From: Antrihabitans cavernicola
Lineage (GTDB): Bacteria; Actinomycetota; Actinomycetes; Mycobacteriales; Mycobacteriaceae
Reading direction: 5' to 3'
Assembly: GCF_008297975.1 (NCBI RefSeq)
Contig: NZ_VLNY01000026.1
Location: 1-42,290, forward strand
Length of the DNA: 42,290 nt
A program made the translations under genes and the position numbers. The number at the start of each line of letters is the position of its first letter. The first letter of the stretch is position 1. Of this stretch, positions 1 through 42,290 are shown piece by piece. The notes under the pieces are model-generated. The model did no database searches. It was not told the DNA's origin and was given only the letters and a program-made list of their open reading frames with translations.

Positions 1-406
1 ACCAGTGAAGGTGCACTGAGAACCAGATCGAAGTCGCCGGCGAGTGCCGCGGTAACCACCGCTGAAGGGGCACTCTCTGCCACGAGAAGTGTCTGGGGTG
101 TGGATCTAACCCTCGCACGGGGAATCATGCTCGGCGTAACCCGCCCGGGCCACACTCTAACCGCGACATCGACCGGAGCTTCCATACCGTGTGCCGTGAC
201 AGTCATCGGTCATGGCCACCGTGGACCACTCGCACGCCAGCCCGCCGGAGTTGGCCAAGTAAGTCGAGCTGAGGCTCGGCATCAACCGTTTCAGATCCTA
301 CCGCCCATACATAGATCTACTTGTCAAACAAGCGTGACCGTCAGAATACGTGTTCACTTCTGGGCCCGGGGTTCAGCCTTGCCACCGAACCGTGAGAGTC
401 GTGGTC
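1..406. other. Left-edge region without a supported gene
   Basis: No open frame here has convincing coding character. On the minus strand, the first ~110 bases can be read as a hydrophobic, alanine-rich segment (LLVAESAPSAVVTAAL, then AGDFDLVL) that runs off the left edge. It could be the N-terminal part of a gene continuing outside the window, but no start codon with a ribosome binding site is evident. Confidence 0.3.
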
Positions 407-973
407 CTAATGGTTGTTGCCTTCCTCCGTGCCCGGGATATGCCGGCGGGGCTCATCTACGGCACCAATCCGGTCGATATGTGACGCGTGCCGACGAAAC
501 TGATGCATACCGGCTCTGAATTTCGTGAGAAAGTCCTCCGCAGTTGCGTTCATCTGCGCTGCGGCCCGCACACTTACTTCATCAGCACCGGCAGGAACGA
601 TGCCCGTAATAGCTGGTTGCGCATGATCGGCCATAGCATCGCCATCGTTTGCAACAAGGTAAAACAACCAAGACGCGATCGCCGACCTCAGTCTGACGAA
701 TTCTTCCTCCGGTAGCAGCCCCTCCACACGTAACTGCTCCAGACTGTCCTCGACACTCTTCAAAACCGAAAGCGATGTAGTTCCTGCCGCGTCCACTGCT
801 AACCGATGAACCTGAGCCCTCGCGCGATCTCGGCGATTTCGTTCCCGTTCTCTGACAGCCTCTTGCCTGTCACGACGCCGTGTGAGTACCGGCCAAGCCA
901 CAGCCCATCCAAGCGCGACCGACGGCAGTCCTACTCCAAGAATGCTGCTGATCACGCTCACCTCGCGCACCAC
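407..973 (-). CDS. Membrane-anchored protein of unknown function
   Basis: A 188-residue protein with one N-terminal hydrophobic segment (about residues 8-28, rich in G, V, L, A and W). It is followed by a strongly charged R/E/D stretch (about residues 30-55, RRRDRQEAVRERERNRRD) likely to form a coiled coil or amphipathic helix on the cytoplasmic side. The rest is soluble and helical, with a basic C-terminus. I recognise no catalytic motif. The layout (short anchor, charged linker, helical domain) resembles small actinobacterial membrane proteins of unknown role. It reads away from the DJ-1/PfpI gene on its right, so the ~170-bp gap probably holds divergent promoters. Confidence 0.6.
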   Translation of the reverse strand: MVREVSVISSILGVGLPSVALGWAVAWPVLTRRRDRQEAVRERERNRRDRARAQVHRLAVDAAGTTSLSVLKSVEDSLEQLRVEGLLPEEEFVRLRSAIASWLFYLVANDGDAMADHAQPAITGIVPAGADEVSVRAAAQMNATAEDFLTKFRAGMHQFRRHASHIDRIGAVDEPRRHIPGTEEGNNH

Positions 974-1143
974 CTCGGTGCGCGCTCAACTGTCCGGTTC
1001 TCTGAACTTCTCGAACATATGCTCATGACAGGATCCTTCCCGGGTTTATCTGTAACGGATTGCGGGACGTGTCGAGACCGTGGTTGCGATCGACGCACTG
1101 AAGACGGCTCTGCAGTAGCCCACCTACGAGAAAGAGGCCAGGA

Positions 1144-1827
1144 ATGAGCAAACGCATCCTGAACGTGGTCACCAATGTGGGGCACTACGACGATCCCGGA
1201 CACCCCACGGGCCTGTGGCTGTCCGAACTCACTCATGCCTGGCACGTCTTCGACGAACACGGCTTCGAGCAGACACTCGTCAGCCCCGCCGGTGGCGCGG
1301 TGCCCTTGGAGCCGCGGGCACTGAAGTTCCCCAACTACGACAAGACGGCCAAGGCTTGGCGCAACGATCCCGCCAGGATGGCGCTCCTGGAGAGCACCCT
1401 CAGCCCCGAACAGGTCGACTCCGCCGACTACGACGCCATCTTCTTCACCGGTGGCCACGCCGTCATGTACGACTTCCCCGACAGCGCAGGCCTCCAGCGC
1501 ATCACGCGCGAGATCTACGAGCGCGGCGACATCGTCTCCTCCGTATGTCACGGCTACTGCGGTCTTCTCAACACCAAGCTCTCCGACGGTTCCTACCTAA
1601 TAGCCGGCAAGAAGATGACCGGGTTTGCGTGGCAGGAAGAGGTGCTCGCCAGAGTGGACAAGCTCGTGCCGTACAACGCCGAAAAGATGGCCAAGGAGCG
1701 CGGCGCCCTCTACGAGAAGGCCAAGCTCCCGTTCGTCTCCTACGCAGTCGTCGACGGCAACCTCGTCACCGGTCAAAACCCAGGATCAGCCAAGGAGACC
1801 GCCAGGAAGGTCGCCGCTCGCCTTTGA
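1144..1827 (+). CDS. DJ-1/PfpI family protein (Hsp31-like, type 1 glutamine amidotransferase fold)
   Basis: A complete 227-residue protein. The nucleophile elbow is visible at about residues 132-140 (SSVCHGYCG), with Cys135 followed by His136, as in the Hsp31/PfpI branch. FFTGGHAVMYDF at 100-111 is the family's glycine-rich loop after a central strand. Glu28 (GLWLSELTHAW) is in the position where this branch often has an acidic partner for the cysteine. Family members act as glyoxalase III-type enzymes, deglycase candidates or chaperones; which applies here cannot be read from sequence. The start is preceded by the purine-rich AGGCCAGGA. It is a monocistronic gene of ordinary length with no sign of damage, unlike many neighbours. 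Confidence 0.9.
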   Translation: MSKRILNVVTNVGHYDDPGHPTGLWLSELTHAWHVFDEHGFEQTLVSPAGGAVPLEPRALKFPNYDKTAKAWRNDPARMALLESTLSPEQVDSADYDAIFFTGGHAVMYDFPDSAGLQRITREIYERGDIVSSVCHGYCGLLNTKLSDGSYLIAGKKMTGFAWQEEVLARVDKLVPYNAEKMAKERGALYEKAKLPFVSYAVVDGNLVTGQNPGSAKETARKVAARL

Positions 1828-1891
1828 CTCGGCTCGGCCCAGCAACAAAGTGACCGACCCGGCGTGCCGTCGTTGAGCGGGCAGGCCGGGT

Positions 1892-2014
1892 TCAGAAGGG
1901 TGGTTCGGCGGCCATGGCCGCCCATGGCCCGGAGATCTCCGGCAGAGCGGCGTCGGGTAGCGGCAGGTTCGTGACGAGGTAGAGGTTGAGGATGTCGTCC
2001 CGGTCGAGGAACAT
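1892..2014 (-). pseudogene. Short C-terminal gene remnant (about 40 residues)
   Basis: This 40-codon minus-strand frame begins MFLDRDDILNLYLV and ends WAAMAAEPPF before TGA. Its hydrophobic/acidic alternation and strong codon bias look like the tail of a once longer protein. The same frame meets an in-frame TGA ten codons upstream of the ATG, so no long gene is possible. I cannot name the parent family. It may instead be a small intact ORF, but there is no clear ribosome binding site. It is tail-to-tail with the DJ-1/PfpI gene. Confidence 0.35.
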
Positions 2015-2168
2015 GATCTGGCTGTCGCCCAGTGGTCAGGACGGACTATGGGCATTTCGCCATAAGCGCCGATAGATTCCCATAGCGATCCAGCAAGATT
2101 GTGCTCTCGGATGAAGGTCTGATCGGCCTTCGGGACGCTCAGTCATGCGTCTTTCAAACATTGTTCAG

Positions 2169-2627
2169 TCACCAAATCGGACCGAAATGCGGGCCGGTGG
2201 GGAGCGAAATATCGGCCCTGTACTGGCAATATTCACTTGCTCCCCACGCTCCCCACTCCTTCGGCGCAATACCTTCATTTGAGCCTGCTAGGTCTGTGCG
2301 GTTGTCGAGGACCGGGATAGTCCAGTGGTCCGGTAGCAGCCGTTGACCCTGCATTACATGGTCGGTCCACGACGTTGGACAGTCGAATTGCGCATCCGGT
2401 CGGCATACGTGCAGTACGCGCCGAAGCATGTCCAATTCACACCTTCGATCCAGCGCCCATTCCCGCTCTACGCCGGCCGTGAAGTATCGATACAGGTCGG
2501 CGAGCGGGGCGCAGCGGGAGTTGCGCCGCATGTATTTGGGGATCTCGTCACGGCCGGCGAGCACTGTTTCGAGCCAGTCGCGGCTCTGTCGCATCGTCAG
2601 AGTCGGCGGAACGTGAAAGTTGAGCAC
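2169..2627 (-). CDS. Hypothetical protein, 152 residues
   Basis: The frame is open for 152 codons with a plausible amino-acid composition: charged helical stretches at 12-75, a segment rich in W, D and H at 80-110 (LLPDHWTIPVLDNRT), and Cys residues at 38, 64, 75 and 84. I recognise no family. The C-terminus (SLPTGPHFGPIW) may be readthrough into degraded DNA, since the region on both sides is poor in genes. It could be an intact orphan or the 5' part of a decayed gene. It begins about 50 bp from the small IS-like inverted-repeat element. Confidence 0.4.
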   Translation of the reverse strand: MLNFHVPPTLTMRQSRDWLETVLAGRDEIPKYMRRNSRCAPLADLYRYFTAGVEREWALDRRCELDMLRRVLHVCRPDAQFDCPTSWTDHVMQGQRLLPDHWTIPVLDNRTDLAGSNEGIAPKEWGAWGASEYCQYRADISLPTGPHFGPIW

Positions 2628-2673
2628 TGCGTAGGTAACGACTTGTGTTGTGCCGGGATACGGAAATCGGCGC

Positions 2674-2745
2674 TTGGGACTGCCCCCGGTTTGGTTGACG
2701 TCTGATCTGTGAGGATTCGTTCCTCCAAAGTGGGGGCAGTCCCAA
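2674..2745. mobile_element. 72-bp miniature IS remnant with terminal inverted repeats
   Basis: The two ends are TTGGGACTGCCCCC (2674-2687) and its exact reverse complement GGGGGCAGTCCCAA (2732-2745). The match extends inward (CCCCCnnTTTGG), giving 19 of 21 paired positions. Only about 30 bp of unrelated sequence lies between the arms. The read-out from the right end (CCCCCACTTTGGAGGAACGAATCC) resembles the 5' leader of IS3-type elements, so this could be both ends of such an element joined by an internal deletion, or a MITE-like element. No flanking target duplication was found. The remaining gene-free DNA at 2628-3029 shows nothing else I can identify. Confidence 0.5.
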
Positions 2746-3029
2746 CCTACAAGATCTGTAGGAATTCATCGAAGATGTCGGTAGAGCGATTGGTCGGCCT
2801 GCGGCTTCTCAGCTTCGTGTCGGCGACTGATTCTCAATATCTTGTCGGGATCCTCAGATCCCGTCGTAGACAGACTTGCGTTCACGCGCAGAATAAACGC
2901 AGAATAAAACAGCGGCGCGGTTTCAAGGGCAAGACGCCAACCAGCCGAGTGCCCTTGCGACCCTGGCACCAACCTCACGAGATAGCTCAACTTGCGCGAC
3001 GCAAGGCCTGCCAGCAGGATTCGAGCCTC

Positions 3030-3361
3030 TCACGAGTCATCTTCTATCCGAGCGGCATTGGCCACATGGACGACCTCACACTGGCGCGGGTCGAACTCGA
3101 TGAGGCCGGCGAAGCCGCGCGCGATCTGCTGGAATTCCGGCGATCGCTGCAACGCGGCGAGTTGTTCAGCCGATTCCCATCGCAGGCAGTTGATGACCCG
3201 CGTCCCATCGACGCTGCCATGCACCGTTGCCGAGACTAATCCCGGGAACATACAGCGACTCGCTCGACGATGTCGATGTTCAGGCGAACAATCTCGTCCT
3301 GGTCGGCCGGATCGCATCGGAAGTTGTTGACAAATGTCGCGTATGGCGCACCGAAAGCCAA
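3030..3361 (-). pseudogene. Antibiotic biosynthesis monooxygenase (ABM) domain protein, frameshifted
   Basis: Two minus-strand frames together give an ABM-type (dimeric alpha+beta barrel) protein. From a TTG at 3361, one frame reads LAFGAPYATFVNNFRC then DPADQDEIVRLNIDIVERV and hits TAG. A second frame resumes at about 3245 with MFPGLVSATVHGS, TRVINCLRWESAEQL and EFDPRQCEVVHV, stopping at 3030. The join lies between ERVA and FPGLVSA, where family members read continuously. These proteins are small haem-degrading or quinone-type monooxygenases. It lies directly downstream of the broken haemoglobin gene on the same strand, so the two probably formed one operon that decayed together. Confidence 0.75.
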
Positions 3362-3402
3362 TCTGAGGCATTGGGATCGGTTCCTGCACACGCTGTATCG
3401 GG

Positions 3403-3811
3403 ATCGTCGCCGGGCCAGGTCCAGCGTGGCACCTCATGCAACGGATGTAGCTCGTCGTCGGTGGTGGCGTTCGAGTTCTGCATCGCGACTCTGGTCCCGA
3501 ACTCGACGTGCTCGCGGACCGACTCGCGAAATTGCGGGTAGGTCGCTGTCGTCCAATGCGGCCATGTAGAACTCGAGAACCGTCGTCGTTGCTGCTCGGT
3601 GATGCACACTCCACGATGCACGTCGATCAGGTGCGCGAAACCCAACTCGCGGGTGAACCGGTCGGGGCCGCCGAAGGACATCGACGTGCTCGGGTTTTCC
3701 CGCACCGAAGAGCGGTTGCAGCAACGGATCCTCCAGCACCCGGGCAAAGAAGGTGTCTTCGAGCCGGTGGATCGGTTCCTCACCGCCGGCGAACTCGAAC
3801 AGAGTGGGCAT
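3403..3811 (-). pseudogene. Group II truncated haemoglobin, multiply frameshifted
   Basis: An ATG at 3811 with GAGGAG upstream opens a normal truncated-haemoglobin N-terminus (MPTLFEFAGGEEPIHRLED, then LEDPLLQPLFGAGKPEHVDVL). The frame then changes near 3680 (SFGGPDRFTRELGFAHLIDV, proximal HVHR region), again near 3570 (LEFYMAALDDSDLP) and again near 3540 (FRESVREHVEFGTRVAMQNS, then LHPLHEVPRWTWPGDD). All expected segments are present in order on one strand, but in alternating frames with at least three shifts. That excludes a single sequencing slip as the simplest explanation. The intact family binds O2/NO and is linked to nitrosative stress. It diverges from the ArsR gene across ~115 bp. 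Confidence 0.85.
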
Positions 3812-3926
3812 AAGAACAACTCCTCATCAACGTCAGTGCACCGAGTCGTATCGGTCTGCAAGTAGCCCCGATGAGCCAAGCATCGTCTATTGACCTGAAC
3901 GCAGCTTAAGCGATAACTTACCGTTC

Positions 3927-4250
3927 GTGGAGACTTACCAAACCGACGACGAGTGGAGCATCATCGGTGATCGCACCAGACGGGCGATCGTGATGGAGCT
4001 CGCGGCGGGGCCACTCGCCGTCAGCGAGTTGGCCGGCCGGCTTCCCGTGAGCCGGCCTGCCGTATCCCAGCACCTCAAGATGTTGAAGGACGCTGGAGTC
4101 GTCGTCGAGCGCGCCGCGGGAACGAAACGGATCTACCGACTCGACCCGGCGGGCGTGGCCGCGCTGCGCGATCAACTCGACACCTTCTGGCGCAGGACCC
4201 TGACCGGCTATGGCGAAGCAATCGATCGATCTACCGAGGAGAGCACATGA
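3927..4250 (+). CDS. ArsR-family winged-helix transcriptional regulator
   Basis: A 107-residue protein with a complete winged helix-turn-helix: GDRTRRAIVMELAAGPLAV leads into the helices SELAGRLPVSRPAVSQHLK and the wing VVVERAAGTKRIYRLD. The metal-binding ELCVCD-type motif of classical ArsR is absent, as expected for the branch paired with AHSA1/SRPBCC proteins. It overlaps the next gene by four bases (ATGA), so the two are translationally coupled. It probably represses its own operon in response to an unidentified ligand. The start at 3927 is GTG; the preceding region is AT-rich and divergent from the haemoglobin pseudogene. Confidence 0.9.
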   Translation: METYQTDDEWSIIGDRTRRAIVMELAAGPLAVSELAGRLPVSRPAVSQHLKMLKDAGVVVERAAGTKRIYRLDPAGVAALRDQLDTFWRRTLTGYGEAIDRSTEEST

Positions 4251-4729
4251 CGAATCCAACCGCTACCGAGGTGCACCAGCAGATCGTGGTTCCGGCGTCC
4301 ATCGAGAAAGCGTTCGCCGTCTTCACGCAACGATTCGGCGACTTCAAACCCGCCGAGCACAACCTGCTCCCGGTGGCGATCGCCGAGACACGCTTCGAAC
4401 CGCGCGTCGGCGGCCACATCTACGATCGGGGCATCGACGGCAGCGAGTGCAGGTGGGCGAGGATCCTCGCGTACGAGCCGCCGACCCGTGTGGTGTTCAG
4501 CTGGGATATCGGCCCGACCTGGCAGATCGTCACCGACCCGGGCAACGCCAGCGAGGTCGAAGTGACCTTCGTGGCCGACGGCACCGAGCGCACTCGAGTC
4601 GACCTCGTCCACCGCAATATCGACCGACACGGTCCAGGATGGGAATCCGTCACCGACGGCATCGGCGGCGACGCCGGCTGGCCGCTCTACCTCGACCGAT
4701 ACGCGGCCCTGTTCGCAGAGAGCAGCTGA
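4247..4729 (+). CDS. AHSA1/SRPBCC-domain protein
   Basis: A 160-residue START/Bet v1-like fold: strand VHQQIVVPASIEKAFAVF, the loop before YDRGIDGSECRWARILAYEPP, then RVVFSWDI and a C-terminal helix ending YAALFAES. These match the AHSA1 subfamily. Members bind hydrophobic ligands in a central cavity; the ligand is unknown. It is the standard partner of the ArsR gene with which it shares ATGA. In other actinobacteria this pair is often followed by a YCII protein and an ECF sigma factor. Here only a C-terminal scrap of such a sigma factor remains downstream, showing that the operon has been truncated. Confidence 0.88.
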   Translation: MTNPTATEVHQQIVVPASIEKAFAVFTQRFGDFKPAEHNLLPVAIAETRFEPRVGGHIYDRGIDGSECRWARILAYEPPTRVVFSWDIGPTWQIVTDPGNASEVEVTFVADGTERTRVDLVHRNIDRHGPGWESVTDGIGGDAGWPLYLDRYAALFAESS

Positions 4730-4802
4730 ATACCCGCGATCAGCCCTCCATCGAAGCCGATCGCCGTGCTCCAGCGAGCTACACCGCCAAGCCGGAAGCC
4801 GC

Positions 4803-5003
4803 CGCGCGCTGACGTCGACGGCCTCGGCGAGCGTCCTCGATCGCTACCCCTGCTACCACAGGATCCGTGCCGACCTGCTGCGGACCTTGGACCGCGCGAA
4901 TGACGCACGCGCAACTGACCGGCGTGCCCTTGACCTCACTGCCAAACCCGCCGAGCAAGCTGTGCTCAGCCAACGGATCCATCGGAACGACGATGCAACC
5001 TGA
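4803..5003 (+). pseudogene. ECF sigma factor (C-terminal extension) fragment
   Basis: The frame reads LDRYPCYHRIRADLLRTLD, then DRRALDLTAKPAEQAVLSQ and RIHRNDDAT before TGA. This follows the tetratricopeptide-like C-terminal extension of large ECF sigma factors of the ArsR/AHSA1/YCII loci (H-x-x-RADLL-R-LGR...A-Y-RAL-L...AE--FL--R). No sigma2 or sigma4 domain can be found upstream: the preceding 70 bp are the end of the AHSA1 gene region. It is therefore a 3' remnant of a deleted gene that was probably part of the same operon. Confidence 0.55.
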
Positions 5004-5256
5004 AGACAACAAGCGATCCATCCACCGAGATCTTGTGAATCGCATTCTGCGTGGACTCGGCAGTGTTCTGGAGGAGCAACGGGGCTAGGACTTCGACAAC
5101 TCATAACTTCCCGAAGCGCTTCACCCGTTGCTCGACAAAGTGGCTAACCAACCCTGCGCAGGTGACGCGGACTTCGCGACGGCAAAGAAGGCTGGCATCA
5201 CCGATGACCAACTCTTCGAACTGATCGTCTGCGCCGCAGTAGGGCAGTCGACAGCT
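4993..5256 (+). pseudogene. Carboxymuconolactone decarboxylase/AhpD-like protein remnant with two stop codons
   Basis: One frame from the ATG at 4993 gives LVNRILRGLGSVLEEQRG, stop, DFDNS, stop, LPEALHPLLDKVANQPC, then FATAKKAGITDDQLFELIV and CAAVGQSTA. The ending resembles the DADVAALRAAGLSEDQLFELVVAAAVG helix pair of small AhpD-like/carboxymuconolactone decarboxylase relatives. The two in-frame stops (TAG near 5086, TAA at 5104-5106) make it non-functional. It ends abruptly at about 5256, where minus-strand PAS sequence begins, so its 3' end has been replaced by a rearrangement. Confidence 0.55.
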
Positions 5257-5640
5257 CGAACGCCGTGTGGGCCCAGAGTTGTTCGGTCACATCGTGAACT
5301 GCGACCAACGCCACCGGGTAGTCGGCACGCACCAACGCTGACGTGCTCACCAGCGTGTGTACCGTCCATCCGTCGTGATGGCGGAGATCGACCACCGGCG
5401 CGGACTGTCCCCGCAAGCATGCACCCGGGAGTGTGCACTGACAGGACCCGGGTCAGTCAGGAGCCGATCGGCACAGATATCGGTCAGATCCACGCACCGG
5501 TATCCGAGCATGTCCGCGAATGCGGCGTTGGCGTAGACGACGAACCCCTCGCGGTGGATTGCGAGGACCGGCACCGGAACCGATCCAGAACCAACGTGGT
5601 CGGCAATCCGTCAAGGGAGACTGGGTGGAAACCCTTACGC
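5257..5640 (-). pseudogene. PAS-domain protein, frameshifted partial copy of the gene at 7875-8384
   Basis: Spread over three minus-strand frames are DGLPTTLVLDRF, PVLAIHREGFVVYANAAFAD then MLGYRCVDLTD, and VVDLRHHDGWTVHTLVS followed by ALVAVHDVTEQLW and FEL. Each piece matches the intact PAS gene at 7875-8384 in order and with close identity. A single-base deletion after LDRF and a second shift near 5420-5440 break it, and it stops at FEL, abutting the carboxymuconolactone decarboxylase scrap. It is a diverged duplicate of part of the signalling module. Confidence 0.8.
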
Positions 5641-5917
5641 CGCTGGCCATCAGTGCGGCGAAGTACTCCTCGAAACGGACATAGCTCGATTTGGGAACGT
5701 CCGATACCGTGTGAGCTGCAGTTTCCGTTCGCTGATGAGTGAGATCTGACGAAATCGGATGGCTACCGGGAACGTACAGGTGCTGATACATATTTCGGCA
5801 CGTCACCCACCAGAGTTCAAGCATTGGTCGCGTTGGACAGCGGTGATCTGCGAACCGTCCGATGACATGGTCGAGAGCAGCCGTGGGGTGAGTCTTGTCA
5901 AGTTTGTCTGGGGCCAT
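5641..5917 (-). pseudogene. Unidentified coding remnant upstream of the PAS pseudogene
   Basis: From an ATG at 5917 the frame reads MAPDKLDKTHPTAALDHVIG, then CPTRPMLELWWVTCRNMYQH, then LYVPGSHPISSDLTHQR, and continues into the DNA of the PAS pseudogene in a different frame. The W/C/Y-rich core with a regular hydrophobic pattern suggests real coding sequence. I do not recognise the family, and the end is not a natural C-terminus. By position it could be another member of the duplicated PAS/ANTAR module. Confidence 0.3.
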
Positions 5918-6252
5918 CGAGATCAGTGCACGGCGATCTGGCCGCCGTTGCGTGGTTTGATTCTCCGCAGGACACACGCCCAGTACAGTGCTCGATCGTG
6001 GACGAACCCAACTTTCTGCGCACCACTCGGGCGGCTTAGGACGCGACAGCCACCGACTACGCCGAATGGATCTCGGCGGAGAGGTCGAGTCCAAGCCGCT
6101 GGATCGGGCAAGTCGGCGGACCAGGTGTAGCGGATCGGGACGGGCGGATCTGTAAACGGCGAAGAGAACGTCGAAGGTCACGTGTAGTACGAGGGTGACC
6201 CACTCGGCAGGAGAGAGGCGATCGCTGGCAAACCGGTGCGATTGGCTACCGG
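5918..6252. other. Gene-free, probably degraded DNA
   Basis: Several minus-strand frames are open here but none keeps a protein-like composition. A start-like segment (MTFDVLFAVYRSARPDPLHL at about 6120-6181) may be the 5' end of the decayed gene that continues at 5917. I see no RNA gene or clear promoter. Confidence 0.3.
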
Positions 6253-6732
6253 CTATGCATTCGGTATTCCGGTGGTGATGCAGAAGGGGTGGCCGAGGAA
6301 GGTGAGCCGGAATTTCCCGATCAGGATCTCGTCGCCGTCCGTCAGGGGTGCGGTGTCGATGGATTCCCCGTTGCGGTAGGTGCCGTTGAGGCTGCCGACA
6401 TCGGCGATGAGGAACTGGTGCCCGTCGCGGCGGAATTCGGCATGGCGGCGGCTGACGGTCACGTCGTCGAGGTAGATGTCGCTGTCGACATGCCTGCCGA
6501 CGCTGGTGACCGGCCGGTCGAGCAGGAACTTCGCGCCGCGGTTCGGTCCGCGGTTGACGACAACGAGCCCCGCACCGCGCGGGAGCGAACCGGTCGCGAT
6601 TGGTGACGCCTCTTCGGGGGCCGAGTCGGGATATTCGTCGGGGACGTCGGTGAGAAGCTGATCCGTGGCCTGTCTCGAGTCTTCGTGGTCGGGCAACGGC
6701 TCGTCTTTGTCGATCATATTCTTGTCGATCAA
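6253..6732 (-). CDS. FHA-domain protein, GarA-like
   Basis: A 159-residue protein with an acidic, disordered N-terminus (1-50) and a C-terminal forkhead-associated domain (about 55-145). The phosphothreonine-binding residues are all present: VGRHVDSDI, VSRRHAEF, SLNGTYRNG. The sequence RGPNRGAKFLLDRPVTSVGR closely follows mycobacterial GarA/OdhI. However, the ETTS phosphorylation motif that PknB/PknG use to switch GarA is not seen; the N-terminus has only ATDQLL. It may therefore bind phosphopeptides without the intramolecular off-switch. The start is TTG with GGAGG eight bases upstream, and the arrangement is shared by the paralogue at 33471-33914. It follows the PAS-ANTAR gene after ~155 bp. 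Confidence 0.9.
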   Translation of the reverse strand: MIDKNMIDKDEPLPDHEDSRQATDQLLTDVPDEYPDSAPEEASPIATGSLPRGAGLVVVNRGPNRGAKFLLDRPVTSVGRHVDSDIYLDDVTVSRRHAEFRRDGHQFLIADVGSLNGTYRNGESIDTAPLTDGDEILIGKFRLTFLGHPFCITTGIPNA

Positions 6733-6887
6733 GATGGTCTCCTCCGGCGCGATGCCGGGTCGGGTAAAGACTGACGCCCCAGGCGTGCGCGTTGCGTGCA
6801 GCGTGTAATGACCAGCCGATCTCGGGTGGTGAAGTTGCCTATCGGCACAACGGGGCAGACGGGGCCCGCCAGAGCGTGTGCCGCGTT

Positions 6888-7550
6888 CTAGGGTGGCTCC
6901 GGGTTCCTGAGCAGGACGAGGTCCATCGCCGACCGTGCGTCGGCCGCGATGTCGACCTCAGTCATGTCGTGAAGGATTCGTTGTGCGAGGTCGCGGACCT
7001 TGAGGTTCGTCTGCTGCGAGCGCCATGCGAGGACATCGAATGCCCGGTCGGCAGAGATGTTGTAGGTCAGCATCAACGCACCCTTGGCCTGCTCGATTGC
7101 GGCGCGGGACTCGGTGATCTCTGCGATCGCCTCGTCGATGGCTACCTGCAGGTCGGCCTGGACCCCGTCGGTGATGTCGACGTAGAACCCGGCGGTGCCG
7201 AGCAGTTCCCCGGCCGCGGAGAGCATCCGGTCCGCGACCACGACCACAAGGTGCGTGTGGCCGGCGGTGTCGATGATGCGGTGCCGGCTACTGAACGGTG
7301 CACCGTCGCGCACCTTGTCGAGTAGGGCAGGGACCGCTGGCCTGTCGTCGGGATGTTTGTGCGAGAGCAACAGTTTTGGGCTCGGGTGCGCGGCACCGGG
7401 CCGGGAGCCGTGTTTGCCTGCCACGGCGTCGGACCACTCCCACCGCTGGCCGTCGAGGTAGAACCGGAAAACACCGACCCGCTGCGGGATTCCGGCGCCG
7501 ATGATTCGGTCGAGCCCGGCTTCGTCTATGTTCACGTGCTCTGTCTTCAT
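6888..7550 (-). CDS. PAS-ANTAR regulator
   Basis: A 220-residue protein with an N-terminal PAS-type sensor (about 20-130: FRFYLDGQRWEWSDA, then LLSHKHPDDRPAVPALLDKV, ending AGFYVDITD) and a C-terminal ANTAR RNA-binding domain (about 145-205: ESRAAIEQAKGALMLTYNIS, then ADRAFDVLAWRSQQTNLKV). ANTAR domains bind paired hairpins in nascent mRNA and prevent termination; the PAS domain would supply the signal, unidentified here. It shares ATGA with the 107-residue gene upstream, so the two are coupled. I did not find an obvious dual-hexaloop ANTAR target in the flanking gaps. Confidence 0.92.
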   Translation of the reverse strand: MKTEHVNIDEAGLDRIIGAGIPQRVGVFRFYLDGQRWEWSDAVAGKHGSRPGAAHPSPKLLLSHKHPDDRPAVPALLDKVRDGAPFSSRHRIIDTAGHTHLVVVVADRMLSAAGELLGTAGFYVDITDGVQADLQVAIDEAIAEITESRAAIEQAKGALMLTYNISADRAFDVLAWRSQQTNLKVRDLAQRILHDMTEVDIAADARSAMDLVLLRNPEPP

Positions 7551-7870
7551 CTGCTCGGCCGACCGTATTCGGCGCGCACATGCCGCTCATCGACCGCGTC
7601 GTACCCGTCGTGCCGGGGGCCGGTGAACCGGCTGATCTGGTGCAGGGGTGCGGGCTGACGCAGCGGTTCACCACCGGAGAGCAGTTGTCGCTGACCGGTC
7701 AGGATGTCGTCGTAAAGCGTCTTGTAGGCCGCGTCGTCGCCCAGGACCCATGTCGTGTTACGACCGTTGGCGAGGAACGCGACGAGTTGCCGGTCCAGGG
7801 GCCAGTGGGCGTAATGGCCGCTCTGATAGGTGGAGCCGACGAACTCGGCTACAAGGTGCGCGGTACCCAT
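7547..7870 (-). CDS. Unknown protein of the PAS/ANTAR module
   Basis: A 107-residue protein of unrecognised family. The first ~65 residues contain a pattern (AEFVGSTYQ, HWPLDRQLVAFLANG, DDAAYKTLYDDILTGQRQ) that recurs in the 79-residue protein at 32964-33203, near the second FHA gene. It is therefore a conserved member of this module rather than a chance ORF. The C-terminal half is rich in R, H, G and P and probably disordered. It starts 4 bases after the PAS gene stop and shares ATGA with the PAS-ANTAR gene. No membrane segment or catalytic motif is apparent. Confidence 0.7.
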   Translation of the reverse strand: MGTAHLVAEFVGSTYQSGHYAHWPLDRQLVAFLANGRNTTWVLGDDAAYKTLYDDILTGQRQLLSGGEPLRQPAPLHQISRFTGPRHDGYDAVDERHVRAEYGRPSR

Positions 7871-7874
7871 GTGC

Positions 7875-8384
7875 TCACCCGTCCTCGCCCGGCCCGGCTG
7901 GTCGGCGACAGCCTTCCGACCAGCCGGGATGCAGTTCGAACGTCGTTCGCGCCCATAGTTGTTCGGTGACGTCGTGAACGGCGACCAATGCCACCGGGTC
8001 GTCGGCCCGTACCAGCGCCGAGCTGCTCACCAGAGCGTGGACCGTCCAGCCGTCGTGGTGGCGCAGATCGACGACCGCACTCGACGAGCGGCCTCGCAAG
8101 CCCGCGATGCCAGCATCCGCATGTGCGGGGTCGGCGAGAATCCGCCCGGCAGGGCGGTCGATCAACTCGACACACCGGTAGCCGAGCATGTCGGCGAACG
8201 CGGCGTTGACGTAGACGACGAGTCCGTCCTTCTGTACCGCGAGAATCGGCACCGGGAACCGATCGAGAATCAAGGTGGTCGGTAAACCTTCGAGGTAGCC
8301 GAGCGGGGTCTGCGGTGGTGCCGCCCGACGCTCCGCTGCGGCATCGACGCCCGCGTATCTGCTGCTGCCGGTTGTGCTGATCAT
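7875..8384 (-). CDS. Single PAS-domain sensor protein
   Basis: A 169-residue protein starting at the ATG at 8384, behind AAGGGAAGAG; an upstream in-frame start would add eight unlikely residues. The PAS fold covers about residues 45-155: FPVPILAVQKDGLVVYVNAA, FADMLGYRCVELI, HHDGWTVHALVSSSALVRAD and the closing VALVAVHDVTEQLW. There is no output domain, so it probably signals through a partner, plausibly the PAS-ANTAR protein two genes downstream. A broken copy lies at 5257-5640. The ~140-bp gap to the Pls operon on its right may hold its own promoter. Confidence 0.88.
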   Translation of the reverse strand: MISTTGSSRYAGVDAAAERRAAPPQTPLGYLEGLPTTLILDRFPVPILAVQKDGLVVYVNAAFADMLGYRCVELIDRPAGRILADPAHADAGIAGLRGRSSSAVVDLRHHDGWTVHALVSSSALVRADDPVALVAVHDVTEQLWARTTFELHPGWSEGCRRPAGPGEDG

Positions 8385-8522
8385 TTCTCTTCCCTTCCAA
8401 CGGCACAAGACAGGACCGTTTCTCTGACGTGACGGTCGGCGTCGTGCACGGTCCGACTTCGGTGATGCGGGTGGGGCGAGGCTGTGGGCGTCGCGGGGGG
8501 CGTGGTGACGATGACGGGGTCG

Positions 8523-9344
8523 TCATGACGGTGTGGCTGCGGGGCGGTGAATCGTTGCTGCGATGAGGTCGTGGCCGAGGTCGTAGCGGATGCCGTCCGG
8601 GTTGGTGAGGCCGATACCGGTGTACCAGGTCAGGTCGGCCTCCGGGTGTGGTCCGACTACCCCGACGCGACCCGCCCCGTAGGTGGCGACGAGTGCGGCG
8701 GGAAGGTCGTTGTCGTAGCGGGCCAGCACCGTCGTCGCGGTGTGGGTGGCGTCCGGGAAGGTCGGGCCATCCTGGAAGAACATGTGCCGCTGCTGGTGTC
8801 GCCACCGGATGGGGATGACGGTGTCATCGGTGTTGTGCACGGTGGCCTCGTCGGAGTCGATGTAGCGTCCGATGCCGCCGGGCACGAGTCCGAAGCCGGG
8901 CGACGAGCCGGCCAGATAGCCGCCAAGGCAGAAGCCGAGATAGTGTCCACCGCCGTGCACCCAGGTGCGTAGGTCGTGCGCGTGGGCACGCATTTTGCGC
9001 CAGGCCGGGGAGAGGGTTCCGCCGCCGGGTTGGGCGTAGACAACTGCCTTCGCGAGGCTCGCCGCCGTCAGCGGGGTGTCTTCGTCCGGCCCGCAGAACA
9101 CGGCCCGAAACGGGGTCGGGTGCGTCTGCAGCAGGTGGGCGACGGCCTCCGAACATCCAGCACAGGATGCCGGGCCGCGGTAGACCAGCGCCACAGGACG
9201 GTTGTCGAGCCGGTCGAGGTAATGCTCCGTGGTGATGCCGATGACAGCACCGGCCCCGACGATGCCAGCACCGCCGATCAGGAACCGGCGCCGCGTCAGC
9301 TTTCGAGGCTGCCGGGCGTGCCGTTGCGCGGGCTGGTGTTTCAT
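8523..9344 (-). CDS. Tat-signal BPL_N-type (class I amidotransferase-fold) protein
   Basis: A 273-residue protein with a twin-arginine signal (LTRRRFLIGGAGIVGAGAV, residues 17-35), so likely exported folded. The mature part is the BPL_N fold, the N-terminal-type domain of biotin protein ligase in some eukaryotes: VALVYRGPASC, YAQPGGGTLSPAW, then the nucleophile-type elbow HYLGFCLGGYLAG, and GRVGVVGPHPEADLTWY near the end. Bacterial BPL_N proteins are uncharacterised. The Cys in GFCLG and the PHPE motif suggest a glutaminase- or peptidase-like active site. It is last in the Pls operon, sharing ATGA with the PAS-GGDEF gene, and is a paralogue of the cytoplasmic form at 11514-12233. Confidence 0.85.
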   Translation of the reverse strand: MKHQPAQRHARQPRKLTRRRFLIGGAGIVGAGAVIGITTEHYLDRLDNRPVALVYRGPASCAGCSEAVAHLLQTHPTPFRAVFCGPDEDTPLTAASLAKAVVYAQPGGGTLSPAWRKMRAHAHDLRTWVHGGGHYLGFCLGGYLAGSSPGFGLVPGGIGRYIDSDEATVHNTDDTVIPIRWRHQQRHMFFQDGPTFPDATHTATTVLARYDNDLPAALVATYGAGRVGVVGPHPEADLTWYTGIGLTNPDGIRYDLGHDLIAATIHRPAATPS

Positions 9345-10207
9345 TGCAGACTCGTGGAGGGGTGGTCGAGGGTGTCACGGATCATCGCCGCGAGCAGGGT
9401 GGCAGGATCGTCGTTGTCGGTGATTGTGGAGACCACGACGGACGTCGCGCATTGCAGCGGCCGGCGGGTGAGGTGGATGGGTCGGGCGGTTTCTCGTCGC
9501 AGCCGCTCTGCCACGAGGACGGCCTTCGCCAACGTGGTGTTCTCCGACACCACCGCGAATGTGCCCGCCGCGACGCACGCCGTCGTGCCGGTGTCGCCGG
9601 AGGCGACCCTATGGAAGGTTCCGGTCACTCGTCGTGCCATTTCGATGGCGACGGCCTCGGCGACGAGGCGACCGAAGCGGGTCTCGATCGTGGTGAAGTC
9701 CTGCACGGCGACGACCGTCACCGCCGTTTGGGTGCCGATGAGGTTGCCCTCGCCCGTTGTCCGTCGGCAGCGGTCGAGGAAGGTGCGGCGATCGGGCAGA
9801 CCGGTCGCAGGATGGTTCGGTGATGATGTCGGCGCCGCCTCGCGCACGGGGCCTGTGCTGGCGTCGTCGAGGCGCAAGATGCAACCGACCGCGACACCCG
9901 CCTCGGTCGTGATCGACGCGGTCACCGTGACCGGGTGTTCGCTACCGTCCGGATGCACGATCCGCACCCGCCGTTCGGCGCCCGCCGCCGCGATGTCGGT
10001 GTTCGCACAGACGCCATGCAATATCTGTCGATCACCGGGGTGCACACACGCCGGCAGCTCGGTATCGGCGAGGTCGCCGACGGTGCGTCCGAGCAGCTGC
10101 GCGAACGCCGAGTTGGCCTCGACGATGACCTCGCCGCGGGTGCACACGGCCAGTGCGGTGGGGGCGTCGCGGAAGATGGCACGAAACTCCGGAACTGCTG
10201 CCGTCAT
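9341..10207 (-). CDS. PAS protein with degenerate GGDEF domain
   Basis: A 288-residue protein. Residues ~5-120 form a PAS domain (FRAIFRDAPTALAVCTRGEV, FAQLLGRTVGDLADTELPAC, then a VGCILRLDD closing strand). The C-terminal ~150 residues follow the GGDEF fold (ATGLPDRRTFLDR at its start, then TAVTVVAVQDFTTIETRFGR). The signature site is replaced: where RxGGDEFAVV is expected, the sequence reads CVAAGTFAVVS. It therefore cannot be a diguanylate cyclase and may be a ligand-binding or protein-interaction relic. It shares ATGA with genes on both sides, tying it to the Pls operon. Confidence 0.85.
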   Translation of the reverse strand: MTAAVPEFRAIFRDAPTALAVCTRGEVIVEANSAFAQLLGRTVGDLADTELPACVHPGDRQILHGVCANTDIAAAGAERRVRIVHPDGSEHPVTVTASITTEAGVAVGCILRLDDASTGPVREAAPTSSPNHPATGLPDRRTFLDRCRRTTGEGNLIGTQTAVTVVAVQDFTTIETRFGRLVAEAVAIEMARRVTGTFHRVASGDTGTTACVAAGTFAVVSENTTLAKAVLVAERLRRETARPIHLTRRPLQCATSVVVSTITDNDDPATLLAAMIRDTLDHPSTSLQ

Positions 10208-11514
10208 CGGCGAATACCGGGTTGTTCGGGCCCGGTGTCTCGTGCGGGCCCGGTGTCTCGTGCGGGCACGGTGTCTCGTTGGCCCGATGCCCGGGAGTGT
10301 GCCTGATGGTTGACGTGTCGCCCGACGCGTTTGGTGATCGCGGCGACAAGGCCTTCGAGGGGGCCGCGGCCGGCGGTGGCCCGCCAAGCCAGCGCGAACG
10401 CGAAGATGCAGACCAGTTGCCGGATGTAGCCCGACGTCGGACCGTACATGTCGAAGTCGGAGTTGATGAACATGATGTGCGCCGTGTACACGGTCAACGA
10501 CATGCTCCCGACGGCGGCGAGCGGTGCCAGCACCCGGCCGACTGCTCGGTCGATGTGGTGCCAGGTGAGGTGCCCGAGCAGCAGGATCACGCCGAGGACG
10601 GCGAGGGAGCTGCCGATGGTGGCCATCACATCCAGGGGTGTACCGGTATGTGGACCGTTGACCGCCAGCCACCACCACGAGGACGTGGGCACGACGCCGT
10701 CGCCGCCGAAGAGCAACAGATCCTGCGCGGTGTCGGTATCGACGCTCGCGGTAAGGTGCGCCATCCCGCCGAGTGGGTGCAGCAACAGCCAGCTCAGCGT
10801 GGACGATCCGATCGCGAGGATCAGCCCGAGTCCGGCCAGCCCGCCGGCCACCCGCACCGAGGTCAGGGGCAGGCGCCCCACCACGATCCCGGCACAGACG
10901 TAGCTCATCCACACCAGCGCCGGATATTCGCCGGTGACGGTGAGATCGATCAACAGCCCGAGCGGATTGTGCAGCAGCACACCGAACGATGCCTGGGTGC
11001 CCAACGGATCCGGCAGGTGCGGACGCACCCACTGACTCGCCACCGGCAGCGCGACGGCCAACACGGCGGTCAGCGGAACGAGTACCCGGGTCCGTAGACG
11101 GGTCAACGGGATCGCCAGCACAAACATGATCGCGTAATACGGGAGGATCACGGTGCCGTAGTCGGCGTCGGTGTACCCGAGTGCCAGCCCGATGATACCG
11201 ATCGATGCCGCGCGGGCGATTAGGGCGGCGACCTTCCCGCGGGCGTGCGGTCCGTCGACGAGCTGTTTTCGGCCCACGATGAACGAGATGCTGACCCCGG
11301 CCAGCACCGCGAACATCGCCGCGGCCCGACCCGCGAAGAGAGTGAAGCTCAGCGTCGGCTGACCGCTGTCGTCGAATTCGTCGAGCGAGTGGATCGCGAT
11401 CATCCCGACGACGGCAAGGCCGCGGGTGATGTCAATACCGCTCAGCCGCGCCGGCTTCGCGGTAGCGGGCGTGAGCACCGTCCCGGTCACCTTGGACGTG
11501 GTGGTGGCTCCCAT
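10204..11514 (-). CDS. Polytopic membrane protein, HGSNAT/DUF418-like acyltransferase
   Basis: A 436-residue protein with about ten hydrophobic segments. The N-terminus (RLSGIDITRGLAVVGMIAIH, residues ~23-42) is the signature of the heparan-alpha-glucosaminide N-acetyltransferase catalytic-type/DUF1624 group. The C-terminal part (GSMSLTVYTAHIMFINSDFD) is like DUF418. Such proteins move acyl groups across or at the membrane; here the acceptor is unknown. The last ~35 residues form a hydrophilic tail with RDTGPA repeats encoded by an 18-bp tandem repeat. The gene begins at TGATG with the preceding BPL_N gene and ends in ATGA with the PAS-GGDEF gene. Confidence 0.82.
   Translation of the reverse strand: MGATTTSKVTGTVLTPATAKPARLSGIDITRGLAVVGMIAIHSLDEFDDSGQPTLSFTLFAGRAAAMFAVLAGVSISFIVGRKQLVDGPHARGKVAALIARAASIGIIGLALGYTDADYGTVILPYYAIMFVLAIPLTRLRTRVLVPLTAVLAVALPVASQWVRPHLPDPLGTQASFGVLLHNPLGLLIDLTVTGEYPALVWMSYVCAGIVVGRLPLTSVRVAGGLAGLGLILAIGSSTLSWLLLHPLGGMAHLTASVDTDTAQDLLLFGGDGVVPTSSWWWLAVNGPHTGTPLDVMATIGSSLAVLGVILLLGHLTWHHIDRAVGRVLAPLAAVGSMSLTVYTAHIMFINSDFDMYGPTSGYIRQLVCIFAFALAWRATAGRGPLEGLVAAITKRVGRHVNHQAHSRASGQRDTVPARDTGPARDTGPEQPGIRR
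10228..10281. repeat. 18-bp tandem repeat, three units
   Basis: GGGCCCGGTGTCTCGTGC occurs at 10228-10245 and 10246-10263, with a third unit (10264-10281) differing at a few positions. It lies inside the 3' end of the acyltransferase-like gene and encodes a repeated R-D-T-G-P-A motif in the cytoplasmic-type tail. Such a repeat can vary in copy number without breaking the frame. Confidence 0.85.
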
Positions 11515-12233
11515 CAGCGCATCACCGCGTCGATCAGGTCGAATCCGACGCGCATCGCGGGGTCGGTGTGATCACGCAGCCCGGAGTCGGCGAACCAGTC
11601 GGAGGTCGCCTCCGGGTGCGGCCCGACCACGGCGACCCGGCCGGAACCGAATCGGTGTGCCAACGCGGCGATCTCGCCGTTGCGGTAGCGAGCGAGCACA
11701 TCCACGTCCTCATTCTCGCCCGGTTCGTCGAGGACGACGGTGGCACCGTCCTGGAAGTACAGTGTCTCAGGGGTGCCACGCCAGCTCACGTCGACGATCG
11801 CCGGCCGGGTGGAGTCGACGGTGGCGCCCGGGGTGCGGATGTACTGATCGGTGTCGCCTGGCAGCAACCCGAACCCTGGGGTGCGCCCGGCCAGGTAGGC
11901 GCCGAGGCAGAAGCCGAGGTAGCGACCACCGGAGTGCACGTACTCGCGCAGGTCCTCCCGATGGGAGGCCATCGCCCGCCATGCCCGACGCAGCGTCGAG
12001 CCACCGGGCTGTGCGTAGAGTGTCGCGGTACGCAGCGTGTCGGCGGTCAAGTCACGCTCTTCGGAGGGGCCGACGAACCCGACGTCGAAGTTCCGGTGGC
12101 TCGCCAGCAGTAACTCCGCAACCGATTCCGGGCAACCAGGCAGGGCGGCCGGGCCGCGGTAGACCAACGCCAGACCGCCGGACTCGGTCCGTACCCTCGG
12201 CTCGGTCCGTGCCATCACCTCGGTCCCCGCCAT
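11514..12233 (-). CDS. Cytoplasmic BPL_N-type (class I amidotransferase-fold) protein
   Basis: A 239-residue protein without signal peptide. BPL_N landmarks in order: LALVYRGPAALPGCPESVAE (~20-40), LYAQPGGSTLRRAW, RYLGFCLGAYLAGRTPGFGL with the putative nucleophile Cys, LYFQDGATVV, and RVAVVGPHPEATSDWFADSG. The start is the ATG at 12231-12233, because the NRPS stop (TGA) overlaps it as TGATG. A long open frame continues upstream but lies antisense-in-phase to nothing and shadows the NRPS gene. It is the paralogue of the exported form at the operon's 3' end. Two copies in different compartments suggest action on the same polymer or precursor inside and outside. Confidence 0.85.
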   Translation of the reverse strand: MAGTEVMARTEPRVRTESGGLALVYRGPAALPGCPESVAELLLASHRNFDVGFVGPSEERDLTADTLRTATLYAQPGGSTLRRAWRAMASHREDLREYVHSGGRYLGFCLGAYLAGRTPGFGLLPGDTDQYIRTPGATVDSTRPAIVDVSWRGTPETLYFQDGATVVLDEPGENEDVDVLARYRNGEIAALAHRFGSGRVAVVGPHPEATSDWFADSGLRDHTDPAMRVGFDLIDAVMR

Positions 12234-15200
12234 CACCGCACCGCCTGCGCGGGGATGCCGCACCAGTGGGTGTCGGGGGGTAGCTGTTCGCCCTTCATCA
12301 ACAGCGACAACGAATCCAGTGTGGCGTCGTCGCCGACGGAGGCGTCGTAGAGCACGATCGACCGGGATCCGACGGTGGCACCGTTGTCGATGGTGACCTG
12401 CGACATCTTCATCACCCGGTCTTCGAAGAGGTGCGTCTGCAGCGACACCTCGGTGCCGATCGCCACGTCGTCGCCGATGCGGACGAGGTCGAACTCGGTC
12501 AGATAGGTGGTGCCGATCCAGGTGCGTTTGCCGATGTCGGCGCCGAATCCACGCAGCAGCGGCGCCAGGTACGGGGTCCCCAACAGCTGGTTGAGCAGCA
12601 CTGGAACCGCGGCCGCCTCGTAGAGTCCGGTGGCAAACTCGGAGCGACGCACGAACGTAGCCCACAGCGGCTCGACCCGCGGCCGGTAGACGCCGGCGAC
12701 ATTGCGTTTGACCGCCGACACGTAGAGCACCACGCCGAGGGCGGTGCCGATCGCGAGCAGCGGTGCGACCACGATCGTGGTCACCAGGTCGGTGGTGCGC
12801 GCGAACTGCGAGAGACCGAGCAGATAGAAATACATGCTCACCCCGATCACGGTGGCGGGCAGGGTGATTCGGAAATATTCGATGATCAGCCGGTGCCCGA
12901 TCACCCGACGGCCGGGGTGGAACGTCTGCGCTTCGGCGTAGTCGCCGCTGTCCTGCCGCGCCGGGAGGAACATCGCCGGCGAGCCGAGCCACGAGGTGTC
13001 CGCCGGGACACCACCGGCCGGGGGCACGGTCAACACGCCGACCAGCGACCCGTCCCCGGTTCGGGTGCCGGCGGGCACGAACGCGGCGTTGCCGACGAAG
13101 GATCGGACCCCGACCTCGGTGGCCTCGAACGCCATCCGTCCGTTGGCGAAGGTGGATCCGCCGACGGACGCCATGTCCGCCACGAAGCTCTCGTCGCCGA
13201 TGTGCAGCAGCGACGGATCGATGTGCGCGGCGGTCGACACTTCGGCACCACGACCGACCCTCGCCCCCAACAGCCGTAGCCACGGTGCGGTATAGAGGGT
13301 GGCGTATAGCGAATTGGTGTAGGTCAGGCTCATCTCGAACAACTTGTCGGCCATCCACTTTCGGATACCGAGCCTGGAGTGCGCGTCGAAGACACCCGAC
13401 GGCAACGCCGGTAGAACGAGATGCTTGCCCGCCGCGACCACACCGCAGACGGTGAGGACGTACACCGTTCCGGACGGCAGCGTTGCGAGCAGGGCTGCGA
13501 TCATCCCGTACTCGAGCAACACCGCCCACACCAGCACCAGCGCGGGCACGATGGTCGCGATCGCCACCACCTCCAACACCGCCACCGCTGCGGCCGAGGA
13601 CACCAACAGTGCGGGTGACCATTGCCGCGCCGCTCCCGCAGCCATCATCTGCTCGACCGAGGCGGTGAGCGTGGCCACCGGACGCGACGGTGACCCGGCC
13701 CACCGGGTGCCGCCCGGAATCCGCCGACCGGCCGAGACCACCGATTGCTCGGCCAGCATCGCACCGGCCCCCACACTCGCACCCGGTTCGAGCACACAGC
13801 TCGACCCAACGAAGGCATGGTCGTCGATGATCACCGGCGCGACGACGACCCAGCCGTGCTCGACCCGCCACGCCCGCAGGTCCGCGTGATAGCCGACCGA
13901 CACACCGTCACCGATCCGGATCAACGCCGGCAGCGAGATCGCGCTGGTGCCGATGTCGGTGTCGCGGCCGATGCGCGCGCCGAGCGCCCGCAGGAACGGG
14001 GCCTGCATCGGCGAGCCGCTCAACACCGGTAACGGCGAGAGCATCAGGAGATGGTCGATCATCCACAATCGCAGATACGTCGAACCCCACAACGGGTACC
14101 GGCCCGCACCGATACCCCGCGAGAGCGGTCGCACCAGCAGGATCGGCAGCAGCCACCGCACCCCGAGATATGTGGGAATCGTGGCGATCAGCAGTTCGGC
14201 CAGCACCCGAACCGATGGTTGCCCGTGGTGGCGGCTGTAGACGATCGACACCGGCAGCGTCACCACCAGCAGCACCAGCAGCAGAAACACCGCCTGCACG
14301 GTTCCGGCCCGGGCAACCCGACCGTCGTTGTGCCGCAACGGTTCCGGACGATCCGAGACCGGCACCTCGGCATAGGCGGAGGACCCGTCCGCTCCGGTGT
14401 ACGAGTGCGCCAGCGAGCGGATCGTGGGGTGTTCGTAGAGATCACGGATACCGGCGGATGGCTGCAGTTCGGATTCGCGAAGCGCCGAGATCAGGCGCGC
14501 CGCCGCCAGCGAATGACCGCCGAGATCGGTGAAGAAGTCCGCCTCGACCGACACCCGCTCCGGTTCGAGTCCGAGCACCCGTGACCACACCGTCCGGAGT
14601 TCGCGTTCGAGCTTTCCCTCGACCGCCACGATCGGGGCGGTCGAGGCAGGCAGGCGACGACCGGTCGGTGCCGGCAGTTGTTTGCGGTCGACCTTGCCGC
14701 TGGGCATGGTGGGTAATGCGTCGAGGACGTCGAGGAAGGCCGGGACCATATAGCCCGGTAGTCGGGCACGCAGCTCGTCCTGGACGCGGGCGATCACCGC
14801 CTCGTCGTCGACGTGGCGGGCCGTTCCGGCACGCAGTTCGAGATAACTGGCCAGTTCCTCGCCGCCGACCGCACCGACGCGCGCGACCACGCAGACGGCC
14901 ACGTCGTCGTCTTCGAGGATGACGCTTTCGATCTCGCCCAGGTCGATCCGGTGTCCGCGGATCTTGACCTCGCTGTCGGCGCGGCCCAAATATTCGATCT
15001 CGCCGTCGGCGGTGATCCTGCCGAGGTCGCCGGTGCGATAGAGCTTGCCGCCATTGGGTGCGAGGAGGTGCTCGATAAAGCGGTCGGCGGTCAGATCCGG
15101 GCGCCCGACGTAGCCGCGGGCCACCCCAGGACCGCCGATGCAGATCTCACCCACCTCACCGTCGGGAACTGGTGTGCGCCGCTCGTCGAGCAACACCACC

Positions 15201-16237
15201 GAATATGTCGGCAGCGGTTCGCCGATGGTGACCGGTCGGCCCGGCAACAGTTCGCACCAGGTTGCGGTGACCGTCGCCTCGGTGGGACCGTATGTGTTGA
15301 GGATGCGGCGCCCCGGCCGACTCCAGCGATCGACCAGTTCCCGAGGACATGCCTCACCGCCGACCAGGATGCTGCGTAGCCCTGACAGGTCGCGCGGAAT
15401 TGTCGCCAAAAGTGTAGGTACGCAATAGAGCACGGTGATCGCAGCGCCATCGAGGAAGTTCGCCAGGTCGGCGCCGAGGCGCCCGTGATCCGTGGGACCC
15501 GCGACCAGGGTGGCGCCGCGCGCCCAGGTCGGCCAGATCTCCTCGATCGAGAAGTCGAACGAGATGGTCATCCCCTGATACACCCGATCGGTCGGGCGCA
15601 CGTCGTAGATTTCCGGTACGACTTCGAGGAAGTTGCAGATGCTCGACTGCGACACTTCGACACCCTTCGGCCTCCCCGTCGAGCCGGATGTGTAGATCAC
15701 GTAACAGGCTGGGTCGGTCGCCGCCGCACCGCCGGTCAGTATCGGCCGTTCATCGGGATAGTCGTCGAACGCTTCGGTGTCGATCTCGAGCCAGGCTCGG
15801 CCCAACGTCGCCAGCGGGCCGCGGAACGACACCGATGTCACCACCAGATCGACATCCGAGTCCGAGGTGATGTAGTCGATACGTTCGATCGGACTCTCCG
15901 GATCGATCGGTACGAACGCAGCGCCCGCTTTCAGGACGCCGAGGATCGCAACATAGGTATCGACGGACCTGCGCAACAGCACAGCGACCCGAGTGCCGAC
16001 ACCGATCCCGCGGTCGATCAGGTGATGAGCCAACCGATTGGCCCGCTCGTCGAGCTCGCGGTAGGTCAACCGCACCGACCCACACTCGAGCGCCACCGAC
16101 CCGGGCGACCGATCACACGACCCCTCGAACACATGATTGAGCAGACGGGACGCACCATCGATGGCACGAGCCCCGGTGCCGTTATCGACACTTCCACCCC
16201 GGTCAATCCCCCATACGACTTCTGACGAATCCCCCAT
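12233..16237 (-). CDS. Pls/PosA-type single-module NRPS (amino-acid polymer synthase-like)
   Basis: A ~1334-residue protein, close to the 1319 of epsilon-poly-L-lysine synthase. The adenylation domain (~30-540) has YTSGSTGRPKG, FDFSIEEIW, NTYGPTEATV, YRTGDLGR and the C-terminal PSGKVDRKQL. The carrier domain has LGGHSLAAARL with phosphopantetheine Ser576. Then follow hydrophobic helices (LLLVLLVVTLPVSIVY and others) separating three left-handed-beta-helix domains, each opening with an (A/G)-P-x-L-R-x-L/F-G-A motif. There is no condensation or thioesterase domain. By analogy with Pls, it would activate one amino acid and polymerise it or transfer it at the membrane; the substrate cannot be called. 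I chose ATG 16237; TTG 16291 is an alternative. It is the first operon gene. Confidence 0.92.
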   Translation of the reverse strand: MGDSSEVVWGIDRGGSVDNGTGARAIDGASRLLNHVFEGSCDRSPGSVALECGSVRLTYRELDERANRLAHHLIDRGIGVGTRVAVLLRRSVDTYVAILGVLKAGAAFVPIDPESPIERIDYITSDSDVDLVVTSVSFRGPLATLGRAWLEIDTEAFDDYPDERPILTGGAAATDPACYVIYTSGSTGRPKGVEVSQSSICNFLEVVPEIYDVRPTDRVYQGMTISFDFSIEEIWPTWARGATLVAGPTDHGRLGADLANFLDGAAITVLYCVPTLLATIPRDLSGLRSILVGGEACPRELVDRWSRPGRRILNTYGPTEATVTATWCELLPGRPVTIGEPLPTYSVVLLDERRTPVPDGEVGEICIGGPGVARGYVGRPDLTADRFIEHLLAPNGGKLYRTGDLGRITADGEIEYLGRADSEVKIRGHRIDLGEIESVILEDDDVAVCVVARVGAVGGEELASYLELRAGTARHVDDEAVIARVQDELRARLPGYMVPAFLDVLDALPTMPSGKVDRKQLPAPTGRRLPASTAPIVAVEGKLERELRTVWSRVLGLEPERVSVEADFFTDLGGHSLAAARLISALRESELQPSAGIRDLYEHPTIRSLAHSYTGADGSSAYAEVPVSDRPEPLRHNDGRVARAGTVQAVFLLLVLLVVTLPVSIVYSRHHGQPSVRVLAELLIATIPTYLGVRWLLPILLVRPLSRGIGAGRYPLWGSTYLRLWMIDHLLMLSPLPVLSGSPMQAPFLRALGARIGRDTDIGTSAISLPALIRIGDGVSVGYHADLRAWRVEHGWVVVAPVIIDDHAFVGSSCVLEPGASVGAGAMLAEQSVVSAGRRIPGGTRWAGSPSRPVATLTASVEQMMAAGAARQWSPALLVSSAAAVAVLEVVAIATIVPALVLVWAVLLEYGMIAALLATLPSGTVYVLTVCGVVAAGKHLVLPALPSGVFDAHSRLGIRKWMADKLFEMSLTYTNSLYATLYTAPWLRLLGARVGRGAEVSTAAHIDPSLLHIGDESFVADMASVGGSTFANGRMAFEATEVGVRSFVGNAAFVPAGTRTGDGSLVGVLTVPPAGGVPADTSWLGSPAMFLPARQDSGDYAEAQTFHPGRRVIGHRLIIEYFRITLPATVIGVSMYFYLLGLSQFARTTDLVTTIVVAPLLAIGTALGVVLYVSAVKRNVAGVYRPRVEPLWATFVRRSEFATGLYEAAAVPVLLNQLLGTPYLAPLLRGFGADIGKRTWIGTTYLTEFDLVRIGDDVAIGTEVSLQTHLFEDRVMKMSQVTIDNGATVGSRSIVLYDASVGDDATLDSLSLLMKGEQLPPDTHWCGIPAQAVR

Positions 16238-16972
16238 TGCAAGCCCCCATATCCTCGATCCTTTGCTCAAAGCACTCGATGTGCAGTTCAACGACGCGAG
16301 CCCGTCTGGGCATTCGTCCAGTTAACGGCTGAGGCTCGCCAACAACGTGCAGCCGCATCATGTTGTCCACGAAACGGTGAAAAGCGTTGCCGTGGAGACG
16401 CATGGCTCCTGCGCAAGCAACATGCGCAAGACCTGGCGAGCGACCCCCCCGATCCGCGATCGGTCATCCGCGCAGAATCCCCCTTCGCCTCCCAAACGAA
16501 ATCAAATCGTTACCGTCGTAATTCGCACGTTATGAAGGTGCCCCCTATCCCGTCAACCCCGAGTGCGTAGCAAAACTAGTCAGTGCATTGCCCGCTACAG
16601 CGAATTAACCGGACGTTCGCCGGGAATCGGCGAGCTAAACAAACCTCAGGTTCGCAATCCGGCGCGCGTGTGCACTAGCCAATACGGTCGCACCAGACCA
16701 AACCGCACAGTACGCATTTCGAAACAACTTGATGTCCGGCCGAATGGACGTCGGCAGCGCCAACGTCAGTAGACAGCAAAATTCGCTGAGGAAATATCCA
16801 GCAAACCAGAACATTGCGCGAAAATCGGCGCAGTTCTGGACCCGACAGTCGGATACAGAGGCACCCGCACACGAGCAATTTACGGTCGATGGCCCTCGAA
16901 GCACGCTTTCGCTCGTTGGCTGTGCGGTACCTGGTTCGATCGGCTGCGCGTGCACATCCGCGCACCATCACC
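16238..16972. other. Upstream region of the Pls operon, no gene recognised
   Basis: About 735 bp with no credible coding frame, comparatively AT-rich at 16490-16830. The region must contain the promoter of the minus-strand Pls operon. I can see AT-rich stretches on the minus strand near 16500-16540 but no box I would call with confidence. Confidence 0.4.
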
Positions 16973-17745
16973 ATGTCCGGATGCGTGCTGTGTGGGAAAG
17001 AACAGTGGCATCCCACCGTTCCACGACAACGACTGGACCTTCAATCTCGGTGGTCCGAGCCTGACGTTGCTCGCACCGACGATCGGTTGACTCGACGTCC
17101 AGGAGATCCGCACCCGGGACGCACTGGGCGGTGGACCTGCCGAGACCACCGTGGACTCGGACACCGGCCAGCCCAACCCGCACCGCGAAATCGGATCGCG
17201 GATCGCGCGATTACTCGGCTGTGCGCAGCGCCGTCCTGGCCACCTTCGGCATCGGTGCAGCGCTCTGTCTGCTGATTGTGGCCGTCGCGATCCTGCTCGT
17301 TGCCGCAGGTGGTGGTGGCCGGAACCGCGATCGGCGGTGTCATCGGTGCGATCGTCGATGCCGTGTCGGCCTTCGACGAGCGGGGCCAGGCCATCTCAAA
17401 AGGCTGTGTCATGAGCCTCACCGGACGCTGGGTTACCGATTCGAGCCACCAGCACAACGATATTATCGAGATTCCCTTGTCCGCCTCGATCGCGCGCAGT
17501 GCGGCCCCGGGAACCTGGAACGCGAGGGTGACGACATCCGTGAGATGTCGATATTCACGATATCGAGAGCGCCCAGCTGATCGAATGCAACGACTGCCAC
17601 AACACCGGCAGTGGCAGCACGGCGACCGGTCTGATCGCCGCGGTCGGCATCGGTCGCCATCCGACCGGGCGCGATCCGGAGGGACGCGACTCGGCCAGGC
17701 CGTACTCGCGGTGCACGATGCGGGTCGACCGATGTCGGCGTTGTG
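16973..17745 (+). pseudogene. Decayed zinc-finger/membrane protein gene
   Basis: Coding-like pieces follow each other on the plus strand in changing frames: MSGCVLCGKEQWHP (a CxxC knuckle), then FHDNDWTFNLGGPSLTLLAP before a TGA, then RTRDALGGGPAETTVDSDTG, a transmembrane-like AVLATFGIGAALCLLIVAVA, then TAIGGVIGAIVDAVSAFDER, and finally LIECNDCHNTGSGSTATGLI. At least three shifts or stops separate them. The original was probably a CxxC-containing protein with two membrane segments. I do not recognise the family. It lies just upstream of the flavohaemoglobin pseudogene on the same strand. Confidence 0.5.
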
Positions 17746-17800
17746 ACCTTGTCGAGCTCGCCCACACCGTATGCTGTCGGGCACAGCAGGTCGGGGGTGA

Positions 17801-18700
17801 GTGGTGGATAGCGCACGGTTGCAATCGAGTTGGCGCGATGTGGAGAAGGTCGGCGACGACGCCGTCCAGTACTTCTACTCGCATCTGTTCCTGACCCACC
17901 CCGAGGTGCGGGAGATGTTCCCGATCTCGATGACCGCTCAACGTGACCGGTTCTTCACCGCGTTGGGCGCGATCGTCGCCGACGTCGACCGGATCGGGAC
18001 CGACACCGCGTTCCTGCGCCAACTCGGCCATGATCATCGCCGCTTCGACGTGATCGCCGCCCACTACCCGGCGGCCGGGGCGTCGCTGTTGGCGACGCTG
18101 CAGTACTTTCTCGGCGCCGCCTGGACCGACGATCTGGCCGAGGACTGGGCTGACGCTTACGGCGTCATCGCGAAGATCATGGTCGTCGCCGCCGAAGACG
18201 CCGACGAGTGCACGCCACCGTGGTGGGAGGCGCAGGTGCTGTTCACCGAGCGTCGCACCCTCGATGTCGGCGTTCTCGAAATACGACCGGGCGAGCCCTA
18301 TCCGTTTCGTGCCCGGGCAATCGATGGCGCTCCAGATACCGCAGCGGTCGCGGCTGTGGCGCTCCTACTCGCCGGCCAACGCGCCCCGCCCCGACGGGTC
18401 GATGCAGCTGAACGTGCGGATCCTAGCCGGTGGGCAGGTCAGCCCCGCGCTGGCGCGCACCGTCGCCGTCGGAGACACCGTCCGCATCGGGGCCCCCATC
18501 GGTGACAGCCTCACCCTGCACGACCAAGGCCTCGACCAGGACGGTGAGCTGCTGCTGGTGGCCGGCGGCACCGGGTACGCGCCGCTGCGCGCGGTCCTCG
18601 ACCACCTCGACCAGCGGTGGGCCACCCGCTCTGTCGGCCCGCGGGTGCATCTCTTCCACGGGGTGCGGATGCCGTTCAACCGCTACGACCACCCGTATCT
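17801..18700 (+). pseudogene. Flavohaemoglobin-like protein, frameshifted and 3'-truncated
   Basis: The globin domain is intact (residues 1-~145; FYSHLFLTHPEVREMFP, LGHDHRRFDVIAAHYP with the proximal His). It leads into the FAD-binding domain at WWEAQVLFTERRTLDVGV. At about 18313, an extra C in GCCCGGGC shifts the frame: GQSMALQIP and the FAD motif RSYSPAN continue in the next frame. The NAD domain then reads LLLVAGGTGYAPLRAVLDH and VHLFHGVRMPFNRYDHPYL. There the similarity ends, about 90 residues short, because sequence of an oppositely oriented PIN gene begins. The intact protein would oxidise NO to nitrate. Start is GTG (17801). Confidence 0.85.
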
Positions 18701-18988
18701 ATGCTCGTCGTCGACATCCGGAAGGCCGAACGTGCCGTCAAGCGGTTCCCCATGCTCAACAATGGCGTCGTCGAACGCCTCCCGCATCACGTTCAGCAGT
18801 CGTGCAGCGTCGATCGCTGCCTGCTCGGGATCTGCGCCGCGATCGACAAGCTTGCTCGCCTCGTGGTATTCCAGCTCGTCGAGAATGGCGTCCGACCAGA
18901 GCGGCCGGTACAGATTCTCGACCGCCAGCGACAAAAGGAAATCGCGTTGGAGACTGGGCCAAAGCACAAATGTTCTGTTTCGGGACAT
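18700..18988 (-). pseudogene. PIN-domain toxin, truncated at both ends
   Basis: The minus-strand frame from an ATG at 18988 gives LWPSLQRDFLLSLAVENLYR, PLWSDAILDELEYHEASKLV, then AARLLNVMREAFDDAIVEH and FGLPDVDDEHRYGW. This is the PIN nuclease fold (VapC-like) including the E-containing helix and the LPDxDDEH acidic site. The N-terminus lacks the first catalytic Asp strand (xxFxDxxVL) and is fused to IS-end sequence. The C-terminus ends at the junction with the flavohaemoglobin pseudogene. Both ends are therefore lost and the nuclease should be inactive. Its antitoxin survives across the IS at 20268-20768. Confidence 0.8.
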
Positions 18989-18997
18989 CGCTGACAG

Positions 18998-19023
18998 GTG
19001 ATGTCTCACGTCATGGCTGACAC
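18998..19023 (+). repeat. Left terminal inverted repeat of the IS
   Basis: GTGATGTCTCACGTCATGGC followed by TGACAC. It pairs with the reverse complement of 20290-20315 at 25 of 26 positions; the single difference is T versus C at the eighth base. Confidence 0.85.
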
Positions 19024-19051
19024 CTGAGTCGTTGCTGTGGATCGTTGATCC

Positions 19052-20287
19052 ATGGTGCAGAAGGTGACAGCGATGGATCTTCGGGCAGCGACCGCGATGG
19101 CCGGTCAGATTCCGAACGTGGCAGCGTTTTGTCGCGAGCAGGGAATCAGCCGGGAAACGTTCAACAAATGGCGGCGACGATTCAAGGCCGACGGAATCGA
19201 GGGGTTGGCCGATAGATCGCGGCGCCCACGCTCGGCACCCGGGCAGACCCCGGCAGCGGTCGAGGAGGTAGTGCTGCGGCGACGCAAAGAGCTCGCCGAC
19301 GGCGGCGCGGATTGCGGACCACAGTCGATCCAGTGGTCGCTGCAGCGCGGTACCGAGCTGTCGACCGATCAGATTCCGTCTCGCACGACGATCTGGCGGA
19401 TCCTCAAACGCCACGGGATGATCGTCGACCAACCACGCAAACGACCGAAAAGCTCACTGCGCCGCTTCGTCTACGCCCGACCCAACGAGTGCTGGCAATC
19501 GGACTGGACATCGTGGCATCTACGCGACGGGACGAAGGTCGCGATCGCCGGCACGCTCGACGATCATTCCCGGTATGTGCCGGGCCTACTCGCCGACGCC
19601 GGTGATGGCACCGCCGAACTGACCTGGGCGACAATGACTTCCGCTATCGGGGAGTGTGGCATTCCGGCGATGTCGTTGACCGACAACGGCTACGTCTACA
19701 CCGGTCGGCGGCACCGTTTCGTGGCCGCGTTCGAAGCGAACCTGCGCGCTCTCGGTGTGCGGACGATCAATTCGAGCCCGTATCACCCGCAGACCTGCGG
19801 CAAGATCGAACGATTCTGGCAAACCCTCAAACGCTGGCTCGATGCCCGCGAGGACCCGCCGCAGACGGTGCAGGAACTCAATGAGCTTCTCGACGAGTTT
19901 CGCCACTACTACAACCATCAACGGCCGCACCGCAGCCTCGGTGGTCACACCCCCGCCGAAGCATTCGCCGCGACCCCGAAAGCCCGCCCCGCAGCGCGGC
20001 CGATACCCGCACCCGTCGAACACCTCCGTAAGAGCGTCGACACGACCGGCAGAGTCTTGGTGTCGCCGTTCAACGTCCACGTCGGGCGGCAATGGTGCGG
20101 GCACGTCGTCGACATCATCAAGGACGGCAACCACATCGCGATCTTCAGTGGAAACCGCCTCGTCCGCGAACTCACCGCCGACCCAAGCCGGATCGACCAA
20201 CCCGCCGCCCACCCGTACGGGCCCCGAAAACCTGCCGAACCCAACCCGGGCAGACACACTAGAAGTGTCAGCGATGACACCAGCTAA
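19052..20287 (+). CDS. IS481-family transposase (DDE), intact
   Basis: A 411-residue transposase. Residues ~10-55 form a helix-turn-helix (AFCREQGISRETFNKWRRRF). A second winged region follows to ~130. The RNase H-like catalytic core shows the first Asp in ECWQSDWTSWHL, the second in SLTDNGYVYTGRR, and the Glu in YHPQTCGKIERFWQTLKRWL. The family ending NHQRPHRSLGGHTPAEAFAA is present. A C-terminal extension after ~310 resembles the beta-barrel of longer members. No frameshift or missing catalytic residue was seen, so the copy looks mobile. The stop lies just inside the right inverted repeat. Confidence 0.95.
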   Translation: MVQKVTAMDLRAATAMAGQIPNVAAFCREQGISRETFNKWRRRFKADGIEGLADRSRRPRSAPGQTPAAVEEVVLRRRKELADGGADCGPQSIQWSLQRGTELSTDQIPSRTTIWRILKRHGMIVDQPRKRPKSSLRRFVYARPNECWQSDWTSWHLRDGTKVAIAGTLDDHSRYVPGLLADAGDGTAELTWATMTSAIGECGIPAMSLTDNGYVYTGRRHRFVAAFEANLRALGVRTINSSPYHPQTCGKIERFWQTLKRWLDAREDPPQTVQELNELLDEFRHYYNHQRPHRSLGGHTPAEAFAATPKARPAARPIPAPVEHLRKSVDTTGRVLVSPFNVHVGRQWCGHVVDIIKDGNHIAIFSGNRLVRELTADPSRIDQPAAHPYGPRKPAEPNPGRHTRSVSDDTS

Positions 20288-20768
20288 ATGTGTCAGCCAT
20301 GACGTGGGACATCACATTCTCGTCGAGGAGGTCGATCGATGTTTCAGCCAGTGCCTCGTACTGCCGGGTGCGTCGCTTCTTGCGGTAATCGAGGACATCG
20401 GTCAGCAGCAGTTTGTGCCGAGTGCCGACCCGCTCCGCGGGTAGATCACCGATGTCGATAAGCCGCTTCACAGTCGGCCGGCTCACACCCAGCAGATCGG
20501 CCGCTTGCTGAGTCGTCAGCGTTGTGCTCTGCGGCGCGACAGTGACAGCACGCCCCGCCTCCATCGCATCCACGACTTGCTTGAGTATCCGGTGCACGGA
20601 TGCTGGGACAACGACCTGATCATGCTCGTCGGCACCAACCAGCACGTATCGAGGCTCAATCGTGTTGCCGTGCTTTGCTTCATGAATCGCGAGGAAGCTG
20701 ACGACCTGTGCCAATTCGTCGGACTTTTCTGGCAAGAATGTCTGCTGTTCCAGTGCCTGGGCAGTCAT
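20268..20768 (-). CDS. Excisionase-type helix-turn-helix antitoxin of a PIN toxin pair
   Basis: A 166-residue protein. The true start is the ATG at 20768, behind a strong AAGGAGG; the longer open frame upstream has no binding site. Residues ~85-135 form an excisionase/MerR-type helix-turn-helix (TLTTQQAADLLGVSRPTVKR, then LIDIGDLPAERVGTRHKLLL). This layout, a variable N-terminus plus C-terminal excisionase domain, is typical of antitoxins next to PIN proteins. The last residues (VMSHVMADTFSWCHR) are read from the IS inverted repeat, so the native C-terminus has been replaced. Its partner toxin is destroyed, so it may persist only as an autorepressor. Confidence 0.82.
   Translation of the reverse strand: MTAQALEQQTFLPEKSDELAQVVSFLAIHEAKHGNTIEPRYVLVGADEHDQVVVPASVHRILKQVVDAMEAGRAVTVAPQSTTLTTQQAADLLGVSRPTVKRLIDIGDLPAERVGTRHKLLLTDVLDYRKKRRTRQYEALAETSIDLLDENVMSHVMADTFSWCHR
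20290..20315 (-). repeat. Right terminal inverted repeat of the IS
   Basis: The plus strand reads GTGTCAGCCATGACGTGGGA followed by CATCAC; its reverse complement matches the left repeat at 25 of 26 positions. The antitoxin frame runs into this repeat, which supplies its current last residues. Confidence 0.85.
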
Positions 20769-21381
20769 GGCAACCTCCTTATTCGAACGAATAGTAACAC
20801 GCTTTCGAAACTTTCGAACCAAGGTTTAGTTGTCGGAGGCGGGCTCGATCAGCTCGTCACTGTTGTTGCGCACGTTTTTCACCAGCGTCGCGACGACGGA
20901 CCAGCCGACCGACGTCATACCCGGTCACGGACCATCGAAACACTCGAAATGCACCGAGGTTTCACCGTTGAGGGAACAGCCAGTACGACTGGCCGTAGTC
21001 GGCGACAGACACCGTGGGAACGGCGGGCGCGGCTGGCGTTGCGTGCGCCATGGCAAGTCCGAAATTGTTGCACCGGGTGATGATTCCGGCAATCGCATGC
21101 GTAATTCTGTTGTGAACCTGACACTGTGCTTGATAGTGAGCAGAAGCGGTCCGAACGCGACAGACCGGTTTCGAAGACCCGCTACCGGAGCCCGCAACGG
21201 TCGAGCGGGTCGAGCGGACAACAATGATCTGTCGTCGAGGACGGCGGAGCCGGGATTCACGGTGCACCTGGTAAAAACGCGCTCCTGTCGGGGCGGCAGA
21301 CATTCGTATCGGGTTATTACGGGCCGCGAAACTCGATACGTCGTAGTGTCGTAAGTGCACGCGGAGAGCAAGGAGAACGCA
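20769..21381. other. Gene-poor region upstream of a small ORF
   Basis: About 610 bp without a convincing gene. A 30-codon minus-strand frame at 20826-20918 (MTSVGWSVVATLVKNVRNNS, ending TAA) could be a small protein or a relic but has no clear ribosome binding site. A direct GTCGAGCGG repeat is at 21203-21220. The last 60 bp probably hold the promoter of the small ORF at 21382. Confidence 0.35.
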
Positions 21382-21477
21382 ATGGGTTTGACTGAGTTCG
21401 GCGGCCTCTTGGTCGTCATCGGTGCCCTGTTCGGTAATTTCGGTGGGCTGTCGATTACGGGCGTACCTGCTATCTGA
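21382..21477 (+). CDS. 31-residue hydrophobic small membrane protein
   Basis: ATG preceded by AAGGAGAACGCA, a strong ribosome binding site at good spacing. It encodes MGLTEFGGLLVVIGALFGNF followed by GGLSITGVPAI and TGA. One membrane-spanning segment (about residues 6-26), rich in G, L, V and F and with very little charge, suggests a small membrane peptide. No homologue is known to me. The combination of strong initiation signal and consistent hydrophobicity argues that it is real despite the size. It points toward the tail of the DUF4331 cluster (convergent). Confidence 0.6.
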   Translation: MGLTEFGGLLVVIGALFGNFGGLSITGVPAI

Positions 21478-21575
21478 CTCATCTGTGAGTCCTGTACTGC
21501 GCCGCCGGTGAACGGGTTCCCCATCGCTGCCGTTCGAGCGATCATGGGTAGCGCGTCTTGGGGTTTGCCGCGCAT

Positions 21576-21986
21576 TCAGTGGTGGGTGTGGACGTGATGC
21601 TCAGGGTCGCCGGTATGTGCACGTTCGGCTACCACGTGTGAGAGGTCGAGCTGGGTGACGTGATCGCCGACGACGTGCGCGGTGGCGAGGAGAGTGTCAT
21701 CGTGGGGGTGCCAGAGTTGGTAGTCCCCGCAGTGCAGAGCTGGGAACAGGGCCACCAGTCGGGATCCGGTCCGGAACTCGCGCGGATGCACCCCGGTATG
21801 GGTGCGTGACTGGGCGGCGTCGATCGGGCTGATCTCGATCTCGGTACCGGCCAGCTCGTCGGGCACGATCACGACCAATGCACCGATATCGCCGCCGATG
21901 TCGAGGACGGCCGGCCCTCCTCGCGGGGTGGTGTTTTCCGAGAGTGGCGTGGCGACGCCGCGACTGGTGGTGTCTGTGGTGTTCAT
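21576..21986 (-). CDS. Conserved actinobacterial protein with His-rich tail
   Basis: A 136-residue protein. The core (PAVLDIGGDIGALVVIVPDE, AGTEIEISPIDA, RLVALFPALHCGDYQLWHP) has the beta-rich pattern of small actinobacterial proteins I have seen annotated only as hypothetical. The final residues (DPEHHVHTHH) form a histidine cluster that could bind a transition metal. There is no signal peptide. A GAGG-type site precedes the ATG at 21986. It lies 69 bp downstream of the DUF4331 gene on the same strand, so it is probably co-transcribed. Confidence 0.7.
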   Translation of the reverse strand: MNTTDTTSRGVATPLSENTTPRGGPAVLDIGGDIGALVVIVPDELAGTEIEISPIDAAQSRTHTGVHPREFRTGSRLVALFPALHCGDYQLWHPHDDTLLATAHVVGDHVTQLDLSHVVAERAHTGDPEHHVHTHH

Positions 21987-22055
21987 CTCGCGAACCTCGT
22001 TTCGGGGCGGTCGGATGACCGGGCTACGGCCGTCGGGGTGGACTTGATCTCTCGG

Positions 22056-23435
22056 CTAGCCGGTCAGTGTTGGGCTCGGGATCGAGCCGAAACCACTGTT
22101 CGGGAGTCCGAGGTAAGGGAAGGTGCCCAGCAGCGGCGAGTTCGACATCGGTGCGAAGTCCTGCAGTACCGGCACGGCCAGGTCGGGGATGAAGCTCTTG
22201 TCGACAAGCGGGATCGTCAGTCCGGCGACGGCACGCAAGATGACGGTGGTGACGTTGTCGAGTGGTCGGCGCCCGTTCGGATAGCCCTGCAGATCGGGGG
22301 GTCCGAGCAGTCCGGCCGAATTCGGCTTCGGATTGACCGGGATCGCCATGTTCAACCGCACCAGATCGGCCTGGACCGGGCCGGTGAAGTTCTGGAAACC
22401 GGGGATCACCCCCTCCGGGAGCCCGGTCAGCAAGATCGCAACCAGGTCGGCGCGGGCCTTGCCGTACCCGGCGAGGCTGTTGAAAACATTCGGGTACAAC
22501 CCGGGCAGCAGCTTCGCGACCTCCGGGTGTTCGACCCGGTCGAGGAACTGGTGATCATCCTTGGGCTTCTTCGCGTTCCAGTAGTCCTTGCGGGTGATCG
22601 GGATCAACAACTCGTTGAACAACGGGTTCGCCAGCCGCGAGACCTGCACCCACGGACCCGAGTTGATCACCCCACCGTTCTTGCTGTCGTAGACGCGTGA
22701 GGCTTGCCGACTCGCCGAGGAATACACCCCGATCACCGAGCTCGGGGAGCGCCAGTCCACCGGATCCGATCCGTCCGCGGTGAGCATGGTCTTCGGGACC
22801 TGGATGGCGATGGAATGAACATTGACACCCTGCAACGTGTTGTAGGCCAGTCCGGGTCCGAGCGGGCCGGTATGCAACAGCTGGAGCGGGCGGATATCGA
22901 GCAGGTCGAAGATCGCACCGAGATCGATATAGAAGGCGTCCGCCCGCTGACCGGCGAAAACCGTCTCCCCCGAGGGGAAGTGATAGACCGCCTGCCCGGC
23001 GAGTCCGGCGTAGTCCGGGGTCGAGTGCGGGCCGATGTTGTTCGGTGGGCAGATCCCGGAGCCCAGCACCGTGGCCTGCCCGTCCTTGACCCTGGTCACG
23101 GTGTATACCTGGCGCCGGTTGTAGGTCGCATCGGTCAGCGAGGTGATGGCACCGGTGTTGTAGAGGAACGTTGCGTCGTTCTGGAATTCGGTGGAAAACC
23201 GAAACTGGTAAGTAATGTCGGAGTCCGCGGTGCCCTTGTTGGCGATGTGGATCTCGTAGAGCACATCATCGCCGAACGCGAAGAAATTGGGTCCACCATC
23301 TGGATCCTGCAACGGCACATAATTCGCGATCAGCGTCACCGTGTCCGGTCGATCCGGGCTGACGAACGCGTAGACGTCGGTGCTGTCGGCGACAGGATCC
23401 ATCGAAATTTCGGGGGCCTCGCGGTGTGACGACAT
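22056..23435 (-). CDS. DUF4331 family protein
   Basis: A 459-residue protein of the DUF4331 family. It opens with MSSHREAPEISMDPVADSTD and VYAFVSPDRPDTVTLIANYV, contains GGPNFFAFGDDVLYEIHIAN, and ends with a beta-propeller-like domain including FGRRPLDN-type turns (GYPNGRRPLDNVTTVILRAV). The N-terminal SHREAP motif is highly conserved in the family and probably structural or catalytic, but its biochemical function is unknown. No signal peptide is visible. It lies between the Tat-signal protein (116 bp upstream) and the His-tailed protein, all on the minus strand; together they look like one transcription unit. Confidence 0.93.
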   Translation of the reverse strand: MSSHREAPEISMDPVADSTDVYAFVSPDRPDTVTLIANYVPLQDPDGGPNFFAFGDDVLYEIHIANKGTADSDITYQFRFSTEFQNDATFLYNTGAITSLTDATYNRRQVYTVTRVKDGQATVLGSGICPPNNIGPHSTPDYAGLAGQAVYHFPSGETVFAGQRADAFYIDLGAIFDLLDIRPLQLLHTGPLGPGLAYNTLQGVNVHSIAIQVPKTMLTADGSDPVDWRSPSSVIGVYSSASRQASRVYDSKNGGVINSGPWVQVSRLANPLFNELLIPITRKDYWNAKKPKDDHQFLDRVEHPEVAKLLPGLYPNVFNSLAGYGKARADLVAILLTGLPEGVIPGFQNFTGPVQADLVRLNMAIPVNPKPNSAGLLGPPDLQGYPNGRRPLDNVTTVILRAVAGLTIPLVDKSFIPDLAVPVLQDFAPMSNSPLLGTFPYLGLPNSGFGSIPSPTLTG

Positions 23436-23551
23436 CGAATTTCCTCGTATTCTTTCGTGGGTTCTATTGAGTGGCGGGTCGACCGGGGAGATGGCCGCGC
23501 CACGCGCACCCAGGTACGCGAGTGCGCAGGCAACAGGGGTGCAGGTGCGGG

Positions 23552-23848
23552 TCAGGACGCTTGTGAGCCGGCCACAGCGTGGGTCAACGCCGCAGCGAGA
23601 CGCTTGTTGGTGAAGACGACTTCACGGTCGGCGACCATGACGGTGAATTCGCCTGTCTTTGCGTCGCGGAGCAGCGCGACCAGCGGGGCACCCAGCTCGA
23701 CCGGATGCGCGGGCTGGGTCGCAGGATCGGCCGGGTCGGCCTCCGCGATTGTGGATCCCCATAGTTGACTGCTCGTTGCTGCGACGGTGGCGGCCGAGGC
23801 CGCGAGTGTTGCGCGGCGCAGAAACAGGCGGCGACTGGTTTTCGACAT
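23552..23848 (-). CDS. Small Tat-exported protein next to DUF4331
   Basis: A 98-residue protein. Residues 1-38 are a twin-arginine signal (SRRLFLRRATLAASAATVAA, cleavage probably after SQLWGSTIAEA). The ~60-residue mature part has the pattern GAPLVALLRDAKTGEFTVMV then ADREVVFTNKRLAAALTHA. It resembles small secreted actinobacterial proteins often encoded beside DUF4331 genes. It has no cysteines or metal motif; function is unknown. It is first in the three-gene minus-strand cluster. Confidence 0.75.
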   Translation of the reverse strand: MSKTSRRLFLRRATLAASAATVAATSSQLWGSTIAEADPADPATQPAHPVELGAPLVALLRDAKTGEFTVMVADREVVFTNKRLAAALTHAVAGSQAS

Positions 23849-24230
23849 GTCTTCCCTCTCAGTGGACTACACGCCGGGGTCTGGGGCGCATCACGCGGCC
23901 GACCAACCGCACCCCACGAAGTGGTCGGCGACGCCCTGCGAACAACCGTGACAATGATTCGTGTCAAGAATCACACAACGACGCCGTTCCCGGCAATCGA
24001 TCGGGAAAAGTCGATGCCATACCTCCCCCGACTACGCGCAGGATCGACGAGCCGATCCGGAAGAGCCGAGCCCGCGCACGTACGTCTGGTCCAGCGACAT
24101 CCGTGCGGCGGCGGTTACGGTGCCCGGGCGGTGGCGTCGTCGAAGAGTTCGCGGCTTCCGATACAAGAGCGAGAGCATCTGACCGGGTTCCTTCGTCGTC
24201 TGTTCCCGCCCGCACAAAGGGTGTGCCCGG
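23849..24230. other. Intergenic region, 382 bp
   Basis: Presumed promoter region of the minus-strand DUF4331 cluster. Overlapping frames on both strands lack protein-like composition, and no RNA gene or repeat was recognised. Confidence 0.4.
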
Positions 24231-24632
24231 CTACCGAGCGTCGAGAAGTGTCACCAACTCCGCCGGCTCGGCCACCGTCATCGTGAGATTCGGATGCCGC
24301 ACAAGACCGAACGGGTCGATTCCACGGATCGGGTCGACGAACTCGACGAAAACGCCTCGGGTGTTGTTGCTGGCGAACGTCAACCCGCGATCGCCGAAAG
24401 ACAGGTGCGCAGGACCCACCGTCTTGACGAACGCATACGGCCCGGTCAGTGATACCGCTGCGATATTGCGCAATGGGGTCCGCACGGTCCACGGACCGAA
24501 ACGGGCGCACAGTTCGCCCGCACCGACGCGGACCACCGCCGAATCGTCGCGGATCCCGAACAGCCGCGCGGCCAAACGGTACGAAGGATCGAAACGAAAC
24601 CGGAACTCACGACCGCAAGCATCAACGATCAC
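24231..24632 (-). CDS. Conserved hypothetical protein of Mycobacteriales type
   Basis: A 133-residue soluble protein starting at GTG (24632) behind GGAGGG at five bases. The sequence (FRFRFDPSYRLAARLFGI, FGPWTVRTPLRNIAAVSLTG, PAHLSFGDRGLTFASNNTRG, VFVEFVDPIRGIDPFG) is beta-rich and has the character of a family I have seen in mycobacteria and rhodococci only as hypothetical, resembling a small PH-like barrel. No active-site motif. It stands alone, with gene-free DNA on both sides. Confidence 0.75.
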   Translation of the reverse strand: MIVDACGREFRFRFDPSYRLAARLFGIRDDSAVVRVGAGELCARFGPWTVRTPLRNIAAVSLTGPYAFVKTVGPAHLSFGDRGLTFASNNTRGVFVEFVDPIRGIDPFGLVRHPNLTMTVAEPAELVTLLDAR

Positions 24633-25072
24633 CGAGCCCTCCGATACCGATCACCGCACAACTGTGGATGCCAGCGAGTTACCCGACCTGTCTCTGCCCC
24701 ACACACAAACTCGAAGAATGCATTTCGTGTGGGCCAGAGATAGCGACACGCGATCACCTGACGCTCCGGTCGCGCATCGTTGACTCCTTCTCGGCTCGCA
24801 ATGATTACCGAATACCCCGACAGGTCCCACCGAACCTCGTCCCAGGCAAAGGATGGGTGCACCGACAGGCGCTGCCGCACTCGCCCGGCGCTGCACCGCT
24901 GCTGCATCGATTCGCCCGAGACTGTGGCTGAGTCGGAGCGGCGTGGTGACGTTCTGGCTCGACGAGAAACTCCAAGTCCACACGCGGCGGCACGACCTGC
25001 GCACGATTCCCCGTTTTCTCCCACTGGGTATGCGCGCTGCCGGCGCGAGTAATCGACCCTCAACCACGGAGT
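24633..25072. other. Intergenic region, 440 bp, no gene recognised
   Basis: Long frames occur on both strands but are dominated by R, S, C and P, as in non-coding high-GC DNA. A plus-strand stretch VVTFWLDEKLQVHTRRHDLR (about 24945-25005) looks slightly protein-like but leads nowhere. Confidence 0.35.
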
Positions 25073-26362
25073 TCAGGGGTTGAGGGATCGGCAGCGGATG
25101 GCGGGCGAGCCGACGTGGCGGGGGGTGGGATCGGTGTCGACCTGCGCATCGACGTCGGCTTGGAGCAGCATGATGATGTCGGACCCGCCGAACTGGAAGT
25201 AGCCGAACTCGTCCCCCTTGCTCATCGGAGTGCCCTCTTCTGCGGTGAGTACCACCGAGCCGACATGCGCCATTCCCACCGGGACGACGGCGACGATTCC
25301 GATGTCGCCAGCGGGTGAGTCTGTGGTGTCGACGATGACGATGCCGCGGGTCTGGGAAAACTCGAAGCCTGTCGTCGTGGCGTCACTGGAGACCAGCTCG
25401 TGCTCGATGAGGTCGACTTCCATGACAACTGTTCCCTGAACGACGAAGGACTCCTCGACGCGACCCGAGACCGGGATGTGGAAACGGTGATATGCCCACG
25501 GCGGAAGCATGTAATGCGCGAAGGTCCCTCCGGCGAACGAGTCCGCGTACCGGCTGCCGCGGAGTAGCTGATCGATCGTGCCGTAGGTGTGTGTGCCCTT
25601 GATAGTGGTTGCAGGAATCTCCGATCGGTCGCCGATACCGTAGCTGTGTTGAAATGTGCAGTCCGCTGGCGACGTGACGACGAGGTTGCTGGCCGGGGCG
25701 GAGATCGGCCGCAGGCCCGGATTGAGCTCACGGGCGAAGAACTGGTTGAAGCTCAACCAGCCGCTGGGAGCGTTGGGCCGACCGCCCACGAGCGACTCGC
25801 CGACGGTGAATTCGGGCGAGTTCGTGATGAAGGAGTCGAGGATGTCCTGGCTGAAGGATTCGGGGCTGTCCAGGAAATGGCCCCACTCCCGCGCATAGGT
25901 GGTACACCACTCACGGAAAGCGATTGCGCTCTCGCCGATGGCCTCTCCGCCGTCGTCGTTCTGGTCGATGAGCCAGAAGAAGTGAGCGAGTCGGTCGCTG
26001 ATCTCTCGCGAGGACGACGTTCCACCCGCCTGCTTCTTCCATGCCCGGGCACCGGACTCCTGCGGGATCCACGCTAGGAACCTGCGCAGGTACTGCTCGT
26101 ATTCACCGAGATCAGCGGGCCAGTCCAAGGCTTCGAAGAGGTCGGGGTCGAGGTCGGCTACTGCGCGCTCCCGCGCCCGCCGCAACGACTTCTCGAGCAT
26201 CATCGACAGCCCGGCGTCCGCAGCCAGAATCATCCTGAGCTGCTCGATACTGTCTACGGACGCAACCACGATTGCCCCCTTCCCTGGGTCGGATGGGAGC
26301 GCGATGTGGCCACGCGGGGCCAGGTGAGGATCTGCACGCTCGATCCAGGATGAGATACCCAT
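25073..26362 (-). CDS. Phosphatidylserine decarboxylase-fold enzyme with PF12588-type N-terminal domain
   Basis: A 429-residue protein from the ATG at 26362 behind GGGAG; the open frame extends to a TTG at 26509 but that extension is not protein-like. The N-terminal ~180 residues (YEQYLRRFLAWIPQ, then SFNQFFARELNPGLRPI) correspond to the PSDC-associated domain. The C-terminal catalytic domain has LPPWAYHRFHIPVSGRV and MAHVGSVV, and ends with FGYFQFGGSDIIMLLQ. The Ser of GGS should become the pyruvoyl cofactor after self-cleavage. This architecture is shared by PsiD-like aromatic amino-acid decarboxylases as well as lipid enzymes, so the substrate is open. It is transcribed divergently from the methyltransferase gene. 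Confidence 0.85.
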   Translation of the reverse strand: MGISSWIERADPHLAPRGHIALPSDPGKGAIVVASVDSIEQLRMILAADAGLSMMLEKSLRRARERAVADLDPDLFEALDWPADLGEYEQYLRRFLAWIPQESGARAWKKQAGGTSSSREISDRLAHFFWLIDQNDDGGEAIGESAIAFREWCTTYAREWGHFLDSPESFSQDILDSFITNSPEFTVGESLVGGRPNAPSGWLSFNQFFARELNPGLRPISAPASNLVVTSPADCTFQHSYGIGDRSEIPATTIKGTHTYGTIDQLLRGSRYADSFAGGTFAHYMLPPWAYHRFHIPVSGRVEESFVVQGTVVMEVDLIEHELVSSDATTTGFEFSQTRGIVIVDTTDSPAGDIGIVAVVPVGMAHVGSVVLTAEEGTPMSKGDEFGYFQFGGSDIIMLLQADVDAQVDTDPTPRHVGSPAIRCRSLNP

Positions 26363-26607
26363 TCCTATCTCCCGGAAACGTCTGGCGGCGGCCCTCTCCC
26401 CGTCGACCCGGACGGGAAAGGGATCGGTCGGTCGATCGGTGCGGTAACGACACTGGTTCGGCCTCCTCGGCAACTCCGATGGTCGAAGCTCCGAAAGGGC
26501 GAATTCCAATCTGAACCATCATCGGCGCTTTCTCGTGTTCGATGTAGGGGGTGCAGTCAAGAAGCGGCGCACCAAGGTTTCTGTGCCGAATCCAAGGGGA
26601 GTCACCT

Positions 26608-27483
26608 ATGGCGAAATTGCAGCCCTTCTTTCACGATGTCCAAGCCCACTACGACCTGTCCGACGATTTCTTCGCACTGTTTCTCGACCCCACCCGCACC
26701 TATAGCTGTGCGTATTTCGAGCGCGACGACATGAGTTTGGAGCAGGCACAACGTGCCAAGGTCGACTTGGCGTTGGGCAAATGCGATCTCCAACCCGGCA
26801 TGACGTTGCTGGACGTCGGGTGTGGATGGGGTTCGACCTTGCTGCGCGCCGCGGACGCGTACGACGTCAACGTCATCGGATTGACGTTGAGCCGCAACCA
26901 GTTCGACCATGTGACGGATCTGATCGCGGCACGGCCCGACAACGGCCGCACCGCGCGGGTGCTCCTGCACGGGTGGGAGGAGTTCGACGAACCGGTCGAT
27001 CGGATCGTCAGTATCGGCGCGTTCGAGCACTTCCGGCGCGAACGCTACGACGCGTTCTTCGACAAATGCCGCGCGGTGCTGCCCGGTGACGGGAAGATGC
27101 TGCTGCACACCATCGTGCAGTACAATCGGCACGATATCCGGGCCAGAGGTCTCCCGATCGATCGGAAGATTCTGGAATTCGGACGGTTCATGCAACACGA
27201 AATCTTTCCCGGCGGACAGCTTCCCGAGCCGGAATGGGTATTCGCCGGTGCGGAGGCGGCGGGCTTTCGTGTGGATCGGGTGCACCCGTTGCAGCAACAC
27301 TATGCGCGCACACTCGACTGTTGGGCTGTGGCGTTGGAAAGTCGACGAGCCGAAGCGGTTCGGCTGACATCAGTCGAGGTGTACAACACTTACATCAAGT
27401 ACCTCACCGGGTGTGCAGAACTCTTCCGTAACGGATATATCGACATCATGCAGTTCACGCTCGCGCTGGAGTCCACCCGATGA
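26608..27483 (+). CDS. Cyclopropane-fatty-acid/mycolic acid methyltransferase
   Basis: A 291-residue SAM-dependent enzyme of the mycolic acid cyclopropane synthase family (CmaA/PcaA/UmaA-like). Landmarks: FFHDVQAHYDLSDDFFALFL (N-terminal helix), TYSCAYFERDDMSLEQAQ, SAM-binding LLDVGCGWGST, GLTLSRNQFDHV, and IVSIGAFEHF. The C-terminal YNTYIKYLTGCAELFRNGYI is the family ending. It would transfer a methylene or methyl to an unsaturated long acyl chain. The ATG at 26608 has AAGGGGA upstream; an earlier in-frame start lacks this. It overlaps the HadAB fusion gene by ATGA, so the two act in one pathway, probably modification and elongation of a long-chain or meromycolic acyl chain. Confidence 0.92.
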   Translation: MAKLQPFFHDVQAHYDLSDDFFALFLDPTRTYSCAYFERDDMSLEQAQRAKVDLALGKCDLQPGMTLLDVGCGWGSTLLRAADAYDVNVIGLTLSRNQFDHVTDLIAARPDNGRTARVLLHGWEEFDEPVDRIVSIGAFEHFRRERYDAFFDKCRAVLPGDGKMLLHTIVQYNRHDIRARGLPIDRKILEFGRFMQHEIFPGGQLPEPEWVFAGAEAAGFRVDRVHPLQQHYARTLDCWAVALESRRAEAVRLTSVEVYNTYIKYLTGCAELFRNGYIDIMQFTLALESTR

Positions 27484-28490
27484 CCGTTGCCGCAGTCGAC
27501 GTCGCGAGTCTGCTCGGTCGTGTGTACCGAATTTCTGACCACTACGAGGTGGGGCGGGAGAAGATTCGCGAGTTCTCTCGCGCGGTGCAGGCTACTCTTC
27601 CGGCGCATTACGACGAGGGTGCCGCGAATGCGTTGGGGCACAGCGGGCTGATCGCTCCGACGACGTTCACCGCCATCCTCGGTGGCGTCGCGCAGCGGTG
27701 CGTGTTCGCCGAGTTTCTTCCCGACTACGACCTGAGCCAGGTCCTGCATACCGAACAACACATCACCGCCTACCGGCCGATCATGACAGGCGATCGATTG
27801 AGCAGCCGAATCACTTTGGAGTCGTACCGGGCCGTGCACGGCCAGGACTCGTTCGTTTTCACGACCTACATCACCGATTCATCGGATGTCGTCGTCCAGG
27901 GGAGTAAGACCACCGTGATCGCACGCGCGGGTGGTGTGATCGACGCGCACATCGCCGACGCTGCCGAGCACGTGTTGATGGCTGAATTGGAGGGCCGCCC
28001 GTCGGCGGTGCGGCTGATCGACGACGCCGACTTCACCGCGACCGAGCCGCAGCGGAGAACGTCGTATCCGCGAATCGATTTCTCCGACATTGCCGTCGGC
28101 GACGAGCTGCCTACCCATACCGCCTATCTCCGACGCGGCGATTTGGTGAACTACGCCGGTGTCGCCGGGGATCCGAACCCCATTCATTGGAACGAGAACA
28201 TCGTGGACCTGGTGGGCCTGGACAACGTGGTGGCCCATGGAATGCTCACGATGGGGTTGGGCGCCGAATACGTCACCACCTGGCTCGGCGACCCGGGTGC
28301 GCTGATCGACTACGGTGTGCGATTCACCCGCCCGGTCTACGTCGGCGTCGAGGCGCCCGCGTCTGTGCAGTTCACCGGCAAGGTGCGCACACTCGACCCG
28401 GCAACTCGAACCGCGACGATCGCCCTCACCGCCACCGCCGGTGGCAGCAAAATCTTCGGACGATCGACAGCGACCGTGCAACTGGGTTAG
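27480..28490 (+). CDS. Fused HadA-HadB-type (3R)-hydroxyacyl dehydratase
   Basis: A 336-residue double hot-dog protein. The N-terminal half (~10-155; VYRISDHYEVGREKIREFSR, HSGLIAPTTFTAILGG, YRPIMTGDRLSSRITL) matches the HadA/HadC non-catalytic subunit. The C-terminal half (~195-335; YLRRGDLVNYAGVAGDPNPI, HWN, VVAHGMLTMGLGAEYVTTWL) is the HadB-like MaoC domain with the hydratase-2 motif (Asp of GDPNP, His of IHW). In mycobacteria these are separate subunits; here a single chain would make the heterodimer internally. It would dehydrate 3-hydroxyacyl-ACP in FAS-II-like elongation. It starts at ATGA with the methyltransferase. Confidence 0.9.
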   Translation: MTVAAVDVASLLGRVYRISDHYEVGREKIREFSRAVQATLPAHYDEGAANALGHSGLIAPTTFTAILGGVAQRCVFAEFLPDYDLSQVLHTEQHITAYRPIMTGDRLSSRITLESYRAVHGQDSFVFTTYITDSSDVVVQGSKTTVIARAGGVIDAHIADAAEHVLMAELEGRPSAVRLIDDADFTATEPQRRTSYPRIDFSDIAVGDELPTHTAYLRRGDLVNYAGVAGDPNPIHWNENIVDLVGLDNVVAHGMLTMGLGAEYVTTWLGDPGALIDYGVRFTRPVYVGVEAPASVQFTGKVRTLDPATRTATIALTATAGGSKIFGRSTATVQLG

Positions 28491-28732
28491 CTGCCCGCAG
28501 CAGGTCATTGCTGCACGTCGTTACCGGTTCAGTTACGTCCGGTGTGCGATCGATGCCCGTGAACGCCGCCGGCACCATCGGGGCTGACGAACTCGACGCC
28601 AGGCCCTGAGTTGGTTCGGCACCGTGCGAAGTTCACCTGAATGAGTGGCGACCGTTGATGGCAATGCTTGCCCTCGCCGCAGCATCCGCGTAGCGCAGGT
28701 TTCGGGCGGAATCGAACGGGGATACCAGATGC

Positions 28733-28900
28733 ATGGAACGGGATGGTATTCCGCCGCACGAGCGGGAAGTCATGTTGGTATTCGCGCTGCGGTGGGCACC
28801 ATTCGGCCGTGGCCGCGTCGAGGACATCTGGCTGCAATTCGGCATGAGCGAGCGCGACTTCTTCCTCCGGCTGCACGATCTCGTCCACCACGGCCTGCGG
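28733..28900 (+). pseudogene. DUF3263-like fragment
   Basis: The frame gives IPPHEREVMLVFALRWAPFG then RVEDIWLQFGMSERDFFLRL. This matches the start of the actinobacterial DUF3263 family (L-T-x-R-E-R-E-I-L-x-F-E-x-R-W-W ... I-R-x-x-F-x-M-S-x-x-R-Y-Y). After ~50 residues the composition degrades; no LLVRRLRRLR ending follows. It is a 5' remnant. The parent family is small and DNA-binding-like, of unknown role. Confidence 0.5.
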
Positions 28901-29189
28901 GCGTCTCGATGTGTGACCACTCGCCAAGATATGCGACGAACGTCTCGCGCTCTGCCGCAGGTCTGCGATATGCCGCCCGTCGCTACCTCACTCCGGAATG
29001 TAAATAGCCAGTTAGCGACGCACTCACCCGCGCAGCGCCGTAGATTCATCCGGATCGCCTTCACAGGCACCCCCTTACTCGAACGAGCCCCAAAAGGGAC
29101 GCAAGGGTGCGCCGGCAACGACTCTGCCGGTTTCGGTCGGAAAGAGTTTTACAACGCTGGCGTGGGGGCACTCACTGCTCCACAGCTGT

Positions 29190-29446
29190 CGAGTGGATGC
29201 TGCGCATGGCGGTCACCGAAGACACCGCGGTGCGTGCATTCCTGCTCGCGCACGAGGTTACTGCTGGGCTTTCTCCTCGACTACACCAACGACGGCTCAG
29301 ACCCCGATCGGTGGCTAATCCGGCTCAACGCTCTCGGTGAGAACTACCGCACCATATTGGACGAGGTCCGTCGCACCGGGTACGATATCCGGCTCGCCCA
29401 AGACGCGGACGGCGTGCAAGTCCAGATCAGTGTCAAAGAGACCTGA
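29190..29446 (+). pseudogene. Frameshifted remnant of an unknown protein
   Basis: AVEWMLRMAVTEDTAVRAFL is read in one frame, then near 29250 the sense moves to another frame with LLDYTNDGSDPDRWLIRLNA, LGENYRTILDEVRRTGYDIR and a natural-looking stop after QVQISVKET. The second part is convincing helical protein sequence, but I do not know the family. The shift at about 29250 and the absence of an upstream start make it a pseudogene. Confidence 0.4.
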
Positions 29447-29959
29447 ACGAACACCGAGTCCGACCGGGCACCTCACGACGGACGAAATCACCGGCGGCGG
29501 GCCCCAACCGTGTTATCGCTCGATCTCAGCCCGTCACCGGCCTGCCGCGCAGGCAGAGTCGAACTCGCTCCGACTACGACCGACGTTCCTTGTCATCTGC
29601 TACCGCCGCACGAGGGGCACGTACTAGCAGTGGTAGACCCGCACCAACTTATCGGGTGCCGAAGAAGCGTTAATGCGAGGACCTTGACTAGGACCGATGT
29701 AGGCCGGAACGTCGACTCTGCACGGTGGATCGAAATTGATCGGCCTGTGCTCGAACATGACGGCCCTAGCAGCCCCGCGCGCGTCTGTGAATTTGCGTGC
29801 GGGGCATGCGATCCGATGAGGTGAGGTGAGCACGGCCCCGGCATTGCGGACGCGCCGAACAATGGCACCCCGGATCACCGACGGGACGGATCGTTGCGGT
29901 AGGCGGGTGAGAGCGATAGGCACCGGCCCCGGATGTGCCCGGGCCTGTTGCCGCACGTT
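29447..29959. other. Gene-free region, 513 bp
   Basis: No coding frame, RNA gene or repeat could be supported. The neighbours on both sides are gene remnants, so this is probably old, degraded coding DNA. Confidence 0.35.
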
Positions 29960-30156
29960 CGTCAGTTCTGGTTGAGGATGGTGTGCAACTCATCCTCGCG
30001 GCGGTGCTGTAGAACGGCAGCATCAGCTTCGGCGGCGCGGTCGCGTTCATCTTCGCCGACCTGCTGATCCTCAACATCTACCGGCGCTACTACGGCACTA
30101 AGATGATGCTCGCCCTGCTGTGGACGTTCTACCTGCCCAGTGCAGCAGCCGAATGA
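29960..30156 (+). pseudogene. YraQ-type permease fragment with in-frame stop
   Basis: The plus frame reads LVEDGVQLILAAVL, TAG, NGSISFGGAVAFIFADLLIL, then NIYRRYYGTKMMLALLWTFY. This is the conserved second half of the UPF0718/YraQ permease family, where the codon at the TAG (30010-30012) is normally Trp (VLWNGGISFGG); a single G-to-A change explains it. The following text PSAAAE ends at TGA where another remnant begins. It is only a fragment. Confidence 0.6.
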
Positions 30157-30179
30157 ACCACGAATGTCGGGGCACGCAG

Positions 30180-30435
30180 GTCGGCGAGGCTGGAGCCGGG
30201 CCGGCGGAAATGTCGGCGACCGCGCCGAAGGTTTGCGTGTGGAGCAGCAGGACGATCGTCGCGACCACGTTCAGCACGAGTTTGAACAGCACCCGATGTA
30301 GTGGCGGATCAAACCCCATGATGTGCCCAACGATTGGACTATCCCGGTGACCAGCGACGCGACTGCGAACGGCAGCACCGCGAAACCAGGCCGCGGCTCC
30401 GCGTCCAGTCCACCGCCCGCACCGCCGTCACGTCA
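30180..30435 (-). pseudogene. Small polytopic membrane protein, frameshifted
   Basis: On the minus strand one frame gives FAVLPFAVASLVTGIVQSLG then TSWGLIRHYI. The next frame continues VLFKLVLNVVATIVLLLHTQ and TFGAVADISAGP. The combined order matches a common actinobacterial four-helix membrane protein (DUF2269-like). One frameshift near 30308 separates the halves, and the N-terminal helices are missing. It faces the permease fragment tail-to-tail, giving a join of two broken genes. Confidence 0.5.
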
Positions 30436-30703
30436 CAACTGCTCACATGATCATGGCGAGCACCGATCGATGTCGGGTACGTCGTCGTTGTCGTTATCCC
30501 GCGTCTTGAGTTCGTGGATGAGGGGTACGCGCGATACGCAGGCGCAGCACCACCGATGCGAGCACTGCGCCCCATCAAGTGCAAATATCGAACTCGCGTT
30601 CTAATCTTTGCGGTTGACCCCTGGGGTGGCGCGGTCCAGTTCGGCGAGGTGACAGAGTTTCGATACGGCGTTCTTGTGTTCGGCGGAACTACCGGCGGCG
30701 ACG

Positions 30704-31162
30704 TCAGGGGTTGGGTCGGTCCACATCTCCGCGCCATTCGCCGGTTTCGCTGCTGCGACTTTCGATGTACTCGCGAAAACGCTTCATATCGCCCTTGACG
30801 CTCCGATCGACCAGGCCCAGCTTGTCGGCGACGTTCTCGACGAAACCTGTTGGGTCGATGTCGATCTGCGCGGTCACCCGCGTGGTCGCGTCGTCGAGCC
30901 GGTGGAACGTGATCACGCCGGCATGCTCCGGGCCGTCGTCGGATTTCCAGGCAACGCGTTCCTCGGGGTGTTGCTCGGTGATCGTTGCGTCGAACTCGCG
31001 AGTGATCCCTCCGATACTGATCGTCCACCGGGTATGGGTGTCGTCGAGTTGCTCGATCTTGTCGACCCCCTCCATGAACTCGGGAAACGATTCGAACTGG
31101 GTCCACTGGTTGTAGGCGACAGATATCGGTACCGCCACGTCGACGGCTTCGGTCACGGTCAT
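30704..31162 (-). CDS. SRPBCC (polyketide cyclase/dehydrase-like) protein
   Basis: A 152-residue protein with the START-like fold: TVTEAVDVAVPISVAYNQWT (first strand and helix), FESFPEFMEGVDKIEQLDDT, then REFDATITEQHPEERVAWKS, and a long C-terminal helix ending RFREYIESRS. This is the cyclase/dehydrase subgroup widely found as stress or envelope proteins in actinobacteria; the ligand is unknown. The ATG at 31162 has AAGGGGAAGAAACG upstream. The basic C-terminal tail is disordered. It is divergent from the SQR-like gene. Confidence 0.88.
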   Translation of the reverse strand: MTVTEAVDVAVPISVAYNQWTQFESFPEFMEGVDKIEQLDDTHTRWTISIGGITREFDATITEQHPEERVAWKSDDGPEHAGVITFHRLDDATTRVTAQIDIDPTGFVENVADKLGLVDRSVKGDMKRFREYIESRSSETGEWRGDVDRPNP

Positions 31163-31331
31163 CGTTTCTTCCCCTTCGATCGGAATGTGTATCTACCCAC
31201 CAGGGATACCCAGACACTGGTCGGCAACACCTGAATCGATGCATCAACGATGCGCGTTGGGAACGCCAGGTGGGATCTCTATCGGGATGGCTAATGGATT
31301 GACGCCCGCACGGACGGGGTATCGCCCCAGG

Positions 31332-32540
31332 GTGAATCCCCACACCTACGGCAAGTACGTTTTTGTCGACGTCTTGATCATCGGCGGCGGTAACGCAGGC
31401 CTCAGTGCGGCAGGGCGACTGCTCCGTCGCGGCGTCACCGGTGTCGCTGTCATAGAACCCCACCGTGTGCATACCTACCGCCCGCAACTCTCGTATGTGG
31501 GTGCAGGCCAGTCGTCGATGAACAGCGCCGAACGCACCCAGCGGTCGGTGACCCCACGCGGGTGCACCTGGATCGCAGACTCCGCGGTGTCTGTCGATAC
31601 TGCGACGCGCACGGTGCGCTGCGCCTCGGGTGTGAGTTTCCGCTACCGGGACCTGGTGTTGGGGCCTGGTCTGGTGCCGGACACCAAGGCGCTGCCCGGC
31701 ATCTTCGAGGCCCTCGAATCACCCACGGTAGCGAGCAATTACCTCGACAGGGCCGAACAGACATGGAAACTGGTGCAGTCCATGCCGATCCGAGGACGTG
31801 CAGTGTTCACGGTGCCCAGAGCACCAGTCAGCTGCACCGGAACCACCATCAAACCGCTCTTTCTCGCTGCCGACCACTGGCGGCGAACCAGACGTCTGCC
31901 GGGTGTGGACATCACCCTCGTCATCGACCGCGCAGCATTGTTGCCCTCGGCGGATCTGACCACCGAACTCCTGCGCCACCTCGATGATCTCGGTGTTCAA
32001 GTCTTGCACCGAACCAGGGTGAGCAAACTGAACCCGGACGAATCCACGATCACCGTCACCGGCGACGAGGGGTGCACGACTTTGCCCTACGACATGCTCC
32101 ATCTCGTCCCACGATTTCGGGGCCCACGCTGGGTGCACGACTCGGGTCTGACCGGAGACGATCCGCACGGCCTCGTCGACATCGACCCACACACGTTCCG
32201 ACACCGCACCCACCCGAACGTCTGGGCGGCCGGAGACGGAGCCACCGTCGACACCGACCCCTCCGGTGGTGCGTTGCGCAAACAGATCTCGATCCTGGTG
32301 GACAACCTGCTAGCAGCCAGACGCAACGAAGCCGTCAGCCGCTACGACGGTTACACCGTCGCCCCGATCGCCACCGATGCTCGACGCCTCATCGTAGGCG
32401 AATTCGACCGCTCGGGATCGCTCGCATCGTCGCTACCCTCTTTAATCGACCCGCTCAAGCCACGTCGCACGGCGTGGGCGTTCGACCGCTACGTGCTGCC
32501 GCGGATCTACTGGAACCTGCTCCTCAACGGGCACCTCTGA
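31332..32540 (+). CDS. Sulfide:quinone reductase-like FAD oxidoreductase
   Basis: A 402-residue flavoprotein from a GTG at 31332; the upstream open frame is not protein-like and the site is weak, so the start is uncertain. FAD motif: VLIIGGGNAGLSAAGRLLRR. The SQR-type features include HTYRPQLSYVGAGQ, VSCTGTTIKPLFLAADHW (one Cys in the place of the first SQR catalytic Cys) and NVWAAGDGATVDTDPSGGAL. The second redox Cys of classical SQR appears absent in the C-terminal part. It could be an SQR of a two-cysteine-lacking type or an NDH-2-like enzyme. The C-terminal amphipathic segment (WAFDRYVLPRIYWNLLLNGH) would attach it to the membrane. Confidence 0.85.
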   Translation: MNPHTYGKYVFVDVLIIGGGNAGLSAAGRLLRRGVTGVAVIEPHRVHTYRPQLSYVGAGQSSMNSAERTQRSVTPRGCTWIADSAVSVDTATRTVRCASGVSFRYRDLVLGPGLVPDTKALPGIFEALESPTVASNYLDRAEQTWKLVQSMPIRGRAVFTVPRAPVSCTGTTIKPLFLAADHWRRTRRLPGVDITLVIDRAALLPSADLTTELLRHLDDLGVQVLHRTRVSKLNPDESTITVTGDEGCTTLPYDMLHLVPRFRGPRWVHDSGLTGDDPHGLVDIDPHTFRHRTHPNVWAAGDGATVDTDPSGGALRKQISILVDNLLAARRNEAVSRYDGYTVAPIATDARRLIVGEFDRSGSLASSLPSLIDPLKPRRTAWAFDRYVLPRIYWNLLLNGHL

Positions 32541-32963
32541 TCAGCCCGGTCCGCCCGTTGTGTTCTTCTCGAGTCGGACACGGTTTCACCGCGCGAGGAT
32601 GGGTACACCAGCAGAGTCGAGAAAGGAACATCGGGTACCAACCACATGCTCGTAGGTAGACGTCGGTTCGATACCGACACCAGGGCGCGGCCGCCCAGGC
32701 GGAAACCCCAACCATGTCGCGTAACTGCGCCGCTCAAACGAAACGAGGTCGAACATATTGAGTCGGAAAACGTCGAGATTCCTCAAACTCTTCGACGAAG
32801 CCACAGCCCAGGACCGGATCCGGCCGCAGTCCGTCCCGTCGCCGACAACTCGGTCCAAGCATCCATCCGGCGCCGATCTGTCCAGGCCTGCGTCCGATAC
32901 CGCGAGTCAGCGCTGGGACCTGCACCATCGCGCATCGTCGCGGCCCCAATCCACCGGCAGCCC
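32541..32963. other. Intergenic region, 423 bp
   Basis: Open frames exist but have no protein-like composition. It separates the SQR-like gene from the short module gene at 32964 and may contain the latter's promoter. No repeat or RNA was recognised. Confidence 0.35.
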
Positions 32964-33203
32964 GTGAACAGCTCCGGCACCGAGTTCGACTGCACCGCAA
33001 TCCTCGCCGAATTTCTGGCATCGATCTACAACACCGACTCGACCCACTGGACACTGCATCGCCAGCTCGGTGCGTTCCTACACGCATCCCCGGGCCGGGT
33101 CGACGTCTTCGACGACGACTCCGCCTACAACACCATTCACCTCGCGATCCTCAATGCACACCGACGAGCGGTCCATGCGGTCGCGCACCCAGGCAGGACC
33201 TGA
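32964..33203 (+). CDS. Short paralogue of the 107-aa PAS/ANTAR-module protein
   Basis: A 79-residue protein from GTG at 32964. AEFLASIYNTDSTHWTLHRQ, LGAFLHASPGRVDVF, and DDDSAYNTIHLAILNAHRRA align with the first ~65 residues of the protein at 7547-7870 (AEF-x-S-x-Y, HW-L-RQL-AFL, DD-AY-T). The C-terminal extension of that protein is missing. It is on the opposite strand to the nearby FHA gene. Function unknown; conservation near FHA/ANTAR genes suggests a role in the same signalling system. Just after the stop, AAAGGTGTCAGGCACCAACC at 33212-33231 may be a weak terminator. Confidence 0.6.
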   Translation: MNSSGTEFDCTAILAEFLASIYNTDSTHWTLHRQLGAFLHASPGRVDVFDDDSAYNTIHLAILNAHRRAVHAVAHPGRT

Positions 33204-33470
33204 AACGCCCTAAAAGGTGTCAGGCACCAACCTTGATCAGCTCGGCGCACCGAACCTGGACGACCCCTCGCATCCATTCGACACCGACTCCTGCGGCGGC
33301 TTTCGAATCTGTCCTGCCCTGCTCGGCGCCGTCGCCCAATCATCTGATGTGCAGATCCGGATTAAGGCTCTCCCCGGTCGCCACGATTGACCGAGGCCGC
33401 ACTCGATTCGCAGCGCATTGTGCCGGATCGAGTTGTTCGGTGCGGCCGGTGACCGAGAAGAACACACGGT

Positions 33471-33914
33471 TCAGCGAGCCGCGGCAGCCGTGATATACGT
33501 GAGCCGGAACTTTCCGATACGAATCTCGTCGCCGTCGCTGAGTGAGGCGGTATCGACGGATTCCCCGTTGCGGTAGGTGCCGTTGAGGCTCCCGACATCA
33601 GCGACCTGCAAACCGTCCTCGTCGCGCCGGAACTCGGCATGACGGCGGCTGACGGTGACGTCATCGAGAAAGATGTCGCTGTCTATATGCCTACCGACTG
33701 TGATGATCGCAGCGTCGAGCAAGAACTGCGCGCCGCGATTGGGCCCCCGGGTCACGACGAGCAGCCCGGCACCGCGCGGGGGTGGACCAACCGCGACCGG
33801 CCGTGCGGGGTCGGGAGTCGGATCGTTGTGCTCATCAGCGAGTTCTGCGCGGAAATGCTCCGTGTGCTGCGCCGGTCGCCCATGCTCGTCCGGCCGCTCG
33901 TTCTTGTCGATCAC
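33471..33914 (-). CDS. FHA-domain protein, second GarA-like paralogue
   Basis: A 147-residue protein, paralogous to that at 6253-6732. It has an acidic, disordered N-terminus, then RGAGLLVVTRGPNRGAQFLL, VGRHIDSDIFLDDVTVSRRH and SLNGTYRNGESVDTASLSDG with all phosphothreonine contacts. The GarA ETTS switch motif is again absent. The start is set at GTG 33914 by comparison: both genes show GGAGGAG a few bases before an xTGATCGACAAGAA start, although an in-frame ATG occurs six bases earlier. The frame extends upstream into an ANTAR remnant. Confidence 0.87.
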   Translation of the reverse strand: MIDKNERPDEHGRPAQHTEHFRAELADEHNDPTPDPARPVAVGPPPRGAGLLVVTRGPNRGAQFLLDAAIITVGRHIDSDIFLDDVTVSRRHAEFRRDEDGLQVADVGSLNGTYRNGESVDTASLSDGDEIRIGKFRLTYITAAAAR

Positions 33915-33920
33915 AGCCAT

Positions 33921-34082
33921 CTCCTCCCGGCGCTGCGGGTCCAGCTCAGCGTACGCCACTGGATGTTGGTGGCCTGCGGCGTCGATGAGCTCCTCGAACG
34001 CCAGCCCTTGGCGACACCGTCGTGCGGCGATGAGAATGCCTTCCGCCTGATCGAGTGCGACTCGCACGGTGCCGCAATGCAA
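33921..34082 (-). pseudogene. ANTAR-domain remnant
   Basis: The minus frame upstream of the FHA gene reads VRVALDQAEGILIAARRCRQ and GLAFEELIDAAGHQHPVAYA. This follows the ANTAR helices (x-x-IEQAKGxLMARxGCSxxEAFxxL). It runs without a stop into the FHA gene, so an ANTAR-FHA fusion can be read. However, no PAS domain or start precedes it, and the frames before it are incoherent. I take it as the tail of a decayed PAS-ANTAR gene in the same order as at 6253-7550. Confidence 0.55.
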
Positions 34083-34184
34083 CGCGATCGATTTCCGATT
34101 CTGTCGATGACGACCTCACCGAGCGAACTGCGAGCCGGCGGCCTCCACCTTCCCGCGCCTCGTGACCAACTCGACCGTAAACAC

Positions 34185-34201
34185 TACGCAATCATTGCGT
34201 A
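34185..34201. promoter_or_regulatory. Palindromic operator, probable MarR site 1
   Basis: TACGCAATCATTGCGTA is a perfect 17-bp palindrome (8-1-8). It lies 75-91 bp before the membrane protein at 34276 and shares CGCAATnATTGCG with the two sites beside the MarR gene. A further half site ACGCAATC follows at 34203-34210. Confidence 0.65.
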
Positions 34202-34275
34202 CACGCAATCGATGGCGGAAGATGAGGGGAGAACGTGTGAATCGAATGCTAAGTGAAGACGGAAGGGACGAGTCG

Positions 34276-34533
34276 ATGCGAAACGACGTTGTCGGATACA
34301 TCGGATACGTTTTGGTCTTGATCGGCGCCGCGGCGGGCGGTCTCTGGCTTATTGCGTTGGGTTATGGCTCGACAACCCGCGCAACCATTGCCGGGGTGGT
34401 GGCTGTCGTGCTGCTGGTCGCTGGGATCGGCACCTTGACGCTGATTCACCTGCGCCGACAGGTCATCGATCCGGTGGAACCGGAGCCCACCGCCAACGAA
34501 GTGTCAAAGTATCGAAACCAGCATCCGCGCTGA
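34276..34533 (+). CDS. Small two-helix membrane protein
   Basis: An 85-residue protein from ATG 34276, behind GGAAGGGACG; longer upstream starts are not protein-like. Two transmembrane segments: DVVGYIGYVLVLIGAAAGGL then WLIALGY (~4-30), and TIAGVVAVVLLVAGIGTLTL (~37-58). A short charged tail follows. No family is known to me. The perfect palindrome upstream, matching the MarR gene operators, suggests it belongs to that regulon. It converges on the MarR gene. Confidence 0.65.
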   Translation: MRNDVVGYIGYVLVLIGAAAGGLWLIALGYGSTTRATIAGVVAVVLLVAGIGTLTLIHLRRQVIDPVEPEPTANEVSKYRNQHPR

Positions 34534-34556
34534 CATTCTCGCCGCTGGGTGCGAAT

Positions 34557-35054
34557 TCAATTGGGCCAGCCGAGCTTCCACGCGTTGTCGGTGAACGACT
34601 CGCCGGCACCGTTGGCGAACGCTGTCATCGCCGTTTCCAGTCCGCGCCTGCGACGCTCGGGTACGCGTGTGAGCACGTCTGCGACTGCCGCGCGGCGATG
34701 CGAGATAACCGAGTCCACCAAATCGCGACCGCGATCGGTGAGCTCGAGCACCAAGTTGCGCCGGTCGGTCGTCGACTCGCGGCGCAGCAGCAACCCAGTG
34801 GCGACCAGGCGGTCACAGGCCCGGGTGGCGTTGGAGGGATGAATTCCCATGGCTTCGGCCAGCCTGTTGAGGTTGAGGGTTCCGCGGCTCTCGATGAGCA
34901 CCAACACCCGTAGCTGGGGCAGCGTGACCTGATCCTCTACCTCTGCGACCGACTGTGCGGCGATACCGATCAGGGCTCGTGCGGCCCGCATCATCGCATC
35001 GATCTGCGCTTCGGTGGCGAGAGCAGTTGCGGTGCCGGGTTCCTGAGAAATCAT
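34557..35054 (-). CDS. MarR-family transcriptional regulator
   Basis: A 165-residue protein from ATG 35054. Winged helix: VTLPQLRVLVLIESRG, TLNLNRLAEAMGIHPSNATR (recognition helix), ACDRLVATGLLLRRESTTDR with the wing RRNLVLELTDRG. C-terminal helices ending TAMTAFANGAGESF provide the dimer interface. MarR proteins usually repress divergent operons and release on binding a small phenolic or lipid ligand. Two matching palindromes lie between it and the divergent GH15 operon, supporting self-regulation and control of that operon. Confidence 0.92.
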   Translation of the reverse strand: MISQEPGTATALATEAQIDAMMRAARALIGIAAQSVAEVEDQVTLPQLRVLVLIESRGTLNLNRLAEAMGIHPSNATRACDRLVATGLLLRRESTTDRRNLVLELTDRGRDLVDSVISHRRAAVADVLTRVPERRRRGLETAMTAFANGAGESFTDNAWKLGWPN

Positions 35055-35084
35055 TGTGTGATTATCGCCGAGCCCTTGCTGTAT

Positions 35085-35097
35085 CGCAATAGTTGCG
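35085..35097. promoter_or_regulatory. Operator, probable MarR site 2
   Basis: CGCAATAGTTGCG is an imperfect palindrome, with CGCAA and TTGCG arms. It lies 31 bp upstream of the MarR start codon in the divergent MarR/GH15 interval. It differs from the CGCAATnATTGCG consensus of the other two sites at one position. Its centre is 29 bp from that of site 3. Confidence 0.6.
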
Positions 35098-35113
35098 CAT
35101 ACGGTTGCGGTAG

Positions 35114-35126
35114 CGCAATTATTGCG
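35114..35126. promoter_or_regulatory. Operator, probable MarR site 3
   Basis: CGCAATTATTGCG is a perfect 13-bp palindrome (6-1-6) ending about 15 bp before the GH15 start codon. A bound protein here would block the GH15 ribosome binding site or promoter region. Confidence 0.65.
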
Positions 35127-35140
35127 AAGGCGCTCAGCGG

Positions 35141-36985
35141 ATGCGACCACTCACTCTCGAGGATGGGATCGACAATCACATGACAATCGGACAAGCGGCC
35201 GCCGCAGCCTCGCGGGTCGATGCCGCCACCCAATACCTCTCGGCAGCAACACAGTTCGCGCCACATGCACTTCGGGAGTACGCGCTGCTCGCGGACGGCG
35301 AGCGCGGCATTCTTGTCGGTCCGCGCGGCGATTTCGTGTGGATGTGCGCGCCGCGGTGGGATTCCGAGGCGGTGTTCTCCGCCCTGATCGGTGGGAGCGG
35401 GGGATATGCCGTTACCCCGACACATACCCGCTTCGTCTGGGGCGGCTACTACGAGGATCGGTCACTGATCTGGCGTTCGCGGTGGGTGAGGGACACCGGA
35501 ATCATCGAATGCCGGGAAGCACTCGCCTTCCCGGGGGATCCGAATAGAGCCGTTGTTCTGCGCCGCATCGTTGCGGTCGACGGTGACGTTCAGGTTCGGG
35601 TCGCCCTCGATGCCCGCGCCGGGTTCGGTGACCTCCCGATGCATGAATTATCCAGCCGGGACGGAGTTTTCACCGCGAGGACAGGGCCACTGCGGTTGCG
35701 GTGGTCCGGCGCCGCAACTGCGCATACCTTGGCGGACGGCACACTCGAGACACTGATCGAGGTCCGCGAGGGCGCCCACCACGACTTGGTGCTGGAGCTG
35801 TCGGACCGGCCACTGTCCCACGACGGCGTCGACCCACAGATCGCGTGGCGAGCAACCGAACGGGCGTGGGCCGACGCAGTCCCCGCATTCGCCGATACCT
35901 TGGCCGACCGCGATGCCCAGCACTCGTACGCCGTACTGCGCGGCATGACAAGCGCGGGCGGCGGCATGGTTGCCGCAGCGACCATGTCGCTGCCCGAACG
36001 CGCTGAACAGGGCCGCAACTACGACTATCGGTACTCGTGGATTCGTGACCAGTGTTATGCCGGGCAAGCGATCGCGGCGGCTGGAGCGCTTCCGCTGCTC
36101 GACGACGCTGTCGGTTTCGTCGCCGCACGCATCCTCGACGACGGCCCGGACCTGAAGCCCGCGTACACCATCACCGGTAGCGCGGTCCCTGACGAACGCA
36201 CCCTCGATCTACCCGGATATCCCGGCGGCAGTGCCAAGACTGGGAACTGGGTCAACAACCAGTTCCAACTCGACGCGTTCGGTGAGGCGCTGTTGCTGTT
36301 CGGTGCGGCCGGGCGACTGGACTGCCTCGACTCGGTCCACTGGCGAGCCGTCGTAGCCGCGGTCAGCGCGATCGAAAAACGGTGGGGCGAGCCGGATGCC
36401 GGCATCTGGGAGCTCGACAACAGCCGCTGGGCGCATTCCCGACTCGCCTGTGCTGCCGGACTTCGCGCGATCGCGCCGCTTTCCCCGGCGTCGCAGAGCG
36501 CGAAATGGAGTCAGTTGGCCGACATGCTCGTCGCGGACACCACGCGGGACTGCCGACACCCCTCGGGGCGGTGGCAACGAAGTCCCGAGGACGCCCGTAT
36601 CGACGTGGCCTTGTTGATGCCTGCGATCCGGGGCGCAGTTCCGGCAGAGGATCCGCGGAGCCGAGCAACGCTCGAGGCGGTTCGCGTCGAGCTCGCCGAT
36701 CAGGGCTACGTGTACCGGTTCCGGCAAGACGATCGGCCGCTGGCCGAATCCGAGGGTGCATTTTCGTTGTGCGGCTTCTTGATTGCACTCGCCGACCACC
36801 AGCAAGGCAACGAGCTCGCAGCTGTTCGCTGGTTCGAACGCAACCGCGCGGCGTGCGGGCCTCCGGGGTTGTTCACCGAGGAATACGACATCGGCCAGCG
36901 CCAGCTACGCGGCAACCTCCCACAGGCTTTCGTCCACGCAGTCTTCTTCGAGACCGCACACCGACTCACCCAACCCTGGTCGTAG
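35141..36985 (+). CDS. Glycoside hydrolase family 15 (glucoamylase/trehalase-like)
   Basis: A 614-residue GH15-type protein: an N-terminal beta-domain (YALLADGERGILVGPRGDFV, WMCAPRWDSEAVFSALIGG) and a C-terminal (alpha/alpha)6 barrel. Key parts: RNYDYRYSWIRDQCYAGQAI, the general acid Glu in WGEPDAGIWELDNSRWAHSR, and the general base Glu in GLFTEEYD. In actinobacteria this group includes trehalases and glucoamylases; here the substrate is not determinable. No signal peptide, so cytoplasmic. The ATG at 35141 has GAAGG ten bases before; ATG 35180 is an alternative. It heads an operon whose expression is probably controlled by the MarR gene divergent from it. Confidence 0.9.
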   Translation: MRPLTLEDGIDNHMTIGQAAAAASRVDAATQYLSAATQFAPHALREYALLADGERGILVGPRGDFVWMCAPRWDSEAVFSALIGGSGGYAVTPTHTRFVWGGYYEDRSLIWRSRWVRDTGIIECREALAFPGDPNRAVVLRRIVAVDGDVQVRVALDARAGFGDLPMHELSSRDGVFTARTGPLRLRWSGAATAHTLADGTLETLIEVREGAHHDLVLELSDRPLSHDGVDPQIAWRATERAWADAVPAFADTLADRDAQHSYAVLRGMTSAGGGMVAAATMSLPERAEQGRNYDYRYSWIRDQCYAGQAIAAAGALPLLDDAVGFVAARILDDGPDLKPAYTITGSAVPDERTLDLPGYPGGSAKTGNWVNNQFQLDAFGEALLLFGAAGRLDCLDSVHWRAVVAAVSAIEKRWGEPDAGIWELDNSRWAHSRLACAAGLRAIAPLSPASQSAKWSQLADMLVADTTRDCRHPSGRWQRSPEDARIDVALLMPAIRGAVPAEDPRSRATLEAVRVELADQGYVYRFRQDDRPLAESEGAFSLCGFLIALADHQQGNELAAVRWFERNRAACGPPGLFTEEYDIGQRQLRGNLPQAFVHAVFFETAHRLTQPWS

Positions 36986-37029
36986 CCATGAGCTTTCGAC
37001 CAGCACACCGCCACACCGAGGAGTACAGC

Positions 37030-38046
37030 ATGCCGCACAAACCAGGCCAGGTCGTCGTCGTCACCGGCGCGAGCGGGGGCATCGGCCGTGCCACCGCGAA
37101 GGCGTTCGGTGCCCGCGGAGCACGCGTTGCGCTGCTCGCCCGAGGCGAATCAGGTCTGGCAGGCGCTGCAGCCGATGTACGTGCGGGCGGGGGTGTCGCA
37201 CTCGAGATACCGACCGATGTCGCCGACCCCGATCAGGTGGAGGCGGCTGCCGCCCTGACGGAGGAGACCTTCGGACCGATCGACGTGTGGGTGAACGTCG
37301 CATTCACCTCCGTGTTCTCGCCGTTTGCCGAGATCACCGCGGCGGAATACAAACGGGTCACCGAGGTCAGCTACCTGGGTTACGTGTACGCCACCATGAC
37401 GGCACTGCGCAGGATGCGCCCGCGCGACACCGGAACCATCGTGCAGGTCGGCTCCGCACTCGCCTACCGCGGCATCCCCTTGCAGAGCGCGTACTGCGGG
37501 GCCAAGCACGCCATCCAGGGCTTCCATGAGTCGCTGCGCTGCGAACTGCTGCACGACAACAGCAATGTGCACGTGACGATGGTGCAGATGCCGGCCGTCA
37601 ACACCCCGCAGTTCTCCTGGGTGTTGTCCCGGCTGCCCAACCAAGCGCAGCCCGTTCCGCCGATCTATCAGCCCGAGGTGGCCGCCCGCGGGGTGCTCTA
37701 CGCGGCGGATCATCCTGCGCGACGCGAGTATTGGGTGGGTGCGAGCACTGCGGGAACGCTGATCGCCAATGCGATTGCACCGGGCCTGCTCGATCGTTAC
37801 CTGGCTCGGACCGGGTTTGCGTCGCAGCAGACGAACCGACCGCGACCGCCGGACGCACCGGTCAACCTGTGGGAACCGGCCGACGGCACCGGCGGCCGCG
37901 ACTTCGGATCTCATGGCATCTTCGACAAGAAGTCGCTCCGTGTCAGCCCACAATTGTGGGCCTCGCAACACCACGGATTGCTCGGCGCAACCACAGGCGT
38001 TCTCGCCGGCGCAACTGCCATGGCCGTCGCACGGGTCCGTCGATGA
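37030..38046 (+). CDS. Short-chain dehydrogenase/reductase (SDR)
   Basis: A 338-residue SDR with a classical N-terminal Rossmann: VVVTGASGGIGRATAKAFG. The catalytic Ser is in VQVGSALAYRGIP, with Tyr and Lys in SAYCGAKHAIQGFHESLR. The NAG motif appears as NVAF. The C-terminal ~90 residues extend past the SDR core and end in a hydrophobic stretch (LLGATTGVLAGATAMAVARV) that may anchor it. The start at 37030 is behind GAGGAG; an upstream ATG at 36988 lacks a site. It is next after GH15 and overlaps the following gene by ATGA, so it is co-transcribed. Substrate unknown; a sugar or sugar acid would fit the operon. Confidence 0.9.
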   Translation: MPHKPGQVVVVTGASGGIGRATAKAFGARGARVALLARGESGLAGAAADVRAGGGVALEIPTDVADPDQVEAAAALTEETFGPIDVWVNVAFTSVFSPFAEITAAEYKRVTEVSYLGYVYATMTALRRMRPRDTGTIVQVGSALAYRGIPLQSAYCGAKHAIQGFHESLRCELLHDNSNVHVTMVQMPAVNTPQFSWVLSRLPNQAQPVPPIYQPEVAARGVLYAADHPARREYWVGASTAGTLIANAIAPGLLDRYLARTGFASQQTNRPRPPDAPVNLWEPADGTGGRDFGSHGIFDKKSLRVSPQLWASQHHGLLGATTGVLAGATAMAVARVRR

Positions 38047-38429
38047 CTACGTTGACATTGCTCCGAACTGGTTGGGGTGCAGTCCTTCTCGTCGCACCGC
38101 GCAGCGTGGCGCGAGGGCCTGTCGGGTCGCTCGACGCTCGCGACATCCTGGTCGCGCGCATCCTCGGCGCACGCCAGCTTGTGCAAGCTGCGGCGACGGG
38201 ATCCGGCTCGTCGCACCGTCTTCGGGTTGCGAGCACGGGGGTCGACATCGTGCATGCGGCCAGCATGGCAGGCCTGGCCTTGATCGACGAACCGCACCGC
38301 AGGCCCGCCATCGTCGACGCCGTCGTTGCCTCCGGCTTTGCTGCAGCTGGTTGGGTCGCAGCGACTCGATCCCAGCGCGGTCACGCCGAAACCAGAACTG
38401 AATCAACATGTTTGGAGGACGTCCGATGA
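38043..38429 (+). CDS. Small hydrophobic protein of the operon
   Basis: A 128-residue protein, rich in A, V, L and G, with likely membrane-associated segments (TLLRTGWGAVLLVAPRSVA, VDIVHAASMAGLALID, AIVDAVVASGFAAAGWVAA). Families of this type occur beside oxidoreductases in actinobacteria without known function. It starts in ATGA with the SDR and ends in ATGA with the lipoprotein. Confidence 0.7.
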   Translation: MTTLTLLRTGWGAVLLVAPRSVARGPVGSLDARDILVARILGARQLVQAAATGSGSSHRLRVASTGVDIVHAASMAGLALIDEPHRRPAIVDAVVASGFAAAGWVAATRSQRGHAETRTESTCLEDVR

Positions 38430-39001
38430 TCTCACGATGGAGCGCTACGCTCAGGACGTGGGTCACGATCGCTCCAGTCGTAGCGGTTGCCACGATTGCG
38501 CTGTCCGGTTGTTCGGCCGGGCAGATCAGTCAGACAGCGAATCACGTTGCCGCGATCAACGGAAGTTCCGTTGACGTCGGTGACATTTCACTCCGCAACG
38601 TCTACCTGATCCCGGCCACTGCCGCAGGTACCTGTATCGAGCAACAGAACGGGTCGGCGCGACTCTCGTTCACTGCCGTCAACAACAGTTCATTCAGGCC
38701 GGACCGATTGATCGGGATCGAGAGCGACGCCGCCACCTCCGTAGACATCAACGCACCGGCGGCGGCCTTGACGCTGCAACCGAAAACCGCACTCGCTGCA
38801 GGCCAGCCGATCGAACAGGTGAAGGGCGCGACGGCGCCGGACGCGCCGATCGAGGTCGTCGTGAACAACCCGAACGAATTCACACGGCCCGGACTGACTG
38901 TTCCACTGACCTTTCGTTTCGAAAAGGCCGGCGCGGCAACCGTCGAGGTCCCGCTCGACGCATGCCCGACACCGCCACCATTGCCGTCGGCCGGCGCCTG
39001 A
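38426..39001 (+). CDS. Lipoprotein, LpqE-like (copper chaperone-type fold)
   Basis: A 191-residue protein. The signal peptide (WVTIAPVVAVATIALSGC) ends in the lipobox LSGC, so the mature protein would be lipid-anchored outside the cytoplasmic membrane. The body (DVGDISLRNVYLIPA, SARLSFTAVNNSSFRPDRLI, LTVPLTFRFEKAGAATVEVP) is a beta-sandwich with the pattern of mycobacterial LpqE-type lipoproteins, related to PCu(A)C chaperones. No Met/His copper motif is evident. The ATG at 38426 is behind GGAGGA and overlaps the preceding stop. Confidence 0.8.
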   Translation: MISRWSATLRTWVTIAPVVAVATIALSGCSAGQISQTANHVAAINGSSVDVGDISLRNVYLIPATAAGTCIEQQNGSARLSFTAVNNSSFRPDRLIGIESDAATSVDINAPAAALTLQPKTALAAGQPIEQVKGATAPDAPIEVVVNNPNEFTRPGLTVPLTFRFEKAGAATVEVPLDACPTPPPLPSAGA

Positions 39002-39056
39002 GCACACCGCTGCGAAGTCCGGCGCTGACGTGCGGACTTCCGAGGAAGGAATTGTG

Positions 39057-39536
39057 ATGAACTTATTTACACGCTCCCGACACACATCGACGGTGATCGA
39101 TCACCGAGTACACGGCATCGACCGGATGATCCGCAACGTCGAAACCGGACGTTTCGAGCGAAGCCTGGCCGGGCTCACCGCAGTGGGGTCGGTGGTGACG
39201 GCGGTCGAGATCTACTTCGAACACGACAGCGCAAGCTTCGGCAACAAGATGATGTGGTGGCCGGTGGTCCTCGGTCCTGTAGGCGCCGTCGCCGGAATCG
39301 CCGGATTCTTCGACAGGCGGATGGCGAAAACAGCGTTGCCACTTGCGTCGGCGGTGATTGTCGCGAACGGCCTGCAGGGCACCTACCTGCACGGCCGCGG
39401 CATCGCTCAGAAACCGGGCGGCTGGTCGAACTTCCGCTACAACATGGAGATGGGGCCACCGTTGATGGCGCCACTGTTGGTGACGATGGTCGGCGGAATG
39501 GGTCTACTCGCAGCACTACTCCGGCGCGAACAGTGA
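39057..39536 (+). CDS. Four-helix membrane protein of the gluconate-dehydrogenase-like cluster
   Basis: A 159-residue membrane protein with four predicted helices: LAGLTAVGSVVTAVEIYFE, MMWWPVVLGPVGAVAGIAGF, LPLASAVIVANGLQGTYLHG and PLLVTMVGGMGLLAALLRRE. The N-terminal ~38 residues are cytoplasmic-type and basic. Its place before the subunit-3-like and GMC genes suggests it anchors or receives electrons for that enzyme, although no haem-ligand pattern (CxxCH) is present. GTG of the next gene overlaps its stop. GGAAGGA precedes its ATG. Confidence 0.78.
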   Translation: MNLFTRSRHTSTVIDHRVHGIDRMIRNVETGRFERSLAGLTAVGSVVTAVEIYFEHDSASFGNKMMWWPVVLGPVGAVAGIAGFFDRRMAKTALPLASAVIVANGLQGTYLHGRGIAQKPGGWSNFRYNMEMGPPLMAPLLVTMVGGMGLLAALLRREQ

Positions 39537-40144
39537 CGGATCGGTTTCCCGGCTTCGACGTCCTTGCACAGTCCGGCCGGTGGGATCCGGTCACGGCAGG
39601 CGTGGTGCTCGCCCGAACCGCGAAAGCGCCCGACATCCGCTTCTTCACCCCGTCAGAGGAGGCCATCGCCACCGCTCTGGTAGACCAGCTCCTCGGTCAG
39701 CAGGACAGGCCGCTGGTTCCGGTCGCGCCACAGATCGATGCCCGGCTGGCCGAGACACAAACCGACGGTTGGCATTACGACGACATGCCGGCCGACGCGC
39801 AGGCCTGGCGCGACACCCTCGCCGACCTCGACGCAGACACCACTGCCCGCTTCGGTACGGGCTTCGCCACCTGCTCCCCCGCCCTGCAGGCCGAGATCCT
39901 CCAAGCCGTCCAAGACCTCGGCAGTAACGACTGGCGCGGGCGATCGGCGGCCCACGCATGGAGCCTGTGGACGCGCTACGCGTGCACAGCGTTCTACTCG
40001 CATCCGTTGGCGTGGAACGAGATCGGATTCGCAGGTCCGGCCTACCCACGCGGCTACAAAAATCTCGGAGTCGACAGCCTCGAACGCCACGAAGTCCGCG
40101 ACCGACTCCCCACCGCCGACCCGATTCGACGGAGCCAGCGATGA
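39533..40144 (+). CDS. Gluconate 2-dehydrogenase subunit 3-like protein
   Basis: A 203-residue protein of the gluconate 2-dehydrogenase subunit 3 family: RFFTPSEEAIATALVDQLLG, DDMPADAQAWRDTLADLDAD, FYSHPLAWNEIGFAGPAYPR with the family's Y/H-rich motif. In proteobacteria this subunit is exported by a Tat signal and assists the FAD subunit. No signal is visible here, so the complex is probably cytoplasmic. It starts with GTG overlapping the preceding stop and ends in ATGA with the GMC oxidoreductase, as expected for partners. Confidence 0.85.
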   Translation: MTDRFPGFDVLAQSGRWDPVTAGVVLARTAKAPDIRFFTPSEEAIATALVDQLLGQQDRPLVPVAPQIDARLAETQTDGWHYDDMPADAQAWRDTLADLDADTTARFGTGFATCSPALQAEILQAVQDLGSNDWRGRSAAHAWSLWTRYACTAFYSHPLAWNEIGFAGPAYPRGYKNLGVDSLERHEVRDRLPTADPIRRSQR

Positions 40145-41775
40145 CCGACGTCCGCAGGCGCAACGAATCTGCCTGGCTGCTACCCAACGACGGCACCCGC
40201 ACCAATCACCAGCTGCGCCAAGACATGCGGCGATTCTGCGACGACGACGAAGTCGACATGGTGATCGTCGGTTGCGGGGCGGGCGGTTCCACCATGCTGC
40301 AGCGCCTGGCCCGCGCCGGATGGAACGTGGTGGCGCTCGATGCTGGTCCGTTTTGGGATCCGGATGCGGACTGGGTCAGTGACGAGGCCGGCTCGCATCA
40401 GCTGTACTGGACCGATCCTCGTGTGATCGGCGGTGAGAATCCGGTTCCGTTGGGATCCAACAACTCCGGTCGGGGTGTCGGTGGGTCGATGGTGCACTAC
40501 GCGGGTTACACGCCGCGGTTTCATCCGAGCGACTTCGAGACGTACAGCCGTGACGGTGTCGGTGCGGACTGGCCGATCGGTTACGACGACCTGCGTCCGT
40601 ACTACGCCGACATGGAGGGCGAACTGCCGGTTGCCGGCGAGAAGTGGCCTTGGGGTGATCCGCACAGCTATCCGCACCGCCCACACCCGGTGGGAGGAAA
40701 CGGAGAGATATTTCTTCGTGGCGCGCAGCGAATGGGCATCACCGCGAAGGTCGGACCGGTAGCAATTGTGAACGGGCGCTTCGGGAATCGTCCGCACTGC
40801 ATCTATCGCGGATTCTGTCTGCAGGGATGCAAGGTCAACGCCAAGGCGTCCCCGCTGATCACCCACATCCCCGACGCACTCGCTCACGGTGCCGAAGTCC
40901 GCGCGAACGCGATGGTCACCCGCATCGCCATCGATCTGCGAACCGGTGCGGCCACGGGCGTGCATTACGTTGTCGGTGGGGTCGAGCATTTCCAGCGAGC
41001 CCGCGCGGTGGCGATCGCGGGGTATTCGATCGAAACCCCTCGGCTGCTGCTCAATTCGGCGTCCGCGCGTTTCCCCGACGGCCTGTGCAACGATTTCGAC
41101 CAGGTCGGCCGGTACCTGATGGTGCAGGGCGCACCCCAGACGGCGGGCCGCTTCGACGCCGAGGTGCGCATGTACAAGGCGCCGCCGCCGGAGGTCAGTT
41201 CCGAGGAGTTCTACGAAACCGATCCGACAAAACCCTACAAACGTGGGTTCTCCATCCAGACTGTGTCGCCCCTCCCGATCACCTGGGCAGAACATGTTGC
41301 TGCGCAGGGGTACTGGGGTGCGAGGCTGCGGGAGTACATGAGCGACTACGTGCACTGGTCCTGCCTGGGCGCACTGTGCGAATTCTTGCCGCAGCCAGAG
41401 AATCGGGTCACTCTCGCCGAGGAGACCGACCGTCACGGTCTTCCCATCGCACGGTTTTCGTACAGCCAATGCGACAACGACAAAGCGCTGATGGCGGCCG
41501 CGCAAACGGTGATGGAAGATCTCCTACGCGCAGCAGGCGCGGACGAGGTCATCACCATCGACCGCGCGGCCCATCTGGTCGGTGGCGCGCGCATGGCAGC
41601 AGACGAACAGCACGGCGTCGTCGACGCATTTTGTCGTAGCTTCGCCGTCCCCAACCTCTACATCACCGACGGCAGCGTCTTGCCCACTCAAGGCAGCGCC
41701 AACCCGGCCCTGACCATCATGGCCGTCGCCGCCCGCGCCGCCGATCGACTCGTCAACCGAAGGAGCACACCCTGA
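40141..41775 (+). CDS. GMC-family FAD oxidoreductase
   Basis: A 544-residue flavoprotein. The FAD Rossmann motif is at ~40-68 (VIVGCGAGGSTMLQRLARAG). GVGGSMVHYAGYTPRFHPSD and the C-terminal GMC signature (VPNLYITDGSVLPTQGSANP, ALTIMAVAARAADRL) are present, with the catalytic His/Asn region before it. Together with subunit 3 upstream it resembles membrane gluconate/sugar dehydrogenases, but the cytochrome subunit is lacking. It would oxidise a polyol or sugar acid. It is linked to the next gene by TGATG. Confidence 0.9.
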   Translation: MTDVRRRNESAWLLPNDGTRTNHQLRQDMRRFCDDDEVDMVIVGCGAGGSTMLQRLARAGWNVVALDAGPFWDPDADWVSDEAGSHQLYWTDPRVIGGENPVPLGSNNSGRGVGGSMVHYAGYTPRFHPSDFETYSRDGVGADWPIGYDDLRPYYADMEGELPVAGEKWPWGDPHSYPHRPHPVGGNGEIFLRGAQRMGITAKVGPVAIVNGRFGNRPHCIYRGFCLQGCKVNAKASPLITHIPDALAHGAEVRANAMVTRIAIDLRTGAATGVHYVVGGVEHFQRARAVAIAGYSIETPRLLLNSASARFPDGLCNDFDQVGRYLMVQGAPQTAGRFDAEVRMYKAPPPEVSSEEFYETDPTKPYKRGFSIQTVSPLPITWAEHVAAQGYWGARLREYMSDYVHWSCLGALCEFLPQPENRVTLAEETDRHGLPIARFSYSQCDNDKALMAAAQTVMEDLLRAAGADEVITIDRAAHLVGGARMAADEQHGVVDAFCRSFAVPNLYITDGSVLPTQGSANPALTIMAVAARAADRLVNRRSTP

Positions 41776-42290
41776 TGACCAGCACAAAAGTATCCGACTA
41801 CCTGCTGGAGCGATTGCGGGAGTGGGGCGTCGACAACGTGTTCGCCTTTCCCGGCGACGGCATCAACGGCATCCTCGCCGCCTGGGGCCGTGCCGACAAC
41901 GAACCCAAGTTCATCCAGTCGCGGCACGAGGAGATGAGCGCGTTCGAGGCAGTCGGGTACGCCAAGTTCACCGGCCGTCTCGGCGTCTGCATGGCCACCT
42001 CCGGGCCAGGAGCGATCCATCTGCTCAACGGCCTCTACGACGCGAAACTCGATCACGTACCGGTCGTCGCCATCGTCGGACAAACCAACCGCAGCGCCAT
42101 GGGCGGCTCCTATCAACAAGAAGTCGACCTGATGAGCCTCTACAAGGACGTCGCCAGCAACTACCTACAGATGGTGACCGTGCCCGAGCAGCTGCCGAAC
42201 GTGCTCGACCGCGCCATCCGCACCGCACTCGGTCGTCGCGCGCCAACGGCGATCATCATCCCCTCCGATGTACAGGAGCTCGACTACTCC
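41775..42290 (+). CDS. Thiamine-diphosphate enzyme, N-terminal part (cut by window edge)
   Basis: 172 residues of an enzyme of about 590. The Pyr domain is complete to residue ~170: VFAFPGDGINGILAAW, the cofactor-activating Glu in SRHEEMSAFEAVGYAKFTG, and GVCMATSGPGAIHLLNGLYD. The sequence is of the acetolactate synthase/pyruvate oxidase-like type often annotated as thiamine pyrophosphate-requiring protein. The reaction cannot be fixed without the C-terminal domains. It starts at TGATG with the GMC gene, so it is the eighth gene of the operon in view, which continues off the right edge. Confidence 0.9.
   Translation, partial: MTSTKVSDYLLERLREWGVDNVFAFPGDGINGILAAWGRADNEPKFIQSRHEEMSAFEAVGYAKFTGRLGVCMATSGPGAIHLLNGLYDAKLDHVPVVAIVGQTNRSAMGGSYQQEVDLMSLYKDVASNYLQMVTVPEQLPNVLDRAIRTALGRRAPTAIIIPSDVQELDYS

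Follow-up and report, generated by a model that had tools for sequence, protein, structure and literature searches.

A BPL_N-linked Pls-family synthetase operon of Antrihabitans cavernicola with a predicted short diamino acid polymer as product

Results

The window analysed here is a stretch of 42,290 nt from Antrihabitans cavernicola (contig NZ_VLNY01000026.1). Positions 8523..16237 carry five genes on the minus strand, each overlapping its neighbour by TGATG or ATGA. The genes and the domains of the first one are as follows:

12233..16237, minus strand: Pls/PosA-family single-module synthetase, 1334 aa, from the ATG at 16237 (TIGR02353; Pfam A and T domains)
14693..16129, minus strand: its adenylation domain, pocket D-F-E-Y-L-G-T-V-T (Pfam; pocket extraction)
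14405..14602, minus strand: its carrier (thiolation) domain, with the serine of GGHSL (PP-binding, 1e-14)
12248..14278, minus strand: its C-terminal polymerisation region (TIGR02353, aa 654-1330)
11514..12233, minus strand: BPL_N protein without export signal, 240 aa if the GTG at 12236 is used (PF09825, 4e-14)
10204..11514, minus strand: HGSNAT-like multi-pass membrane protein, 436 aa (HGSNAT_cat PF07786, 2e-12)
9341..10207, minus strand: protein with PAS and degenerate GGDEF domains (both about 1e-7)
8523..9344, minus strand: BPL_N protein with a Tat signal, 273 aa (PF09825, 1e-12; RRRFLIGGAG)

The initial annotation had described an operon of five genes joined by such overlaps, and all four junctions could be read from the minus strand: TGATG between the synthetase and the first BPL_N gene (TGA 12235-12233, ATG 12233-12231) and between the latter and the membrane protein gene (11516-11512), and ATGA on both sides of the PAS-GGDEF gene (10207-10204 and 9344-9341). 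Starts upstream of the ATG at 16237 are possible for the synthetase. A second full five-gene set lies on another contig (C17) of the same genome, with protein identities of 67-85% (85% for the synthetase). Given this second copy and the presence of the synthetase in 65 of 70 BPL_N loci of other genomes, the set is not a product of chance.

The synthetase scored 570.3 bits against TIGR02353 (cut-off 423.1) over aa 654-1330, covering model positions 16-695 of 695, and matched AMP-binding (PF00501, 9e-80) and PP-binding (PF00550, 1e-14), which places it in the Pls/PosA family and bears out the Pls-type architecture seen initially; the Pfam scan gave no thioesterase match in it. The C-terminal region consists of three soluble domains between predicted membrane helices, the hydropathy segments being consistent with six helices, and hexapeptide beta-helix signals lie in C1 and C3 (Hexapep, aa 802-835; LbH, aa 1235-1321, below cut-off). 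Left-handed beta-helices have been modelled for PosA (PMC10522769). Membership of this family suggests that the product is likely an isopeptide homopolymer, in keeping with the amino-acid homopolymer first proposed.

The pocket of the window synthetase reads DFEYLGTVT (positions numbered after GrsA) and differs from the DAESIGTVV or near variants of lysine-type synthetases. Its second residue is Phe and its third Glu, the combination expected for poly-diaminopropionate, and it lacks the Ala at position 2 expected for epsilon-poly-lysine. Poly-lysine is therefore not supported as the substrate model; epsilon-poly-lysine was rejected as the product because of the differing pocket together with the differing neighbour gene. 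The published rule, as given in the part of PMC10522769 used here, assigns Ala at position 2 to lysine, Met to ornithine and Phe to 2,3-diaminopropionate (Dap) or 2,4-diaminobutyrate (Dab), so that the comparison with poly-lysine, poly-ornithine and poly-diaminobutyrate synthetases called for at the outset puts the window enzyme in the Phe class, with a short diamino acid as the expected monomer. The pocket could be read completely in 64 of 74 loci (of the rest, five had no synthetase, four only its end and one was masked), and it was DFEYxGTVT, with the fifth letter left open, in 63 of these; the exception, L112, has C for Y. In the synthetase tree (32 rows from 46 listed loci, with the second copy of the window's genome among those left out and L138 on a long branch), a 100/100 branch separates the DFE-type rows from all others.

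A profile search of the window's genome gave no SbnB match and only sub-cut-off SbnA matches, and thus no sign of a dedicated Dap supply; in Streptomyces noursei both SbnA and SbnB matches were likewise below cut-off. The window's genome has one diaminobutyrate transaminase over cut-off, inside an ectABC-like cluster, and relatives without the cassette also have this family over cut-off. Neither the transaminase nor SbnA or SbnB was found in 73 loci or in the window, the search having a positive control for the transaminase only. Two synthetases that do adjoin a diaminobutyrate transaminase gene (L121 and L123) have the pocket DFECLSAVT; the window locus has neither such a neighbour nor this pocket. 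L121 falls outside the BPL_N-linked rows of the tree, and L123 is absent from it.

The synthetase and BPL_N form the conserved core of the gene set. Of the five BPL_N loci without a synthetase, four lie on contigs shorter than 10 kb, and the fifth, L102, spans 20.7 kb. Among the 65 loci that have both genes, an HGSNAT-like gene occurs in 33, including L084, where it is weak and upstream, and a second BPL_N in 24. The PAS-GGDEF gene was found in both copies of the window's genome only and in none of 72 other loci, in a search of 74 stretches with a one-sequence profile at 80 bits, which distant forms could escape. The gene order expected in relatives was thus recovered for the synthetase-BPL_N core; a conserved five-gene unit is ruled out, since the PAS-GGDEF gene is local to the window's genome. 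Within 41 related genomes, the same three carry the synthetase and BPL_N. In 246 Streptomyces genomes BPL_N was found in 10, in six of which no TIGR02353 gene adjoins it, and one of these six has a DFEY synthetase elsewhere without a BPL_N gene beside it (L179). The genes are adjacent in four Streptomyces genomes, two of which are records already included as L105 and L070, so this sample is not independent of the 70-locus set. At E up to 1e-60, TIGR02353 has no match in one genome with BPL_N (G356) and a partial one in another (G516). Such orphan genes are compatible with a role in immunity, yet they make the pairing with the synthetase less convincing, and perfect pairing is ruled out by the six Streptomyces carriers and the five BPL_N loci without a synthetase. 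A phylum-wide sample of 296 genomes, in which both genes were found in the window's own genome only, adds little.

The gene that follows the synthetase differs between synthetase types, the type being called from the column T..VT or T..VV together with the pocket reads. Behind lysine-type pls genes there is an M1 peptidase gene in 30 of 33 distinct loci (none in the other three) and BPL_N in 0 of 33, with the repeats L116/L158 and L118/L157 merged and mostly 1.5 kb of downstream sequence covered; one more lysine-type pls, split over L131 and L135 and left uncounted, also has M1. In the window no M1 peptidase was matched, a pldII-type coupled peptidase gene as expected for epsilon-poly-lysine synthetases is absent, and BPL_N occupies the slot behind the synthetase. 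The 65 synthetase and BPL_N loci have a second BPL_N in 24 cases, M1 in 16, both in 0 and neither in 25 (Fisher p = 2e-4 for exclusion, a value that ignores shared descent). The raw M1 count was 17 (Fisher 9e-5), and 16 is used because the M1 gene of L103 follows a lysine-type pls there. As 16 loci carry both BPL_N and M1, the former is no simple substitute for the latter, and with 25 of the 65 loci lacking M1 as well as a second BPL_N, a second cutting enzyme is not universal.

Both window BPL_N proteins belong to PF09825 (52.8 and 48.0 bits, gathering cut-off 24.2), and the Pfam scan gave no biotin ligase domain in them. Cys110, His207 and Glu209 (P0002 numbering) are invariant in 35 of 35 aligned BPL_N sequences and present in both window copies. 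They lie with a nucleophile elbow, GFCLG or a close variant, and a His-Pro-Glu motif, and on this motif we consider them a candidate catalytic triad. The coupled protein has no hydrophobic segment; the last gene encodes a twin-arginine signal (RRRFLIGGAG) and a hydrophobic segment at aa 20-39. With one signal-less and one Tat-signalled protein sharing the candidate triad, the original suggestion of a BPL_N pair acting inside and outside the cell is plausible. Among solved structures BPL_N gave a weak amidotransferase match (PDB 9xfs, E=0.0076), and GATase_3 was weakly matched in 6 of 35 BPL_N (best 0.001); a phmmer search of solved structures with the Tat BPL_N gave spurious matches only. To our knowledge, no activity has been described for bacterial BPL_N.

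The membrane protein, first annotated as DUF418/HGSNAT-like, is a member of HGSNAT_cat (PF07786, 47.4 bits, cut-off 22), whereas DUF418 matched weakly and below cut-off. HGSNAT_cat matches 20 of 20 aligned sequences at E up to 0.01, H42, H289 and H346 are invariant, and an HGSNAT-like profile search gave only a chance flagellin match. The GGDEF signature of the fourth protein, read by eye, is AAGTF, and ATGTF in its copy; the degeneracy reported for it is therefore real, and the intact signature expected of a diguanylate cyclase is missing.

Discussion

The window locus resembles several characterised systems, which are compared here with the cited papers as far as parts of their text go. Gene contexts of known synthetases have already been drawn (PMC8117764, Fig. 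1C). One is Streptomyces albulus's beta-poly-L-diaminopropionate synthetase (EXU85975.1; PMC4668381, PMC8117764), proven as the poly-diaminopropionate (PDAP) synthetase in strain PD-1 (PMC4668381), which likewise has a single A-T module, membrane C1-C3 domains and Phe at position 2; its ORF is 4,338 bp, against 1334 aa in the window, and the parts of the two papers used here assign no neighbour gene a role. In S. noursei A-2-1, TIGR02353 is matched twice: by a lysine-type Pls that has high similarity to the solved S. albulus Pls (7wew) and whose end is overlapped by an M1 peptidase gene, and by a DFEY gene adjoining BPL_N. The latter falls among the same tree rows as the BPL_N-linked synthetases and is the likely counterpart of EXU85975.1; its locus shares BPL_N with the window but has no HGSNAT-like gene and no second BPL_N. 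The S. albulus Pls and PldII (PMC9223678, PMC8117764) represent the same family with a polymer-cutting enzyme coupled directly downstream, a function that is predicted in the window, but Pls has Ala in the pocket instead of Phe, and its partner, instead of BPL_N, is a metallopeptidase, which in the S. noursei counterpart belongs to the M1 family. PldII is translationally coupled to pls, located outside the membrane and self-protective (PMC9223678). The gamma-poly-diaminobutyrate synthetases of S. celluloflavus and S. hindustanus (PddA) are of the same family and Phe pocket class, with neighbours that supply Dab, namely dat, aspartate kinase and racemase (PMC8117764, PMC8225329); unlike the window, the transaminase-linked synthetases found here have DFECLSAVT and no BPL_N within 1.5 kb. 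The delta-poly-ornithine synthetase PosA of Acinetobacter baumannii shares the family and the pocket Asp and Glu anchors but has Met at position 2 and is described as a single-gene operon (PMC10522769). The window BPL_N proteins share the nucleophile elbow and His-Pro-Glu with class I glutamine amidotransferases and BPL_N (PF09825), but they are short, stand-alone, in one case Tat-signalled, and tied to a polymer synthetase. The statement that no described system has this gene set holds only in part: the synthetase appears to be of the known poly-diaminopropionate type, while our literature search found no role for BPL_N in a Pls-type synthetase locus.

From the observed gene order, protein families, pocket, triad and slot pattern we infer the identity of the polymer, its hydrolysis, its acylation and the regulation. 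The reading that we favour, with a probability of about 0.55, is that the operon makes poly-Dap or poly-Dab, that the BPL_N pair protects the producer in the place of PldII, and that the HGSNAT-like protein may acylate the product. The synthetase would activate a short diamino acid and load it onto its carrier domain, and the membrane-anchored beta-helix domains would, as known for the family, polymerise it to a cationic isopeptide homopolymer. The BPL_N proteins, as putative amidohydrolases with a Cys-His-Glu triad, similar in type to class I glutamine amidotransferases, would cut amide or isopeptide bonds of the polymer, the translationally coupled, signal-less one clearing polymer left inside the cell and the Tat-exported one trimming it outside; they would replace PldII, the metallopeptidase whose gene is coupled to that of the epsilon-poly-lysine synthetase. 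Acyl transfer across the membrane to the polymer's free amino groups is the probable task of the HGSNAT-like protein, and the PAS-GGDEF protein may be a local regulator, from which cyclase activity is not expected. A further proposal, less probable and regarded as tentative, is that BPL_N proteins are polymer isopeptidases of a new Cys-His-Glu class, giving makers of poly-diaminopropionate-type polycations immunity in two compartments, the cytosol and the cell exterior. The mature product in the window's lineage would then be an undescribed N-acylated polymer made by the coupled HGSNAT-like protein, and orphan BPL_N genes of non-producers would serve as resistance genes against it.

As to the monomer, we consider Dap more likely than Dab. 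That Dab from the ectoine pathway is used, giving poly-Dab, is a possible though less probable variant compatible with the favoured explanation: Phe at position 2 suits Dab as well (PMC10522769, as far as the text used goes), and the genome has the over-cut-off transaminase in its ectABC-like cluster and no SbnB match; however, the transaminase-linked synthetases have another pocket, one of them (L121) lies outside the BPL_N-linked rows, the transaminase is near 0 of 73 loci, and its family occurs over cut-off in relatives that lack the cassette too.

Other roles for BPL_N have to be weighed. The coupled protein may be a release or editing enzyme whose cysteine hydrolyses the polymer-carrier thioester and sets chain length, acting as the missing thioesterase of the family, and its translational coupling right behind a synthetase without a thioesterase domain match and the synthetase's presence in 65 of 70 BPL_N loci agree with this. 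We consider it unlikely, since BPL_N follows lysine-type Pls genes in 0 of 33 loci, the second window BPL_N is exported to where the carrier is absent, and G356 and G516 carry BPL_N with no or only a partial TIGR02353 match at E up to 1e-60. Still less probable is a glutaminase or amidotransferase that gives ammonia for Dap or amidates the polymer: the cassette has no synthase partner gene and the Tat-exported paralogue no amidotransferase partner outside, even though the closest solved and Pfam relatives beyond BPL_N are glutamine amidotransferases, a dedicated Dap supply is not seen in the genome, and, according to the part of PMC4668381 used, S. albulus makes Dap with ammonia that a homologue of ornithine cyclodeaminase releases. 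It is similarly improbable that the product is a decoration of the cell envelope, remodelled by the BPL_N pair and the HGSNAT-like protein, instead of a secreted polymer. That 33 of the 65 loci contain a gene resembling membrane acyltransferases (L084 weak and upstream) suits this idea, but characterised family members make free cationic oligomers or polymers (PMC10522769, PMC4668381 and PMC8117764, in the parts used), and no sugar- or lipid-transferase gene was prominent among the scanned representatives of recurrent neighbours, which cover a minority of clusters.

In summary, if the favoured reading of a self-protected poly-Dap or poly-Dab producer is true, it would provide the first function for bacterial stand-alone BPL_N proteins and would explain how producers of poly-diaminopropionate-type polymers survive their own polycation. 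The pocket and the coupled hydrolase would together form a genomic rule for predicting the polymer of an uncharacterised Pls-family gene, and the loci in Rhodococcus, Microbispora, Micromonosporaceae and others would be candidate sources of possibly acylated polymers.

Results

The window carries a minus-strand operon of five genes spanning 16237 to 8523, whose junctions are, in order, TGATG, TGATG, ATGA and ATGA overlaps.

Genes of the operon
Gene 1, minus strand: synthetase of 1334 aa, with adenylation and carrier domains and a full-length TIGR02353 terminal region
Gene 2, minus strand: BPL_N protein
Gene 3, minus strand: membrane protein, HGSNAT_cat over cut-off, DUF418 match weak
Gene 4, minus strand: PAS and GGDEF domains, the latter without the GGDEF signature
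Gene 5, minus strand: BPL_N protein with a twin-arginine signal

The five-gene operon proposed in the initial annotation was borne out and goes beyond chance. The synthetase scored 570.3 bits against the TIGR02353 cut-off of 423.1, and the segments in its hydropathy profile would fit six membrane helices. Pfam gave a hexapeptide beta-helix signal in soluble domain 1 and one below cut-off in domain 3; three left-handed beta-helices have been modelled for the homologue PosA (PMC10522769).

The full set is present twice in the 5.66-Mb genome, the proteins of the second copy (locus L039) being 85, 78, 82, 67 and 77% identical, in gene order, to those of the window. A third Pls in this genome is of the ordinary lysine type. 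In the tree, the named synthetases that fall closest to the window's come from Rhodococcus. Because the GGDEF signature is missing and the PAS-GGDEF gene was seen in this genome's two copies only, its product likely has a sensory or regulatory role and is unlikely to be a cyclase. Directly downstream of the operon lie two further genes.

Window 7875-8408, minus strand: PAS protein gene
Window 6888-7550, minus strand: ANTAR gene, PAS match weak

DNA overlapping this PAS gene (window 7683-8333) also adjoins the second copy (L039 15106-15756; 77% identity), in the opposite orientation relative to the cassette, and another stretch lies near both copies (window 26608-27465 versus L039 4218-3364; 71% DNA identity). 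This further stretch suggests an old, rearranged segmental duplication.

Cys110, His207 and Glu209 were invariant in all 35 aligned BPL_N proteins and lie in GFCLG, or a near variant of it, and PHPE. Among solved structures, the BPL_N profile best matched a glutamine amidotransferase, in an alignment that covers the cysteine elbow (E 0.0076), and six of the 35 proteins matched CobB/CobQ amidotransferases. Together these features form the signature of a hydrolase. All 20 aligned membrane proteins matched HGSNAT_cat and four matched Acyl_transf_3, with H42, H289 and H346 invariant. HGSNAT moves acetyl groups across the membrane onto an amine, so it is a reasonable guess that its relative here acylates the amino groups of the polymer.

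Among the matches listed from 41 related genomes, a synthetase of at least 60% identity was found in the window genome, G019 and G028; BPL_N relatives (E up to 1e-5) occurred in these three and in no other of the 41. When one genome per species was scanned, 70 BPL_N loci emerged, all from records with actinobacterial titles save one 3.9-kb Ktedonobacteraceae contig. The synthetase lay within the fetched stretch in 65 of the 70, a rate biased by the picking of loci through BPL_N. The HGSNAT-like protein was present in 33 of these loci (including L084, weak and upstream), two or more BPL_N in 24, and an M1 peptidase in 17, in one case that of a lysine-type pls. Of the 65 loci, 18 have a DDAH-like gene for a guanidino-hydrolase (PF19420; 1.5e-11 in L048) next to BPL_N, ahead of or behind it, and each of these 18 also has the HGSNAT-like gene. 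In Rhodococcus-group loci an extra BPL_N gene lies upstream of the synthetase, so that a locus can have as many as three. In L103 (Streptomyces pinistramenti), positions 5904-16449 hold a DFEY-type synthetase, BPL_N, a lysine-type synthetase and an M1 peptidase on one strand.

DDAH-like genes beside BPL_N (among others)
L048 9087-9890
L073 9132-9935
L089 10696-11481
L040 10545-11330

Extra upstream BPL_N genes, Rhodococcus group
L045 4780-5427
L050 2233-2883
L098 2129-2776
L110 4782-5426

In a sample of the genus Streptomyces, BPL_N was found in 10 of 246 genomes. A TIGR02353 gene adjoins it in four (G505, G521, G567 and G570, two of them the same records as loci L105 and L070) and is not adjacent in six; among the latter, G555 encodes a DFEY synthetase at another site, where the 14 kb fetched contained no BPL_N. 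The BPL_N genes of L181, L182 and L183 do not stand beside a TIGR02353 gene; by eye, those of L182 (Tat-like) and L183 (lipoprotein-like) look exported, and at E up to 1e-60 nothing in G356, the genome of L181, matched TIGR02353. These orphans are possible resistance genes. Many genomes of this sample (L173-L177) have TIGR02353 proteins whose frames span roughly 840-1000 aa.

Discussion

In S. albulus, translational coupling links pls to pldII, a hydrolase gene whose product is required for self-protection and is located outside the membrane (PMC9223678); for the other three synthetases, PMC8117764 describes a differing gene context. In S. noursei, an M1 peptidase gene overlaps the end of the lysine-type Pls gene, and its product has a signal with an arginine pair. 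Across 33 distinct lysine-type loci, M1 was downstream in 30 and absent in three, and BPL_N followed pls in none. In the DFEY clade, BPL_N holds the slot that M1 has behind lysine-type pls, and from this position we infer that BPL_N cleaves the polymer. Of 65 loci, 24 have a second BPL_N, 16 an M1 of the operon, none both and 25 neither (Fisher p 2e-4, a value that ignores shared descent). A crude pattern found a Tat-like motif before the second BPL_N in 18 of 24 loci, and L050 and L053 add two by eye. A second candidate cutter is thus present in 40 of 65 loci, usually with an export signal, and not in the other 25.

The pocket of the window synthetase reads D-F-E-Y-L-G-T-V-T, and within this set DFEYxGTVT was shared by 63 of 64 loci with a wholly readable pocket (in L112, C replaces Y); lysine-type genes have D-A-E-S-I-G-T-V-V or a near variant. 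According to work on PosA, the Glu at position 3 binds the side-chain amine, and residue 2 tracks chain length, Ala going with Lys, Met with Orn, and Phe with 2,3-diaminopropionate (Dap) or 2,4-diaminobutyrate (Dab) (PMC10522769). Two genes of S. noursei A-2-1 match TIGR02353: one encodes a lysine-type Pls, with an A domain highly similar to that of the solved S. albulus Pls (7wew), and the other is a DFEY gene next to BPL_N. S. albulus PD-1 is the proven maker of poly-diaminopropionate (PMC4668381). Taking these two genes and this precedent together with the PosA rule, the DFEY gene would be of the poly-diaminopropionate type.

What speaks against Dap is that, of the Dap-supply pair, SbnB had no match in the window genome and SbnA matched only below cut-off, whereas Dab can probably be made there in an ectABC-like cluster, in which EctA and EctC were recognised by eye. 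Two synthetases directly adjoining a diaminobutyrate transaminase gene (L121 and L123; G042:C70:17058-20483 and G043:C1:8475360-8478803) have the pocket DFECLSAVT, as expected for poly-L-diaminobutyrate makers, and L121, the one of the two included in the tree, falls outside the BPL_N-linked rows. A search of the 73 loci and the window turned up no gene for Dab transaminase, SbnA or SbnB, while it did detect the transaminase, the only one of the three with a positive control, beside both Dab-type control loci. We tentatively favour Dap over Dab as the monomer. A Kutzneria genome (L122) has a TIGR02353 protein without an adenylation motif by the patterns used and SbnA/SbnB-like genes within 10 kb.

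The initial annotation, a Pls-type operon whose BPL_N pair acts on the product inside and outside the cell and whose acyltransferase modifies it, was half right: the machine is of the same family, the monomer appears to be a different one, and the role of BPL_N more specific. The literature searched, mostly without subscription papers, yielded none that places BPL_N in a locus of this kind. These data suggest an operon for a cationic homopolymer in which another class of hydrolase occupies the immunity position and which also includes a gene resembling those of membrane acyltransferases; in the lineage of the window this hydrolase would be doubled across two compartments.
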